Source: Nitrospiraceae bacterium
Lineage (GTDB): Bacteria > Nitrospirota > Nitrospiria > Nitrospirales > Nitrospiraceae
Direction of reading: 5' to 3'
DNA length: 57,526 nucleotides
Assembly: GCA_919902505.1 (NCBI GenBank)
Contig: CAKKRE010000013.1
Location: 1 to 57,526 of the forward strand
Shown piece after piece: positions 1-57,526 of this stretch; the stretch's first letter is position 1; each line of letters opens with the position of its first letter. The position numbers were made by a program, and so were the translations under genes. The notes beneath the pieces are model-generated. The model saw only the letters and a program-made list of their open reading frames with translations. It did no database searches and was not told where the DNA came from.

Positions 1-90
1 CTCCACGCCAAAATTGGTCAACTGGCCCTGGAGCATGATTGTTTAGCCGGGGCGCTCACCAAGGCGGGCTTGCGGAGCGCACAGCCATGA
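1..90 (+). pseudogene. IS3-family transposase OrfA, 3' end only (cut by window edge)
   Basis: Frame 1 reads from the first base to a TGA at 88-90. It gives a typical IS3 OrfA C-terminus, with a leucine-rich helix (LHAKIGQLALEHDCLAG). The stop overlaps the OrfB start as ATGA, the usual OrfA/OrfB coupling in IS3 elements, where programmed frameshifting can also make an OrfAB fusion. Most of OrfA lies left of the window, so whether it is intact cannot be judged. Confidence 0.75.
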
Positions 91-920
91 TCGATCGCAC
101 CCATCTACTGCCTGTGCGGCGACAATGCCAGCTGCTGAAGCTGGCCCGCTCGACCGCCTCTTACCACGCGACGCCCGTATCAGAGACGGCGCTCGCGCTG
201 ATGCGGCGGATCGACGAGCTGCATCTGGCCCATCCGTTTGCCGGCGCCCGCATGCTGCGCGATCTCTTGCGGCAAGAGGGCCAGACCATCGGGCGGCGGC
301 ATGTGGCGACCCTGATGCGCCGCATGGGGATTGAGGCCCTGTATCGGAAGCCGTCTCTCAGCCGGCGGCAGCCGGCCCATCAGGTGTACCCCTATCTCTT
401 GCGCGACCTGACGATCTCGCGGCCCAATCATGTCTGGGCCGCCGATAGTACCTATCTCCCGATGGCGCGGGGCTTTGTGTCCTTGTGTGCGGTTCTTGAC
501 TGGGCCAGTCGCCGGGTGTTGGCGTGGCGGCGCTCCAACACGCTGACGACCGATTTCTGTCTCGATGCGGTGCAGGACGCCGTGGGCTGCTATGGTCCAC
601 CGGAGATCTTCAATACCGATCAAGGGTGCCAATTTACGAGCCAGGAGTTCACGGGGCTTCTGACACACCACGGCATCCAGATCAGCATGGACGGAAAAGG
701 GTGCTGGCGAGACCACGTGTTCGTGGAACGCCTCTGGAGAAGCATCACATACGAGGAGGTGTATCTACACGCCTATGACACCGTCAGCGCAGCCCAGCAG
801 GGGTTAGAGCGCTACCTGACGTTCTACCACAATCAGACCAGGCCGCATCGGGCGCTTGACGGTCGGACGCCCGACCAGGTGTATTATGACAATCTGACGC
901 CACGGCTGACGGCCGCGTAG
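87..920 (+). CDS. IS3-family transposase OrfB (DDE integrase core)
   Basis: 277-aa transposase catalysing strand transfer of an IS3 element. From the ATG at 87 it has an N-terminal HTH_21-like region (MIDRTHLLPVRRQCQLL). An rve integrase core follows, with all three catalytic acids visible: D120 (WAADSTY), D178 (NTDQG) and E214 (VERLWRS), giving DD(36)E spacing. The C-terminal YNxxRPH-type motif (FYHNQTRPHRALDG) is present. The ATG overlaps the OrfA stop, so this start is preferred to the in-frame one at 39. Length and motifs look intact, so this copy may be active if OrfA, left of the window, is intact too. Confidence 0.92.
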   Translation: MIDRTHLLPVRRQCQLLKLARSTASYHATPVSETALALMRRIDELHLAHPFAGARMLRDLLRQEGQTIGRRHVATLMRRMGIEALYRKPSLSRRQPAHQVYPYLLRDLTISRPNHVWAADSTYLPMARGFVSLCAVLDWASRRVLAWRRSNTLTTDFCLDAVQDAVGCYGPPEIFNTDQGCQFTSQEFTGLLTHHGIQISMDGKGCWRDHVFVERLWRSITYEEVYLHAYDTVSAAQQGLERYLTFYHNQTRPHRALDGRTPDQVYYDNLTPRLTAA

Positions 921-960
921 TCAGTAACCCGCGAGGCTCCACTTAAGAACGGAAACATTC

Positions 961-985
961 TGTCCAAACAAGCGGGGCCACCTCT
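961..985 (+). repeat. Right terminal inverted repeat of the IS3 element
   Basis: About 40 bp after the OrfB stop the sequence ends in CGGGGCCACCTC. Its reverse complement (GAGGTGGCCCCG) matches the end of a second, truncated IS3 copy at 8256-8277. Just beyond it, reading frames of an ISL3-type transposase begin, so this marks the insertion boundary. Exact tips to within 1-2 bases are uncertain because the left end is outside the window. Confidence 0.6.
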
Positions 986-1867
986 GAAGGCGTGGGCTCC
1001 GCTCTCGGTCTGGTAGTCCCAGAGGTGGCCAAAGGATTCTTTGGGCAGGTAAGCGGTGTTCAGCCGCTTGTTGGCCTTGAGTAGCTTCGCGCGGGAGCGG
1101 CGGCCGTCGAGGGAGAGGTGATCACGGTGGGACAGCAGGGTATAGCGCTGTCCCTTGATGAAGGTGCGGTCCTTGGCGGTGAGGCGGCGGTACTCGCTGC
1201 GGCGGACAGCGTCGAGCGCCTCGCCGAGGTGCCGCATGATACGAAACTTGTCGAAGATCACGCGCGTCTGTGGCGCCTGAGCGAGGTGCGAAAGGGCTGT
1301 CACATGTCCATCGCGGCGAGCTGGATGTGCGCCGCTTTTTCGTGCCCAGCGCGGCGAAAAAGAGATCCCTGTCCGCTTCGGTGCGGCTCTTGCCGCTGAC
1401 CCAGATTGGTCTCCGGCGGTCGAGGTCCTTGACCGTGCTGTCGTGGAGGCGCTCCGCCTCAGCCACCGCCGTGTTGGGCCTCTCGCGGCAGAGCGCACCC
1501 ACGTGCATGGCGAAGCGGTGGGTGAAGCGCGGATTCTTGGCCAGCCAGTCGGCGCTCTACGAGCACGCTACGGCACCTCGGGCAGTGAGCCCGCCAGCGC
1601 TCGAACTGGAGGTAGCTGCAGAACCCGCCGGCCGAGTGATCGCGGGCACGGCAGGTCCGTTGGTCGTAGCGCCCGCGGCACCGGCGTCCACACTGTGAGC
1701 AGCGGGCAGTTTTTCCGGCGCCGTAACACCAGCACCCTAGCGGCGCGGTCCCCGAAGACGCCGACGAGCCGGGAGGCTGCCACGAAGCCCGGCAGTGAGA
1801 ACAGGGCACGAAGTGATGTGGGGGTATTCATGCGGTGACGCTGCTCCAGAACCTGTACCAGTTTCAA
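986..1867 (-). pseudogene. ISL3-family transposase, frameshifted and interrupted by the IS3 element
   Basis: Reading leftward from a TTG at 1867 (MKLVQVLEQRHRMNTP), an ISL3-type transposase is recognisable but spread over several frames. The N-terminal part (GVFGDRAARVLVLRRRK) is in one frame. The zinc-finger-like part (CGRRCRGRYDQRT, then FERWRAHCPRCR) is in a second, the MHVGALCRERPNTAVAEAERL part in a third, and the IFDKFRIMRHLGEALDAVRRSEYRRL part in a fourth. Frame changes fall near 1695, 1545 and 1330. The C-terminal frame continues to SFGHLWDYQTESGAHAF and stops at the IS3 end near 986. From family knowledge a stretch of about 40 residues between HDSTVKDLD and RRRPIWV is missing. Non-functional. 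Confidence 0.82.
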
Positions 1868-1978
1868 GCGGGGGAGAATGCCAGGACTGCCGCATCAGGT
1901 AAGGTGATCACCCAGGATTGGACCGTAGAATGACCCTCTCGAATGTGCGAAGACGCTGAAAACCAATAGGCCTGACGG

Positions 1979-1997
1979 ATGTTTGATTGCAAGACCC
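1979..1997 (-). repeat. ISL3-type terminal inverted repeat (left end)
   Basis: The 19-bp sequence GGGTCTTGCAATCAAACAT (minus strand) lies about 110 bp upstream of the ISL3 transposase start, where the element's left end should be. It begins exactly where a PilZ-type reading frame stops making sense. A perfect inverted copy lies at 6952-6970. Confidence 0.65.
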
Positions 1998-2158
1998 TCC
2001 ATATCGGTTCTGAGCGATACATCGTAGACCACGCCGAGACCGGCCCGTTTTTTCGCAAACCAGCGCGGTCGCGCCTTCTCAGGCAGCGCACAGGAGAATG
2101 GAACGGGTACGCGCATCCGGGTATGTTCACGGATATCGAGAAACAACTCATCAGACAT
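1998..2158 (-). pseudogene. PilZ-domain-like protein, N-terminal fragment
   Basis: The ATG at 2158 opens MSDELFLDIREHTRMRVPVP, followed by an FSCAL segment and GLGVVYDVSLR. This is the start of a PilZ-like domain: RxxxR near the N-terminus, then a D/NxSxxG-type beta strand, here partly preserved as DVSLR. PilZ domains bind cyclic di-GMP. The fragment ends about 53 codons in, at the ISL3 left end, and the frame then runs into IS sequence to a stop near 1895. The remainder is not visible. The PilZ assignment rests on a short stretch. Confidence 0.5.
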
Positions 2159-2339
2159 CCGTTCGTTCGCTCACTGTGCCGACTTTATACAACTGCTATC
2201 GGCTCGAGAACGATTTCGTGTGTTTATGCAGAAACCCTTCAGTCAATTCACTCGGTCATGCCAAGCAACTTAATACTTGACCGATCATTCCAGTATGGCG
2301 TACCGTATCTTTTAACTCAGAGGCACAGGAGAGCCTTCA

Positions 2340-2924
2340 ATGCCCCGTCCCAAAGAATTCAATCCGGATGAGGCGCTTGAGAAGGCCATGCAGGTCTTTT
2401 GGCACAAAGGCTATCAAGCGACCTCAATGGAGGATCTGCTCACCGCAATGAGCCTCAATCGCGGCAGCCTCTACGCTACCTTCGGAGACAAACGCGAACT
2501 GTTCCTGAAAGCCATGGATCTTTACTGCACTGGCGTCGGCGTCGGCAGCAGACTCTCCATCCTGAGCCGGCCGGGCCCGGCTATTCCGCTGGTCCACCAG
2601 TTTCTTGAGGGCATGTTGGAGTTCGCCCTTTCCGATCCCCAACGTCGCGGTTGCTTAATCGCCAACACGGCCATGGAGTTGGCCCCTCATCAGACCGACA
2701 TCGCCAAGAAAGTCTCCGGACGGCTCCAGCATTTGGAGGATGCATTCTTCAAGCTGCTCACACGCGCGAAGCAGAACGGCGAGCTGGACAAGAACAAAAA
2801 TCCTCGGGCGCTCGCTCGAGTCCTCGTGACGATGATGCAGGGCACGATCGTGATGATCAAAGCCGGCACACCAGCCGAGGTCGTCAGGCAGACGGCAGAG
2901 ACCGTGCTCTCGATTCTCAAGTGA
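2340..2924 (+). CDS. TetR/AcrR-family transcriptional regulator
   Basis: 194-aa one-component repressor-type regulator. Residues 1-60 form the TetR DNA-binding domain: FNPDEALEKAMQVFWHKGYQ, then TSMEDLLTAMSLNRGSLYATFGDK, with the helix-turn-helix in the second part. The C-terminal ligand-binding half resembles the TetR_C group found with AcrR/NemR-like regulators (QRRGCLIANTAMEL). The start is preceded by AGGAGAG. A half-site-like GACCGATC lies about 60 bp upstream, but no clear palindrome is complete. It probably controls the neighbouring monooxygenase-like and Fe-S genes; this is inferred from position only. Confidence 0.9.
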   Translation: MPRPKEFNPDEALEKAMQVFWHKGYQATSMEDLLTAMSLNRGSLYATFGDKRELFLKAMDLYCTGVGVGSRLSILSRPGPAIPLVHQFLEGMLEFALSDPQRRGCLIANTAMELAPHQTDIAKKVSGRLQHLEDAFFKLLTRAKQNGELDKNKNPRALARVLVTMMQGTIVMIKAGTPAEVVRQTAETVLSILK

Positions 2925-2977
2925 CACTCGATCTCTTTTGATTTGAGGGGATGATCATTCTACGAGGAAGAACGACC

Positions 2978-3319
2978 ATGCTGAAGAAAACCATCATCAT
3001 CGCAGCCTTATTGATTGGCGCACTTCTCGCCTATGCAGCGACGAAGTTGAAGCTTGAAAGCGAAGCGGAAGGGCTTCGGCTCACGAGACACGTTTGGTCG
3101 GACATGAAGCACTTTGGCGGTTACCTGTCTCATCAGATTCTTGTCGATGAGGATGCGCCGGGGCATGTCATGGCGATTGCCAAATGGTGAAGCCGAGCGG
3201 ACGCCGATGCCGTCCGCGGTAAGTACAAAGACGCTGAGACGATCCGTCAGTTGACTCCGCTGCTTGCCCGTCCCCGAGAACGCTGGGTCATGCACGAAGA
3301 TCGGCGGGCCTCGGTCTGA
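2978..3319 (+). pseudogene. Membrane-anchored antibiotic-biosynthesis-monooxygenase-like protein with in-frame TGA
   Basis: From the ATG at 2978 the frame encodes a hydrophobic N-terminus (MLKKTIIIAALLIGALLAYA) and then an ABM-like domain (HVWSDMKHFGGYLSHQILVD, then GHVMAIAKW). A TGA at 3188-3190 interrupts it. The same frame continues for another 42 codons of plausible family sequence (SRADADAVRGKYKDAETIRQ, then LTPLLARPRERWV) to a TGA at 3317-3319. One nonsense change therefore splits an otherwise full-length ~113-codon gene. There is no visible selenocysteine machinery or Cys context, so decay or a sequencing error is more likely than recoding. It lies between the TetR gene and the Fe-S protein gene. 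Confidence 0.75.
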
Positions 3320-3350
3320 CCAGAGCCCGCGAGCGGCTAAGGAGGCTACC

Positions 3351-4694
3351 ATGGTCAAGCTGGACGAACATCCCACGGTCAAACAGGTTCGCGAGCGATC
3401 GTCTCACGCGCAGGCGGCTGAGCGGACAACTCCCCTCGACGCCGGCGAGCTGCGGCAGCTCTGTCTGGAAACCGGGGCCGACGACGTGGGTTTCGTCGAA
3501 CTCGCACGACCGGCTCTGGCCGATCAACGGAACGATCTCCTTCACATTTTCCCGCAAGCCAAGTCCTTCATCAGTTTCGTCGTGCGGATGAACCGCGACC
3601 CGATTCGCAGCCCGGCCCGATCCGTTGCCAACCTGGAGTTTCATCACGCGGGCGATCGCGTGAACGACATTGCCCGAACGATCGTGAAGATACTGGAAGC
3701 GCGCGGGATGCGAGCCCTGAACCCGTCGATGGGATTCCCGATGGAGATGGGCCAATTTCCAGGCAAGATCTGGGTGATCTCGCACAAACCGGTCGCGGTG
3801 CAAGCCGGACTCGGCCAGATGGGCATTCATCGGAACGTCATCCATCCCAAATTCGGGAACTTCATTCTGCTAGGCACAATTGTGATGGACCACGAAATCA
3901 GTGTCTACGACACTCCGATCGACTACAACCCCTGCCTGGAATGCAAGCTTTGTGTGGCGGCCTGCCCGACTGGCGCGATCGGCGCGGACGGCCATTTTGA
4001 TTTCTCTGCCTGTTATACGCATAACTATCGTGAATTCATGGGCGGCTTCACCGATTGGGTCGAACGAATTGCGGAGAGCCCGAATGCACAGGCCTATCGG
4101 CAGAAGGTCAACGACGCCGAATCCGCCTCCATGTGGCAAAGTCTGTCGTTCGGCGCCAACTACAAAGCCGCCTACTGCCTGGCGGTCTGCCCGGCGGGCG
4201 AAGAAGTCATTGCCCCATTCTTGACGGATCGCAAATCATTCACGACCGACGTGGTGACACCGCTTCAAGACAAAATCGAACCGGTCTATGTCGTTCCAGG
4301 GTCCGATGCCGAATTGCACGTGGCCAAGCGTTTCCCGCACAAAACCGTCCGGCGCGTCGGTAACAGTCTTCGTCCCTCCTCAATCGATCAATTCTTAGCC
4401 GGCCTCCCCAACGCCTTTCAGCGCGGGAAGGCAACGGGTTTCGACGCGACCTACCACTTCACCTTCACAGGGATCGAAGCGCGCCACGCCACAATCGCCA
4501 TTCGCGATAAGACGATCTCGGTGCAGGACGGTCTTGTCGGAGCGCCGCATCTGCGCATCACGGCCGATAGTCAAACGTGGCTCCGATTCGTACGAAAAGA
4601 AGGCAGCCTGGTCTGGGCTTTGCTGACGCGCAGGATTCGGCTCAAGGGTTCACCGAAGCTACTCGTGTCGTTTGGCAACTGTTTCCCGTCATAA
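3351..4694 (+). CDS. 4Fe-4S protein with C-terminal SCP2 sterol-carrier-like domain
   Basis: 447-aa cytoplasmic protein. The N-terminal half resembles the QueG/reductive-dehalogenase-type ferredoxin fold. A complete cluster motif is visible (CLECKLCVAACPTGAI, C-x2-C-x2-C-x3-CP), followed by a second, sparser set (CYTHNY, then CLAVCPAGEE). The last ~100 residues (GFDATYHFTFTGIEARHATI, then VGAPHLRITADSQTWLRFV) resemble an SCP2 lipid-binding domain. The start at 3351 is chosen because AAGGAGG sits 6 bases upstream. A QueG role in queuosine synthesis is possible, but the SCP2 fusion and the neighbouring monooxygenase-like genes suggest another reduction of a hydrophobic substrate. The substrate is not known. 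Confidence 0.8.
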   Translation: MVKLDEHPTVKQVRERSSHAQAAERTTPLDAGELRQLCLETGADDVGFVELARPALADQRNDLLHIFPQAKSFISFVVRMNRDPIRSPARSVANLEFHHAGDRVNDIARTIVKILEARGMRALNPSMGFPMEMGQFPGKIWVISHKPVAVQAGLGQMGIHRNVIHPKFGNFILLGTIVMDHEISVYDTPIDYNPCLECKLCVAACPTGAIGADGHFDFSACYTHNYREFMGGFTDWVERIAESPNAQAYRQKVNDAESASMWQSLSFGANYKAAYCLAVCPAGEEVIAPFLTDRKSFTTDVVTPLQDKIEPVYVVPGSDAELHVAKRFPHKTVRRVGNSLRPSSIDQFLAGLPNAFQRGKATGFDATYHFTFTGIEARHATIAIRDKTISVQDGLVGAPHLRITADSQTWLRFVRKEGSLVWALLTRRIRLKGSPKLLVSFGNCFPS

Positions 4695-4713
4695 ATCTGG
4701 AGTCGAGCGGCCG

Positions 4714-5031
4714 ATGATATGCCGTATTTGGCACGGTTGGACCACTGAGGCAGACGCTGATGCGTACGAGCGCCTCCTTCGCAGCGAGATCTTTCCTAGC
4801 ATCATTCGACGGAAGATCTCCGGTTTCCAGGCCATCGATCTGCTCCGAGGCTCGGTGCCCGAGGAGGTCGAGTTTGTGACCATCATGTGGTTCGATTCCG
4901 TCGAGGCAGTGCAGCGCTTCGCGGGTCCGGACTACGAAGTGGCTGTGGTTCCACCGGAAGCACGAGCGCTCTTGGCGCGTTTCGATCAGCGATCGGCGCA
5001 TTACACCGTAGTAGAGAAGCGGTCCGTATAG
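4714..5031 (+). CDS. Antibiotic biosynthesis monooxygenase-like (dimeric alpha-beta barrel) protein
   Basis: 105-aa protein with the pattern of small ferredoxin-like ABM-fold proteins: MICRIWHGWTTEADADAYER, a central strand VEFVTIMWFDSVEAVQRFAG, then a terminal VEKRSV. No catalytic residues can be assigned. The start at 4714 lies 20 bases after the previous stop, and the domain begins there directly. It is the second ABM-like gene in this small region; the first (2978-3319) is broken. Function unknown. A role in quinone or small-molecule oxidation would be typical of the fold but is not shown. Confidence 0.7.
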   Translation: MICRIWHGWTTEADADAYERLLRSEIFPSIIRRKISGFQAIDLLRGSVPEEVEFVTIMWFDSVEAVQRFAGPDYEVAVVPPEARALLARFDQRSAHYTVVEKRSV

Positions 5032-5125
5032 CTGCTTGCCGGTTCAGCTGTCTCAACGTGACCTCGTGAAACCAGATAGCCCACCCGGCCTGTTAAGAGA
5101 AATGGAGGCCCAATAGGAGCGCATC

Positions 5126-5245
5126 ATGCCAAAAGCAAATCGAGGTGGTTGGAAGACATGCTCTCGTGGACACAAGTATCGCGGCGTGGGTCCTTGTCCG
5201 GCTTGTTGGCCTGGCGGTGCTAAGAAGCGCAAGAGAAAACTCTAG
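5126..5245 (+). CDS. 39-aa basic Cys-rich small protein
   Basis: Short gene from the ATG at 5126, with AGGAG about 6 bases upstream. It encodes [20 protein letters not shown], continuing [19 protein letters not shown]. Three Cys and one His (TCSRGHKY then PCPAC) could form a small zinc knuckle. The tail is strongly basic, suggesting nucleic-acid contact. I recall similar short sequences scattered in bacterial genomes, without a known function. It is too short for many gene finders. Confidence 0.7.
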
Positions 5246-5475
5246 CAGGCGATGAGTCCATATTCGGACTTAATCGATTTGCTCAGACTACCCGATCGAG
5301 GCTGACAGCTCTCGCAGCCCGTCGGCGTCGCTGTGAGGGGGAATGATTTACGCGGAAGGAGAACCGGCCCATGGCCGATGACCGATGACAAGCCGTTGGC
5401 AGAATAGGTGCAACCTCCTGAGCGGGCAATGTGCGCCGATCAAGAAAACATTCTCGAACGTCATTGGGTAAGCCC

Positions 5476-6084
5476 ATGAAGAAAATTGATCTCAAGAAAG
5501 AGTTGCAGCACTTCTATCAAGCATCCGCCAAGGAGGTTGTTCAGGTTGATATTCCACCGATGAACTACTTGATGGTGGATGGCACAGGCGACCCCAATAC
5601 ATCACCGGCATACGCCGATGCCATTGAGGCTTTATTCGCGGTTTCCTACGCCGTCAAGTTCATGGTCAAGAAGGGGCCAGCGGGAATTGATTATGGAGTT
5701 ATGCCACTGGAAGGACTTTGGTGGGCCACCGATATGTCAAAGTTCACCACCAAGGACAAATCGAACTGGAAATGGACCATGATGATCATGCAGCCATCCT
5801 TCGTCACACCTGAAATCATCGACAACGCTATTGCCGATGTGAGAAAGAAAAAGAATCCAACGGCCATTTCCAAGGTGCGGGTGGAAGCTTTTTCGGAGGG
5901 TACGTGTGCGCAAATTCTGCATATTGGCCCGTTCTCCGAAGAAGGGCCGACGATTGAGAAGGTTCATCTATTCATTGACTCCAGAGGCAAACGAGTTGGG
6001 AAGCATCACGAAATTTACTTGAGCGATATACGCAAGGCTGACCCGGCGAAATGGAAAACCGTCATCAGACAGCCGATGCAATGA
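5476..6084 (+). CDS. GyrI-like small-molecule-binding domain protein
   Basis: 202-aa cytoplasmic protein of the GyrI-like/SHS2-fold family, often seen as stand-alone multidrug-binding proteins. Recognisable blocks are VVQVDIPPMNYLMVDGTGDP near the N-terminus, the central YGVMPLEGLWW, and the C-terminal FSEGTCAQILHIGPFSEEGP and IYLSDIRKADP. The Glu and Trp residues typical of the ligand pocket are present. The start at 5476 is preferred because the conserved domain begins there. No DNA-binding domain is fused. It probably sequesters or modifies small molecules; the ligand is unknown. Confidence 0.85.
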   Translation: MKKIDLKKELQHFYQASAKEVVQVDIPPMNYLMVDGTGDPNTSPAYADAIEALFAVSYAVKFMVKKGPAGIDYGVMPLEGLWWATDMSKFTTKDKSNWKWTMMIMQPSFVTPEIIDNAIADVRKKKNPTAISKVRVEAFSEGTCAQILHIGPFSEEGPTIEKVHLFIDSRGKRVGKHHEIYLSDIRKADPAKWKTVIRQPMQ

Positions 6085-6166
6085 CGCATCGGAGAGGATC
6101 GGCAACCGTTTTCAGCTCATTCACGTTCGGCCGGCAAGTGTGCGTTCGATAGGCAAAGGAGAAGCT

Positions 6167-6721
6167 ATGCCTGTGAACAAGGCAACGCATATCGCGCTGT
6201 TACGCGGCATCAATGTCGGCGGGAACCGGAGGCTCCCGATAAAATATCTCGCCGCCATGTTCAGGGAGGCCGGGTGCGTCGATGTGGAAACATATATCCA
6301 GACTGGAAACCTCGTGTTTCGTGTGCCGCCCACTGTCGCCAAGCGGCTGCCCGGCACGATTACAACCGCGATTGAGCAACAGTTCGGATTCTCGGTACCG
6401 GTAGTGATCCGCTCGCAAGAAGAACTCGCTGCGACTGTAACGCGTAACCCCTTTCTGAAACGAGGCCTCGACACCGCCGCGCTGCACGTTGCGTTTCTCG
6501 CCGATGTCCCCGATCCCGCCTGCGTAGCGGCGCTTGACGCCACACGGTCGCCGGGGGATTCGTTTATCCTGCGTGGGCGTGACATCTATCTCTGGCTGCC
6601 AAACGGCGTGGCTCGAACGAAACTCACAAACGACTATTTTGATCGCACCTTGAAAACCGTCTCGACCGTGAGGAACTGGAACACCGTATTGAAACTCTTG
6701 GAGATGGTCCAGAACCTATGA
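6167..6721 (+). CDS. DUF1697 family protein
   Basis: 184-aa cytoplasmic protein of the widespread DUF1697 family. The hallmark N-terminus is clear (ALLRGINVGGNRRLPI), followed by VETYIQTGNLVF. The C-terminal motif TVRNWNTVLKLLEM is also typical. AAAGGAG lies just upstream of the ATG at 6167. Its stop overlaps the ATG of the following truncated sigma-factor gene (ATGA at 6718-6721), suggesting an original operon. The biochemical function of the family is unknown to me. Confidence 0.9.
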   Translation: MPVNKATHIALLRGINVGGNRRLPIKYLAAMFREAGCVDVETYIQTGNLVFRVPPTVAKRLPGTITTAIEQQFGFSVPVVIRSQEELAATVTRNPFLKRGLDTAALHVAFLADVPDPACVAALDATRSPGDSFILRGRDIYLWLPNGVARTKLTNDYFDRTLKTVSTVRNWNTVLKLLEMVQNL

Positions 6722-6951
6722 GCGATGAGGCCACTGAGAAGGCACTCGCAGTCGTCGACCTAATCTACCGCACTGAGTCGCGGCAGGTGCTGGCCACCTT
6801 GATCCGCCTGCTTGGCGACTTCGACGCGGCCGAAGAGGCGATGCACGAAGCCTTCGCCATTGCTGTCGAACAATGGTCGCGAGAAGGTGTCCCGGCCAAT
6901 CCCAGCGCCTGGCTCGTCTCAACTGGCCGCTTCAAAGCCGGGGATCAGATG
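6718..6951 (+). pseudogene. ECF sigma factor (DUF6596/SigJ-like group), 5' fragment cut by an IS end
   Basis: The frame from 6718 gives VVDLIYRTESRQVLATLIRL, then LGDFDAAEEAMHEAFAIAVE, then VPANPSAWLVSTGRFKA. This is the sigma-70 region 2 of a large ECF-type sigma factor, normally about 400 aa. Similarity stops at GRFKA, about 75 codons in. The ISL3-type end GGGTCTTGCAATCAAACAT starts at 6952, and the open frame then runs on into unrelated sequence to 7182. Region 4 is gone, so the product cannot act as a sigma factor. Translation was coupled to the upstream DUF1697 gene by a 4-bp overlap. Confidence 0.82.
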
Positions 6952-6970
6952 GGGTCTTGCAATCAAACAT
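6952..6970 (+). repeat. Second ISL3-type terminal repeat, inverted relative to 1979-1997
   Basis: GGGTCTTGCAATCAAACAT is a 19-bp perfect inverted match to 1979-1997. It lies exactly at the break of the ECF sigma-factor frame. The next 15-20 bases (TTAGGCGTATTCTTTTG) still resemble the inner end at the first site (CAGGCCTATTGGTTTTC). No transposase follows, because the DUF72 gene ends only 18 bp away, so this is a solo end left after deletion. Confidence 0.65.
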
Positions 6971-6988
6971 TTAGGCGTATTCTTTTGT

Positions 6989-7879
6989 TCATGAGCCTTT
7001 CAGGCCGCCTTGGATCACATCGACGAGTGCCTGGACCGTCATCGGCGCATTGCCCTCGGCCCGGTTGTTCACCAACACATGCCCGGTTCGGCCTTCCCTC
7101 GCCGCGTGCATTACGAGCGCAACCGTCTCCCTGCGCATGTCGGGGAGCACTTCGACGATGCGCGTATAGGGTTCAGCTCTAGCCTTGGCAGCAGCATAGG
7201 TCATCTTGAGGGGCGTGAGGAGCCGCAGCACAGCGAAGGGTGCCGTAAAGGATGTCATGCGGGCGTGCTGTTCGGCGAGCGGCGGCCTGTAAGACCAGTG
7301 GTTATAGACGTGGGCCACCCCGTGTGCGTAGAGCGTGTCCCGGTACCGCGCGCCGAGAAAGCTCGCATTGCGAATCTCCACGGCATAGGTAAAGTCGGTG
7401 GGGAGTCGCGAAAAGAACGTATCGAGCCGTGTGACAAATTCGTCCGTGAGGAGTCCATTCTGTTGGAACTCAAACAGGAACGGGCCGGTCTGCGCTTGGA
7501 ACTGCGCATCGCGATAGGGCTGCAGCACTAACTGGTTGAAGGCCTCGGCGTTGAGAAAGTTCGGATTCGGTTGCCCGGCTCGTACTCCATACCGGGCGTG
7601 CTTGGCATAGGTCGGGATGGTGATTTCTTCCCACACTTTGCAGCACATCTGGGCATGATCGGGCATCATGCGGAGATAGGTGATGAGCTGGCTGGCAGTG
7701 GGGGGGCGGTAAAAGGTGCTGTCATTGCCCACCGTCGAAAACAGCGGCTGGCCCTTGTAGCGGTATTGGTAATACTCGCCAAGACTCTCCCGTTTAAAGG
7801 CGGTCTTTGGGTATGTGCGCTGGTAAACCTGGCCTTGCCAGCCTTCGTATGTCCAGGTCGAGGTACCGAAGCGTATCAA
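6989..7879 (-). CDS. DUF72 (YecE-like) family protein, possibly N-terminally frameshifted
   Basis: 296 aa from the TTG at 7879. The family start IRFGTSTWTYEGWQGQVY is followed by FYRPPTASQLITYLRMMPD, KVWEEITIP and, near the C-terminus, HVLVNNRAEGNAPMTVQALV. DUF72 proteins have a TIM-barrel fold; their function is not established. A second frame upstream (ATG at 7964: MTPSDQAALPWETPPAQPAP, then QPTPLSPF) looks like a natural proline-rich N-terminal extension that joins the barrel only after a frame change near 7878. The gene may therefore be shortened by an indel. The neighbours are IS remnants on both sides. Confidence 0.82.
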   Translation of the reverse strand: MIRFGTSTWTYEGWQGQVYQRTYPKTAFKRESLGEYYQYRYKGQPLFSTVGNDSTFYRPPTASQLITYLRMMPDHAQMCCKVWEEITIPTYAKHARYGVRAGQPNPNFLNAEAFNQLVLQPYRDAQFQAQTGPFLFEFQQNGLLTDEFVTRLDTFFSRLPTDFTYAVEIRNASFLGARYRDTLYAHGVAHVYNHWSYRPPLAEQHARMTSFTAPFAVLRLLTPLKMTYAAAKARAEPYTRIVEVLPDMRRETVALVMHAAREGRTGHVLVNNRAEGNAPMTVQALVDVIQGGLKGS

Positions 7880-7997
7880 ATGGTGAGAGCGGGGTGGGCT
7901 GCGGAGGGGCCGGCTGCGCGGGCGGCGTCTCCCAGGGCAGGGCGGCTTGATCAGATGGTGTCATCGAGTCCATCGAGCGTCCACTGGGGAGGGCCCC

Positions 7998-8277
7998 CGC
8001 TTCAGCCGGACGGTCTCGGTCGTCCGCTCCTTGCGCGCACCGGATCCCGGAAACGCCCCGGCGCCGCGCGCCCGGAACTCCGTCTGCCATTTGTAGAGCT
8101 GATTGCGGGCAATGCCCAATTCGCGGGCGATCGCGGAAGCCGGACGGCTCCCGCTCTCTAACAACTGTACGGCTTCGCGTTTACACTCCGGGGTGAACTG
8201 CTTGCGTGAACGCCTCGGACACCTCCTGAGGGAATCCTGTCCCCCTTCAAAGGTGTCTGTCAAATCCGGGCCACCTC
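7998..8277 (-). pseudogene. IS3-family OrfA remnant with left terminal repeat
   Basis: Reading leftward from the terminal repeat at 8256-8277 (GAGGTGGCCCGGATTTGACAG), an OrfA N-terminal half is visible: RRSRKQFTPECKREAVQLLE, then ASAIARELGIARNQLYKWQT, a transposase_8 helix-turn-helix. Similarity ends after RTTETVRLKR near 7998, and no OrfB follows. No good start codon stands where the family start should be (CPRRSRKQ, with TGT in place of a start). It is a dead fragment of an element related to the intact copy at 1-985. Confidence 0.8.
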
Positions 8278-8290
8278 CGTAAGCTCCCCT

Positions 8291-8309
8291 GTTAAACAAC
8301 AGGTTTAAC
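8291..8309. repeat. Short inverted repeat next to the IS3 remnant
   Basis: GTTAAAC-AACAG-GTTTAAC forms a 7-bp stem with a 5-base loop, about 14 bp outside the IS3 end. It lies downstream of the minus-strand Hpt gene and could be a weak transcription stop or an operator. No T-tract follows in the minus direction. Confidence 0.3.
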
Positions 8310-8449
8310 GGAGAACGTCATCGAGGACTACCGAAGCCGCCATCTTACTCTTGTTTTCAGTTGCCGTCGTTTTCTGTGGAGACGCCAGGCCGGAATGGAG
8401 CAGGTCACGCAAATGGAGGGAAGGGGAGCGACGAGTGCAGGCGTTGAAC

Positions 8450-8779
8450 TCAGTGGATGTACACAATCTCGATGCGGGACAGGAAGTCTTTCAACCCGTT
8501 GAGGTGATCGTGTAGCGCCGAGAGATTGTGCGCCATGGCGGCCCGCTCAAGTTGGTCGCCGATCGCGCTGATCTGATCGAAGCCATACCCGCCGCCGTCG
8601 CCTTTCATGCGATGGCCCAGCATGCGAATCGTATTGAGATCGCCCTGCTTCAGACAGGACTCAATCGTGGTGAGATCCCGCTGCCGGTTGGCGAGGAACC
8701 CGGGGATGATGGCTTCAAGGCTGGAATCGATACGGACGGGGATCTTGTCGGGGCCGGGTTCAGCATGATGGTGCATCAT
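8450..8779 (-). CDS. Histidine phosphotransfer (Hpt) domain protein
   Basis: 109-aa single-domain phosphotransfer protein. The phospho-accepting histidine lies in [20 protein letters not shown], the Hpt consensus (HxxKG). A helical bundle surrounds it ([20 protein letters not shown] before, [20 protein letters not shown] after). The ATG overlaps the stop of the hybrid kinase gene (8776-8779), indicating translational coupling. It is likely the relay between the kinase receivers and a downstream receiver protein. Confidence 0.9.
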
Positions 8780-10545
8780 TGCGCTCGCGTCTTTTCATAG
8801 GCCAGGAGTAATTCCAGCAGCGTGGTTCGTTTCAGCGGCTTCGTCATATGGGCATTGCATCCGGCTTCGAAGATCCGCGCCGATTCTTCTTTGAGGGCCA
8901 GGGCCGTGAGGGCAATGATTTGAACTGCGGGGAGGCCCTGCTCCTGCTCCCAGCGTCGAATGGTTTGTGTCGCGGTGATGCCGTCCATGACCGGCATCTG
9001 CATATCCATCAGAATGAGATCGTAGTGCCCGTTCTGAAATTTCGCCACGCCGATCTGCCCGTTATCGGCCAGGTCCAATCGATGGATGGTGTTCTTCAGA
9101 TAGGACTGGATCAACACCTGATTGTCCGGCGAGTCCTCCACCAGCAAGATCCGCAGGGATCGTCCTTGAGGTGCGGCCGGGAGAGCGGCGCCTTGAGGAG
9201 AAGGCGAGAAGCCGCTCTTGCTGCGGCCCAATGCGATGCTGATGGTTTGTTGAAGATCGGAGCGTCGGATCGGCTTGACCAGGTAGCCACCCAGGCCGAG
9301 GTCGTAGGTCTTGGCGATGTCGTCGGCCCACCGGTCGGACGCGAGCATGATGATCGTGAGGTGGCTCAATCTGGGATCGGCATGGATGCGTTCGATGACC
9401 TCAAACCCGTCCATGCCGGGCATCCGGCAATCGAGCAGGAGCAGGGAGAACGGGGCGTCGGACTTCAACGAGATTTCCAGGGCCTCCATGGCCTGTTCGC
9501 CGCTGTCGGCTTCCACCACGGTTGCGCCCCACCCGAACAGCGTTTCTCGCAGGATCAGCCGGTTGGTCGGGTAATCGTCCACGACCAGGCAGCGGAGCCC
9601 GGCCAGGTTCATAGTGCCTGACACTTTCGATGGCGGCGGGGCTGTTTGCACGCCAAGCTGGACCACGCAGTGGAACGTACTGCCTTCGCCGAGGGTGCTT
9701 TCCACCCAGATCCGGCCGCCCATGAGGGCTGCCAGCTGTTGCGAGATCGACAAGCCCAGTCCCGTGCCGCCGTACTGGCGCGCAATCGTGCTATGCGCTT
9801 GCGTGAATGTGTCGAAGATGGCTTTGATCTTGTCGTGCGGGACTCCGATGCCCGTATCGCTGATCGAGAATCGAATCGCGCCCGGCGTCCGAAGCTCGGC
9901 ATCGTTGGTGATACTCATGACCACCGAGCCCTTCTCCGTGAATTTGATCGCGTTACCCAGCAGGTTGAGCAGGATTTGGTAGAGGCGGTTGGGATCGCCG
10001 ATCAGATGGCAGGGGACGTCGTTGGCGAGGTGGCAGACGAGTTCGAGGCCTTTCTCGTTGGCCCGCAAGGCCAGCATTTCACTGGTTTTGTCGATCAACT
10101 CGGACAGGTCGAAGTCGATCGAGTCCAGGTCCAGGCGGCCCGATTCGACTTTCGATAGATCGAGGATGTCATTGATCAGGCTCAGCAGACTGGCTCCGGC
10201 GCGGCGAAAGATGCGCAGGTACTTCCGTTGTTCCGGAGTGAGGGTGGTTTCCCACAAGAGGTCGGCCATGCCGATGATGGCATTCATCGGGGTGCGGATC
10301 TCATGGCTCATGCTGGCCAGGAACTCGCTCTTGGCGCGGTTGGCCACATCGGCGGCATCTTTGGCCCGTTGCAGTTCTTCCACGCGGCGTTGCAATTCTT
10401 TGGACACGCGCTGGAGCGCCCGCTCGGCACGCAGGCGCGCGGCCTGCTCGCGTTGCAGTGCGGCGGACGGTCGGGAAGCAGTTCGGGGGAGGCGTGCGGG
10501 AGAGGTTGAGGCGGTTCGTCTGGTTTGCGTGATGCGTTTCGCCAT
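8776..10545 (-). CDS. Hybrid sensor histidine kinase with two C-terminal receiver domains
   Basis: 589 aa with no membrane segment. Order: basic, low-complexity N-terminus (1-30); coiled coil ([20 protein letters not shown]); HisKA with the phospho-His in [20 protein letters not shown]; HATPase_c with N box [17 protein letters not shown]1 SDTGIGV and G2 [12 protein letters not shown]1 ([16 protein letters not shown]; acceptor Asp in [13 protein letters not shown]) and REC2 ([15 protein letters not shown]; acceptor in [13 protein letters not shown]) follow, each with its KP lysine. There is no sensory PAS or GAF domain, so input probably comes through a partner protein. The start is uncertain: ATG at 10545 or TTG at 10566. 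It is coupled to the Hpt gene. Confidence 0.93.
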
Positions 10546-10627
10546 GTCGTGGTCCGGTCGTCTCAATCCGGCATGACCGCTCCGTCTCGCGAGTGGGTGA
10601 CACGATGGTCGCGACGGCGGGAGGTCA

Positions 10628-11632
10628 TCAATCTTTATGCGTGTGGTGCACGAGCGTCAGGACTCCGGCTTGCTTGGCGCGATTGCGCCCGTCCTGCTTG
10701 GCCTGATAGAGCGCCTGGTCGGCCGCCCTGATGAGATCGGTCGGTGCCGCAACGCGGCTGGGCACGGTGCAGGCGAAGCCGAGACTGATGGTCACGGGAT
10801 CGCCGTTCGGATGTTTCATCTCTGCTTCACAGACTTTGCGCCGGAGCGTATCGGCGACCTGTGCCGCGCCGTCTACCGTGGTGCCGGGCAGCACGATGAC
10901 GAATTCGTCGCCGCCGTAGCGGGCTACCAAGTCGCCGGGACGATTGACGTGGCTGGAGATCAGCTGCGCGACCTGGCGAAGACATTCATCTCCGGCCTGG
11001 TGTCCATGGCTGTCGTTGTAGGTCTTGAAGTAGTCGATATCGAGCATGATGAGCGACAGCGGCGTCGATTCACGCGCGGCCCGGCGCCATTCCTGGTCCA
11101 GAAAGTCGTCGAACTGGCGACGATTGGTGATTCCGGTCAGGCCATCGAGGCAGGAGAGACGCAACAACATCTGGTTGGCTTCCTGTAGCTGGCGCATCAC
11201 CTCCAGGAGTTCCTGCTCGCGCGCACGGCGCCGTTCGATTTCATGGACGAGGCGGAGCACGCACCGGACGCGGGTCAGGAGCTCGATCTTGCTGATGGGT
11301 TTGGCGACGTAATCGATGGCGCCGGCCGCAAAGGCCAACTGCAGATCGACCGGATCCGTTTTGACGGTGACCATAATGATCGGGATGTCGCGATAGCGTT
11401 CGACGGCTTTGATCTGCCGGCAGGCCTCGATCCCGTTGGTGGCAGGCATGACGATATCCATCAGGATCAGATCCACCCGGCCCGTCATTTGCCGCGGGCC
11501 GTCGAGCCCCAGCAAACGGAACGCCGCGGCGGCGGACTCCGCGACAAAGGTTTCTTCGTATCCGGCATTGGCGAGGATGGATTGAATCAACAGACGATCG
11601 TCCGTCGAGTCGTCGACGATCAGGATACCCAT
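10628..11632 (-). CDS. Response regulator with GGDEF domain (diguanylate cyclase)
   Basis: 334 aa. The receiver domain ([17 protein letters not shown]; acceptor Asp in [15 protein letters not shown] lysine in YVAKPISK) is followed by a coiled-coil linker and a GGDEF domain ([20 protein letters not shown]). The active site is intact ([14 protein letters not shown]). An RxxD inhibitory site lies five residues upstream ([14 protein letters not shown]), so product feedback is expected. The enzyme makes cyclic di-GMP, presumably under phosphorylation by the neighbouring kinase system. About 60 bp separate it from the kinase gene downstream. Confidence 0.93.
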
Positions 11633-11676
11633 GGTCAGTGTCTCCCTGAAAGTGTGTCGTAGGACGATGCTAGCAG

Positions 11677-12324
11677 CTAGTCCGGGTAAACGCCAGGGTA
11701 ATGCTTTTTAATGCATGGGGTGCAGAGGCCGTGACTGAATTCGGCTTCCGAATGTTGCTGGATATACTCTTCCAATTGTTGCCAGAACCCCTGATCGTTC
11801 CGGATTTTCTTGCAGGAGGCACAGATCGGCACCAGGCCCTTCAAGACCTTCACTTCCCGTAGCGCCTGTTGGAGTTCGGCATTGCTGCGGCGCAGCTCCA
11901 GTTCACGGGTTTTGCGGCAATCCATTTCCTTTTTGAGCATCAGGGCGGAATTCACCCGGGCGAGCAGCTCTACACTGTTGACCGGCTTCGTGATGAAGTC
12001 CATCGCGCCGGCTGAGAAGGCTGCCTGAAGATCCCCCAGGGCGGTTTTGGCCGTGACGACGATCACGGGAATATCCCGCAAGTGCTCCAGGCTCTTGATC
12101 CGTTGTGTAGCGGCCACCCCATCGATGCCCGGCATCAGAAAGTCCATCAGGATCAAATCAATGGCGGGTGCCTGCCCGTTCGGCTGGGGCTGATCGATGC
12201 CAAGGTGGTCGTAGGCTGAAGCGGCCGAGTCCACGATGAGCAGGTCCTGATGGCCGGCTTTGTTCAGCACGGTTTTTAGGAGCAGCTGTTGGTCGGGAGA
12301 ATCGTCAACGATCAGGATGCCCAT
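11677..12324 (-). CDS. Response regulator with C-terminal four-Cys domain
   Basis: 215 aa from the ATG at 12324, where the receiver begins ([20 protein letters not shown], nearly the same opening as the REC-GGDEF neighbour). The acceptor Asp is in [13 protein letters not shown] and the lysine in [10 protein letters not shown]. After a helical linker comes a Cys-rich tail ([18 protein letters not shown], then [15 protein letters not shown]) with two CxxC pairs that could bind a metal. This tail is common on bacterial receivers and PAS kinases. Its role is unclear. Probably part of the same phosphorelay. Confidence 0.9.
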
Positions 12325-12492
12325 GTGCAGCCTCGTCCGCTTGGTGGCGTGTGAGCAGGTGCGATGCCTGCCGATCGGGCATGTTGAATGTGAGACATAC
12401 CCGGGGTGGCATCGGCGTGATGCCACCCGTCAGGAGCGGTATCGGCAGAATCGAGGAATAGATTAAGAGAGGTGGTGCCGGAGCCGGCACAT

Positions 12493-12942
12493 TTACCGTT
12501 GAAGAGCGGCTTTGACCAGGTCGCTGACGACTTTGCCGTCGACGGATTGGCCGGCCAAGCGGGCCATGACGGCTTTCATCACCTGGCCCATGTCTTTGAG
12601 GGACGCAGCGCCGGATTCCTTCACAGCGGCGTCGACGATCCGGGTCAGTTCTTCGGAGGAGAGCGCGGCGGGCAGATAACTCTCGATGATGCTGATCTCC
12701 TGCCGCTCTTTCGTCGCCAGGTCCTGCCGGTTGCCCTTTTCGAATTGCTCGGCGGATTCCTTGCGTTGCTTGATGAGCGTGGTCATGATCCGGCTCATCG
12801 CGGCATCGTCCAGGTCTTGTTTCAGTTCGACTTCCTTATATTGCACGGCGGCTTTGATCATGCGGATGACGTCCATGCGCAGCTGGTCTCTCGACCTCAT
12901 CGCTGATTTGAGATCTTCGGTCAAACGGTCGTGTAGTGACAT
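12493..12942 (-). CDS. GatB/YqeY domain protein
   Basis: 149-aa cytoplasmic protein of the YqeY family (MSLHDRLTEDLKSAMRSRDQ, then LRMDVIRMIKAAVQYKEVEL, and C-terminal DMGQVMKAVMARLAGQSVDG). The domain is the tRNA-binding tail of amidotransferase subunit GatB; stand-alone versions are widespread and may bind tRNA. Length is normal for the family. The gene is preceded by GAAAGGA. It has its own promoter region, separated from the signalling block by ~170 bp. Confidence 0.93.
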   Translation of the reverse strand: MSLHDRLTEDLKSAMRSRDQLRMDVIRMIKAAVQYKEVELKQDLDDAAMSRIMTTLIKQRKESAEQFEKGNRQDLATKERQEISIIESYLPAALSSEELTRIVDAAVKESGAASLKDMGQVMKAVMARLAGQSVDGKVVSDLVKAALQR

Positions 12943-13116
12943 CGGGTTCCTTTCAGGATACGTCTGCTCCTGTCGCGGAGGATAACGCCTTTGCCGAAGG
13001 CAGTCAACGTGCGAGAGTCGGGCGCGTTTTCATCTTGAGCGCGCCGCAGCACTATCCCATAATGTCTCGTCAGGGGTCGTTGCCGACGGATGGACTGAAT
13101 CGAAAAGGGGGCTGGC

Positions 13117-13329
13117 ATGGGTAAGGGGAGCAGCAGAACAGGGGCGGGGATGTGCGTGGTCGGGGTGTTCGGAGCATTGGTCGCGGCAGCGGTGTTCGTC
13201 GCCGGCTGTGCGAGTGAGAAACCGAAACCCATGGCCCAACCGTCGTTGGAGCAGGTGAAGGGCAATGCGGATCGGGGGTTCGATAAGCTCAAGGAGGAAG
13301 AACGGGAACAGAAGCCGGCCGGGATGTAG
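13117..13329 (+). CDS. Small lipoprotein
   Basis: 70-aa protein with an N-terminal hydrophobic segment (VVGVFGALVAAAVFVAG) ending in a lipobox-type VAGC. A short charged tail follows (KLKEEEREQKPAGM). It is presumably lipid-anchored to the inner or outer membrane. No domain is recognisable. AAGGGGG precedes the ATG. The convergent MFS gene ends 27 bp downstream. Confidence 0.65.
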   Translation: MGKGSSRTGAGMCVVGVFGALVAAAVFVAGCASEKPKPMAQPSLEQVKGNADRGFDKLKEEEREQKPAGM

Positions 13330-13356
13330 TCAGCCAGGGCATGGCGACGCGACCGG

Positions 13357-14787
13357 TTAGGGCGCGACGCGAGAATTTCTCCAGGGGAGCAGCGCTACCA
13401 GCGGTTTCACCAGCGGCAACTCCCACATCAGGTGCCGTTGCGGCGGTGTCATGATCTCTCGTGGCTCGCCGAAGGTTCTCAGCAGGCTGAGGGCAATCAG
13501 CAATCGTAGCGCTCCGGAGAGGCAGAACAGGAACGGTAGGTTGGACGCCGGGGTGAGTTCCCAGAGGCCGAGCGAAAGCTGGGCCGGGAGGATCGTGGCC
13601 AGCCAGCTGCCGGTCAAAGCCCCGAAGCCCCAGCCGATCGCGTTCGTAGCATTGGCCAGGGCTACACCTCGTGTGCGCTCCTGCGGACGGAGTGAGTCAA
13701 AGACATAGTTTTGGAGTCCGAGCGACAGCCCCGCCCAAATCACACCGCCGAAAAAATTCAGGATCAGCAGAAACAGATAGTGTTCGCTCAACAGGTAGCC
13801 CATCGGTAAGAGCGGGACCGCCAGGCCCGTGACCATGAGCAGGGTCTTGTTCCCGTACCGATCGCCGATCTGTCCCCATGGCGCGAGGGTGAGGAATTGC
13901 GCCGAGATGCTGCTGGCCATCCAGCCTGCATATTGGAAGTAAGACCAGTGCAGATCTCGCAACAGGTAGACGACAAAGAACGGTCCTGAAATCAGTACCG
14001 CGAAATGCATCAGTCCGGAGAACAGCAGGAAGTGTCGAAAGTCCGGTGTGGCGTGCTTTGTCAGAAAATGCCGGAATCCGTGCGGGGCTTCGATCTGATG
14101 CACCGGCAGCAGTTCGGAGATCCTGCTTTGGCATCGGGTCGCTCCCACTCGCGCGGCTGCCGCACCCAGAAAAATGAAGAGGAACCCGATCCAGCTGAGT
14201 TCCCATTTCTGCCCCAGCGTCAGGACCGTTCCGGCAATGCCCAAGGCCACAAAACTCGTCAACGCCGTCACGCGGGCTCGCTGGGCAAAGTAGGCGCCCC
14301 GGCTGCTCGTCTCCACGACATCGACCAACAGGCTATTCCACACCGGGGCTGTGGCGTGTCCGAAGGCAAAGTACAGCATGGCGCAGCCGATCAGCAGCCA
14401 GGGACCATGCTCGGGTAGGAGCAGGGGCAGTGACAGGATCGGCAACCAGCAGAGGGCCTGGGCCCAGCCGCCGCCGATCAGGAGTTGCGCAGGCATGCGG
14501 AGATATTGAAGCAGTTTCACCGACAGAAGTTGCGCCACGACTCCGACTAATTGGGGTAGGGCGGACAAGATGCCGATATGCAATGGAGAGGCATGCAGAA
14601 ACAGGGCAAAGGCCGAGAAATAGTTTTCCCCGCCGCCCTGCGCGGCAGCCTGATAGGCTGCATCGCGAATGCCGTATCGGCGGCTCTCAGCCTTGGCGTC
14701 CCCTTTCGACGACTGCGTAAGATCGTCTGAGGGCTCAAGGGGGTGAAGGGGGAGAGATGTCTGTTGCTGGGGGGCGGGTTGGTTCAT
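13357..14787 (-). CDS. MFS-family transporter
   Basis: 476-aa inner-membrane protein with about 12 hydrophobic segments. A signature-like loop lies between helices 2 and 3 (QLLSVKLLQYLRMPAQ), and a GDRYGNKTLLMVTGL motif between helices 8 and 9. The N-terminal ~45 residues are hydrophilic and Gln/Pro-rich. Substrate cannot be deduced. The family includes uncharacterised Nitrospira and Deltaproteobacteria-type permeases. It is divergent from the exported protein gene to the right. Confidence 0.85.
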   Translation of the reverse strand: MNQPAPQQQTSLPLHPLEPSDDLTQSSKGDAKAESRRYGIRDAAYQAAAQGGGENYFSAFALFLHASPLHIGILSALPQLVGVVAQLLSVKLLQYLRMPAQLLIGGGWAQALCWLPILSLPLLLPEHGPWLLIGCAMLYFAFGHATAPVWNSLLVDVVETSSRGAYFAQRARVTALTSFVALGIAGTVLTLGQKWELSWIGFLFIFLGAAAARVGATRCQSRISELLPVHQIEAPHGFRHFLTKHATPDFRHFLLFSGLMHFAVLISGPFFVVYLLRDLHWSYFQYAGWMASSISAQFLTLAPWGQIGDRYGNKTLLMVTGLAVPLLPMGYLLSEHYLFLLILNFFGGVIWAGLSLGLQNYVFDSLRPQERTRGVALANATNAIGWGFGALTGSWLATILPAQLSLGLWELTPASNLPFLFCLSGALRLLIALSLLRTFGEPREIMTPPQRHLMWELPLVKPLVALLPWRNSRVAP

Positions 14788-14981
14788 GAGGCCGTGGATG
14801 GCAACGGAAGTAAGATGAGCACTATGATACGTGATGGCTTTCCGGATTATATCAGAGCAAGTCGAGATGGCCGGGGTTTGGAGTGAATCCCTGCAGGCCG
14901 GTTGACCCCCTTCTCCGCAGTGAGTACGATAATCCTATGGAGCTCCCGATATCAGCCGCCTGCGGCCAACCAGCCACGACA

Positions 14982-15623
14982 ATGAACGGAAGGTGGGTCA
15001 TCTGCCGTCTGATCGTCATGCTGTGTGTGGCGGCTGGTCCGGGATTCTTCGCTGCGGTCGTGGAGGGCCGGGACTTGATGGTGCCGAAGGAGCAGGCCAT
15101 CACGGAATTCGAGCCGACGGAAACCCCTTCGATGGATGTCCAAGAGAAAGGCGTTCCTCAATCGCTGTTCACGTGGATCAAGATGGCGCGCGGTTACGAG
15201 GTGGAGTGGGACACGTTTGGGAGAAAGGGATGGTACACCCAGGATCCCCGCTTGAAGCCCATCGCTCCAGGAACCACGCTGTTCTCTCCGGATACTCCGG
15301 CCGTCTACATCGTCTTTGAGGTGGCTCCGCTTGAGGACCCGGCGCAGTTTGCCGCCCAGGTGTTCCCCATAGGCGCAGACGGGAAGACCGGTGCTCGTGC
15401 AATCGTGACCGATAGTCTCGAGGTGCCTGGCCACGAACGGTATGGTTTTCTGGAGTTGAAGAAGCCGTCTGAACAATGGCCGCAAGGAAAGTATCTGGTC
15501 AAGATTTACATTACATCGTTGGGGCAGCAGCCCTTTCATGCCGTGAATCAGGTCGGGACCATGCGTTTTGCCGTGACCGACCAGCTACCCGCGTCAGCGC
15601 CGTCCGATTCCACCGCCCGTTGA
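14982..15623 (+). CDS. Exported protein of unknown function
   Basis: About 213 aa. The N-terminus is signal-peptide-like (MNGRWVICRLIVMLCVAAGP). The mature part has a beta-rich pattern (GTTLFSPDTPAVYIVFEVAP, then YGFLELKKPSEQWPQGKYLV), like small Ig-type or carbohydrate-binding folds, but I recognise no family. In-frame alternatives at 14883 and 14937 add a hydrophilic leader; 14982 is chosen because the signal peptide then starts properly. No convincing ribosome site precedes any of them. Confidence 0.6.
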   Translation: MNGRWVICRLIVMLCVAAGPGFFAAVVEGRDLMVPKEQAITEFEPTETPSMDVQEKGVPQSLFTWIKMARGYEVEWDTFGRKGWYTQDPRLKPIAPGTTLFSPDTPAVYIVFEVAPLEDPAQFAAQVFPIGADGKTGARAIVTDSLEVPGHERYGFLELKKPSEQWPQGKYLVKIYITSLGQQPFHAVNQVGTMRFAVTDQLPASAPSDSTAR

Positions 15624-15702
15624 ATATCCCCCGTCGCTTGGTCTACCTTCACTCACCGCCTCTTGAGGGTGGGGTGGGATCGTTTTACCCGGGAGCAGGT
15701 GC

Positions 15703-15978
15703 ATGAAAGAGACCGATGCGGAGAAACTGGCGCTGTTATACGAGCGGTTCTGTGATGTCTGCCTGGTTGAGAAGGAAGTGTGGACTGAAATCTATATGCC
15801 GCGGACGTTCAAGGACGGGACCGCGGTTCGAACCAATCTGCAGGATAAGTACGACGTGATCATCGACGATCAGGCGGTGGAGGATGCCTTGGAGGCGAAT
15901 ATCCCTCTTGGGAAGGCCGCATTGAGTGCGGCCATCCAAGAGTATCGGGCCCATATCAGTTTCTCCAAGAAAAGCTAA
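15703..15978 (+). CDS. Small conserved-looking protein of unknown function
   Basis: 91-aa soluble, acidic protein (MKETDAEKLALLYERFCDVC, then YDVIIDDQAVEDALEANIPL). Two close Cys residues sit near the N-terminus (FCDVCLVEKEVW). GGGAG precedes the start. No domain is recognised. It follows the exported-protein gene by 79 bp on the same strand and ends just before the convergent peroxidase gene. Confidence 0.6.
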   Translation: MKETDAEKLALLYERFCDVCLVEKEVWTEIYMPRTFKDGTAVRTNLQDKYDVIIDDQAVEDALEANIPLGKAALSAAIQEYRAHISFSKKS

Positions 15979-15984
15979 ACCGGC

Positions 15985-16608
15985 TTAGTGCTTCGCGAGA
16001 AAGCGCTCCACGTCCTTCACTACTTCGTCAGCCACGGGTTTCGTACGATGGTGGTAGCGCGCGACGACGTTGCCGGAGCGATCGACGAGATATTTCTGGA
16101 AGTTCCATTCCACTTCACCGGGGAATGGGCTCTGCTCGGTGAGATAGTGGTAGAGGGGATGTTTGTCGCTCCCCTTCACGCTGATCTTGCTGAAGAGCGG
16201 GAAGCCGACACTGTACTTGGTCAGGCAAAATCCCTTGATCTCCTCGTTCGTCCCCGGTTCTTGCTGGCCGAAGTTATTCGCAGGGAAGGCCAGGATCTCA
16301 AAGCCCTTGTCTTTGTAAGTCTCGTACATTTTCTCGAGGTCTGAATACTGCGGCGTGTTGCCGCAGAAGCTGGCGGTGTTGACCAGCATGATGACCTTTC
16401 CCTTGTATTGACCCAACGAGACAGGTTTCCCGTCGATATCGTTCAACGTGAAGTCATAGACCGTAGACGCTTTAGCCGCCATGCGTGTCGCTCCTTGTTC
16501 CGCCGCATCGACCGAACCGAGGCCCGCTGTAAAGGCGCCAAGCCCGAGACCCACTGCGAGCCCGAGGACCAGTACCTTCCATGAACAAGTCGGTCGAGAG
16601 ATCGGCAT
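15985..16608 (-). CDS. Exported glutathione peroxidase-family protein
   Basis: 207-aa thiol peroxidase. A signal peptide or anchor comes first (VLVLGLAVGLGLGAFTAGLG). The GPx fold follows with the peroxidatic Cys at about residue 82 (VNTASFCGNTPQYSDLEKMY), then the Gln-containing FPANNFGQQEPG and the Trp/Asn-containing VEWNFQKYLVDRSGNVVARY. The four catalytic residues are present, with Cys rather than Sec. Such proteins usually use thioredoxin rather than glutathione. The signal suggests a periplasmic site, so it would protect envelope components from hydroperoxides. Confidence 0.93.
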   Translation of the reverse strand: MPISRPTCSWKVLVLGLAVGLGLGAFTAGLGSVDAAEQGATRMAAKASTVYDFTLNDIDGKPVSLGQYKGKVIMLVNTASFCGNTPQYSDLEKMYETYKDKGFEILAFPANNFGQQEPGTNEEIKGFCLTKYSVGFPLFSKISVKGSDKHPLYHYLTEQSPFPGEVEWNFQKYLVDRSGNVVARYHHRTKPVADEVVKDVERFLAKH

Positions 16609-16623
16609 ATGAAGACTCCTTGG

Positions 16624-17541
16624 TTAGAGACGTTCCAATGCCGCGACGCGTTCCTCAATCGGGGGATGCGTCGCCAGCAAGTGCAGAAATCCGGAGGTGT
16701 TGCCGGAAATCTTCATCGTGGCCAGGGCATCTTGCGTCGAATATTCGAACTGGGCCCGGTTCACCCAACGGTCGATGGCCTGCAAGGCCTTGATCATCGA
16801 CTCTTTCCCGTACACCTTCGCCGAGAAGGCATCGGCGGCATATTCCCGGCGCCGGGAATGCCAGCTGACGACCAGCATGGCCAGCACGGACAAGACCACC
16901 TGCAAGAAGATATAGACCACGAAACCCAGGATCGGGCTGCCGCTCTGGCCTTCTTCTCGATTGCCACCTTGCGGCTGGGCCACCATTTGATACACGAAAT
17001 TGCTGATGTAATGGACGAACGTGTTCATCAAGCCGGCGAGCACCGTCGTGGAAAACATATCGCCGTTGAAGACATGCCCCATCTCGTGGGCGAGCACAGC
17101 CTTGACTTCGTCTTCCCGCAGGTTGGCCAGCAATCCGGTCGATACCGCGACCATGGCGTTATTTTTGCTCGGTCCCGTGGCAAAGGCATTGGGGTCAGGC
17201 GATTCATAGACCCAGACTTCGGGCATGGTGATATGGAGCCGTTCGGCGATCTCCCGCACGGACCCGTAAATCACCTGTTCCGCGTTTGTGCGTGGCTGGG
17301 TAATTTGAGCGCAATCCAGCATGGCGCGGGCCATTTGTTTGGAAAAGAGCAAACTGATGAACGCGCCGCCGAAACCGATCACCAGCGACCAGACCAGCAG
17401 TTCCTGACTGAAGGCTCCCCGGACATCGATGCCGAAGGCCGGCAGGACGACGTTGACCAGCACCCTGACCGTAATCGACAGGGTGAGATAAATGAGAATG
17501 TTCGAAATAAGAAGCAGCCCGATACCCTTCAACGACTTCAT
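16624..17541 (-). CDS. htpX: Membrane zinc metalloprotease HtpX (M48 family)
   Basis: 305-aa inner-membrane protease that degrades misfolded membrane proteins. Two N-terminal membrane segments (KGIGLLLISNILIYLTLSIT and LLVWSLVIGFGGAFISLLFS) precede the catalytic domain. The zinc motif is VKAVLAHEMGHVFNGDMF (HExxH). Two further membrane helices follow, then the third-ligand region REYAADAFSAKVYG, and the C-terminal THPPIEERVAAL is typical. The start at 17541 is supported by AAGGAGGACAGAT directly before the ATG. An in-frame upstream extension to 17706 lacks sense. Confidence 0.95.
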   Translation of the reverse strand: MKSLKGIGLLLISNILIYLTLSITVRVLVNVVLPAFGIDVRGAFSQELLVWSLVIGFGGAFISLLFSKQMARAMLDCAQITQPRTNAEQVIYGSVREIAERLHITMPEVWVYESPDPNAFATGPSKNNAMVAVSTGLLANLREDEVKAVLAHEMGHVFNGDMFSTTVLAGLMNTFVHYISNFVYQMVAQPQGGNREEGQSGSPILGFVVYIFLQVVLSVLAMLVVSWHSRRREYAADAFSAKVYGKESMIKALQAIDRWVNRAQFEYSTQDALATMKISGNTSGFLHLLATHPPIEERVAALERL

Positions 17542-17757
17542 ATCTGTCCTCCTTGGAGGTCCGTTCTCCTCGCTCCCTTGTGCTACGGAGAGGAACGAAC
17601 CTTGGATGTTATTATACCGGATCTCGAGGCGATTGTTGGACCCTTGGGCAAAGGGGTCTGTCGCGTCTCGATGTTCAGAGATAATACCAGGTTCCCTGCC
17701 AGTCAAGTTGCTTGCTCGGTTGACCGACTCCGCGGCCTTCTGCTAGAACCGATGGGT

Positions 17758-18204
17758 ATGAGTAGGGCCTCTGGTTTTCTGCAGCTCGGGTTTGTCTGTG
17801 CGCTGATGTGCGACGCGGTCATTGCCCCTGCGCTTGTGCATGCTGCCGATCAGGCGCCGCAGGTCCCACCGCTACAGGTACCGGTTGATCAGCTCGACGG
17901 CATTCAGCGAGCCACCGTCATCCTCGACAGTTACTCCTATACGCCCAGTCATTTGATCGTCCAGGCAGGGAAACCGGTCGAATTGTTCTTGACCAGCATC
18001 ACCAGCATTACTCCGCACAATTTTCTCCTCAAGAACGAAGCGGCGGGACTATCAATTGAACGAGATGTGTCCTCTGGCCGTACGGTCACAGTGCAGTTTA
18101 CCGTGAGGAAGCCCGGTCTCTATCCCTTCTATTGCGACAAGAAGCTCCTGTTCTTTCCGAGTCATCGGGAGAAGGGCATGGAAGGTGTGCTGGAAGTTAG
18201 ATAA
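17758..18204 (+). CDS. Exported cupredoxin-like protein
   Basis: 148 aa with a signal peptide (FLQLGFVCALMCDAVIAPAL, cleavage near HAADQ). A single cupredoxin domain follows. The type-1 copper ligands can be assigned: His in ITPHNFLLKN, Cys in YPFYCDKKLLFF, and His and Met in SHREKGMEGVLEV. The motif is of the plastocyanin/azurin-like class, so it may be a periplasmic electron carrier or copper-binding protein. The start may be 17752 or 17758. The next gene begins about 12 bp after its stop, so the two are probably cotranscribed. Confidence 0.8.
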   Translation: MSRASGFLQLGFVCALMCDAVIAPALVHAADQAPQVPPLQVPVDQLDGIQRATVILDSYSYTPSHLIVQAGKPVELFLTSITSITPHNFLLKNEAAGLSIERDVSSGRTVTVQFTVRKPGLYPFYCDKKLLFFPSHREKGMEGVLEVR

Positions 18205-18216
18205 GAAGGTTGCTCC

Positions 18217-19257
18217 ACGGCTATCGACTCCGCAAGACACGAACTCCTCCACGGCATCCTCAAGCAGGTTTCCCGGTCGTTTTATCTGACCCTCAACGTG
18301 CTGCCGGCGACGGTACGCGACCAGATGGGGCTCGCCTATCTCTTCGCGCGTGCCGCCGACACAATTGCCGATACCGACCTGATCGGCCGTGAGCAGCGAC
18401 TCCGCTATCTCAACCAGTTTCGGATGCAGTTCAGTTCCGACCCCATAGCGCGGAGGGACGTGCAAGCGATCCAAGCCGCCTTGATTCCTCATCAAGCCGA
18501 TTCCGCAGAACAGGTGTTGCTCCAGCGATTGGAAGACTGTTTGGCGCTGTACGATCGATTCGATTCCGAAGATCAAGAGCGGATTCGATGGTTGATGGGG
18601 GTCTTGCCGGACGGGATGGCGATGGATCTTACGCATTTTCAGGGCGATTCGGCTCAGGACCTGACGGCGTTTCAGACCCTGGACGAATTGGATCGGTATA
18701 CGTACTACGTCGCGGGTTGTGTCGGAGAATTCTGGACCAGGATGGTCTGTGCGCATTGTCCGTCGATGTCAGGCTGGGATGTGAAGAACATGTCGGCCCT
18801 CGGGGTGCGATTCGGCAAGGGATTGCAGCTGACGAATATCGTGAAGGATCTTGCCCGGGATCTCCACCGTGGCCGCTGTTATGTGCCGGAACCGCTTCTC
18901 CGTGAGGCGGGCCTGACGCCGGTTGATTTGCTGAATCGAGAGAACCTGCCGAAGTTCAGGCCGGTGTTGATGCGGCTGATCAAGATGGCCATCGAACACT
19001 TGGATCAGGGCTGGATGTACACCATGGCCCTGCCACGCCTTGAAATTCGCCAGCGATTGGCATGTATGTGGCCGATTCTGTTGGCGGGTGAAACGCTGAA
19101 ACGTGTGGCCGCTGCGCCGGATCTCCTCGACCCGGCGGTCAACGTCAAGGCGCCGCGCTCCGTCGTCTATCGCGTCATGGCGTTGACCACCTTCACGGGC
19201 GGTTGCGGATATGTAGGGACGGCCTACTGGGGGCGCTTGCGGAAGCAGATCGTCTGA
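18217..19257 (+). CDS. Squalene/phytoene synthase family protein with non-canonical (ACG) start
   Basis: About 346 aa. It would condense two prenyl diphosphates head to head. Both Asp-rich motifs are present: ARAADTIADT (DxxxD) and TNIVKDLARDL. The family N-terminus (DSARHELLHGILKQ, then VSRSFYLTLNVLP) is in frame upstream of the first GTG (18298), yet no ATG, GTG or TTG precedes it before a stop at 18202. The likeliest start is ACG at 18217 (ACG GCT ATC GAC), with AGAAGG about 8 bases upstream. This may be a mutated ATG or a sequencing error. Product, hopanoid-type squalene or a carotenoid precursor, cannot be fixed from sequence. Confidence 0.85.
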   Translation, partial: TAIDSARHELLHGILKQVSRSFYLTLNVLPATVRDQMGLAYLFARAADTIADTDLIGREQRLRYLNQFRMQFSSDPIARRDVQAIQAALIPHQADSAEQVLLQRLEDCLALYDRFDSEDQERIRWLMGVLPDGMAMDLTHFQGDSAQDLTAFQTLDELDRYTYYVAGCVGEFWTRMVCAHCPSMSGWDVKNMSALGVRFGKGLQLTNIVKDLARDLHRGRCYVPEPLLREAGLTPVDLLNRENLPKFRPVLMRLIKMAIEHLDQGWMYTMALPRLEIRQRLACMWPILLAGETLKRVAAAPDLLDPAVNVKAPRSVVYRVMALTTFTGGCGYVGTAYWGRLRKQIV

Positions 19258-19640
19258 TCTCACCGCGTGTTTTCTTCTCTGCCCGAAAAAATCCCGGGTG
19301 CTACTTAAATCGAGTCCTACCTCCAACACTGGGAGGGGGATTTGTCCTTCTCCCTCCTCTTTCTCAAGGGGTAGCCTGGCTGGTCCCCCACTGCGCGCGT
19401 CCAACGAGGGCTTTCTTCTATTTTCCCCTTCGCGGATGGAACGGATGCGCGCCGAGGCAACACCATCGCGCCAAAAGAATGTCAGGGGCATAATAAGGAA
19501 AGCAGACGACGGCATGCTGCCCGAAGGGCAGCGCTTCAGAGGAGCCTGCGGGGAATGAAAAGAAACCTCAGCCAGCTGGTGAGATGCAACGCATTATGGT
19601 GTCACCGAGGCTGTGCGCCGTTCGTCAGCCGCGACTCCCG
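19258..19640. other. Intergenic stretch, no gene seen
   Basis: About 380 bp between two convergent transcripts. It holds two hairpin-capable sequences: GGGAGGGG with TCCCTCC near 19330-19360, and CTGCCCGAAGGGCAG near 19514-19528. No convincing reading frame is seen on either strand. The hairpins may serve as transcription stops for the convergent genes. Confidence 0.5.
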
Positions 19641-19937
19641 CTATTTCTTCTGCGGCTCCAGCAACTTCTCGCCCTTCTTGAACACCGCATAAATCGCTTG
19701 CGACGGGCAGGCGTCCAAACAGAGCCGGCAGCTTTCGAGGCAACGGGAAGGATCGAATTTGTAGGGCGGCGTCGAGAGCCACGCGCTGGTTGGGCAAATG
19801 GGGACGCAAATGGCTTGATGAGTGCAACGATCGGGATGACGGACGAGATGATCGCGAATGACCAGCATGGGTTTGACTCCTTCGAAGAGACCTTGCGAGA
19901 AGATCTCGAACATGTTTTTCTGTGGGAGACTGCTCAC
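19641..19937 (-). CDS. Ferredoxin-like protein with one complete and one degenerate Fe-S motif
   Basis: 98 aa from the GTG at 19937, whose GTGA overlaps the stop of the upstream gene; AAGGAG lies 5 bases before it. First motif: CTHQAICVPICP, where the second cluster Cys of the usual C-x2-C-x2-C-x3-CP is Gln, as in proteins holding [3Fe-4S]. Second motif: CLESCRLCLDACP, with four Cys and one extra residue in the first gap. The C-terminus is lysine-rich (KKGEKLLEPQKK). Likely a soluble electron carrier acting with the neighbouring [2Fe-2S] ferredoxin. Confidence 0.85.
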   Translation of the reverse strand: MSSLPQKNMFEIFSQGLFEGVKPMLVIRDHLVRHPDRCTHQAICVPICPTSAWLSTPPYKFDPSRCLESCRLCLDACPSQAIYAVFKKGEKLLEPQKK

Positions 19938-20347
19938 TTCCACTCCTTGACCAGGTCTTTGAGCCGGTCTTTCAACTCTGGAATCTGTTCCATATTGTTG
20001 CGAATCGCCCCGAGAATATTTTCCAGGCGGGCGGTGCGTTGTGCGTCCTTGTCTTTCTTCAGCAGCTGATCGTATCCGATATAGGCTTCGGGGTGTTTTG
20101 GTTCGAGGTAGCTGCGGCCTGCCTGCAGGGCTTCACCCAACTCGTAGGGCTCCGTCGTCAGCGGCGGAAGCACCACAAACGATCCGTCCGTGCAGATCAG
20201 CGCGGCCGCGCCGGCCTTGCTCTTGAGCGGTGTGACCGCTTCGACCGTTTTTCCGGCGAGTGCTTCCCAGTGGCGGAGCAGCCCGGGGAAGGCCTTCATA
20301 AAGGCCACTTTTTCCATGTTGGCCTTCCATTTATCGTCGGCTGGCAT
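19934..20347 (-). CDS. Unknown protein in redox cluster
   Basis: 137-aa soluble protein with a helical N-terminus (FMKAFPGLLRHWEALAG), a strand-rich centre (AALICTDGSFVVLPPLTTEP) and a charged helical C-terminus (LENILGAIRNNMEQIPELKD). No family is recognised. It overlaps the following ferredoxin gene by 4 bp and follows the [2Fe-2S] ferredoxin gene by 35 bp, so it is almost certainly cotranscribed with both. It may be a partner of those carriers; there is no direct motif evidence. Confidence 0.75.
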   Translation of the reverse strand: MPADDKWKANMEKVAFMKAFPGLLRHWEALAGKTVEAVTPLKSKAGAAALICTDGSFVVLPPLTTEPYELGEALQAGRSYLEPKHPEAYIGYDQLLKKDKDAQRTARLENILGAIRNNMEQIPELKDRLKDLVKEWK

Positions 20348-20382
20348 AGAGCGCTCGCGAGAGTCAGCAGGGGGTGATCGCT

Positions 20383-20733
20383 TCAGGCTTTCAATGGAGA
20401 AAGAAGCGGGAGCGGGGACTGATCGGGCATCAAGAGTCGTTCGACCACCTCTCCCTTGACGACATGCCGCTCCATGATTTCTTTCACGTCAACCTCGGAC
20501 GTCACGCGATACCAGATTCCCTCGGGATAGACCACCACGGTCGGACCCTGTGCGCAATAATCGAGACAGCCGGCTTTGTTGGCGCGGACGACGCCTTTCA
20601 GGTTGAGTCGTTTGGCCTCCTGCTTGAAGCAGGCGTGGAGCGCATCGGAGCCGAGCTTGGAGCAGCTGCCGCGCGGGTCATCCGGTTCGCGCTTGTTGGT
20701 GCAGACAAAAATGTGTCGCTGATAGCCGGTCAT
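20383..20733 (-). CDS. Thioredoxin-like [2Fe-2S] ferredoxin
   Basis: 116 aa. The fold-typical Cys pattern is complete: C11 in RHIFVCTNKRE, then C24 (C-x12-C) in RGSCSKLG, then the C-x3-C of KAGCLDYCAQGPTVVVYPEG. These four bind a [2Fe-2S] cluster in the thioredoxin-like ferredoxins related to the NuoE subunit. It acts as a soluble electron carrier. It is second in a four-gene minus-strand cluster. The last 15 residues (PDQSPLPLLSPLKA) are a proline/leucine tail not typical of the core. Confidence 0.92.
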   Translation of the reverse strand: MTGYQRHIFVCTNKREPDDPRGSCSKLGSDALHACFKQEAKRLNLKGVVRANKAGCLDYCAQGPTVVVYPEGIWYRVTSEVDVKEIMERHVVKGEVVERLLMPDQSPLPLLSPLKA

Positions 20734-20771
20734 GTCAGCAACTCCGAGGTTCCAGGGTGCGATGTAACGGA

Positions 20772-21140
20772 TCAGGCGCGGGCATGAAATTGCTCGATCA
20801 ACTGCTTCACGTCCGTCGAGCTGAGGAGCGATGAGCCGGCGGCCTGGGTGCCTGCGATGGCGGCAATTTCATTGAGGCGCAACTGCGCCCGTTGTTTGGC
20901 TTCCGGTTCCGACAGGGCGGAGGCCTGTCCCTTGGCGAGTTTGTCGAATTCAGCGCGGATATCGCGGAAATCACGCTGGAGATTCTTCATCATGGAGCAG
21001 GGTTCACAATACCATTTCGGGCTTTGATCCGAAGCGGGCGACAGCCGGTCATAGGTCCGCCCGAAAAAGTCTTTGCCGAGCGAGAATTTCATCAACGGGG
21101 TACCCGCAGCGCTGCAGGCATTACAGGATCCGGCATCCAT
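20772..21140 (-). CDS. Cys-rich N-terminal protein, first gene of the redox cluster
   Basis: 122 aa. Two Cys pairs (MDAGSCNACSAAGTP and KWYCEPCSMM) form a likely metal or thiol site, followed by a helical C-terminal half (LQRDFRDIRAEFDKLAK). I know of no characterised family. AGGAG lies just upstream of the ATG. It is divergent from the alanine dehydrogenase gene, with about 160 bp between the two starts that must hold both promoters. The context suggests redox or metal handling. Confidence 0.75.
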   Translation of the reverse strand: MDAGSCNACSAAGTPLMKFSLGKDFFGRTYDRLSPASDQSPKWYCEPCSMMKNLQRDFRDIRAEFDKLAKGQASALSEPEAKQRAQLRLNEIAAIAGTQAAGSSLLSSTDVKQLIEQFHARA

Positions 21141-21304
21141 GCGTGAGGTGCTCCTCTTCAGCGGACATGATCAATGATCCGCGAATCTTACCGCACTGCT
21201 CTTTGCCGTAGCAAGGTGCGGGACGGTTCGTGACGGTGGTCACGCTCGGCCATGTATAATGCGGAGTGTAGGGGCGAAACGGTGTGGCGTGCAAGGAGGC
21301 GGCT

Positions 21305-22408
21305 ATGATCATCGGGGTTCCGAAGGAAATTAAGGACTATGAGTATCGGGTGAGTCTGACGCCTGACGGCGCTCGTGTGTTGTTGCAGGCGGGGCATCGG
21401 GTTGTGGTAGAGCCTTCGGCCGGGCAGGGGAGCGGATTTTCGGATGAGGCGTATCGTCAGGCCGGCGCTCAGGTGGCCGGCTCCAAAGCCGAGGTGTTTC
21501 AGCAAGCGGACCTGATCGTGAAGGTGAAGGAGCCGCAGCTGTCCGAGTGCGCGCTAGTTCGAACCGGGCAGGTGCTGTTTACCTATTTGCATCTGGCGTC
21601 GTTGCCGGATCTGACCAAGGCGTTGGTGGCGGCCGATATCACCGCCATTGCCTACGAGACTGTCGAGGCCAGAGATCACAGCTTGCCGATGTTGCGGCCG
21701 ATGAGTGAGATTGCCGGGCGTCTGGCCGTGCAGGTCGGAGCCCATTATCTCGGGACGGTACAGGGAGGGCGCGGTCTCCTGCTGGCCGGTGTTCCCGGGG
21801 TACCGCCTGCTCATGTTGTGGTACTGGGAGCCGGCGTGGTGGGAACGTCGGCTGTCAGAATCGCCGTGGGCATGGGAGCGCGGGTGACGGTCATCAATCT
21901 GGATCTTGATCGGTTACGGTTTCTCGACGATCTGTACGGTGGACGAATCGCGACATGCGCGGCGACAGAGTCGGCTGTCGAACGCGCCGTCGTCGAAGCC
22001 GATCTGGTGATCGGAGCGGTGTTAGTGCCCGGGGCGCGCGCGCCGAAGGTCATTTCGCGAGGACTCGTGAAGAAAATGAAGCCGGGTTCCGTGATTGTAG
22101 ATGTGGCGGTCGATCAGGGGGGCTGTTGTGAAACCACCAGGCCGACCACGCACTCGGATCCGGTCTATGTGGTGGATGGCGTCCTGCATTACTGCGTCAC
22201 GAACATGCCCGGAATCGTGCCCCATACCTCAACTCTAGCCTTGACCAACACGACGCTCCCTTATATAGTCCGGCTCGCATCGGAGGGAGTCGAGAAAGCG
22301 ATTCGATCAGACCCCGGTCTTGCCAAGGGTGTGAACGTGATGAACGGCAGAATTACCTGCCAAGGTGTGGCCGATGCACACGGCTTGCGTTTTACCCCCG
22401 TGATGTAA
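21305..22408 (+). CDS. ald: Alanine dehydrogenase
   Basis: 367-aa NAD-dependent enzyme interconverting alanine and pyruvate plus ammonia. The N-terminus is typical ([20 protein letters not shown]), with substrate-binding KVKEPQ and YLHLA motifs. The Rossmann segment follows ([20 protein letters not shown]), and the catalytic-loop region is [20 protein letters not shown]. The start at 21305 has AAGGAGG 6 bases upstream; the ORF extends further 5' but without sense. In an organism living on ammonia it could serve nitrogen assimilation. That is inferred. Confidence 0.95.
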
Positions 22409-22443
22409 GACAATCCGGCTTCCCGTTTTCGGTTCTGCCCGGT

Positions 22444-22893
<450 letters not shown>

Positions 22894-23185
22894 ATGACCG
22901 ACACCGGCGAATCAGTGCGCGCGAGAATTCTTGTCAGCGGGCATGTGCAGGGGGTTGGGTACCGGGCCTTTACCTGTCGGATGGCGGCTTCGCGTGGATT
23001 GACAGGTCACGTCGAGAATCTCGATAGCGGGCAGGTGGCGGTGGATGCCGAAGGGAACCGGGGCACCGTTGAGGAATTCATATCGGATCTTAAGAGGGGC
23101 CCCGTCGGGTCCGCGCGTGACACAGGTGCAGGTGGAGTGGAGTCGCGCCACGGATCGCTATCAGGACTTTACGATTAAGCAGTAG
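22894..23185 (+). pseudogene. Acylphosphatase with a one-base frameshift near its end
   Basis: The frame from ATG 22894 (MTDTGESVRARILVSG) has the acylphosphatase motif HVQGVGYRAFTCRM, with its phosphate-binding Arg, and the catalytic Asn in GHVENLDSGQV. It runs out of family sequence after LKRG at about 23099. In the next frame the expected C-terminus follows at once (PSGPRVTQVQVEWSRATDRY, then QDFTIKQ), ending at TAG 23183-23185. One base too many in the GGGGCCCC run at 23097-23103 would explain it. The in-frame product instead ends at 23178 with unrelated residues. Either recent decay or a homopolymer sequencing error. Confidence 0.85.
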
Positions 23186-23196
23186 GTAATGGAATT

Positions 23197-24195
23197 ATGG
23201 CTCGACGTGCAGCAGTGCGACAGGACACCGCGGTGAATGCACCCGTCTCGGCTCGCCGCCCACGCGTGGCGCGGGGGGATGAGGACGAGGATGCGGAGTC
23301 GGGGAGTCATGCCGAGGCCGAAGAGTCCGGAGCGGACAATCGTCCGGCGGAATCCGGGCGGGCCGAGGGCCTCGACACGATCAAGAGTTACCTGCGTGAA
23401 GTGCGCAAGTCGACCCTGCTCAATTTTAAACAGGAACAGGCATTGGGCAAGCGGGTCATGGGGGGAGACGAAGCGGCGCGCCAAGAGATGATCGAGGCGA
23501 ATCTCCGCCTGGTGATCAGTATCGGCAAGCGGTACATGAACCGGGGGTTTCCCTTTGCGGATATCGTCGAAGAGGGCAATCTTGGCCTGATCAAAGCGGT
23601 GGAGAAGTTCAATTACAAGCGGGGGTTCCGCTTCAGCACCTACGCGTCCTGGTGGATTCGTCAGTTTATCGAACGGGCCATCATCAATCAGGGAAAGCTC
23701 GTCCGGTTGCCGGTCCATGTCGTCGAACGGTTGAATCGGTATCTGGGCAAGGTTGAACAGCTGGTCCATGAGCTGGGGCGAGAACCAATGGCCGACGAAG
23801 TTGCCGTCAAGCTGAAAACCAGCGTTGCGGAAGTCGATGATCTGAAGCAGCTGGTCCGCACCACGTGCTCACTCGACAGCCCGATCAGCGACCGGCAGGA
23901 TACGTTTCTGCGCGATGTGATCGAAGATCCGTTCTGCCTGACGCCGGCGGAGACGACCGAAGGCGTGATGCGGCGGGCTGAACTCATGGCCTGGGTGAAA
24001 GAGCTGCCTGAAAAGGAACGCACCGTGATCTTGGCGCGGTTTGGACTTGACGGGGCCGAGTCGCGGACGTTAGAAGAGATCGGCCAGGAGATGGGGCTGA
24101 CCCGTGAGCGGGTTCGCCAGATTGAAACGGCTGCACTGGCCAGGCTCCGCGGTATTATTGAACGGAAAACCATGAAGCGGGCGGATCTCTTATGA
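23197..24195 (+). CDS. RNA polymerase sigma factor, RpoS/RpoD-type (sigma-70 group 2-like)
   Basis: 332 aa. An acidic, variable N-terminus (1-55) is followed by region 1.2 ([20 protein letters not shown]), region 2 ([60 protein letters not shown]), region 3 ([16 protein letters not shown]) and region 4 ([17 protein letters not shown], then [20 protein letters not shown]). The full set of core-binding and promoter-recognition regions is present, without the long region 1.1 insertion of primary sigma factors, so an alternative (RpoS-like) role is likely. It lies 11 bp after the acylphosphatase and 24 bp before apt. Confidence 0.92.
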
Positions 24196-24219
24196 GCACG
24201 TCCCGATTCGCTTGCACGT

Positions 24220-24735
24220 ATGAATTACAAAGCCCTCATTCGAGAAGTTCCAGACTTTCCTAAGCCCGGCATTCTCTTCTACGACATTACGACTCTTCTC
24301 AAGCATGCGCAGGCCTTCCGCTCCATCGCGGATGAGCTTGCCGCTCGTTACGAAGGACAGCGTATCGCAAAGATCATCGGGATCGAGTCGCGAGGCTTCA
24401 TCATGGGTGGGACGTTGGCTGCCCGTCTCGGCGCCGGCTTCGTGCCGGTGCGCAAGCCGGGGAAACTGCCCGCCGATATTTATGAAGTCGAATACAACCT
24501 GGAGTATGGATCGAGCGTGTTGGCGATTCATCGGGACGCCGTCTCACCGGGCGAACGAGTGCTGATCGTGGACGACCTGCTGGCCACAGGCGGCACGGCC
24601 GCGGCGACGATCGACTTGGTGCGGCAACTCGGCGGGGAGATTGCCGGGCTGGACTTCCTGATCGAGCTGAAAGGCCTCAACGGACGTGATCGGCTGGCGG
24701 GTTACGACGTGCATTCGATGATCATCTATCCGTAA
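24220..24735 (+). CDS. apt: Adenine phosphoribosyltransferase
   Basis: 171-aa enzyme converting adenine and PRPP to AMP (purine salvage). Family blocks are clear: [18 protein letters not shown] near the N-terminus, [20 protein letters not shown], and the PRPP-binding loop [20 protein letters not shown]. Length is standard. It follows the sigma-factor gene by 24 bp, so it is probably in one operon with it. It is followed at once by a perfect 16-bp palindrome. Confidence 0.96.
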
Positions 24736-24737
24736 AT

Positions 24738-24753
24738 CCCCAAGATCTTGGGG
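24738..24753. repeat. Perfect 16-bp palindrome after apt
   Basis: CCCCAAGATCTTGGGG is fully self-complementary and begins two bases after the apt stop codon. It has no real loop and no T-run, so it is not a classic terminator. It could be an operator for the DksA-type gene downstream, whose -35 begins 11 bp later. Confidence 0.5.
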
Positions 24754-24763
24754 AGCCAGGTAC

Positions 24764-24792
24764 TTGTCAAACGATCTGTAGCGTGATATACC
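24764..24792 (+). promoter_or_regulatory. Sigma-70-type promoter of the DksA-like gene
   Basis: TTGTCA (24764-24769), a 17-bp spacer, then TATACC (24787-24792). Spacing is ideal. The start codon at 24841 follows about 40 bp beyond the predicted transcription start. Confidence 0.6.
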
Positions 24793-24840
24793 TGCCAAAC
24801 TTTTTCGCCTTGCACTCATCACGAAAGGGCATGAGACTCT

Positions 24841-25416
24841 ATGGCGACGAAAGTCCACGCGAAGAAAAAAATACCAACGACGAAAGCAAAAGCCCCCGCT
24901 CCTGAGAAGCCTGTGAAAAAAGAGCGGCCGGCTCCGGTTACTGCTATGACTGAAAAAGACGAAGACAGTGTTGCCGCGCGTGTTGTGGCCGCGTTGACAC
25001 TGAAAGAAACACCCAAGGAACGAGAAGAGCGTCAGCGCCGGCGTGAAGTCCTGCAGCGAATGCTCCTGAGCAAACGCCAGGAAATCATGCGCGAGATCGA
25101 GGGGAACCTCGGCCAATCGTTGACCGAAGATCAGCAGCGCCGCTTGGAATCGGCCAGGGACGTGGGGGATCAGGCCCTCATGGACTTGGATCGCGAACTC
25201 GGCATTTCGCTGATGGAGATGCGGAACCGGAAGCGCCAGGCCATCGATGAGGCGTTGACCCGACTCAGCGAGGGCACATACGGGATTTGCGCGGAATGCG
25301 GCATCGAGGTCAGTGAAAAACGGTTGGAGGCGGTGCCGTTCGCCAAGCTCTGTGTCCAATGCCAGTCTCGACAGGAATTGCTCGAGAAAATCGAGAAGGA
25401 AGAGGATCGCGACTAG
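24841..25416 (+). CDS. DksA/TraR-type C4 zinc-finger protein
   Basis: 191 aa. A Lys/Pro/Ala-rich tail opens the protein (1-40), then a long coiled coil (REERQRRREVLQRMLLSKRQ), then the C-terminal four-Cys finger (YGICAECGIEVSEKRLEAVP, then AKLCVQCQSRQE). The layout matches DksA-family proteins that insert a coiled coil into the RNA polymerase secondary channel. The acidic tip residues expected in DksA are not clearly seen, so regulation by ppGpp is uncertain. It has its own promoter and is preceded by CGAAAGGGC. Confidence 0.9.
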   Translation: MATKVHAKKKIPTTKAKAPAPEKPVKKERPAPVTAMTEKDEDSVAARVVAALTLKETPKEREERQRRREVLQRMLLSKRQEIMREIEGNLGQSLTEDQQRRLESARDVGDQALMDLDRELGISLMEMRNRKRQAIDEALTRLSEGTYGICAECGIEVSEKRLEAVPFAKLCVQCQSRQELLEKIEKEEDRD

Positions 25417-25536
25417 CTCACAGGAGCTGGCCGCATCCATTTCACCGTCCCTCTTCAGCTTGTGACGCGCCTCAGCCCGTGACTGGCGTGCGAGTTTCCA
25501 AACCTCGGTAGTCTGCCAGGCTCTTTCCTGTTCTCT

Positions 25537-26235
25537 ATGACTCACGTCGATTTGAAGGCGGTGATCCTGCTCAGTGGTGGGTTGGATTCTACCGTCACAG
25601 CTGCGATTGCCAAGCAGGATGGCTACCGGCTCTATTGTCTGACTATCTCCTACGGCCAGCGCCATCGTGTTGAAGTCGAGCGGGCGAGGGCCGTTGCCCA
25701 GGCCTTGAGTGCCGCCGCTCATGTGGTGGTGGACGTGGATCTGCGGGCGTTCGGAGGATCCGCTCTCACGGACGATGTGACTGTGCCCAAGGACCGCACC
25801 CAAGAGGAACGGGCCAGCGGGATTCCCGTCACCTACGTGCCGGCTCGCAACACCATTTTTTTGTCTTTGGCTCTGGCGTACGCCGAAACGCTTGAGGCAC
25901 AGAGAATTTACTTCGGGGCCAATGTGCTGGACTATTCCGGTTATCCGGACTGCCGACCCGATTTTATCCGCGCGTTTGAAGCGGTCGCCAGGCTTGGAAC
26001 CAAGATGGGGATTGAGGGGCGGTCTGTCGAAGTGCGTGCGCCCCTCCTGATGCTGTCAAAAGCTGACATCGTGCAACGCGGGCAGGAACTCCGGGCTCCC
26101 TTGGAACTCACGCATAGTTGCTATGACCCCGGCGCTGATGGCGTGGCCTGCGGCCGGTGCGACAGTTGCCGGATTCGGCGTGAAGGCTTCCGCCTGGCGG
26201 GAGTTGTGGATCCGGTCCCCTATGCGATACTCTAA
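25537..26235 (+). CDS. queC: 7-cyano-7-deazaguanine synthase (queuosine pathway)
   Basis: 232-aa ATP-dependent enzyme making preQ0 from CDG. The PP-loop is AVILLSGGLDSTVTAAIA near residue 10. The substrate loop VPARNTIFLSLALAYAE and the YPDCRPDFI motif are present. The C-terminal zinc ligands are in HSCYDPGADGVACGRCDSCR. Length is normal. No preQ1 riboswitch is seen in the ~120 bp upstream. The Fe-S/SCP2 protein at 3351-4694 resembles QueG only distantly, so the pathway partners must lie elsewhere. Confidence 0.96.
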   Translation: MTHVDLKAVILLSGGLDSTVTAAIAKQDGYRLYCLTISYGQRHRVEVERARAVAQALSAAAHVVVDVDLRAFGGSALTDDVTVPKDRTQEERASGIPVTYVPARNTIFLSLALAYAETLEAQRIYFGANVLDYSGYPDCRPDFIRAFEAVARLGTKMGIEGRSVEVRAPLLMLSKADIVQRGQELRAPLELTHSCYDPGADGVACGRCDSCRIRREGFRLAGVVDPVPYAIL

Positions 26236-26331
26236 CGGCCATCGAGGCGACTGAGGTGATGGTCGCGCGGTGCCGTGAGCCCGGTTCGTATTTCCGCCTG
26301 CGATCACACAAGAATCTGGAGAGCTGTGCCT

Positions 26332-26508
26332 ATGACGCCTGAAGAATTCTTTATGTACCTGATCATCGCCCTCGTGATCGTTGCGCCGATCGGTGCGCGG
26401 CTCTACCGCCGGTTGACCTTGAATCGTACGACCCAAATGCTTCGGGATCAGTTGAAGCAATCACAGGGACCCCGGACGACAACCCCGCCTTCTGAGCCCC
26501 CGCGATGA
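26332..26508 (+). CDS. Small single-span membrane protein
   Basis: 58 aa. One membrane segment (FMYLIIALVIVAPIGARLYR) is followed by a basic, proline-rich cytoplasmic tail (QSQGPRTTTPPSEPPR). CTGGAGAG lies upstream of the ATG. Its stop overlaps the first possible ATG of the cytochrome gene, so the two are probably cotranscribed and the protein may assist the cytochrome. No family is recognised. Confidence 0.65.
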   Translation: MTPEEFFMYLIIALVIVAPIGARLYRRLTLNRTTQMLRDQLKQSQGPRTTTPPSEPPR

Positions 26509-26534
26509 AACGAATCAGAGTCAGGAGTATTCAG

Positions 26535-26927
26535 ATGAAGGTCTGGGTGATGGGAGTCGGGCTCGCGGTGATGGTTGCAGCTCTGGCGGCTTGTGAGTCC
26601 AATGCGACCAACCAAGACGCCGCAAAGCCGGCTGGAGGTGCGACCCCGGCGGAGATGCAGGTCGGCGAGGCGAAATTCACTGCCAATTGTGCCGCCTGTC
26701 ATGGTGTGCGCGGTGTCGGGACCAAGCAAGCTCCGCCGCTGGTGCATAAGATTTATGAACCGAATCATCACGCCGATATGGCGTTCCAGCGGGCCGCGGA
26801 GAACGGCGTCCGCGCTCACCACTGGGAATTCGGCAACATGCCGAAGATCGAAGGCGTGACGTCCGGAGACGTGGAGCATATCATTCGATATGTGCGATGG
26901 TTGCAGCGGGAGGCCGGGATTTATTAA
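26535..26927 (+). CDS. Exported monohaem cytochrome c
   Basis: 130 aa. The signal or lipoprotein leader is MKVWVMGVGLAVMVAALAAC. The haem motif CAACH is in FTANCAACHGVRGVG, and a Met ligand candidate is in FGNMPKIEG. The fold is the small class I cytochrome c type (VEHIIRYVRWLQ as the last helix). The start at 26535 has AGGAG seven bases upstream; the ATG at 26505 has none. An ALAAC-type lipobox suggests lipid anchoring in the periplasm. Role: electron transfer; partner unknown. Confidence 0.9.
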   Translation: MKVWVMGVGLAVMVAALAACESNATNQDAAKPAGGATPAEMQVGEAKFTANCAACHGVRGVGTKQAPPLVHKIYEPNHHADMAFQRAAENGVRAHHWEFGNMPKIEGVTSGDVEHIIRYVRWLQREAGIY

Positions 26928-27000
26928 CGTCACTGCCGGTTCGTATTCCCCGTCAGGCTGTGTGTTCACTGTCGACCACTTTCCCTCAACACCCCTTCGT

Positions 27001-27030
27001 TTGACAATGTCCGCGTGCGGTTCGTAAGGT
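27001..27030 (+). promoter_or_regulatory. Promoter of the band-7 lipoprotein gene
   Basis: TTGACA (27001-27006), an 18-bp spacer and TAAGGT (27025-27030). This gives a leader of about 80 nt before the ATG at 27117. The -10 is imperfect. Confidence 0.45.
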
Positions 27031-27116
27031 ATTTGCATGCCATCACGAGGCCGTCGAAGCCCGCAGTACGTCGCCCGGTGGGCCTCGTCGGTCAGACCTT
27101 TTCACAGGAGGAACCT

Positions 27117-27944
27117 ATGAGACACGGAGCCTGGTCCATGCTGGGGGCTGTGGGGGCATTGCTGCTGACGTCGGGTTGCGTGGCCATCGAGGCCGGCCAT
27201 GAGGGGGTGATGGTCGAACAACCGTTCTTCTTCGGCCACGGAGGCGTTGATCCGGCTCCCACCAAGACCGGCCGGGTCTGGGTTGCGCCGACGACGAAGG
27301 TCATCGAGGTGGATGTCCGGCCCTTACAGTTTTCCGAACATTTCGACATTATTTCGGCTGAAAACGCGCCGGTCTCCTTCGATGCGTTTATGATCGCCAA
27401 TGTGGTCGAAGGGCGCTCCCCGGAGATCGTCGGTCGCTACGGCACCAACTGGTATCAAAACAACGTGAAGGAAGCCTTCCGCACCTTCGTTCGGGAAGAA
27501 GTGCAAAAGTACCCGCTGTTTCAGCTGACCACCGATCCGACGACCAGAACGAAGCTGCAGGATGCCATTGCGCGTGAAGTGCAGACCAAGCTCATCGATA
27601 AGCAAAATATGCCGATCCGGCTCAATCGAGTCGTCGTCGGCAGCATTCTGCCGCCGAAGGGGGTCGTCGAGCAGACGACTCAAACCATCGTTCAGGAGCA
27701 GCGCAAGATCACGATGGTCGAGTTCCAAAAGGCGGAAGAGGCGCGTGAAAAAGCCGAAAAGCAGCGCGGGATCGCCGATCGCGCCTATCGGGAATCGTTG
27801 GGACTGACGGCGCCGGAATTCGTCGATCTGCGCCGTATCGAAGTGCAGAAGGAAATCGTGCAGCACTCGCCGTCGGCCTTGACGGTCATCATGGGATTGG
27901 AACGTGTCGGCATCAACATGCCGCCCCTGGCGAGCGATCGGTAA
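27117..27944 (+). CDS. SPFH/band-7 domain lipoprotein
   Basis: 275 aa. The lipoprotein signal (MLGAVGALLLTSGC) is followed by an SPFH/prohibitin-like domain (VDVRPLQFSEHFDIISAENA, then VSFDAFMIANVVEG) and a long Ala/Glu/Lys coiled coil (VEFQKAEEAREKAEKQRG), as in flotillin/prohibitin-type scaffolds. SPFH proteins are usually anchored by a membrane helix; here the anchor appears to be a lipidated Cys. CACAGGAGG lies directly before the ATG. Probably forms oligomers at a periplasmic membrane face; partners are unknown. Confidence 0.85.
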   Translation: MRHGAWSMLGAVGALLLTSGCVAIEAGHEGVMVEQPFFFGHGGVDPAPTKTGRVWVAPTTKVIEVDVRPLQFSEHFDIISAENAPVSFDAFMIANVVEGRSPEIVGRYGTNWYQNNVKEAFRTFVREEVQKYPLFQLTTDPTTRTKLQDAIAREVQTKLIDKQNMPIRLNRVVVGSILPPKGVVEQTTQTIVQEQRKITMVEFQKAEEAREKAEKQRGIADRAYRESLGLTAPEFVDLRRIEVQKEIVQHSPSALTVIMGLERVGINMPPLASDR

Positions 27945-28028
27945 GACTCACGGATGGAACTGTGTTGGGTGTATCGGGAGGGGACAGGAGCGGAAGACAT
28001 CCGGTCCTGTCCCCGGAGCCTCGGCGGA

Positions 28029-28760
28029 CTACTTCACCACCCAGACACGGTAGGTGTTGGCATTGAGCGGTTTCGCAATTCTCAGCGTGCCCACCTCGCC
28101 TGGATTCATGACATCGTCACCGGTCGCAGTTTTTCTGGCCGGATGTCGGCTGCTCCGTACGAGGACGCCCTGATCGTCATAGAAGTCCACCATCACATCG
28201 GCTGATTCGCGCAAGGTGCCTTGGTAAGCGGTTCCCAGCCAATCGAGGCGCTTGAGCGCCTGGTAGACGATGACGAGCGTGCCATCAGGATCTTCGCGCG
28301 CGCTGACGATCTTCAGCGCCCGATTCTGATCCACGCCGGGTTCGGTTCCGCCCGTTGTCTGTGCGATCAGCACCCGTTCCACCTCATCCGCGTGGAAGAC
28401 GGCCGTCACCTTACAGTACACCGTGCGTCCCTTTGCGCTTTGCTGAACGATCTGCTGATCGGTCACATGCTTCGAGGCGAGGGTATGTACTAGATTGCGG
28501 AACAATTTGGAATCGACAATCGAAGCGGTCTGCTCTCGCACCGCCGCTGAGCTGCTGACTGCCTGATAAAGCGCTTCGGTGCAGGCATGTTGTTTGGCTT
28601 CTTCCGGAGTTTCCGGCTCGTGATAGGCGTACCGATAATCCCCGGTGACATCGACCCGCGAGTGTTCGGGCAAGGCCTGGGCCGTTGCGGCAAACACGAG
28701 ACATTGAGCGGCGATTGCGAGCAAGGCACCGCTTCCTGAACGCGACAGCTGCGGGGTCAT
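28029..28760 (-). CDS. Exported protein of unknown function
   Basis: 243 aa. The signal peptide is LLAIAAQCLVFAATAQALPE. The mature part resembles flagellar-assembly LPP20/DUF-type secreted proteins: DVTGDYRYAYHEPETPEEAK, then QHACTEALYQAVSSSAAVRE, then a C-terminal beta-rich half with VMVDFYDDQGVLVRSSRHPA. The ATG at 28760 is preceded by AGGGAGG; an in-frame extension to 28793 is less likely. The first ~80 mature residues have the look of a processing-helix plus strand region seen in many envelope proteins. No function assigned. Confidence 0.7.
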   Translation of the reverse strand: MTPQLSRSGSGALLAIAAQCLVFAATAQALPEHSRVDVTGDYRYAYHEPETPEEAKQHACTEALYQAVSSSAAVREQTASIVDSKLFRNLVHTLASKHVTDQQIVQQSAKGRTVYCKVTAVFHADEVERVLIAQTTGGTEPGVDQNRALKIVSAREDPDGTLVIVYQALKRLDWLGTAYQGTLRESADVMVDFYDDQGVLVRSSRHPARKTATGDDVMNPGEVGTLRIAKPLNANTYRVWVVK

Positions 28761-29046
28761 ACGAGCCACCTCCCTTTCCGTGCCCGATTCCACCTGATGA
28801 GTAAAGACAGTCGTCGCCTCTCGACGCTAAGGTTATGCTACCACGCGTGAGGGGGCGCAGCAATGCGACGCCGCGCGGCACTCTTGCCCGGAACGGAACC
28901 GCTATCAATCGGTCATGAGCCTCGTCGCGTGAAGGGCAATGCGTCGGGTCGATGCTCAGTCGTGAGATCGACCGGCGTGAGTCATGTCGCAACTCTGCGG
29001 AAAAGCATAGGATACCTTGACTTGATGGAGGTCTTCACTCACACTC

Positions 29047-31320
29047 GTGCACGATACTATGTATGATGGCACCGAGCAAGACCTGCTTCGTCTCCTCGCC
29101 TCACGGGCCGGTATTTCACCCGAATATCACGACATCGCCGGTACGCTCCACGTGACCAGTGACGACACGCGTCGAGCCATTCTGTCCGCCATGGGTTTTG
29201 AGGTCGGATCCAGCGAATTACTGGCCCAAGCACTGGTTGCTTTGGACGAGAAGCCCTGGCAACAACCCTGCGATCCGATCCTTATTCTCCAGCAAGGGTA
29301 TGGCCCCACGCAGTGGACATTCCGCCCTGCGCTGGAGGAAGGGGAGGAGCAACACGTCGCGGTAGCCTGGAATCTCACGGATGAACAAGGGACCATCGTT
29401 CATCGCGAAGAAACCAGCCCCGGCCTGAATCCATGCGAGGTCCGTTCGCTGGCCGGGCGGCGCATGGTGCGCGTTGAACTGCCGTTGGTTCAGAACCTGG
29501 CGCTCGGCTATTACGACTTGTCGGTCGTCACCATGGGCAGCAAGGTGGTGACCAGGGATACGCTCCGCGTGGTCGTGGCCCCGCCGCATTGTTTTGTGCC
29601 GGAGGAGATGGCTCGGGGCGGAAGGGTCTGGGGATTGGCGGTGCAGCTCTATTCGCTGCGGTCGCAGACCAATTGGGGCGTGGGTGACTTTACGGATTTG
29701 TCCCGGTTGGTCGAATGGGCAGGCAAGGAGCTGGGCGCCGGCATTATCGGCCTGAATCCGCTGCATGCGTTAAAAAACTCTCGTCCCCACCATCTCAGCC
29801 CCTATTCCCCGACCAGCCGGCTCTTTTTAAACGAGCTCTATATCGACCTCGATCGGCTTCCGGAGTATCACGCGTCGCCGGATGCGCAACGGCTGCGGGA
29901 CAGTGCAGAGTTCCAACAGGAACTGGAGCAGGCACGCGCCGCCGATCTGGTGGATTCCGAATCCGTGATCAAGGCGAAGCGCACGATGCTGGATCTCGCC
30001 TACCGTCAGTTTCTGAAGGATAACTATGCGGGAACTGAACCGTCGCTGGAGCCGACCACTGCGCGGGGGTGGCTGTTGCACCGGTTTATTCGGGACGAAG
30101 GAGAATCGCTGGAGCGGTTTGCGTTATTTCAGGTGCTGGAAGAGGAACGACGCCTGATCGAGCAGTCGCCCAGGCTTTGGCCCGAGTGGCCGGCACAGTA
30201 CCGGACTCCCGGTTCGCCGGCGCTGCGTGAATTTTCCAGACGGCATCGCAAGCGGGTCAGGTTTTTCCAATATATGCAGTGGGTGGCGGCGGATCAGTTG
30301 CGAGCGGCTAACACCCGGGCGGATCAGGTGCACATGACGGTCGGCTTGTATCCCGATCTTGCACTGGGGAGCGATCGCAACGGGGCCGAGGCCTGGATGC
30401 TGCAGGACGTGCTCGCGCTCGGTGCGGACTGCGGCGCGCCCCCGGACGCGTTTGCGCCGCAAGGGCAGAATTGGGGATTTGCTCCCTTTCATCCGCTACG
30501 CCTCAAGTCCACAGGCTATCGCTCGTTCATCGAGTTGCTCAGGAAAACGCTCCGGCAAGGCGGGGCGATCCGTATCGACCATGTCATGACGCTGTTCCGC
30601 CTGTTCTGGGTGCCGCGCGGGATGAGCGCAGAGGCGGGAGCCTATGTGCAGTATCCGGCCGAGGACCTGCTGCGGATTCTCGCGCTGGAAAGCATGCGTG
30701 CACAAACTCTCGTGATCGGAGAGGATTTGGGTACAGTGCCGGATTATGTGCGGGAACAGCTGGCGCGGTATAAGATTCTCTCCTATCGCGTGTTTTATTT
30801 CGAACGGAACTGGGATGGGTCCTGCAAGTCTCCGTCGGCCTATCCCGAGCAATCGCTCGCGGTCGTCACGACGCACGACCTTCCGACGCTGAGCGGGTAT
30901 TGGACGGGGGAAGATATTCGACTGCGGGCCAGGCTCGGCATGTATGCCGGCGACCAGGCCATACAGCAGGCCTTCGAGGAGCGCGCGCGCGACCGGGGGC
31001 ATATCCTTCGGGCCGTGAACGGGGCGGGGTTGTTGCCCTCCGGGGTGAGTGATCACCCTGACGCTGTTCCGGTGATGACGCCTGCTCTGTGCCGCGCGAT
31101 TCATGTCTACCTTGCGACGTCGCCGGCCTGGGTCGTCATGGCCAACCTTGACGATGTGATCGGTGAAGTGACACAAATGAATCTCCCGGGCACCGTGGAC
31201 GCCTATCCGAACTGGTCGCGCAAACTGTCGCTGTCTCTGGAGGAGCTCCAACGGGATGAACGCGTACAAGCACTCGCCGCAGCCGTGTGTACTCTCCGCC
31301 CTCCGGCTGCAACTGCCTAA
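29047..31320 (+). CDS. malQ: 4-alpha-glucanotransferase (GH77)
   Basis: 757 aa, close to the long bacterial MalQ form. It transfers alpha-1,4-glucan segments (maltodextrin/glycogen metabolism). The N-terminal ~200 residues form accessory domains, then the GH77 barrel starts (RVWGLAVQLYSLRSQTNWGV, then GIIGLNPLHAL). Catalytic regions: GAIRIDHVMTLFRLFW (nucleophile Asp), TLVIGEDLGTVPDYV (acid/base Glu) and TTHDLPTLSGYWTGED. The start is GTG at 29047 or ATG at 29059; the ribosome site is weak. The glucan phosphorylase at 50424-52583 would act on the same substrates. Confidence 0.95.
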   Translation: MHDTMYDGTEQDLLRLLASRAGISPEYHDIAGTLHVTSDDTRRAILSAMGFEVGSSELLAQALVALDEKPWQQPCDPILILQQGYGPTQWTFRPALEEGEEQHVAVAWNLTDEQGTIVHREETSPGLNPCEVRSLAGRRMVRVELPLVQNLALGYYDLSVVTMGSKVVTRDTLRVVVAPPHCFVPEEMARGGRVWGLAVQLYSLRSQTNWGVGDFTDLSRLVEWAGKELGAGIIGLNPLHALKNSRPHHLSPYSPTSRLFLNELYIDLDRLPEYHASPDAQRLRDSAEFQQELEQARAADLVDSESVIKAKRTMLDLAYRQFLKDNYAGTEPSLEPTTARGWLLHRFIRDEGESLERFALFQVLEEERRLIEQSPRLWPEWPAQYRTPGSPALREFSRRHRKRVRFFQYMQWVAADQLRAANTRADQVHMTVGLYPDLALGSDRNGAEAWMLQDVLALGADCGAPPDAFAPQGQNWGFAPFHPLRLKSTGYRSFIELLRKTLRQGGAIRIDHVMTLFRLFWVPRGMSAEAGAYVQYPAEDLLRILALESMRAQTLVIGEDLGTVPDYVREQLARYKILSYRVFYFERNWDGSCKSPSAYPEQSLAVVTTHDLPTLSGYWTGEDIRLRARLGMYAGDQAIQQAFEERARDRGHILRAVNGAGLLPSGVSDHPDAVPVMTPALCRAIHVYLATSPAWVVMANLDDVIGEVTQMNLPGTVDAYPNWSRKLSLSLEELQRDERVQALAAAVCTLRPPAATA

Positions 31321-31347
31321 ACTGTCCTCCCTGCGCGGCACGACATC

Positions 31348-32502
31348 GTGATGAAGAGCCGGAATCAGGTGGTCCTGGCTATCGCCGCAGTCCTCTTCCT
31401 CATCGTCATGGTGATGGAATGGATGTTCCCGCTGAATGTTGTCGGCGCATTCGGATTCGTGTTGCCCATTTTGCTGGTGGCCACCGTCAGAAACCGACGG
31501 CTCATGATCGTGACGCTGGCGCTGTGCATCCTGGTGACATTTGTCGGACTCTTCCAGCCGGCTAAGAAGCGGGAACGATTCACGGCCGTCGTGTTTAATC
31601 GCATCATGGTGGCCTGCGTATTGACCAGCGTGGCCTATATCGGCGTGACATGGGAGGAGCGGAAAGCCCGCGAAGAAGCCGCCAAGGCCGCGCTGGCGAC
31701 GCAAACCGAACACCTGTTGCTGGTGAATACGCAGCTGGTCGAGATTAAAGACAAGTTGGCGCGATCCGAACGGCTGGCTGCCGTGGGTCAGTTGGTGGCG
31801 TCGGTGGCGCATGAGGTCGGCACACCGTTACATTCGATTGCCTGGCATGTGGAAGCGTTGGCGGAGGAGCCCGGTGTCACCCCCGCGATGCAGAAACGAA
31901 TCGGTATTATCGATGAACAGTTGAATCGCGTGGTGCGGATCATTCAAGATCTCCTCTCGTCTACCCGGCAACGCAAACCTGAGCCGACATGGTATCCGGC
32001 CGAACGTCTGATCGAGCCGGTCGCGGCGTTGATGGAACCGGGATACCATGCCAAGGGCGTGGCACTTCAGACCGACGTGGCGCCGGCCCTGCTGGTGTGG
32101 GCCGATGCCGAAAAGATCCACCAAGTGTTGGTCAATCTCCTGAGCAATGCGCTGGCGGCCACCGGGGCGGGGGGCCATGTCACGGTCGCCGTGACCATTC
32201 GCCAGGCCTCCTCGGAGGAGATGGCGAGCGCGTCTTGCACAGGCCGGTCCGATCTCAGTACGGTGGTCACACTGGTGGTGAGTGATTCAGGCTGTGGAAT
32301 GCCTCGGGAGGATGTCGAGCGAGCCTTCCAACCGTTCTTCACGACGAAGGCGGTGGGTAAGGGCACCGGGTTAGGCTTATTTCTGAGCCGTGAGGCTGTG
32401 TGTGCTCACGGCGGCCGGTTGACACTCGAGAGTGAGATCGGCAAGGGCACGACGGTGACCGTGGTGCTGCCTGGTTTGCCGTCCGGCTCGGCTGCGGTAT
32501 AG
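31348..32502 (+). CDS. Membrane sensor histidine kinase
   Basis: 384 aa. About three membrane helices (VVLAIAAVLFLIVMVMEWMF, VLPILLVATV, LMIVTLALCILVTFVGLF) are followed by a coiled coil, HisKA (VASVAHEVGTPLHSIAWHVE, phospho-His in the H box) and HATPase_c (IHQVLVNLLSNALAATG, SDSGCGMPREDVERAF, GTGLGLFLSREAV). The sensor part is mostly membrane-embedded. The start is GTG 31348 or ATG 31351. It is followed after 21 bp by its likely partner, the sigma-54-dependent regulator, so it is probably an NtrB/AtoS-like pair. Stimulus unknown. Confidence 0.93.
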   Translation: MMKSRNQVVLAIAAVLFLIVMVMEWMFPLNVVGAFGFVLPILLVATVRNRRLMIVTLALCILVTFVGLFQPAKKRERFTAVVFNRIMVACVLTSVAYIGVTWEERKAREEAAKAALATQTEHLLLVNTQLVEIKDKLARSERLAAVGQLVASVAHEVGTPLHSIAWHVEALAEEPGVTPAMQKRIGIIDEQLNRVVRIIQDLLSSTRQRKPEPTWYPAERLIEPVAALMEPGYHAKGVALQTDVAPALLVWADAEKIHQVLVNLLSNALAATGAGGHVTVAVTIRQASSEEMASASCTGRSDLSTVVTLVVSDSGCGMPREDVERAFQPFFTTKAVGKGTGLGLFLSREAVCAHGGRLTLESEIGKGTTVTVVLPGLPSGSAAV

Positions 32503-32523
32503 CGGTATAGGAGAGGGAGAGTC

Positions 32524-33918
32524 ATGAGTCAGGCGAAGTTATTCGTAGTGGATGACGACGAGGCCGCCCGAACCTTGTTGGCGGAAGCGCTGGTGAAGGA
32601 GGGCTATGAGGTTGAGGCCTTCTCCAGCGGCCAGGCTGCGGTGGAGCGCGGCAAACAATCGCGGGCCGATGTCGTCCTGACCGATATCCGGATGGAACAA
32701 GGCGACGGATTTCTCGTGCTGAAGGAGTTCAAGAAGTTCAGCCAGGACACCTCGATCGTATTGCTGACCGCGTTCGGATCTCTGGAGGGCGCGATCGAAG
32801 CGATCAAGCAAGGGGCCTACGACTACTTGGCAAAGCCGTTTAAGAGGGACGAGATTCGTCTCGTCGTCCAGCGCAGTCTGGAGCATTGTCGCCTGGTGCG
32901 GGAAAACGCCCGCTTTCGGGAAGATGCGCGGGTACGCGAACCCTGGTCCCAGTTGGTCGGCAGCAGTCCGGCGATGCTGGAGGTGTATAAGCTGGTGGCC
33001 CGCGTTTCTGAGGGGCGAAGCACCGTGCTTATTGAAGGGGAAAGCGGGACCGGAAAGGAACTGATTGCGCGGGCCGTCCATTCGAACAGTCTGCGTCGCG
33101 GCAAACCGTTCATTCCAGTCAATTGCGGCGCCTTGCCCGATCATCTCCTGGAGTCGGAAATGTTCGGGTATGAGAAGGGCGCGTTTACGGGAGCCGTCGG
33201 GGCCAAAGCCGGGCTGTTCGAGGCCGCCGATGGCGGCACGCTGTTTCTCGATGAGATCGGCGATCTCGGCCAGTCGCTTCAGGTCAAGCTCTTGCGGGTG
33301 ATGCAGGAACAGGAAGTGCGGCGTGTCGGCAGTACGGCATCGGTGAAAGTCGATGTGCGCATCATTGCCGCGACCAATCGGGACTTGGCCACGCTCGTGA
33401 AGGAAGGGAAGTTTCGCGACGACTTATACTATCGTCTCAATGTGGTGCGGATTGTTCTGCCGTCCCTGGCGGAGCGGCGTGAGGACATCACGATGCTCGC
33501 GCATCACTTTCTGCAAAAATACGCCAAGCAGTCGTTGCATGTGAGGGGATTTTTACCGGAAACGATGGCGCTGTTGAAGCGCTATCAGTGGCCGGGGAAT
33601 GTGCGCGAATTGGAGAATGCCGTGGAGCGGGCGGTCTCGCTCAGCCATGGCCCGCTGTTGCTTCCCGAAGATCTTCCCGAATCGATCAGGGCTGAGCCGG
33701 ATTCAGGTGAGCTCCTCAAGGGGCAACCCGCCGAGGGGGATCAGGACGCGCTGTTGACCTTAGATGAGGTTGAAAAGCGGCATCTGGCGCGTGTACTCAA
33801 AGAAACGCGGGGAAACAAGGTCAAGGCGGCGAAGATTCTGGGGATCGATCGGCGGACGTTATATCGGATGGCGGAGCGATTCGGATTGGATTTCGGCGAT
33901 GAGGCCGAGGAGAAGTAA
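32524..33918 (+). CDS. Sigma-54-dependent response regulator (NtrC family)
   Basis: 464 aa. Receiver ([18 protein letters not shown]; acceptor Asp in [15 protein letters not shown] lysine in [10 protein letters not shown]). AAA+ domain with Walker [18 protein letters not shown], the sigma-54-contacting loop [10 protein letters not shown], Walker [14 protein letters not shown] and the sensor [12 protein letters not shown] Fis-type helix-turn-helix closes the protein ([20 protein letters not shown]). It activates sigma-54 promoters after phosphorylation by the preceding kinase. GGAGAGGGAGAG lies before the ATG. Its targets are not visible here. Confidence 0.96.
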
Positions 33919-33925
33919 GACGATC

Positions 33926-34372
33926 CTACAACAATCGAAGCGCGTTCTTGAGCAGGCGAATTTCATTTGCCGCGCTCTGTGGCAGCGGCGTTTCCGCATC
34001 TTCCCACGAATCGAAGATCCCGTTTTTCCCGCGATGGAACACTTGCAGCCGTAATCGGGTGCTGCTGTCGTCTTGCGGAATGACACGGGCCTCCACTCGA
34101 CTCTTGCCCACGCCGAACCTCCAGCGCAAGAGGCCGTTCCACGGGCTTCTGATCTCTGTGCGCATGCCGGTCGTGAGATTCCCGGCGTCATCCTGGTCGA
34201 CTGTGTAGCCCCCTTGGGTCAGGACATCGGACAGTGCCGTTTTCACCTGTTCGGCAGGAACCGGAAGTATCACCTCCATCACATCGGGCTCCGGGGCGGG
34301 TGGGCCGCCCGCACATCCGGCGAGCGCCGAGACGAGCACGAACGCCGCGATGCCAGAGACACGAGTTCTCAT
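33926..34372 (-). CDS. Lipoprotein of unknown function
   Basis: 148 aa. The lipobox is at VLVSALAGCAGG. A conserved-looking alpha/beta domain follows (VMEVILPVPAEQVKTALSDV, then SRVEARVIPQDDSSTRLRLQ). The fold looks like small outer-membrane NlpB/BamC-like domains, but this is only an impression. The start overlaps the stop of the upstream RAM-domain gene by 4 bp, so they are cotranscribed. The convergent NtrC-family gene ends 7 bp away. Confidence 0.7.
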   Translation of the reverse strand: MRTRVSGIAAFVLVSALAGCAGGPPAPEPDVMEVILPVPAEQVKTALSDVLTQGGYTVDQDDAGNLTTGMRTEIRSPWNGLLRWRFGVGKSRVEARVIPQDDSSTRLRLQVFHRGKNGIFDSWEDAETPLPQSAANEIRLLKNALRLL

Positions 34373-34623
34373 TTTGGCTTGCCCTCCTGAAGGCGATAGA
34401 CCATGTGCGTATCGGTTTGATCGACACCGGGGATGGCGTGAATTTTCGCGAGCACGAGTTGGGTCAGTGCGTCCTGATGGGGAATTTCAACGATGGTGAA
34501 GATGTCGGGCTTTCCCCAACAGGGGTCGATTTGTTTGATTTCCTTAATATCCCCAAGGGCTTTGACGACATCAGCGGTGTGGCCGGGATGCACGTTGATC
34601 AATACGTAGGCTCGGTCCGGCAT
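34369..34623 (-). CDS. Stand-alone Lrp/AsnC-type ligand-binding (RAM) domain protein
   Basis: 84 aa with the RAM fold pattern of Lrp C-termini (RAYVLINVHPGHTADVVKAL, then DIFTIVEIPHQDALTQLVLA). There is no helix-turn-helix, so it cannot bind DNA alone. Stand-alone RAM proteins bind amino acids or modulate partners. It is coupled to the lipoprotein gene by a 4-bp overlap. Ribosome site: GGGAG. Confidence 0.8.
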   Translation of the reverse strand: MPDRAYVLINVHPGHTADVVKALGDIKEIKQIDPCWGKPDIFTIVEIPHQDALTQLVLAKIHAIPGVDQTDTHMVYRLQEGKPK

Positions 34624-34749
34624 GTAGTGAATCTCCCGTGAGGTGGTGGGGCGTCAACGCCTGCCAACGAATCGAAACCTAGCGGATTGCTCCGGATGAA
34701 GTCAACAGAACGCACCCGGCTCGGGCAGGATAGCCGGCGTCGCGCGGTG

Positions 34750-36444
34750 TTACTTGGGAGCCACGATGACTTCTACTCTGTACGTGTCCCCGACTGTCGA
34801 AAGATCTGCTTCTAACCCTCGGGGGTTGCCCACTCGCCCGTCAGGATCGTAGATGAAGCACAACAACGTGGCTCCGTTCGGACGCCCGGAGTAATGGGCT
34901 TTGTCTGTGGCGATCTGCTCGGCGATGTCTCTGCTCGTCAATCCTGAGCGGGTCTGTTTGACCACCACCACCGTTTTTTCCCAGTCGAGGAGATAACTCG
35001 TCCGGCGAGCACCGTTGGCATAGGGCGGGGTCCATTCTTCCGTGCCCACCTCATCGAATTGTAACCGGAGAAGTGCGTAAAACAGGTCCTGCAGATCGTA
35101 CTCGTCCGTGATCTCCAGTGTAGGCCGGTATTCTTTTCGCAGCCGCAGTTGTCGAGCGACCAGGTGGAAGCGCGCACACATTCGGCGGAGTGTGTCGAGC
35201 GTTGCGCCCTCCGATTGAGGATGGTTCATATTCGTAGCCCGCGGCGTTGTGAGTACCGTTGGTGTGTCTGGCGGTTTGACGGGAGATATGAGCGGCGGTT
35301 CCGGCTTGGACTCGGGGACTGATGCGAGCGCGGGCATTGCTGGTGGGAGCGATACCTCGGTTCGAACTTGGGGAGCGGGTGGTCGAGGGTCGCGCGCTTG
35401 TTTTTCTACTGTTATCTCGGTTGTGGCTTGGCGTGCCGGAATCACCGCGACGGGGGCTGGAGCCGGTTTTTGTGCCGGGATGTCTGTTGGCTTGGAGTCC
35501 TGCTGAAGTGTCGGAGGGGGCTCGATAGGGGCAGCCGGCACAGGTGCCGGGGCGGGATTCATTCGTGGAATGGGGGGAATGGTTCCCGATGGAATAGTGG
35601 CCCGCGCCGGCGCCATTGTCGGTAGTGGTGTTGGGGCGGCCTCGCCGCGCACGGTCTGCTCCGAGGGCGTTGCGCTATTCGTAGATGGCGCGGCAACAAC
35701 AGGTTCTGTGGGCAGTGACGGTGAAGCGGGCAGGGATGCCGGCGCAGTTTTCTCAGCCGGGATCCCGGGGGCTTCAGATGTTACGGAGTGCAGCGGGGGC
35801 AGGCGTTGTATCGATGTATCGCGAATCGGTTGTGAGGCGGTCCCTGGGGTGACCGGTGGGGAGGCGGAAGTGGTCGAGAGGGGTGTTGTCGTAACGATCG
35901 GAGCGATGGGCTGAGCGGGGTGGCTGACGCTCGTCGTCGCTACGGAGACGGTTGCCGGAGCGTTGGTCATACTGACGGTTGCGGGGGGGGCGGTGCTCGG
36001 AGCCTGGGGTGGCGCGACTGGAACAGTGGGTTGACTCGGAGGAACTGCCGTCAGCGTGGGGCGATCAAGGGCTGCCGGTGGAGGGGGCGCGGTTTCGGCT
36101 GGTGTGAGGCCCAAAAGCTCAGCCTTCTGATTCTCCAGCGCGACGATCAATTCTTTGAGCAGCGTGGTGCTCTGTGCAGACTCCGTGCGATTGCCGATTC
36201 GGAGTTTGTGATTCTTGTGTGCCTGGTATTCCGGTGACTTTTCACCGAACAATCGCCGGATCGTTTCGCGAAAGGACAGTTCGGTTCTGGCGCGGACTGC
36301 GTCACGATAGGGGAAGCCATCTCTGCTCAGGTCATCGATTTGTGTGCTTAGTTCACGCAACGTGGTGATGCCGCGGTTGAGTTCTTCGACGGCGTGCTGT
36401 TTCGACCGGGATCGTTGCGGTTCGCTTGCTTTCGTTCGTGCCAT
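34750..36444 (-). CDS. Large Pro/Ala/Thr-rich linker protein with C-terminal DpnII/MboI-like nuclease fold, catalytic acids apparently lost
   Basis: 564 aa. Residues 1-115 are helical (RGITTLRELSTQIDDLSRDG, FPYRDAVRARTELSFRETIR, RLFGEKSPEYQAHKNHK), similar to domains that accompany REase-type proteins. About 117-400 is a low-complexity Pro/Ala/Thr/Val linker. The last ~155 residues match the DpnII/MboI-type PD-(D/E)xK fold (FHLVARQLRLRKEYRPTLEI, TDEYDLQDLFYALLRLQFDE, LLCFIYDPDGRVGNPRGLEA). From family memory the active strand pair reads about RxDFLL then VEVKxTR; here it is RRTSYLLDWEK then VVVVKQTR, so Asp is Ser and Glu is Val while Lys remains. Likely a non-cutting nucleic-acid or regulatory protein. 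No restriction methylase is nearby. Confidence 0.75.
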   Translation of the reverse strand: MARTKASEPQRSRSKQHAVEELNRGITTLRELSTQIDDLSRDGFPYRDAVRARTELSFRETIRRLFGEKSPEYQAHKNHKLRIGNRTESAQSTTLLKELIVALENQKAELLGLTPAETAPPPPAALDRPTLTAVPPSQPTVPVAPPQAPSTAPPATVSMTNAPATVSVATTSVSHPAQPIAPIVTTTPLSTTSASPPVTPGTASQPIRDTSIQRLPPLHSVTSEAPGIPAEKTAPASLPASPSLPTEPVVAAPSTNSATPSEQTVRGEAAPTPLPTMAPARATIPSGTIPPIPRMNPAPAPVPAAPIEPPPTLQQDSKPTDIPAQKPAPAPVAVIPARQATTEITVEKQARDPRPPAPQVRTEVSLPPAMPALASVPESKPEPPLISPVKPPDTPTVLTTPRATNMNHPQSEGATLDTLRRMCARFHLVARQLRLRKEYRPTLEITDEYDLQDLFYALLRLQFDEVGTEEWTPPYANGARRTSYLLDWEKTVVVVKQTRSGLTSRDIAEQIATDKAHYSGRPNGATLLCFIYDPDGRVGNPRGLEADLSTVGDTYRVEVIVAPK

Positions 36445-36552
36445 GCGTGCTGTCCCTCTGTTGAGAAAAGTCTATCCAAGCGGGTGATGTCTGGCAAGAA
36501 ATCCCTGCTTCTTCCCGTGAGTCGGGAGGCGCGGGGACGGGTGCGCGGGCGG

Positions 36553-37047
36553 TTAGTCAACCCACTCGACATCGCCGTTGCCGGGCCGCGTCGCGTTTTT
36601 CTGATCGGGAGTGGCGGGAGGGCCGGCTAAGACCTCTCGGACCAGCGACAACAGCGTTTCGCTTGTAAAGGGTTTCTTGAGAAAGGGTAGTCCCGCTCGC
36701 GCGAGGCCGCGATTCTGTAACTCAGAACCCGGGCTGCTGGACATGAGCAGGACGCGGATCTCGCGCTTGTCTTGCAGGAGCCGCTCAACCATGTCGAGAC
36801 CGTTCACGCGGGGATAGGGGTTCTTGGCGACGGAAAGTTGAAAGCCCGGTGGGGGCAGAAAGACATCGGCGAGCACGAGGTGAATCGGGCCGGGGTGTTC
36901 TGCATAGAGTCTGAGCGCTTCAGCACTGCCCGGTGCCTGGAGTACTGTGTAGCCGGCATCCCGCAAGGGTTTGGTACTGACAAGAAGGGCGCTGGGGTCG
37001 TCGTCGACTATTAAGATCGTCGAGGGCTGTTTTTCGCCGGGGGCCAT
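36553..37047 (-). CDS. Single-domain response regulator with loop insertion
   Basis: 164-aa receiver protein (STILIVDDDPSALLVSTKPL). The acceptor Asp is in HLVLADVFLPPPG. Before the usual NGLDMVERLL there is an extra ~15-residue segment (PPPGFQLSVAKNPYPRV) not found in standard receivers. The switch Ser/Thr region (VLLMSSSPGSEL) and KP lysine (FLKKPFTSETL) are present. No output domain. The kinase partner is unknown. The insertion sits next to the phosphorylation site and would change partner contacts. Confidence 0.88.
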   Translation of the reverse strand: MAPGEKQPSTILIVDDDPSALLVSTKPLRDAGYTVLQAPGSAEALRLYAEHPGPIHLVLADVFLPPPGFQLSVAKNPYPRVNGLDMVERLLQDKREIRVLLMSSSPGSELQNRGLARAGLPFLKKPFTSETLLSLVREVLAGPPATPDQKNATRPGNGDVEWVD

Positions 37048-37084
37048 GGTGGACTCCTCTGTTCGGTGTCTGTATCCCGAGGCC

Positions 37085-37927
37085 TCAGAATGGAGGGTGT
37101 TGCTCCTTCAGTCGTTCGTATTCGCGTTGCTCGCAACTGCCACGTTTGGGGCGTAGGGATTCAGGGACCTCCGCGAAACGGATGGTGCAATAGCGCTGGG
37201 CCTGGCGCCGCCGGTCGAGGTCTTGTTGTCCTTCGAGTTGCTGAAGTCGAACGGTGAGGTCGATGGCGGGAAGATCTTTGCCGGTCGGATGGTCCCGGCG
37301 TAGTGTGATCGCTTCGTCCTCACTCGAGCGAGGGTGGGGTCCGTTCAATCGCCAGCGGGTCAACACATCGTCCTGATTGAATACAATGATCAGGCCGAAG
37401 TGGGAGTAGTCCCAGATCAGTTCACCCTGCTCCGGGCGCGCCCAAATGGAGCGAGGCAGACCGTATCGATTCCAGATCTCGTCACGCAACATGCCCACCC
37501 GTGGCGTGAGATTCCGGATCGCCGTGATCTGCGCCTGAATCGGCGAAATGTCTCTCTGTGTCCCGGGACTGCTCTGTCTGTTGAGTGATTCCAGGGCGGT
37601 GCGCGGCACGCGCAGCAATCGCCACACCGTGATAAGCCCCTGCGCGCAGTCAGCCGGATGCAGGTCTTCGAAAATCATCTGGGTATCGATGGGAAATCCG
37701 CCGACTTCCTGAGCGCGAGTAAAATTTTTGACTTCTTGGACAGCGGCAACGTATGCGCGCTGGCGCCCGTCTTCCACGTTAGGGGCGCATGAAGCCCGTC
37801 CTGTGAAAAACACATCATCCCCGAAATGAAAGAGCGCTTGCTCGGTCCAAAACGGACGATTCTCCACAGCATGTGCTGTGGAGGTCACCACAAGACTCAG
37901 TAGTGTGAGGAGAAGGTAGCGAGCCAT
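37085..37927 (-). CDS. Exported protein of unknown function
   Basis: 280 aa. Signal peptide MARYLLLTLLSLVVTSTAHA. The mature protein has a helical and beta mix with no recognised domain (GDDVFFTGRASCAPNVEDGR, then ITVWRLLRVPRTALESLNRQ). The N-terminal part resembles the domains of stress-type or LPP20-like envelope proteins seen next door (Cys in ASCAP). The start at 37927 is chosen for the signal peptide; upstream in-frame sequence to 38089 is not signal-like. The lipoprotein gene lies 165 bp upstream on the same strand. Confidence 0.65.
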   Translation of the reverse strand: MARYLLLTLLSLVVTSTAHAVENRPFWTEQALFHFGDDVFFTGRASCAPNVEDGRQRAYVAAVQEVKNFTRAQEVGGFPIDTQMIFEDLHPADCAQGLITVWRLLRVPRTALESLNRQSSPGTQRDISPIQAQITAIRNLTPRVGMLRDEIWNRYGLPRSIWARPEQGELIWDYSHFGLIIVFNQDDVLTRWRLNGPHPRSSEDEAITLRRDHPTGKDLPAIDLTVRLQQLEGQQDLDRRRQAQRYCTIRFAEVPESLRPKRGSCEQREYERLKEQHPPF

Positions 37928-38092
37928 ATGCGCGGCTGGAGCAAGGACATTGGGGAACGGCACTCTTGCAGTATATCGCGCGGGGCAAAAAATACGACAA
38001 AAGAGCGATTTTGCACGTCGGGGGATTGTCAGCCAGAGATCGTTAATTATGTCCGCGGGCTGGATTGTCGAGCCAGGGCGGCGGGGCAATAG

Positions 38093-38779
38093 CTAGTAGT
38101 TCATGGAGGGAGTCAAATTTTCCCTGCCCGACGAGGCGGGGGCGGCGTGGGCCTTCGGCGGGCTCACTTCGGTGCTCATGAGGCCGGACCCCGGCGGGCA
38201 AACGTTCTCCGGCGCGACAGCGCCAGGATTGCGCAGACCCCAGGCCGTTGCGAGGGCATGACAGGTGAGGAGGCTGACCCCTTCCTCGATATTGCTGAAG
38301 CGTTCGGTCGACTGAGCCTTGCCGCTCCATTCGATTTCGCCGGTATTCACATCCACGGCTCTGAGGGCAACGGTGGCTGAATAGACCCGCTGGCTGTGAG
38401 GAAAGCCGCTGCTCCAATCCAAGGCCTCCCAGGATCCCACCTCGGCATTGCTGAACACCACCAGCCGAGCGCCGACGAGTTTGGCCATTCGCAGCACATC
38501 CGTTTCCAGATACTGGTAGCCCGTGAGGCTTACCTTCTGGTCGGCCGCCGCCTGCAACACCTTCGTATGGTCCACGACGAGAATGCCTTTTTTGAGCAAC
38601 CATGTGCTCGCACTCTGAACCGTGTCCGGACGTCCACCCCAGACGACTGCCCTGGTGTAGGGGGACGGGAGTTTGGAGTGGAAGCCATCCGTCGTCGGGG
38701 TTTCGATGAACGCGTATCCGTGGCAACCCGCTGTTGCCAAGAAGAGCGATAGGCAGATGAACAGATTCGCCGGTTTCAT
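38093..38779 (-). CDS. Lipoprotein, CsgG/DUF799-like
   Basis: 228 aa. The lipobox is at LFLATAGCHG. The mature part has a Rossmann-like TolB_N/CsgG-type pattern (STWLLKKGILVVDHTKVLQA, then DVLRMAKLVGARLVVFSNAE), followed by beta strands (VALRAVDVNTGEIEWSGKAQ). Proteins of this type assemble at the outer membrane or act in envelope stress. No fixed function. It is in line with the exported-protein gene downstream. Confidence 0.7.
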   Translation of the reverse strand: MKPANLFICLSLFLATAGCHGYAFIETPTTDGFHSKLPSPYTRAVVWGGRPDTVQSASTWLLKKGILVVDHTKVLQAAADQKVSLTGYQYLETDVLRMAKLVGARLVVFSNAEVGSWEALDWSSGFPHSQRVYSATVALRAVDVNTGEIEWSGKAQSTERFSNIEEGVSLLTCHALATAWGLRNPGAVAPENVCPPGSGLMSTEVSPPKAHAAPASSGRENLTPSMNY

Positions 38780-39051
38780 TGGTCTCTTTGGAAGAGCATG
38801 TGCTGCGAGTGCGTCGGAAGCCCAGGATTGTAATCAAGAGACCGTTCGGATGACGGCATTATACATGAACAATTCTACCTATGTCTGCTCTATTCGTCGA
38901 GCGGACTCCGCACTCGACGCAGGGCGGGCTCCTCTACCCTCACCTACGTATGCGAATTGCCGAGGGTTCGTTCGGTGAACCGGTCGAGGAGCTAGAGCGG
39001 TTGGGACGAGTGCCGAGGCAGGCGGCAGGAATGCGGAATGTGCCCGGAAAG
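38780..39051. other. Intergenic stretch, nothing supported
   Basis: About 270 bp upstream of the minus-strand lipoprotein gene, which presumably carries its promoter. Frames on the plus strand here are antisense to the small membrane protein further right and show no family match. Confidence 0.4.
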
Positions 39052-39086
39052 GCGGCGGTCCTGCTCATGGCTGTCAGAACCGCCGC
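39052..39086 (-). terminator. Hairpin, likely terminator of the 43-aa membrane protein gene
   Basis: On the minus strand GCGGCGGTTCTG pairs with CAGGACCGCCGC (12 bp, one G-T pair) around an 11-base loop, five bases after the stop codon. A short CTTTCC follows, so Rho-independent termination is plausible but the T-run is weak. Confidence 0.5.
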
Positions 39087-39090
39087 AGTC

Positions 39091-39222
39091 TCACAGGATC
39101 TCGACCTGCGGGAAGGCGTTCTGTTCGCCGGTCTTCTTCGGGCGGTCAGCCATGATCATGAGCTGAACGGCAATGAGGGGAAGAAGCGCATAACCGATGA
39201 GGATCAACGGGAACTCAATCAT
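39091..39222 (-). CDS. 43-aa membrane protein
   Basis: Short gene on the minus strand: ATG 39222 to TGA 39091. It encodes MIEFPLILIGYALLPLIAVQ, then LMIMADRPKKTGEQNAFPQV, then EIL. One hydrophobic helix (residues 3-23) is followed by a charged tail. AAAGGAG lies 7 bases upstream of the ATG. A 12-bp hairpin closes it downstream. The good ribosome site and hairpin support a real gene; a longer plus-strand frame covers it but has no ribosome site of note. No family recognised. Confidence 0.65.
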   Translation of the reverse strand: MIEFPLILIGYALLPLIAVQLMIMADRPKKTGEQNAFPQVEIL

Positions 39223-39662
39223 GATGGGACTCCTTTGTTATGTGGAGTGCCCACTGCAAGCTCGGTACCGTGCTGTGCGTCTACCCTAACACATTGATTC
39301 CTATAACTGACTGAGCGCATCCCCAAGAAATCAAGCGGATGCAAGGCAATAATCGATGGAGAGAACTGTGCAATGAGAACATTTTGCGCTGAGCCGGAAG
39401 GCCTAAGGGTAGCTGTACGAAAGGGAGACGCCGGTCGGATACGCGCTTCTCATTTTGAGAGACATCAACGTGCCGGCCTTTACGGGAGTTACTGAAGAAA
39501 AAGGGGGCGAAATCAGAACCCTCGATGGAGGTCATTTCAGGCAAGGCGGTAGGTGCGACGAGATCAGGAGGGTGATCGATCGAGCCATGACCTGGAGCCT
39601 GCGAGACAGCAGAGACAATTGCGGTGCAAGCGAATGACGGGCCATTGCAGCCCGAGGTTGGA
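39223..39662. other. Gap with no supported gene
   Basis: About 440 bp between the small membrane protein and tRNA-Arg. Neither strand shows a coding frame with a ribosome site or family match. It should contain the promoter of the small gene. Confidence 0.4.
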
Positions 39663-39739
39663 TGGTGCCCCCGACACGAATTGAACGTGCGACCCGCGGT
39701 TTAGGAAACCGCTGCTCTATCCAACTGAGCTACGGGGGC
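39663..39739 (-). tRNA. tRNA-Arg (anticodon CCT)
   Basis: A 77-nt cloverleaf on the minus strand, including an encoded CCA. Acceptor stem GCCCCCG pairs with CGGGGGC. The anticodon stem GCGGT/ACCGC encloses TTCCTAA, so the anticodon is CCT. The T arm contains GTTCAATTC. Confidence 0.96.
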
Positions 39740-39849
39740 GTAGGGATACGATACTGAAAGCGAGGAGGATTGTCCACCCAAAGTGACGCGCCTCCGAAGG
39801 GGTCGCTGCCGCCTTCGGAGGTACGTCGATCTCGAGCAGTGATGCGGTG

Positions 39850-40260
39850 CTAGCGTTGATTGGCTTGATCGCGCTTGCAGCTCTCTTCGGCCAGCATCCG
39901 TTGCCCGACTGAGCCGTCTTTTGGAATGCGTGCCATGCAGGCGTCAAGGCTATCACCTGCAGCGCCGGCCGCCGCCCGGTTTCCGCTCTTTGCGGTGGCA
40001 TTGCCGGCGATGGATTGGCGAAGCGCCTCATCTCTCTGACAGCCTTCTTCCGCGAGCTGGCGTGTGCCCGCTGTGCCGCCGGATTGGATGCGTGCCAGGC
40101 AGGATTGCAGTGAGTCATAGGCCTGCGCGGAGGCTTTCATGGCAGCGCTCGATGAGGACGTCGATGCGCCTCCGGTCATGGTCTCTTCGGTAGCACAGGC
40201 ACTGAGTAACAACAGTGATAAGGACAGAACTACAGCACCGTGAGAACGCGAGTACGTCAT
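39850..40260 (-). CDS. Lipoprotein with two internal Cys-containing repeats
   Basis: 136 aa. The lipobox is at LLLLSACATE. The mature part contains two copies of a ~29-residue unit: SLQSCLARIQSGGTAGTRQL (continuing AEEGCQRDEA) and SLDACMARIPKDGSVGQRML (continuing AEESCKRDQA). Each has two Cys about 23 residues apart, which suggests a disulfide-locked helical hairpin in the periplasm. AAGGAGGATCC precedes the ATG at 40260. An in-frame extension to 40296 lacks a signal. No known function. Confidence 0.72.
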   Translation of the reverse strand: MTYSRSHGAVVLSLSLLLLSACATEETMTGGASTSSSSAAMKASAQAYDSLQSCLARIQSGGTAGTRQLAEEGCQRDEALRQSIAGNATAKSGNRAAAGAAGDSLDACMARIPKDGSVGQRMLAEESCKRDQANQR

Positions 40261-40341
40261 TGAAGGATCCTCCTTGATCAAGAGCGATGGGCGCACAGTA
40301 GCATAAACCTTCTCTATCTGGAAACACCTCCGGAAGGTCGT

Positions 40342-41712
40342 TTAGGGGGGTGACACAGGACCCTGGCCCAGGAGTGCGAGTCGGGAAGGAATTTGTTTCA
40401 GCAGGTCGGGCCGTACCTGGAATATCCCTGGAATTCGATGGCCGATGGCATACACGAGTCCGCCGACTTGATTGCCCATCGCGAGGCGTCCGGCGACGCG
40501 CCCGTCTTTCCCGGTGGCGACGAATTCAGCTACGGGAGCCACGAGGCCGTAAGGCGCCAGCGGGCCGGCTTGTTTCAGGACACGTTCTTCCGCGGGCAGA
40601 TTGACGATACGGCTCACGAGCAGGTCTGCAACATCCTGGCGAAGCTTCTCTGTCGGCTGATCCTCGAGGATCCATTCGTTACGGTCATGAATGAGCACGT
40701 ACTGCTCTTCACGTGTCTTGATCGAGAGCATGGCGATGTCGCCGGTATCCACTCCGAGCAGTCGCTTATCCTGGAGGGTAAAGAGGTCTTTGGTCAGGTC
40801 CTTGATCGCCGAGGGGCTGACTTTGTAAATCGGGCCGTCCGGGGTGGTTTGGGCATAGGCTTCTCCAGTGGCCGGGGCGGGCTGATAGAGGCGGACCACG
40901 TGGTCCACCCCGGCCGCACTCAAGGTGACTTTTATTTTGGGTTTGGTCAGCATGGGTGCGAGCTTTTCCCGCTCAGGTCCCTGATCGACGATCGAGAGTG
41001 CTTTAAGATCTTCCAAGCGGAAGAGGAGGGCTAGGATCTCGGTGCGGTCCCCCTCAGCTTCAATGGGATAGCGGATTTTCCATTTCTTTTTCGGCTTTTC
41101 GTCCAACGCGTAAAGCACGATTTCTGTTGTGGGATAGGTGAGGCGCAGTCGCTCCGTCTCCTGTTGATTGACCTGCAACAATTCCTTGCGGCGTAATGAG
41201 AGCAGGGTTCTGTTCAGAAAGTCTTTAGGGGCCAGATCCGTCAAGAGCACGGCCTCGTCGGACGTTCTCAGGACATAGAGGGTGGAGGACAGGGGGCCGG
41301 CATCGCCGATCGAGAGCGTTTCCTGCTTGTCTCCTGCGGTCAGGGTGACGACTGTTGAGGGGTGGTCGAGGCCGAACGGAGTCAGCGAGGCCGGATGCAT
41401 TTCGACGAGGCGCGAGACCTTGCCCATGACTAACGCGCGGATCAAGGCCTGCACCTGCCGCTGGTCGGCGTCGGTTTGAAGGGGTGCGGTAATGGTCCAG
41501 GGTTGGCCGGGTGTGTGAGTCAATACCACCTCGCCGGATTGGCTGCGAACCGTCAGCGAGGTGATCTGCGCCTCGGTGAACGGCAGAATTTGTTTGGCCT
41601 GGGTGGCGGCTGCCACTTCGGTACGCTGGTCGGGGAGTTCGACGAGATAGAGGTACAGTCCAAGTCCTGTTAATACGCCTGCGAGTATGAGCGTCGGCCA
41701 GTAGCGCGCCAT
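40342..41712 (-). CDS. DUF4340 membrane-anchored protein of the Gld-type ABC operon
   Basis: 456 aa. An N-terminal membrane anchor (YWPTLILAGVLTGLGLYLYL) is followed by repeated beta-rich DUF4340 modules (WTITAPLQTDADQRQVQALI, then ADLLVSRIVNLPAEERVLKQ). DUF4340 proteins sit with GldF/GldG-like ABC transporters and probably form their periplasmic part. The gene is last in a four-gene minus-strand operon, 4 bp after the GldG-type gene. Length is normal. Confidence 0.88.
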   Translation of the reverse strand: MARYWPTLILAGVLTGLGLYLYLVELPDQRTEVAAATQAKQILPFTEAQITSLTVRSQSGEVVLTHTPGQPWTITAPLQTDADQRQVQALIRALVMGKVSRLVEMHPASLTPFGLDHPSTVVTLTAGDKQETLSIGDAGPLSSTLYVLRTSDEAVLLTDLAPKDFLNRTLLSLRRKELLQVNQQETERLRLTYPTTEIVLYALDEKPKKKWKIRYPIEAEGDRTEILALLFRLEDLKALSIVDQGPEREKLAPMLTKPKIKVTLSAAGVDHVVRLYQPAPATGEAYAQTTPDGPIYKVSPSAIKDLTKDLFTLQDKRLLGVDTGDIAMLSIKTREEQYVLIHDRNEWILEDQPTEKLRQDVADLLVSRIVNLPAEERVLKQAGPLAPYGLVAPVAEFVATGKDGRVAGRLAMGNQVGGLVYAIGHRIPGIFQVRPDLLKQIPSRLALLGQGPVSPP

Positions 41713-41716
41713 GGTC

Positions 41717-43246
41717 TTACAAACGACGCCGCTTCCGCCACACCAGGAGGCCGCAGAGGACGGTCATCGCCGGGAGCAGAATCACTTGGACATAGAGCAG
41801 AATGCGTTCCTGGAGTGGGTTGGGGGTAAAGGGTCGAACGGCGGGGTCTTTGGGGGTGAGCGAAATGAGATCCCGTTCTTCCGAGAGCCATCCCACCGTG
41901 CGTTGAAAGAAATCGCTGTTGCCGACGAAGTTGATAAATCCGTTGCTGGCAAACGCAGAGTTCCCGACGACCACTACGGCGGGGCGCGGCTTACCTTCCT
42001 CGGGCGCTTGCTTGGGGGTCAAGGCTACAGCGAGCGCGAGAGGGCCCTGCACGTCTTCCTTTTCGGTGTAGCTGACGACGCGCCCTTTCATATCGGTTTC
42101 GGCCCAACTGCGCGGCGAGGTGCGTGCGAGGGGAACATAGTCCCAATCTTTTCCTTGCTCTTCCTGGAACGTGAGATGGCGAGCGAGGGGAAACAGCACG
42201 GCCGCCGTCAATTCATGGGTAATTTCATGATCGGTAAAGGTGCGGACTAAGAGGGCGGTCAGGTCACCCTGCGCCAGTCGGTCTTGCAGATCGACCAGGA
42301 CGCCTGGCCCCAGTTCGAGCCCCCAGACTTTCAGCAGGTCGTCCATGTTGGATTGCGTGTCGGGATCGACCATCACAAGGAGGTGTCCCCCCTTGGCGAC
42401 GTAGGCCTGGATGCGCTCCTTCTCTTCTTTGGTGACCGCTCGTCGCGGGCCTGCAATGATCAGGACATCGGTGTTGTCCGGCACCGTGGATTCCTGAAGC
42501 AGCGTGACGGTGCCGATGTCATACCCCTGCTTCTGCAGCACTTCTTTCGTCAGTGCCAGCCCGCCGCGATCTGTGTCGTCCAGGCTTCGTTCGCCGTGCC
42601 CTTCCAGGAATACAACCCGTTTCTTGGTGTCTTTGGACACCCGCACGAGCGCTCCGGTAATTTCCACCTCAGCCGGAGACGTGATGCGAACTGATTGCGG
42701 GCCGCTTTCAAAGATCGCGATATCGGTTCTAGTGATGCCATAGTTTTGTGCGACTTTCGGCTGACGCTCGGGGTCGATGAATTGGACGGTCAGCTTGGAA
42801 CTGGCCTGCCGATAACTGTCGAAGCGTTCTTTATAGGCCTGGTACCCGGGGTCCTTTTCCCGCGTGAACACCGTGATACTGATATCCCGGGTGAGGTTGC
42901 GAAGGACGCGGTACGTTTCCGGCGCGAGCGTGTAGTTCTGATTCTCGGAGAAGTCCCAGCGGATCGAATGCCGCGCTGCGAGAAAGTTGACGATAGTGAG
43001 AATGGCCACAAACAGGGCCACCATGAGCGCACTGTTGGCACCCATGCGGGTCGATCGTTGAGAGGAAAAGGTCTTGAGGCGCTCGAAGTGGATGGCAAAG
43101 GCCCAAATGAGGGAGACGAGGGCCAGTCCTTCCAGCAGAGTCACGAGCCACAGTTTGTCGGGCACGAGGGTATAGGCGATCACTCCGGCAATGGCCAGCC
43201 CGGTTCCGATGGCGCCGATGGGAAGGGGGCGTCGTGTCATTTCCAT
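41717..43246 (-). CDS. GldG-family ABC transporter component
   Basis: 509 aa. Two N-terminal membrane helices (AIGTGLAIAGVIAYTLVP, VTLLEGLALVSLIWAFAI) and a third (NSALMVALFVAILTIVNFLA) precede a large periplasmic ABC_transp_aux/GldG domain (LAPETYRVLRNLTRDISITV, YGITRTDIAIFESG, VLIIAGPRRAVTKEEKERIQ). A C-terminal helix closes it (ILLYVQVILLPAMTVLCGLL). It works with the permease and ATPase next to it. It overlaps the permease gene by 10 bp. Confidence 0.9.
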   Translation of the reverse strand: MEMTRRPLPIGAIGTGLAIAGVIAYTLVPDKLWLVTLLEGLALVSLIWAFAIHFERLKTFSSQRSTRMGANSALMVALFVAILTIVNFLAARHSIRWDFSENQNYTLAPETYRVLRNLTRDISITVFTREKDPGYQAYKERFDSYRQASSKLTVQFIDPERQPKVAQNYGITRTDIAIFESGPQSVRITSPAEVEITGALVRVSKDTKKRVVFLEGHGERSLDDTDRGGLALTKEVLQKQGYDIGTVTLLQESTVPDNTDVLIIAGPRRAVTKEEKERIQAYVAKGGHLLVMVDPDTQSNMDDLLKVWGLELGPGVLVDLQDRLAQGDLTALLVRTFTDHEITHELTAAVLFPLARHLTFQEEQGKDWDYVPLARTSPRSWAETDMKGRVVSYTEKEDVQGPLALAVALTPKQAPEEGKPRPAVVVVGNSAFASNGFINFVGNSDFFQRTVGWLSEERDLISLTPKDPAVRPFTPNPLQERILLYVQVILLPAMTVLCGLLVWRKRRRL

Positions 43247-44007
43247 CGTGACGAATCCACTACGCGGTGCGCGAGGAATAGCATTAAAACGGTGCCACTG
43301 ACGTAATAGACCAGATCCTTCGTGTCGACCAGTCCACGGACCAAATGATCGAAGTGTTCCATGAACGAGAGGTAGGAGACCACGTGGCCGGCCGGCGTGT
43401 CACCTAACAGCGAGCCGAGGCCAGCCAACAGCCAACACATCAAGAGCAGGCCGAAGCTGGTAAAGGCGGCCACGATTTGATTCTCTGTGATGGATGAGGC
43501 AAAGAGGCCGACAGCCAGGAAAAACCCACCGAGGAGCGCCATACCGAGGTAACCCGTCAGGACGGGATACCAATCGAAATCGCTGAAGAGAGCCAGTGTG
43601 AGCGGGACCAAGGTGGTCAGGAGGAGCATCCCGATAAAGACCAGGTACACACTGATGAATTTGCCGACGATAATCTCGCTCACCCGCACCGGAGCGGTCA
43701 TTAAAAATTCGAAGGTCCGCAGTTTTCGTTCCTCGGCCAGGAGTCGCATGGTGAGAATGGGGAGGATCAATAGCAACACGAAGCGCATGCTGGCAAAGAG
43801 ATTGCGGAAGACCAGATCGTTCAGATTGATCTGCGCGGTGCCGCCCTGCATCTGCATCAACTGAATGGCCTGGGCGCCGGTAAAGACAATATAGAGATAG
43901 GCCAGGAAACCGAAGGTCAGCAGGAACACTCCGCCCACGACGTAGACGATCGGGGAGACGAAGTACGAGCGTAGTTCCTTGGCGATAATGGCTTGAACAG
44001 GTGGCAT
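43237..44007 (-). CDS. ABC-2 type permease (GldF-like)
   Basis: 256-aa membrane protein with about six helices (YVVGGVFLLTFGFLAYLYIV, FVLLLILPILTMRLLAEERK and others). The ABC-2 signature (LRTFEFLMTAPVRVSEIIVG) is present. It pairs with the ATPase gene 4 bp upstream and GldG downstream. In Bacteroidota such genes are involved in gliding; in other phyla they occur without gliding, and the substrate is unknown. Confidence 0.92.
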   Translation of the reverse strand: MPPVQAIIAKELRSYFVSPIVYVVGGVFLLTFGFLAYLYIVFTGAQAIQLMQMQGGTAQINLNDLVFRNLFASMRFVLLLILPILTMRLLAEERKLRTFEFLMTAPVRVSEIIVGKFISVYLVFIGMLLLTTLVPLTLALFSDFDWYPVLTGYLGMALLGGFFLAVGLFASSITENQIVAAFTSFGLLLMCWLLAGLGSLLGDTPAGHVVSYLSFMEHFDHLVRGLVDTKDLVYYVSGTVLMLFLAHRVVDSSRWK

Positions 44008-44011
44008 CGGG

Positions 44012-44980
44012 TTAGAGTCGTTCGCTTTCCGTCCCGTCGTTCGGTTTCGGCAGACTGTCTTCCCGCTGAGTCAATTTGAGGAAGACGTCTTCCAGGGTCA
44101 TGGAGACCGGTTTCATTTCAAGCAATCCCCAATCCTGTCCCACAACAAAGCGTGCGACTTCTTCCCGGATATCTCTTCCCAGGGCGCACTCGATGAGAAC
44201 TGTGTGGGGCTCGGATGTCGCCAGCACATGCTCGACCCCGGCGACGTCGAGAAAGCGTTTGAGGACATCCGCCGGAGGAGTTCTGAGGGTCACGCTGATC
44301 TTTTCCGATCGCCGGAGCCGGGCGGACAGTTGGTCCGGCGTGTCTTCGGCCACAATCCGGCCGCCATTGATAATTACGACGCGCTGACAGACGGCGGTGG
44401 CTTCAGGGAGAATGTGTGTGCTCAAAATCACTGAGTGAGAGCCAGTCAGGCTCTTGATCAATTCTCTAATTTCGATAATTTGTTTTGGGTCGAGACCTAC
44501 CGTGGGTTCGTCCAGGATCAGAACCGGGGGATCGTGAATCAGCGCTTGGGCCAGGCCGACTCGCTGGCGATACCCGCGTGACAGATTGGCGATGAGACGC
44601 TGGCGGACAGATCCTAAGGAAAGCCGTTCCATGACACGGTCCATGCCGGCCGTCAGCTCTTTGCCACTGAGTCCGCGGAGTTGTCCAACGAAGGCAAGGT
44701 ATTCGGAGACAGTGAGTTCTTGATACACCGGCGGCGTCTCGGGTAAATAGCCGATTCGCTTTTTCACCTCATCCGGTTGCTCTGCACAATCGAACCCTGC
44801 GACCTGCGCTGTCCCTTCCGTTGCCGGAATGAATGAGGTCAGGATCCGCATGGTCGTGGTTTTTCCAGCCCCATTCGGGCCGAGGAATGCCAGCACCTCA
44901 CCTTTGTCGACACGAAAGGTGACGCGGTCGATCGCCGTCAGGTTGCCATACCGTTTTGTGATGTTGCGAACTTCGATCAT
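44012..44980 (-). CDS. ABC transporter ATP-binding protein (GldA-like)
   Basis: 322 aa. Walker A AFLGPNGAGKTTTMRILTSF, Q loop GYLPETPPVYQEL, signature LSRGYRQRVGLAQALIHDPP, Walker B PVLILDEPTVGLD and H loop ILSTHILPEA are all present, so it should hydrolyse ATP. A DUF4162-like C-terminal extension follows. First gene of the operon with permease, GldG and DUF4340 proteins. Confidence 0.95.
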   Translation of the reverse strand: MIEVRNITKRYGNLTAIDRVTFRVDKGEVLAFLGPNGAGKTTTMRILTSFIPATEGTAQVAGFDCAEQPDEVKKRIGYLPETPPVYQELTVSEYLAFVGQLRGLSGKELTAGMDRVMERLSLGSVRQRLIANLSRGYRQRVGLAQALIHDPPVLILDEPTVGLDPKQIIEIRELIKSLTGSHSVILSTHILPEATAVCQRVVIINGGRIVAEDTPDQLSARLRRSEKISVTLRTPPADVLKRFLDVAGVEHVLATSEPHTVLIECALGRDIREEVARFVVGQDWGLLEMKPVSMTLEDVFLKLTQREDSLPKPNDGTESERL

Positions 44981-45162
44981 GCAGTCGAGAGAGACGGCTG
45001 GATGGGTGTGATTCCTGCTGTTCGTTGATACGGCACGTGGTGTGGCAAATCGAACTGGATATTACCGACCGCCTTCGATGCAGTCAAGAGAAGGATGTGC
45101 CCCAAGTCTTCTGAGCAGCAGGAAAAGACCTCGTTCGTCTTTACAGCGTGATGTGTAACTGC

Positions 45163-45180
45163 TAAAGTTCCGCGACTTTA
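45163..45180. repeat. Inverted repeat in the divergent intergenic region
   Basis: TAAAGT-TCCGCG-ACTTTA is a 6-bp inverted repeat with a 6-bp spacer, between the ABC operon and the small exported-protein gene. It could be an operator for either. No regulator family can be assigned. Confidence 0.35.
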
Positions 45181-45226
45181 TCCATCAAGTTGCTTCGCAC
45201 AATGAATGGAAAGAGGTTCGTCTGGG

Positions 45227-45604
45227 ATGAGGAGTGATATCAATCAGCCGAGACCGAGCTTGCTCGGTGTGTTAGTGATCGGCGCCGCACTCTGTGTCGC
45301 CCTTGCCGGCCTCGGAAGTTTTCTGACCTCGGTCTATGCTGCCAGTAACACGGTGTACGAGATCAAAGGGACGGTTGAAGCCGTCAACCTAGCAGATGAC
45401 CCTCCGGTCATCGTGGTCAGGGGGCAGCACGGAGCAAATGAAGACACGGTGGTCGGTGCGGTGCTCAAGCAGGGTGCCACCATCGTGCGCGGGAAAAAGC
45501 GGATCGGACTCGATCACATTCATGCGGGAGACAAAGTGACGCTGAAGTATGTCAAAACTCGTGACGGCCTCGCCGTTCGATCAATTATGCTCCACCGCAA
45601 TTAG
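45227..45604 (+). CDS. Small exported or membrane-anchored protein
   Basis: 125 aa from the ATG at 45227. A single hydrophobic segment (LLGVLVIGAALCVALAGLGS) is followed by a small beta-rich domain (TVYEIKGTVEAVNLADDPPV, then VTLKYVKTRDGLAVRSIMLH). This is an OB-like or DUF-type fold seen in many exported Nitrospira-type proteins. AAAGAGG lies 12 bases upstream. No function known. Confidence 0.6.
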   Translation: MRSDINQPRPSLLGVLVIGAALCVALAGLGSFLTSVYAASNTVYEIKGTVEAVNLADDPPVIVVRGQHGANEDTVVGAVLKQGATIVRGKKRIGLDHIHAGDKVTLKYVKTRDGLAVRSIMLHRN

Positions 45605-45660
45605 ACAATGATTGGGCACCAGTTATGGATGTGTTACTCACAAGGAGGTAGAGAGATTTT

Positions 45661-46320
45661 ATGATTCGACAGCATGTGGTGCGGGGGATATCTGCGCCGG
45701 TGGCCGTCGGGTTGCTGCTCCTGTTGGGCTGCTCCGGAAAAGGCGACATTATTCCGATGAACCTGACCCCCAAAATGCAAACGGATGCCACCAGTGCGGT
45801 TCAGGTGGTGAAGCCTATGGCGGGGCCTCGAGTGATGGTCATTCCGTTTGAAGATGGGCGGCCCGATCGAACCAAGGTTGGGAGTCGGAGTTCGATGTGG
45901 GGAGGCGACACATACTTTAACGTGTCGAGCGGGAGTGCTGGCGAGGAAACCGCCCAGGCTTTTGCCGATTATCTCAAGCGCAAGGGATGGCAAGCGCAGT
46001 ATGCCAAGACTGCTCCCGTAGCATCAGAAGCCGGTCCCGATGTTGTGGTTTCCGGGAAGATTCTCGAATTGGCGGTCGATGCCCGGCGTGGGGTATTTCT
46101 CACCGATATCGAAGCCCGAGCCAAGCTGGTCATTCAGGCGAGCAACCGAGAAGACAACAGCTCACTCGTACGAACCGACGCTCATTCAGGTAGCCATGAC
46201 AATGTGTTGTGGTTCGAGCCGCAGGATGGGGAAAGTATTCTGTCAGAAGTGTTGGAGAAGAATTTCGAGCGGTTCGTAGTAAACACCAAATTCGAAGACC
46301 GGGCTATTCGATTTCGTTAG
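45661..46320 (+). CDS. Lipoprotein, YajG-like
   Basis: 219 aa. The lipobox is VGLLLLLGCSGK. The mature part (PRVMVIPFEDGRPDRTKVGS, then VVVSGKILELAVDARRGVFL) fits the YajG-type fold: a small alpha/beta domain with a repeated strand pattern. It ends FERFVVNTKFEDRAIRFR. Anchored by lipid to the outer or inner membrane. CAAGGAGG lies just before the ATG. Role unknown. Confidence 0.72.
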   Translation: MIRQHVVRGISAPVAVGLLLLLGCSGKGDIIPMNLTPKMQTDATSAVQVVKPMAGPRVMVIPFEDGRPDRTKVGSRSSMWGGDTYFNVSSGSAGEETAQAFADYLKRKGWQAQYAKTAPVASEAGPDVVVSGKILELAVDARRGVFLTDIEARAKLVIQASNREDNSSLVRTDAHSGSHDNVLWFEPQDGESILSEVLEKNFERFVVNTKFEDRAIRFR

Positions 46321-46671
46321 ATCGAGTTGCCAGTGGGAAATCGAACTGTCGGGCTGGCCTGATTTTATATGGTTGATCCGAGGGCCCGATAATTTGGGCT
46401 TGTGTTCACTCTTGCACTAGCAGCAGTTCCAAGCGTAGAGGCATCCTGCGTATCAGTGAGCGGAAGAAATTTATTTATTCCGTCGTTCGGCTCTGTTCAG
46501 CAAAATCATAGACTTCTTCTTCGTTGAGCGTTGAATTGTCTGCCCATCTGTAGGGGGCGTTGCTACCCAGACGGTATTGTCGCCAAGGGCAATCTTGCGT
46601 AGCCTAACCTCACTGAGTAGGAGAGTTGTCTGACAGGCGGTGAGCTGTAGGCTTTCACATGAGGTGCCTCT
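46321..46671. other. Long leader before the RlpA gene, no gene seen
   Basis: About 350 bp. No coding frame is supported. It contains GCCTAACCTC-type sequence and several short inverted segments near 46560-46630, so a structured 5' leader is possible. I could not match it with confidence to any riboswitch class. Confidence 0.35.
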
Positions 46672-47331
46672 ATGGACATGAACTCCCGGAACCCTTTTCG
46701 TCGTAAGGCCGGTTACGCTGTGATTCCTCTGGCTGGCTGTTTGTTCCTGAGTGGTTGTTCCGCATTGCCGAAAGGCGAACTCACATTAGACCTCGGCATT
46801 AAAGATCGGGGTGTAGCCTCGTGGTACGGGAAGGAGTTTCATGGAAAACTCGCAGCCAATGGCGAGGTCTTCGATATGACTGCCTATACAGCTGCTCATC
46901 GTAAATTGCCGTTAGGTAGTGTGGTTCGTGTGATCAATTTGACCAATGGGAAAACCGTTCAAGTTCGAATCAACGATCGGGGGCCTTACGTTGCAGGGCG
47001 CATGCTGGATCTTTCGCATGCGGCGGCTCGCGAGTTAGGCATGGTTGAAGCCGGTACCACGGCGGTGCAGATTGAGGTGATTGGAGATCATCGTCCGGTC
47101 GCGCAGATTCCCCCGACGAAGATTCCTGCTGTGGCCGGTATATTATTGAATGTGGATACGCGCGCAGTGAGGCAACATCGTCGCCCGGAGGAGGGAGTTG
47201 AACGACCTGCCGTTCCTGTAAGAATGATGCCACAAGAAGCGCTCTATGTGAGGCGAGAGCGCCGTATCGGCAGTATGTTGGCAGCCGACCACACGGCTCA
47301 CAATACCGTCCCCGTCCTCATCCTATCCTAA
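46672..47331 (+). CDS. rlpA: RlpA-family septal ring lipoprotein
   Basis: 219 aa. The lipobox is LAGCLFLSGCSA. The RlpA double-psi beta-barrel follows: GVASWYGKEFHGKLAANGEV, AAHRKLPLGSVVRVINLTNG and RINDRGPYVAGRMLDLSHAA, with the conserved Asp and His of the peptidoglycan-cleaving site. No C-terminal SPOR domain is present; the tail is a basic region (RAVRQHRRPEEGVERPAV). It probably acts on naked glycan strands or as a structural septal protein. The ATG at 46672 or 46678 is preceded by GAGGTG. Confidence 0.9.
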   Translation: MDMNSRNPFRRKAGYAVIPLAGCLFLSGCSALPKGELTLDLGIKDRGVASWYGKEFHGKLAANGEVFDMTAYTAAHRKLPLGSVVRVINLTNGKTVQVRINDRGPYVAGRMLDLSHAAARELGMVEAGTTAVQIEVIGDHRPVAQIPPTKIPAVAGILLNVDTRAVRQHRRPEEGVERPAVPVRMMPQEALYVRRERRIGSMLAADHTAHNTVPVLILS

Positions 47332-47458
47332 GTGAGCGGTCCTCCGTTAGTTGACACTTCCGCCCGTACTTGATTAGACTGCCTCCTCTGGAGTGAAGCC
47401 TGATTGCGCCGTCATTCCTTATGTTTGTTGATCTTAATTGTTGGAGGTTGAAAGCTGA

Positions 47459-47662
47459 ATGGCAAAGAAACCAGTTGGTGAATCAGACGAGGTCCGACTC
47501 AAGAAAAAAGTTGCGGTACGAGTAACAAAAGAAGCAAACCTTTCAGGTGATCCGGCTGCCCGCTCTTTACACAAACGGCTCAAGCGAGTGCAGCGCAAGC
47601 GGCGTGCGCTTGCATTGAGAAAAAAACATGCGGCTGGAAATCAGACTGAAGCGAAGTCCTAA
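47459..47662 (+). CDS. Small basic protein
   Basis: 67 aa, very Lys/Arg-rich (EVRLKKKVAVRVTKEANLSG, then SLHKRLKRVQRKRRALALRK). Likely nucleic-acid-binding by charge; no known fold recognised. TTGGAGG lies before the ATG. It is followed by the HEAT-repeat gene after about 65 bp. Confidence 0.6.
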   Translation: MAKKPVGESDEVRLKKKVAVRVTKEANLSGDPAARSLHKRLKRVQRKRRALALRKKHAAGNQTEAKS

Positions 47663-47726
47663 GCGGTTGCGGGATTGACGGATTTGAGCGCCACGCCTAC
47701 CCCTCTGCGGAACAAGGAACATTGAT

Positions 47727-48557
47727 ATGGAACACACTGGTGAAAAAGAAGAACAGGCCCAGGCTGTTTCCCCCATTAGTCAGGTTGAGGATGAGACTTT
47801 GACAGATCAGGTCTCGGATCAACTGGCCGCGTCCTTGGAATCTTCGGCAGGGGCCCAGGACCTCACTGATCCATTGCAGGAAGTGGTTCTTGAGGAGGAG
47901 CAGGTCAAGGACGAGATCGATATTCAAATCGATCTTCTCAAAGACCCTGATTGGGTGGTTAGGCGGGAAGCCGCAATCACGCTGGGGGAAATGGGCGATG
48001 AGCGTTGCGTCGAACCGCTCGCTGCGGCTCTTCGCGATGGTGACTGGCAGGTGCGGGAAGTTGCGATTGAGGGGATCGGGCAGATCGGTTCTCCTGCCGT
48101 CGAGGTGTTGCTTAAGTTGCTCAGAGATTGGGATGTGCGGAAGTCCGCAATCATGGCTCTGGGGAAAATTCGTGATGAACGGGTGCTCGAGCCTCTGATG
48201 CAACAGCTCCGAAATGATGAGTTCATGGAGGATGCCACCGATGCCTTGGTTAATCTTGGTGAGCCGGCTCTGCCTGGTCTGATCAAGGCGTTGAAAGACA
48301 AAGAAGAGTTAGTGCGGAAGCAAGCGGTGATTGCGTTGGGGCGGATTAAGTCTTCCGAAGCCATCGATCCGCTGATTGAAATGTTGCAGAATAAGGACTG
48401 GTTCACTCGGCTGACAGCTGCCGCGGCACTTGAAGCTATCGGTGATGAGCGTGGTCGCGAAGCGATCAAGCCGTTGCTGAAAGACAGTGATATGGTGGTC
48501 AAGATGCGAGTCGAGCGCATTCTTGCAAAGTGGAAGAAGCAACCGGCCGCTGTTTAG
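47727..48557 (+). CDS. HEAT-repeat protein
   Basis: 276-aa soluble protein. After an acidic N-terminal 65 residues come about five HEAT/PBS-lyase-type repeats (DPDWVVRREAAITLGEMGDE, CVEPLAAALRDGDWQVREVA, DWDVRKSAIMALGKIRDERV, DKEELVRKQAVIALGRIKSS, NKDWFTRLTAAAALEAIGDE). Such repeats form protein-binding solenoids. There is no catalytic motif. It probably has a scaffold role. Neighbours include another HEAT protein on the opposite strand. Confidence 0.88.
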   Translation: MEHTGEKEEQAQAVSPISQVEDETLTDQVSDQLAASLESSAGAQDLTDPLQEVVLEEEQVKDEIDIQIDLLKDPDWVVRREAAITLGEMGDERCVEPLAAALRDGDWQVREVAIEGIGQIGSPAVEVLLKLLRDWDVRKSAIMALGKIRDERVLEPLMQQLRNDEFMEDATDALVNLGEPALPGLIKALKDKEELVRKQAVIALGRIKSSEAIDPLIEMLQNKDWFTRLTAAAALEAIGDERGREAIKPLLKDSDMVVKMRVERILAKWKKQPAAV

Positions 48558-48565
48558 CGCCCGCG

Positions 48566-49000
48566 TCACTTGCGGAGCAGAAGGTCTAGTTCCTTTTGGA
48601 TGTCGTCTAACTTCGTGGCAGATACTTTCTTCCCCAAGGATAGTTCCAGGCGAAGTTCTCTGATTTTTCCTGCCAGCTCTTTGACCTGAGCGTTAGGATC
48701 TACTTGTTTGCCCCCACGCGTGGCTAGTTCGAGTGTGTCGATAGCCTCTGCCAGCTCCTTTGCCGCATCAGTTGTATTTTTGTTGTAAAGTTCGACCTTC
48801 GCTTGCACCACTTTGGATTTTGCGTCGACCAGGCTTTGGCGGCGATGCAGATTCCGTTCTATTCCCAGGGTGGTGTCCACGACATTCCGTGAGAAATCCC
48901 GCACCGTTTGCTCAAGATTATTCGTCGGCTGTTTCCCCCAGAGGTATCCGAATCCGAACGAGAGGGCTAGTAGCATCAATAGCCCTATAAATCTGAGCAT
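48566..49000 (-). CDS. Membrane-anchored coiled-coil protein of unknown function
   Basis: 144 aa. An N-terminal helix (FIGLLMLLALSFGFGYLWGK) is followed by a long charged coiled-coil region (AKVELYNKNTTDAAKELAEA, then IRELRLELSLGKKVSATKLD). It is anchored to the inner membrane with a coiled-coil tail, probably periplasmic. It lies 15 bp downstream of the minus-strand HEAT gene and is probably cotranscribed with it. Confidence 0.72.
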   Translation of the reverse strand: MLRFIGLLMLLALSFGFGYLWGKQPTNNLEQTVRDFSRNVVDTTLGIERNLHRRQSLVDAKSKVVQAKVELYNKNTTDAAKELAEAIDTLELATRGGKQVDPNAQVKELAGKIRELRLELSLGKKVSATKLDDIQKELDLLLRK

Positions 49001-49015
49001 GCTGATTCTCAGCCC

Positions 49016-50461
49016 CTAGCGGGCGCTCCCTTGTTTATCTTTTCGAGACAACACGTGAATGAGGCTACCTGCGGAAGCAATGCGAACCGTGGGATCCGAA
49101 TCTTGGAGACCGGTTTTTAGAGGGGAGATGAGGGATTTCAGTTGTAGTTTGCCCAGCGCCCGTGCGGCCATAAGTCGTGGAAGTGGCTGCTGGTCTCGAA
49201 GTAAGCGTTCAAGCACGGCCAGGGCATTGGAAGTGGTTGCGGCCGCCAGGGCATGCGCAGCACCGCCACGTACTGAAGGATCAGGATGTCGGGCGAGGTC
49301 TGCGGCATTCAGAACTGCGCTGGCATCACCCAGTCTGAGGAGAGCCTCGACGGCGCTGATACGGACATGCTCATCGGGGTCTCGCAATAGTGGTTGGACA
49401 ACGCTACGAGTTTCAGTGGCGCCAAGTCGGCCGAGACTGGAAGCGGCGACACTACGGACGCGCGGATTCTCATCACTCAGAGCGTGTGTCAGTGGAGCGA
49501 TCCCGTCGGTGCTACCGAATTCTCCTAGAGCCCCCGCTGCGAAGGCACGGACTGCTGGATGGGGATCGTAGACGGCTTGGCTCAAGATCGACAGGCTGGC
49601 AGGTCGGCGCAATCGTCCGAGCATACCCAGTGCTGCCATACGGACCTCAGGGTCGGGGAGCGTGACGGCATTGGAGATGTCGGTCAGGACGTCCGTTCGC
49701 CCGAGTTTGTACAATCCCGCGAAGGCAAAAATGGATTCCGGGCCCTCATCGACGCGGGCGATTTCGGTGAGTTGATCCGTTATGCCGGCGACTTTGGCAT
49801 CACTGAGGGCATTGATCGCCGCAATGCGAACGCCGGGCGCCTCGTCGCGTAGCGCTCGTTTGAGCGCCGAGGAGCGTCCGGCCAGACCGGCTCGTCCAAT
49901 GGCTTCGGCGGCGCGAGCGCGAACGAGCGCCGATGAATCCAGCAGGCCGTCTTCAAGGATCGGTAACGTGTCGCTTTCGCCCATTTCCGCCAGCGCCGTA
50001 TAGGCAGCAATGCGGATATGTTCCTGAGTATCACGGACACGAGTCACAATAAAACTTCGTGCAATGTCCCGCAGTACTGCTGGTTCGTCTGGACGATTAT
50101 TCGCAACGAGTGTGGTGTAGAGCTTCCAGGCCTCTTCAGGCTTTCCAAGCTTGAGGTGACTCAGAATGCCATAACGTAGGAGTTCCAACGCTGGTTGTTG
50201 ACCAGTGGGTATCTGCTGGAGTAGCTCCAGCACGCGATTGTATTCTGCCGCTTGGTAAAGGGTCATCGCCTGGCGTTCGAGTTGGGTGACGGCGGGCTTA
50301 GGAGATGGTGGGGCTGCCGTTGCCGGGTAGGGGGCGGCCCACGCGAGCAGCACAAGTCCAGCCGGAAGTATCCAGGTGGCGCATCGGCGGCCTCGCGGGA
50401 GACTGGGCCCAGGTCCGATCACGCTACCACTTGTTCGGGGTGCGCGCGGTGGCCGGTGCAT
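49016..50461 (-). CDS. Exported HEAT-repeat protein
   Basis: 481 aa. A signal-like segment (WILPAGLVLLAWAAPYPATA) follows ~30 basic residues, then a helical N-terminal part (AMTLYQAAEYNRVLELLQQI, TPR-like) and then about ten HEAT repeats (DTLPILEDGLLDSSALVRAR, DPHPAVRAFAAGALGEFGST, DENPRVRSVAASSLGRLGAT, DPDEHVRISAVEALLRLGDA). A periplasmic or membrane-attached solenoid scaffold. The start overlaps the end of the phosphorylase gene by 38 bp; a later start after the Arg-rich leader is possible. Confidence 0.82.
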   Translation of the reverse strand: MHRPPRAPRTSGSVIGPGPSLPRGRRCATWILPAGLVLLAWAAPYPATAAPPSPKPAVTQLERQAMTLYQAAEYNRVLELLQQIPTGQQPALELLRYGILSHLKLGKPEEAWKLYTTLVANNRPDEPAVLRDIARSFIVTRVRDTQEHIRIAAYTALAEMGESDTLPILEDGLLDSSALVRARAAEAIGRAGLAGRSSALKRALRDEAPGVRIAAINALSDAKVAGITDQLTEIARVDEGPESIFAFAGLYKLGRTDVLTDISNAVTLPDPEVRMAALGMLGRLRRPASLSILSQAVYDPHPAVRAFAAGALGEFGSTDGIAPLTHALSDENPRVRSVAASSLGRLGATETRSVVQPLLRDPDEHVRISAVEALLRLGDASAVLNAADLARHPDPSVRGGAAHALAAATTSNALAVLERLLRDQQPLPRLMAARALGKLQLKSLISPLKTGLQDSDPTVRIASAGSLIHVLSRKDKQGSAR

Positions 50462-52583
50462 ACAGCTGCCTCATGTATTCCTTGACCATCCGTTTGGTGC
50501 AGAAGCGAGGGGCGACGGTTTTAATGCTCTCTTTGACAATCTGGAGCCACCCGCGTGGAATCCCGTCTAAGTCGCGTTGGTAGAACAGCGGGACGACCTC
50601 CTGTTCCAACACCCGGAACAATTGCTCCGCATCGTGAGCGTCCTGTGCCTGGGTGTCCGATCCCTCAGGCAGGGGTTGAATGCCCCATCCGTTGGCGCCG
50701 TTGTACCCCTCCTGCCACCAACCATCGAGGACACTGAGGTTAATCACGCCGTTGAGCGCGGCCTTTTGGCCGCTGGTCCCGCTCGCCTCGAGTGGGGCTC
50801 TCGGAGTGTTCAGCCAGATATCGACACCTTGCACCAGGTACTTTGCCATATGCATGTCGTAGTCTTCGAGGAAGGCGACATGCCCACCGAGTTTGTGATC
50901 GTTACAAAAACTCAGGACCTCGTGGATGAAGTATCGGCCCGGTTCATCGGCCGGGTGCGCTTTGCCGGCAAACACGATCTGGACAGGCCGCCATCGGTTG
51001 TGGAGCAATTGTTTGAGTCGATCGAGATCACGGAACAGCAGAGTCGCGCGTTTGTAGGTCGCGAACCGTCGGGCAAATCCGATCGTGAGGGCTTCCGGGT
51101 CCAGCAGCGTTCCCCTGGCGATCGCTTGCATGGGCTGGAGATGGCCGCGAATCCAGCCGTCCCGCGCGCGCTCGCGAATAAACCGCATCAGTTTGCGTCG
51201 CGTTGTTTGTCGAACGGCCCAAAGAGCGTCATCCGGCAGGTCGGTGACCCGTTGCCAAATGGTGGGGTCATCGACCCGTTCCGCCCAGTCAGGGCTGAGA
51301 TATTTGGCATAGAGGGAGCTCGACTCCGGGGAGATCCAGGTAGGCGCGTGGATGCCGTTGGTGAGGCTGCGGATAGGGACGAGATCCTGCGCCAGGCCAG
51401 GCCACAAGTGTTGCCACATTTGTCGAGAGACGCGCCCGTGCTCGCGGCTTACGCCGTTGACGTGGGCCGACAGTCGCATCGCGAGTGCTGTCATGTTGAA
51501 GCCGTGGCCCTCGCTTTCAGGGGTTTCACCCAGGCGGAGGAATTCTTCTCTGGAGAGTCCGAGTTGGCCCCAATAGTTGCTGAAGTAGCGATCCATTAGG
51601 TGAAACGGAAAGATATCGTGCCCGGCCGGAACGGGGGTGTGTGTGGTGAAGACGGTGCTTTGTCGAACTAGATCGCTTGCTTCGGCGTGGTTATGGCCGG
51701 TGGTGACGAATTCCCGGATGCGTTCTAGGGTCAGGAAGGCCGAATGGCCTTCATTGCAATGCCAGACTGCGGGATTGATGCCCAGGGCGCGCAAGATCCG
51801 CACGCCGCCGATCCCGAGCAGAAACTCCTGACAGAGCCTGATCTCCTGGTCTCCACCGTAGAGCCGTGCGGAGAGGGCACGATCTTCCGGGGTGTTTTCG
51901 GGCACATCCGTGTCGATGAGATAGAGGGACATCCGCCCGTTGCGTACTTGCCAGACGAGGACCGTGACTTGGCGGTGACCGATCTCGACCTTGATGGAGC
52001 AGGGGATCCCCGTCGGCGTCATGGCCTGGTGAATCGGTGAATCGTGTCGATTAAAGGGCGCGTAGGTGGCTTCCTGCCATCCTTCCGGGTTGATACGCTG
52101 CTTGAAATATCCTTGCGGGTACATGAAGCCGATGCCGACGAGCGGAATGCCCAAGTCGCTGGCTTCTTTGCAATGGTCTCCGGCAAGAATGCCGAGTCCG
52201 CCGCTATAGATTGGAATAGAAATGTGGAGTCCGAACTCGGCCGAAAAATAGGCGATGGGGGAATTCTGGAGCGCGGGGAACTCCGTCGCCGCCCAGGTGT
52301 TCTTAGTACTCAGATATTCATCGAAGGCACGCAACACGGCAGAATACTGCCGGGCGAAATTCGGATCACTGGCCAGGGTGGCAAAACGTTCAGGTTTCAC
52401 GCCGGAGAGCAATTGGACCGGATTGTGATGGGTGAGAAACCAGAGCGTGGGGTCGATGGACTCAAACAGCTGACGTGCCGGTTGGTTCCAACTCCACCAG
52501 AGATTGCGGGCCAGTTCACCGAGTCGATGCAGGCTTTGGGGAACCGTATCTTGAGGGGGTTGTATGTGGTCGGGTGCTTGCAC
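50424..52583 (-). CDS. glgP: Alpha-glucan (glycogen) phosphorylase
   Basis: 719-aa PLP enzyme of the short phosphorylase type that releases glucose-1-phosphate from alpha-glucans. Blocks visible: IAYFSAEFGLHISIPIYSGG near residue 110, LGILAGDHCKEASDLGIPLV, VWHCNEGHSAFLTLERIREF, TTHTPVPAGHDIFP, FARRFATYKRATLLFRDLDR and the PLP-Lys region EASGTSGQKAALNGVINLSV. Here SGQKA stands where SGMKA is usual. It works with MalQ (29047-31320) in glycogen breakdown. The HEAT-repeat gene overlaps its 3' end. Confidence 0.95.
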   Translation of the reverse strand: MQAPDHIQPPQDTVPQSLHRLGELARNLWWSWNQPARQLFESIDPTLWFLTHHNPVQLLSGVKPERFATLASDPNFARQYSAVLRAFDEYLSTKNTWAATEFPALQNSPIAYFSAEFGLHISIPIYSGGLGILAGDHCKEASDLGIPLVGIGFMYPQGYFKQRINPEGWQEATYAPFNRHDSPIHQAMTPTGIPCSIKVEIGHRQVTVLVWQVRNGRMSLYLIDTDVPENTPEDRALSARLYGGDQEIRLCQEFLLGIGGVRILRALGINPAVWHCNEGHSAFLTLERIREFVTTGHNHAEASDLVRQSTVFTTHTPVPAGHDIFPFHLMDRYFSNYWGQLGLSREEFLRLGETPESEGHGFNMTALAMRLSAHVNGVSREHGRVSRQMWQHLWPGLAQDLVPIRSLTNGIHAPTWISPESSSLYAKYLSPDWAERVDDPTIWQRVTDLPDDALWAVRQTTRRKLMRFIRERARDGWIRGHLQPMQAIARGTLLDPEALTIGFARRFATYKRATLLFRDLDRLKQLLHNRWRPVQIVFAGKAHPADEPGRYFIHEVLSFCNDHKLGGHVAFLEDYDMHMAKYLVQGVDIWLNTPRAPLEASGTSGQKAALNGVINLSVLDGWWQEGYNGANGWGIQPLPEGSDTQAQDAHDAEQLFRVLEQEVVPLFYQRDLDGIPRGWLQIVKESIKTVAPRFCTKRMVKEYMRQLYAPATARTPNKW

Positions 52584-52652
52584 GACGCCTCCGTGGAATG
52601 TGATCGATGGGTGAGGAAGGGGACCGTGGGGTCCCGTTTCCTGAATGCTGCG

Positions 52653-53489
52653 TCAGGCGTGTCCGGCTTTGTGCCAGGATGCCCATTGGTCAGAAAAGGC
52701 GACGGTGGCGTAGCGCTCTCCGAGAATTTTGGCGACTCGATTCATGGTCGTCGTCAGTTGTTTCGCCTCCTCTTGCGTCAGGTCCTGGCGGAAACGCGGA
52801 TGGAGCCCCCATCGGGTCTCGACCTCCTCGCCGTTGATGCTCGACATGACACTCACCAGCTTAATATCGGCGCCGGTGGCTCCCCGAGGCGCGCTGCTTC
52901 CCCCAACCGTGGCCGGGTTGGCTGTCGCATCGGCAGCGACGGGCGGCGCTTGCCCTTCGAAAATCCCGATGAGGGCTGGAATCACAGCGCTGACACAGAG
53001 CGTGGCCGCGGCGGTCACGCCCGGGTTGCGCGGGGCTCCGACTGCACGGGCCACGCGGTCACTGAAGTCCCGGTACAGGTCGTTCTTGGCCGGGCTGTCT
53101 TCCGTGACGAGAAACCGGTAGCGCTCATAGGTCTGTCGGCTTTCGGCCACGGCTGTTCCGATCGTCAGCACAATTTCCGTCTGGTCGCTGCCGGCACCGA
53201 AGGCCGGTTCCAGGGCTTTCTTGAGTTGGTCGATGACCGTGTCGGTCAACTCGTCCATGAACTGCGGTTGCTCCTTGAGCGGGATATGGAGTGCCGACAC
53301 ACGGTCGGTCAAGTTGAACATGACGCGCAAGAATTCCAGATAAATAGCCCACTCATCCTGGTGTTTCAGCTTCAGGGCCTGTTCCGGGGCCGCGCGCTTG
53401 ATGACGGAAACGGACTCTCCTGCCACTGCGAGCATAAGTTCCGCGACGGTTTGTATCTGCTGAGCGAATGAATACGGGTTGGTGGTCAT
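52653..53489 (-). CDS. Protein of unknown function, helical
   Basis: 278 aa from the ATG at 53489 (MTTNPYSFAQQIQTVAELML). It is soluble and mostly helical (KRAAPEQALKLKHQDEWAIY, then GTAVAESRQTYERYRFLVTE). A Pro/Ala/Gly-rich central part (VGGSSAPRGATGADIKLVSV) links to a C-terminal half with strands and helices (EVETRWGLHPRFRQDLTQEE). No family recognised. It is divergent from the helicase gene, so the ~180 bp between must hold both promoters. Confidence 0.65.
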   Translation of the reverse strand: MTTNPYSFAQQIQTVAELMLAVAGESVSVIKRAAPEQALKLKHQDEWAIYLEFLRVMFNLTDRVSALHIPLKEQPQFMDELTDTVIDQLKKALEPAFGAGSDQTEIVLTIGTAVAESRQTYERYRFLVTEDSPAKNDLYRDFSDRVARAVGAPRNPGVTAAATLCVSAVIPALIGIFEGQAPPVAADATANPATVGGSSAPRGATGADIKLVSVMSSINGEEVETRWGLHPRFRQDLTQEEAKQLTTTMNRVAKILGERYATVAFSDQWASWHKAGHA

Positions 53490-53666
53490 AAAAGTCCCCT
53501 GCTGGTCCGGCATTATATACAACTCAATTTGAAGGTCCAAGTGTTGATCTCGATGGACGCGATCGGAGCAAGGGACTCACGAACTGTGTCGTTGCAAGGT
53601 CTCCGGTGGTATGTTATACAGCGCGACCGCTCCCGTCATGAGCCTCACTGCCAGTCGGATGCCAAC

Positions 53667-55694
53667 ATGGACCGAGAGAGTAAGCCCTACATTCTGAAAC
53701 GGACTCCGGATCAAGACCATGTCCGGAAGTTCTCGTTGGATTATGCCAAGGAGTTGAACGCGCAGCAGTATGCGGCCGTGACGGCAGCCGATGGCCCTGC
53801 GCTTGTCATTGCCGGTGCGGGAAGCGGCAAGACCCGGACGCTCGTGCATCGCGTCGCCTATCTGATCGATTCCGGAGTGGATCCCTCGCACATTTTGCTG
53901 CTGACCTTCACGAGGAAGTCTTCCGAGGAGATGCTGGCGCGTGTCGGCGCGTTGATCGGATCGCGCAGCCAGCGAGTCTGTGGCGGCACCTTCCATTCGG
54001 TCGCCAACATGCTCTTGCGGCGCCACGGGCGAGTCCTCGGGGTCGAACCGGGCTTTACGATTATGGATCGCGGCGATGCCGAAGATCTGATCGCCCTCTT
54101 GCGCGCCCAATTGGGCCTGAACGAAAAAGATAAGCGATTCCCTCGCAAGGGAACCATTGCGGAGATTTACAGCAAGTGCGAGAACACGTTGCGAGGATTG
54201 GAAGAGATTGTCCTCGACGAGTTTTCCCACTTTGCGGACCATCTGGAGGCGCTGGGGAAGCTCCAGCGCGCCTATCAGGCTGCGAAGCGCCAGCGCCAGT
54301 TGCTTGATTATGACGATCTCCTGGTGCTGTTGCGGGACTTGTTGACCAAGGACGAACCCACCCGGCGGACCATCTCGCAACAATTCCGCTACATCTTGGT
54401 GGATGAGTATCAGGACACGAATCGGCTGCAGGCGGAACTCATTCGAAAGCTGGCGGCCACGCACGACAATGTCATGGTCGTGGGTGACGATTCACAGTCC
54501 ATCTATGCGTTCCGCGGCGCGACGTTCCGCAACATCATGGAGTTTCCCTCTTGGTTCCCCGGTGCCAAGATCTACAAGCTGGAGGAAAATTACCGCAGCA
54601 CCCAGCCGATTCTGAGCCTGGCCAACGAAATCATTCAGGAAGCCCCCGAGAAATATACGAAGCATCTGTTCACGCGCAAATTGGATGGGCCCTTGCCGGC
54701 GCTGGTGGAGGCGGCCGGGGAGAATGCGCAGTCTCGATTTGTGGCCCAAAAAATCCTGGAACTGCGCGAGGAAGGCGTTTCGCTGAGTGAGATTGCGGTG
54801 CTCTTTCGCTCCAGCTTTCACTCCTTCGATCTGGAAATCGAGCTGTCGCGTTGCGGGCTGCCGTTTGTGAAGCGGGGCGGGATCAAATTCATCGAGGCGG
54901 CCCATGTCAAGGATCTCCTGGCCCACTTGCGGGTGGTCGTGAATCCTCAGGATGCGGTCAGTTGGCATCGCGTGCTCATGCTGGTCGAAGGGGTCGGTCC
55001 CAAGAAGGCGCAGGATCTGGTGGCGGCCATGGTGCGGGTAAACGATCCGTACCAGGTGTTGCGGGAGAGCAGCGGCCGCTCGGGCAAGGGATTGAAGGAG
55101 CTGGCGCTGGTGCTCGACAACCTGACGAAGAGTGACGATTTGAGCCCGACCGAGCAGGTGAACCGAGTGTATGAGTATTATCTGCCGATCCTGAAAGATC
55201 ATCATGACGACTATCCCAAGCGGATCCGGGATCTGGATCATTTGCATACCATCGCGGAGAGTTACCCCAGCCTGACAGAGTTCCTCGCTGATTTAGCGCT
55301 GGCCCCGCCGGATGGCAGTGCGGTGGGTGTGGAACCTTCGGGGCGCGACGACGAGCAGGTGGTGCTGTCGACGATTCATTCGGCGAAGGGGTTGGAGTGG
55401 CAGTGCGTATTTTTGTTATGGGTCGTCGACGGGAAGTTCCCCTCTGTGTTTTCGTTCAACACCGATGAGGAGTTGGAAGAGGAGCGGCGCTTACTATATG
55501 TCGCGGTGACTCGGGCTAAGCGCTACCTGTTCTTGACCTATCCGATCAATGTGTATGACCGGAGTTCCGGCATGTTGTTATCCAAGCCATCGCGATTCCT
55601 GGATCACGTGTCGCCCCGTCTGTTTGAAACGTTGGCTCTGGTCGAAGAAGGCCATGGGCATGAGTGGGGGCACGAACATGACCGGTACGTCTAG
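53667..55694 (+). CDS. UvrD/Rep-type ATP-dependent DNA helicase
   Basis: 675-aa superfamily 1A helicase. Walker A (VIAGAGSGKTRTLVHRVAYL), motif Ia (LLLTFTRKSSEEML), motif II (ILVDEYQDTNRLQAELIRKL), motif III (VVGDDSQSIYAFRGATFRNI), motif IV (KIYKLEENYRSTQPILSLAN), motif V (VVLSTIHSAKGLEW) and motif VI (LLYVAVTRAKRYLFLTYPIN) are all present. Length is that of UvrD or Rep. The ATG at 53667 begins MDRESKPYILKRTPDQDH; sequence further 5' is not conserved-looking. It repairs DNA or restarts forks. Confidence 0.95.
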   Translation: MDRESKPYILKRTPDQDHVRKFSLDYAKELNAQQYAAVTAADGPALVIAGAGSGKTRTLVHRVAYLIDSGVDPSHILLLTFTRKSSEEMLARVGALIGSRSQRVCGGTFHSVANMLLRRHGRVLGVEPGFTIMDRGDAEDLIALLRAQLGLNEKDKRFPRKGTIAEIYSKCENTLRGLEEIVLDEFSHFADHLEALGKLQRAYQAAKRQRQLLDYDDLLVLLRDLLTKDEPTRRTISQQFRYILVDEYQDTNRLQAELIRKLAATHDNVMVVGDDSQSIYAFRGATFRNIMEFPSWFPGAKIYKLEENYRSTQPILSLANEIIQEAPEKYTKHLFTRKLDGPLPALVEAAGENAQSRFVAQKILELREEGVSLSEIAVLFRSSFHSFDLEIELSRCGLPFVKRGGIKFIEAAHVKDLLAHLRVVVNPQDAVSWHRVLMLVEGVGPKKAQDLVAAMVRVNDPYQVLRESSGRSGKGLKELALVLDNLTKSDDLSPTEQVNRVYEYYLPILKDHHDDYPKRIRDLDHLHTIAESYPSLTEFLADLALAPPDGSAVGVEPSGRDDEQVVLSTIHSAKGLEWQCVFLLWVVDGKFPSVFSFNTDEELEEERRLLYVAVTRAKRYLFLTYPINVYDRSSGMLLSKPSRFLDHVSPRLFETLALVEEGHGHEWGHEHDRYV

Positions 55695-55760
55695 GTCGCT
55701 CGTTCCCACCGTATAACTCTGTTTGGGCTTCCGTACTCTATTCTACGATTCAGGATCATC

Positions 55761-56696
55761 ATGCGTCCGGTGCGTGTCTATAGCGGTTGGTTCCGAGCTG
55801 TGCTGCCCACGATGGCCGCGGGGCTGGTGCTGGGACTTCTCATCTTCGGCCAGGCCAGTGCAGAGACGGCCGCGCCATCTTCGGACTCTTCGCGCCTCTG
55901 GGGCGCATTGGTGGCGGAAGCGAAAGCCTTCCATCTTCCCACTCGCTTCCTCGAGCAAATTCCAGCGCAGTTTGTGGTGTTTGAGTTTGAGGATCTGCAC
56001 GCGTTTGCCGCGGAGTATCACCCGGCTGAGCATCGAATGGTGTTGGATCGATCCCTCTCCTTGAATGCAGCGGGGAGGACTCTGCGTCCATTGGCGCGGT
56101 TGACGCACAAGGAGTTAGAAACGCTCTATCACGAATTGTTTCATGCCTACATGGATTTTCTCGAGCAGGAGCGTGCGCCGTCAGCCACCCAGGCGTCGTT
56201 TATGGCGTTCGCCCGCGAGCAACAACGGTGTCGCTATCAGCAGGTCCTCATCACGCCGGTGCTCCAAAAGAAAGATTTGAAAGAGGAGCGCTTTCTCAGC
56301 GAGACGGAGTCGTGGGAAGCGTTGAATGAAACCTGGGCGGTGTTTGTGGGATGGGCGATCTGGACCCAGTTGGAAGTGGAAAAGAAGGGAGCGCGTGAGC
56401 TTCGATCATCCGGCCGGTCGCTGAACGTTCCGGCTTGGATTGCCCGGCTCAGTCAGGCGGAGCAGGATGCAAGCCTGAGTGGATATTACGAGCCGGAGGA
56501 TCCAGGGGAAAAGGCGATGGCACGCAAGCGATTTCTGGCGCCGGACTTTCGCCTGTCTGCCCAGGAACTCTTGTTACTCATGAAGGAAGTGTTGGGTAGT
56601 TCGGCGGACATGATTCGCCAGGCCGACCAGGCAATGAAGCGTGCGAGGGCTGTTCCTGCCTCTCGTGGAGCCTGTGAGGCTCCTGCCGCATCGTAG
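55761..56696 (+). CDS. Exported HExxH putative metallopeptidase of unknown family
   Basis: 311 aa. A signal peptide (AVLPTMAAGLVLGLLIFGQA) is followed by a mostly helical domain. A zinc-type motif is visible: H124-E125-L-F-H128 in LETLYHELFHAYMDFLEQER, with Glu190 in WEALNETWAVFVGW as a possible third ligand 62 residues on. No known family is recalled. A periplasmic or outer location would follow from the signal. The C-terminal region is helical (SAQELLLLMKEVLGSSADMI). It lies 66 bp after the helicase, before the tRNA operon. Confidence 0.72.
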   Translation: MRPVRVYSGWFRAVLPTMAAGLVLGLLIFGQASAETAAPSSDSSRLWGALVAEAKAFHLPTRFLEQIPAQFVVFEFEDLHAFAAEYHPAEHRMVLDRSLSLNAAGRTLRPLARLTHKELETLYHELFHAYMDFLEQERAPSATQASFMAFAREQQRCRYQQVLITPVLQKKDLKEERFLSETESWEALNETWAVFVGWAIWTQLEVEKKGARELRSSGRSLNVPAWIARLSQAEQDASLSGYYEPEDPGEKAMARKRFLAPDFRLSAQELLLLMKEVLGSSADMIRQADQAMKRARAVPASRGACEAPAAS

Positions 56697-56723
56697 ATTT
56701 GTTCCTGCATAGAACATACCCCC

Positions 56724-56752
56724 TTGACAATGGAACGCGTCGCAAATAAAAT
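56724..56752 (+). promoter_or_regulatory. Strong sigma-70 promoter of the tRNA-tuf operon
   Basis: TTGACA (56724-56729), an exact 17-bp spacer, TAAAAT (56747-56752). The leader to tRNA-Tyr is about 175 nt. A near-consensus promoter fits a tRNA/elongation factor operon. Confidence 0.8.
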
Positions 56753-56933
56753 CGGCTGCTTTCGAAGCCAGGTCAATCCTCATTTCATCAGCGCCCCAGC
56801 CCTGTTGTTTTGCTGGGGAGCTGTGCATGGTGGGGCTTACTTTCATTCTTCTCTTCAGGGAATGAAGTGGCTCTGGTTCGGGATTTATTTGAAATAAATA
56901 ATATTCGCTCGAGTTTGGGACCGTGTGCCTCGC

Positions 56934-57019
56934 GGGCAGGTACCCAAGTGGACAAAGGGGGCAGACTGTAAATCTGCTGCCTTATGGCTTCCAAGGTTCG
57001 AATCCTTGCCTGCCCACCA
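56934..57019 (+). tRNA. tRNA-Tyr (anticodon GTA)
   Basis: A class II tRNA with a long variable arm, 86 nt including an encoded CCA. Acceptor GGGCAGG pairs with CCTGCCC. The anticodon stem GCAGA/TCTGC encloses CTGTAAA. The T arm is AGGTTCGAATCCT. Confidence 0.97.
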
Positions 57020-57165
57020 AACTGAGCGTGACCGGCCGAATTGCACGTCAGGGATCGGCGTGCGGTTGGTTGAGTAATGATCATGACTGCGATGCGACGG
57101 TGTGCCGGCCTGTGCGAGGAGCCTGTCGCCGGCGGATCGTTGGAGTGTTGGTAGGTTCACCGTGG

Positions 57166-57240
57166 GCGGGCGTAGCTCAGTGGTAGAGTTCCAGCCTTCC
57201 AAGCTGGCTGTCGTGGGTTCAAATCCCATCGCCCGCTCCA
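57166..57240 (+). tRNA. tRNA-Gly (anticodon TCC)
   Basis: 75 nt including CCA. Acceptor GCGGGCG pairs with CGCCCGC; the anticodon arm CCAGC/GCTGG encloses CTTCCAA; T arm GGGTTCAAATCCC. Located between tRNA-Tyr and tRNA-Thr, as in many bacterial tRNA-tuf operons. Confidence 0.97.
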
Positions 57241-57307
57241 AATCCAGTGTGTTCGACCATGGGTGCGGACAGAGGGTGCGCGAGCGGATCAAGACTGTGA
57301 ATTGAGG

Positions 57308-57383
57308 GCCCACGTAGCTCAGTTGGCAGAGCACGTCCTTGGTAAGGACGAGGTCACGCGTTCGATTCGCGTCGTGGGCTCCA
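57308..57383 (+). tRNA. tRNA-Thr (anticodon GGT)
   Basis: 76 nt including CCA. Acceptor GCCCACG pairs with CGTGGGC; the anticodon arm CGTCC/GGACG encloses TTGGTAA; T arm CGTTCGATTCG. Directly precedes tuf. Confidence 0.97.
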
Positions 57384-57471
57384 TACCATGCTTGGCCCGA
57401 CCGGGAGCCATGAGGATGGTTCTTGGCGACCGGATAAAACCTTGAGTGTTTTCTGAGAAAAGGAGTGAATC

Positions 57472-57526
57472 ATGGCGAAGGCGAAATTTGAGCGACGAAA
57501 GCCCCACGTGAACATCGGGACGATCG
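57472..57526 (+). CDS. tuf: Elongation factor Tu, 5' end only
   Basis: ATG at 57472 followed by MAKAKFERRKPHVNIGTI to the window edge, the characteristic EF-Tu start leading into the G1 loop (which lies just beyond the edge). AAAGGAG is 7 bases upstream. It carries aminoacyl-tRNA to the ribosome. The gene is the last visible member of the tRNA-Tyr/Gly/Thr operon. Confidence 0.97.
   Translation, partial: MAKAKFERRKPHVNIGTI

Follow-up and report, generated by a model that had tools for sequence, protein, structure and literature searches.

A degenerate PF18742 nuclease-like protein conserved across the Nitrospiraceae, probably domesticated from a defence-type helical-REase

Introduction

Why would a family of bacteria keep a nuclease domain whose active site has been lost? 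The question is raised by a gene in a 57,526-nucleotide stretch of DNA from a member of the Nitrospiraceae, the whole of which is referred to here as the window. The gene is read on the minus strand, from position 36444 to position 34750 (exact coordinates), and encodes a protein with two folded ends and a long linker in between (Table 1). To judge from its sequence, the present protein is a pseudonuclease that presumably no longer cleaves nucleic acids. Literature searches returned nothing on the protein or, by name, on PF18742, the family to which its C-terminal domain belongs.

Table 1. Features of the gene and its surroundings in the window
Feature	Position	Strand	Basis or remark
CDS, 564 aa: helical N-terminal domain, low-complexity linker, degenerate PF18742 PD-(D/E)XK domain	34750..36444	-	ORF and Pfam scan
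N-terminal helical domain, residues 15-115	36100..36402	-	Conserved, omega 0.05-0.12; distant kin: N-terminal domain of intact helical-REase proteins
Pro/Ala/Thr/Ser-rich linker, residues 116-414	35203..36099	-	omega about 0.46-0.78; 44-310 aa across orthologues
C-terminal PF18742 domain, residues 415-564, predicted PD-(D/E)XK fold	34753..35202	-	omega about 0.035-0.13
Ser483, catalytic Asp position	34996..34998	-	Alignment with intact relatives
Val494, catalytic Glu position	34963..34965	-	Alignment with intact relatives
Lys496, catalytic Lys position, kept in the window protein	34957..34959	-	Alignment
GAGGG, Shine-Dalgarno-like, 9 nt before the ATG of the 564-aa gene	36454..36458	-	Direct sequence reading
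Stand-alone Lrp/AsnC ligand-binding (RAM) domain, 84 aa, next gene downstream	34369..34623	-	Syntenic across the family
Lipoprotein-like gene after the RAM gene	33926..34372	-	Syntenic
Convergent block malQ - histidine kinase - sigma-54 response regulator	29047..33918	+	Syntenic locus marker

Architecture of the protein

A preliminary description, made from the letters of the window, had proposed a DpnII/MboI-like C-terminus, and this is borne out by the sole Pfam match of the protein at E-values up to 1: PF18742 (DpnII-MboI) at residues 418–564, with an E-value of 8.3e-52 and a score of 175 bits (cut-off 27), covering positions 2–150 of the 150 in the profile. The label appears to be just Pfam's name for the family, with no tie to GATC recognition. 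The PADLOC model Aga_Helical-REase also matches the C-terminal domain (E = 2.9e-22), and the PADLOC helical-REase models cover residues 406–562 only of the protein. No NCBIfam model matches the protein, nor did searching the PDB with its sequence alone return any match. The family profile matches the nuclease domain of EcbAgaN (PDB 23wq) with an E-value of 6.6e-7, and the D and E of EcbAgaN align to the positions that are altered in the window protein.

The AF2 model of the C-terminal domain (pLDDT 92.4) has strands at local residues 53–57, 67–72, 77–83, 112–118 and 142–148. Ser483 lies in the second strand and Val494 and Lys496 in the third, which are the usual places of the D and the ExK in PD-(D/E)XK proteins. 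The best VIA structural neighbours of the domain include CdiA-CT, BglII, BstYI and BamHI, at Z scores of 6–8, where a Z under about 8 is on its own little proof; a Foldseek search of the domain against the PDB gave no significant match. From profile and model, the domain is predicted to have a PD-(D/E)XK fold. Its net charge is about -1 to -2, compared with -1 to -8 in intact relatives; the domain is not basic, so that its charge gives no hint of DNA binding.

The N-terminal helical domain that the preliminary description had seen is recovered as a four-helix arrangement in the AF2 model (pLDDT 83). A fold search returned generic helical bundles only, with no specific structural match, and no fold is therefore claimed for it; a Pfam scan of the domain gave chance matches only.

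The linker had been described as about 285 residues rich in Pro, Ala, Thr and Val. A long low-complexity linker is indeed present, but it measures 299 residues and Ser, not Val, is among its four richest residues (P 24%, A 15%, T 13%, S 9%, V 7%). Among the orthologues it ranges from 44 residues in deep lineages to 310, with a stable composition (P 24, A 14, S 12 and T 11%). A recent tandem expansion was rejected as its origin, repeats inside the gene being minor. Promoter and terminator scans were near chance or uninformative.

Loss of the catalytic residues

Alignment with intact relatives confirmed that the active-site Asp is replaced by Ser and the Glu by Val, with the Lys kept, as had been read from the window alone. 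The loss extends to the whole orthologue group: D, E and K occur together in none of 96 orthologues, among which there are 24 residue combinations. The commonest states (given in the order of the D, E and K positions) are TVK (27) and SVK (23), and deep-branching genera have the partial lesions YEK, GER, DQK, DTR, DSR, DIK, DVK and DVI. Graded intermediates are thereby found at one locus, with D only, E only, neither, or the Lys also lost, the last being replaced by Q, I or R in several orthologues. Degeneracy of the site in every orthologue examined is far beyond chance.

About 29 relatives that do not belong to this orthologue group, from prophage, plasmid, cyanobacterial and proteobacterial sources and from Candidatus Nitrospira defluvii, keep D, E and K wherever these are readable. 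They comprise 17 proteins that include the N. defluvii paralogue (L119/L031) and its counterpart in another genome (G025), together with three plasmid proteins and nine viral-contig proteins, two of the latter appearing identical to a plasmid protein. Within the family, intact close paralogues occur in just 2 of 175 genomes, G025 and that of N. defluvii (G001), a member of the same genus as the window genome.

Distribution and genomic context

PF18742 matches are present in 146 of 175 Nitrospiraceae species and in 101 of the 114 good-quality genomes, compared with 7 genomes of 398 and 10 of 292 in two other phyla. In the genus of the window genome, 28 of the 29 genomes match the protein, G025 solely through its intact paralogue. 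Wherever the flank suffices, the gene is found in the same block, in which malQ, the histidine kinase and the sigma-54 regulator converge on the lipoprotein, RAM and PF18742 genes. Two copies in genus g145 (L162, G1012:C174, and L164, G1007:C81) depart from this pattern, each being a second, non-syntenic two-domain copy with the D kept and the E changed to V. The gene is a near-universal, syntenic and vertically inherited core gene of the family Nitrospiraceae. It is absent from genus g3 and from the streamlined g4 genomes, where the rest of the block is kept (among genomes whose block was fetched), and is hence not indispensable. The RAM protein is 90–99% identical within the genus of the window genome and is retained even where the dead nuclease gene is missing.

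The scanned neighbours (malQ, histidine kinase, response regulators, RAM, lipoprotein-like and DUF4340/ABC proteins) are housekeeping or regulatory, with no DNA methyltransferase or clear defence gene among them. PADLOC matches elsewhere in the window were of the HEAT-repeat type only; those at 47727–48557 and 49016–50461 are weak (HEAT-ARM_XIII) and belong to HEAT-repeat-like proteins, probably generic repeats.

Gene tree and selection

In two gene trees, built without the three catalytic columns, the orthologues form one clade (support 100/99 and 100/98), and the gene tree matches the tree of the neighbouring genes at the deep forks. On the gene tree, D was lost at least 2–3 times and E at least 3–5 times, counts that assume irreversibility and whose range depends on how strictly weak branches are collapsed; the sampling of orthologues is uneven by genus. 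Pairwise NG86 omega values of the window gene against nine orthologues are 0.05–0.12 for the N-terminal domain, 0.46–0.78 for the linker and 0.035–0.13 for the C-terminal domain. The dead domain is therefore under as much constraint as would be expected of a functional protein.

Relationship to helical-REases

The closest known proteins are the PF18742 helical-REases (PADLOC Aga_Helical-REase, class II), which share the sequence and fold of the C-terminal domain, the two-part layout with a helical N-terminal domain, and the motifs DEYDxQDL, YDPxGR and KxTR. However, the helical-REases examined keep D, E and K, whereas the Nitrospiraceae protein is degenerate; most close ones are about 260–285 aa without a long linker, compared with open frames of about 320–640 aa with one; and they are patchy or mobile, while the Nitrospiraceae gene is a fixed core gene. 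Homology between the N-terminal domains is weak, with an HH probability of 1–20%, but the hhalign score of 24.8 exceeds the maximum of 18.8 in 60 column shuffles. The best-scoring orthologue in this comparison is a deep-branching one (L110). Overall, there is moderate support for common descent of the whole two-domain protein with the intact helical-REases.

Within the phylum, the N-terminal domain turned up only in copies of this protein, except in one Nitrospiraceae genome (G086), where a relative of it (L174, G086:C6, at about 33.6 kb) is fused to Hypoth_Ymh (PF09509). This fusion suggests that the helical domain is perhaps common to several effector types. A weak match in another genome (G196, E = 0.001) proved false, the sequence being citramalate/isopropylmalate-synthase-like.

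EcbAgaN, a short-Argonaute-associated protein grouped with the SPARDA DREN-APAZ effectors, is related through its nuclease domain. It differs from the Nitrospiraceae protein in keeping D and E (RIDLYLPSLHTIIEVK) and in its association with an Argonaute, none of which was found in the Nitrospiraceae genomes searched.

The intact relatives are mobile, being found in more than 200 plasmid records and on viral contigs. One of them, on a Klebsiella plasmid (L176, NZ_CP132684.1, 71.8–77.6 kb), is located inside what looks like a filamentous-phage module, next to genes of that type (replication II/X, Zot, GspD-like), and so may be cargo carried by a phage. On many enterobacterial plasmids (records H3–H18 and others), intact PF18742 genes are annotated as "malate dehydrogenase", apparently a propagated error.

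Discussion

If the protein no longer cuts, several roles could account for its retention, and it could also have stayed an enzyme. An active nuclease with a migrated acid, in which an acid outside the two catalytic strands, such as E558 or E438, rebuilt the metal site and left D and E free to vary, would fit the near-universal presence of these two residues (acidic in 98–99% of orthologues and in 0–11% of intact relatives) and the retention of K496 in most orthologues. There is precedent for migrated residues among pseudoenzymes (PMC10211241). A search for displaced acids found none gained within the two active-site strands, and the lineage-specific E438 and E558 lie elsewhere. E558 belongs to the C-terminal strand (local residues 142–148); in the typical core arrangement, this strand forms the edge of the sheet farthest from the two strands that bear the active site. 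With the Lys itself lost in several orthologues as well, a rebuilt enzyme is very improbable. Simple decay, as a pseudogene or neutral remnant, would account for the lost residues and for the clean absence of the gene from streamlined genomes, but it is refuted by the omega of 0.035–0.13 in the dead domain, and it sits badly with the long open frames in the orthologues that were read and with the kept synteny and N-terminal domain; we give it almost no credence.

A role in defence could take two forms. As an antidote or decoy, the dead protein would form mixed oligomers with incoming intact helical-REases, or compete with them, and so protect the cell. Such intruders are at hand, the plasmids that carry them being mostly conjugative and others lying on prophage contigs; the N. 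defluvii genome has an intact relative alongside the dead gene, and the dead domain is roughly 42–57% identical to close intact relatives. The scarcity of intact paralogues in the family, set against a near-universal dead gene under constant strong selection, makes this quite unlikely, and the link to a helical N-terminal domain and a long linker would be left unexplained. As a sensor or adaptor that does not cut but works within an antiphage system, the protein would have a precedent in the inactive PIWI of short pAgos (PMC12205087). The closest named models are those of defence families, and the N-terminal domain is also paired with the effector-like Hypoth_Ymh. Against this stand the fixed locus, vertical inheritance and housekeeping neighbours, as defence genes are normally patchy. 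No defence gene is clearly adjacent among the neighbours scanned, and Argonaute/PIWI (PF02171) is absent from all 118 family genomes searched, including the window genome, on which ground a short pAgo partner was rejected. The antiphage or DNA-sensing complex suggested in the preliminary description is thus not supported for a core gene of a housekeeping block, and we regard a sensor role as unlikely.

The explanation that we prefer, and consider probable, is that a defence-type helical-REase was domesticated and inactivated in parallel and now serves as a non-cutting, tethered binding protein. Its ancestor would have been a two-domain effector, with a helical N-terminal domain and a PF18742 PD-(D/E)XK nuclease, of the kind still carried by plasmids and prophages. 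It would have become fixed upstream of the gene for the RAM domain ahead of the radiation of most Nitrospiraceae, and its descendants lost the catalytic Asp, Glu or both several times in parallel. The linker, probably disordered and rich in Pro, Ala, Ser and Thr, would have lengthened between the folded ends, both of which are held by strong purifying selection. The dead C-terminal domain most likely binds what its ancestor acted on, nucleic acid, or else a protein partner, and does so without cleavage; the N-terminal domain would most likely serve for oligomerisation or for docking of a second partner, and the linker would tether the two. Binding of nucleic acid without cutting, as proposed from the window alone, is plausible in view of the kept fold and motifs, from which we infer it. 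We favour a part in regulation or in nucleoid/housekeeping functions over one in defence.

Other domesticated pseudonucleases and pseudoenzymes, such as CPSF-100 (PMC10211241), have likewise lost catalytic residues while keeping the fold, presumably in a non-catalytic role, but in the Nitrospiraceae the loss was repeated within one syntenic bacterial locus.

To our knowledge, defence nucleases have often been suggested to turn into non-cutting host proteins, but the process has rarely been observed under way. In the present case, one locus in well over 100 species offers graded intermediates together with intact mobile relatives, and N. defluvii has an intact relative and a dead copy in the same genome, so that the question of why a dead nuclease is kept becomes directly testable. 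The finding is also a warning that domain-based annotation or defence finders could label a pseudonuclease as a nuclease, and it draws attention to an uncharacterised protein that is conserved in the main nitrite-oxidising bacteria. In its fullest form, which we put forward tentatively, a mobile antiviral nuclease would have been domesticated once, in an ancestor shared by most Nitrospiraceae, its site destroyed independently at least three times and its fold frozen, to yield a new tethered regulator, binding nucleic acids or partners, that may define this lineage of nitrite-oxidising bacteria.
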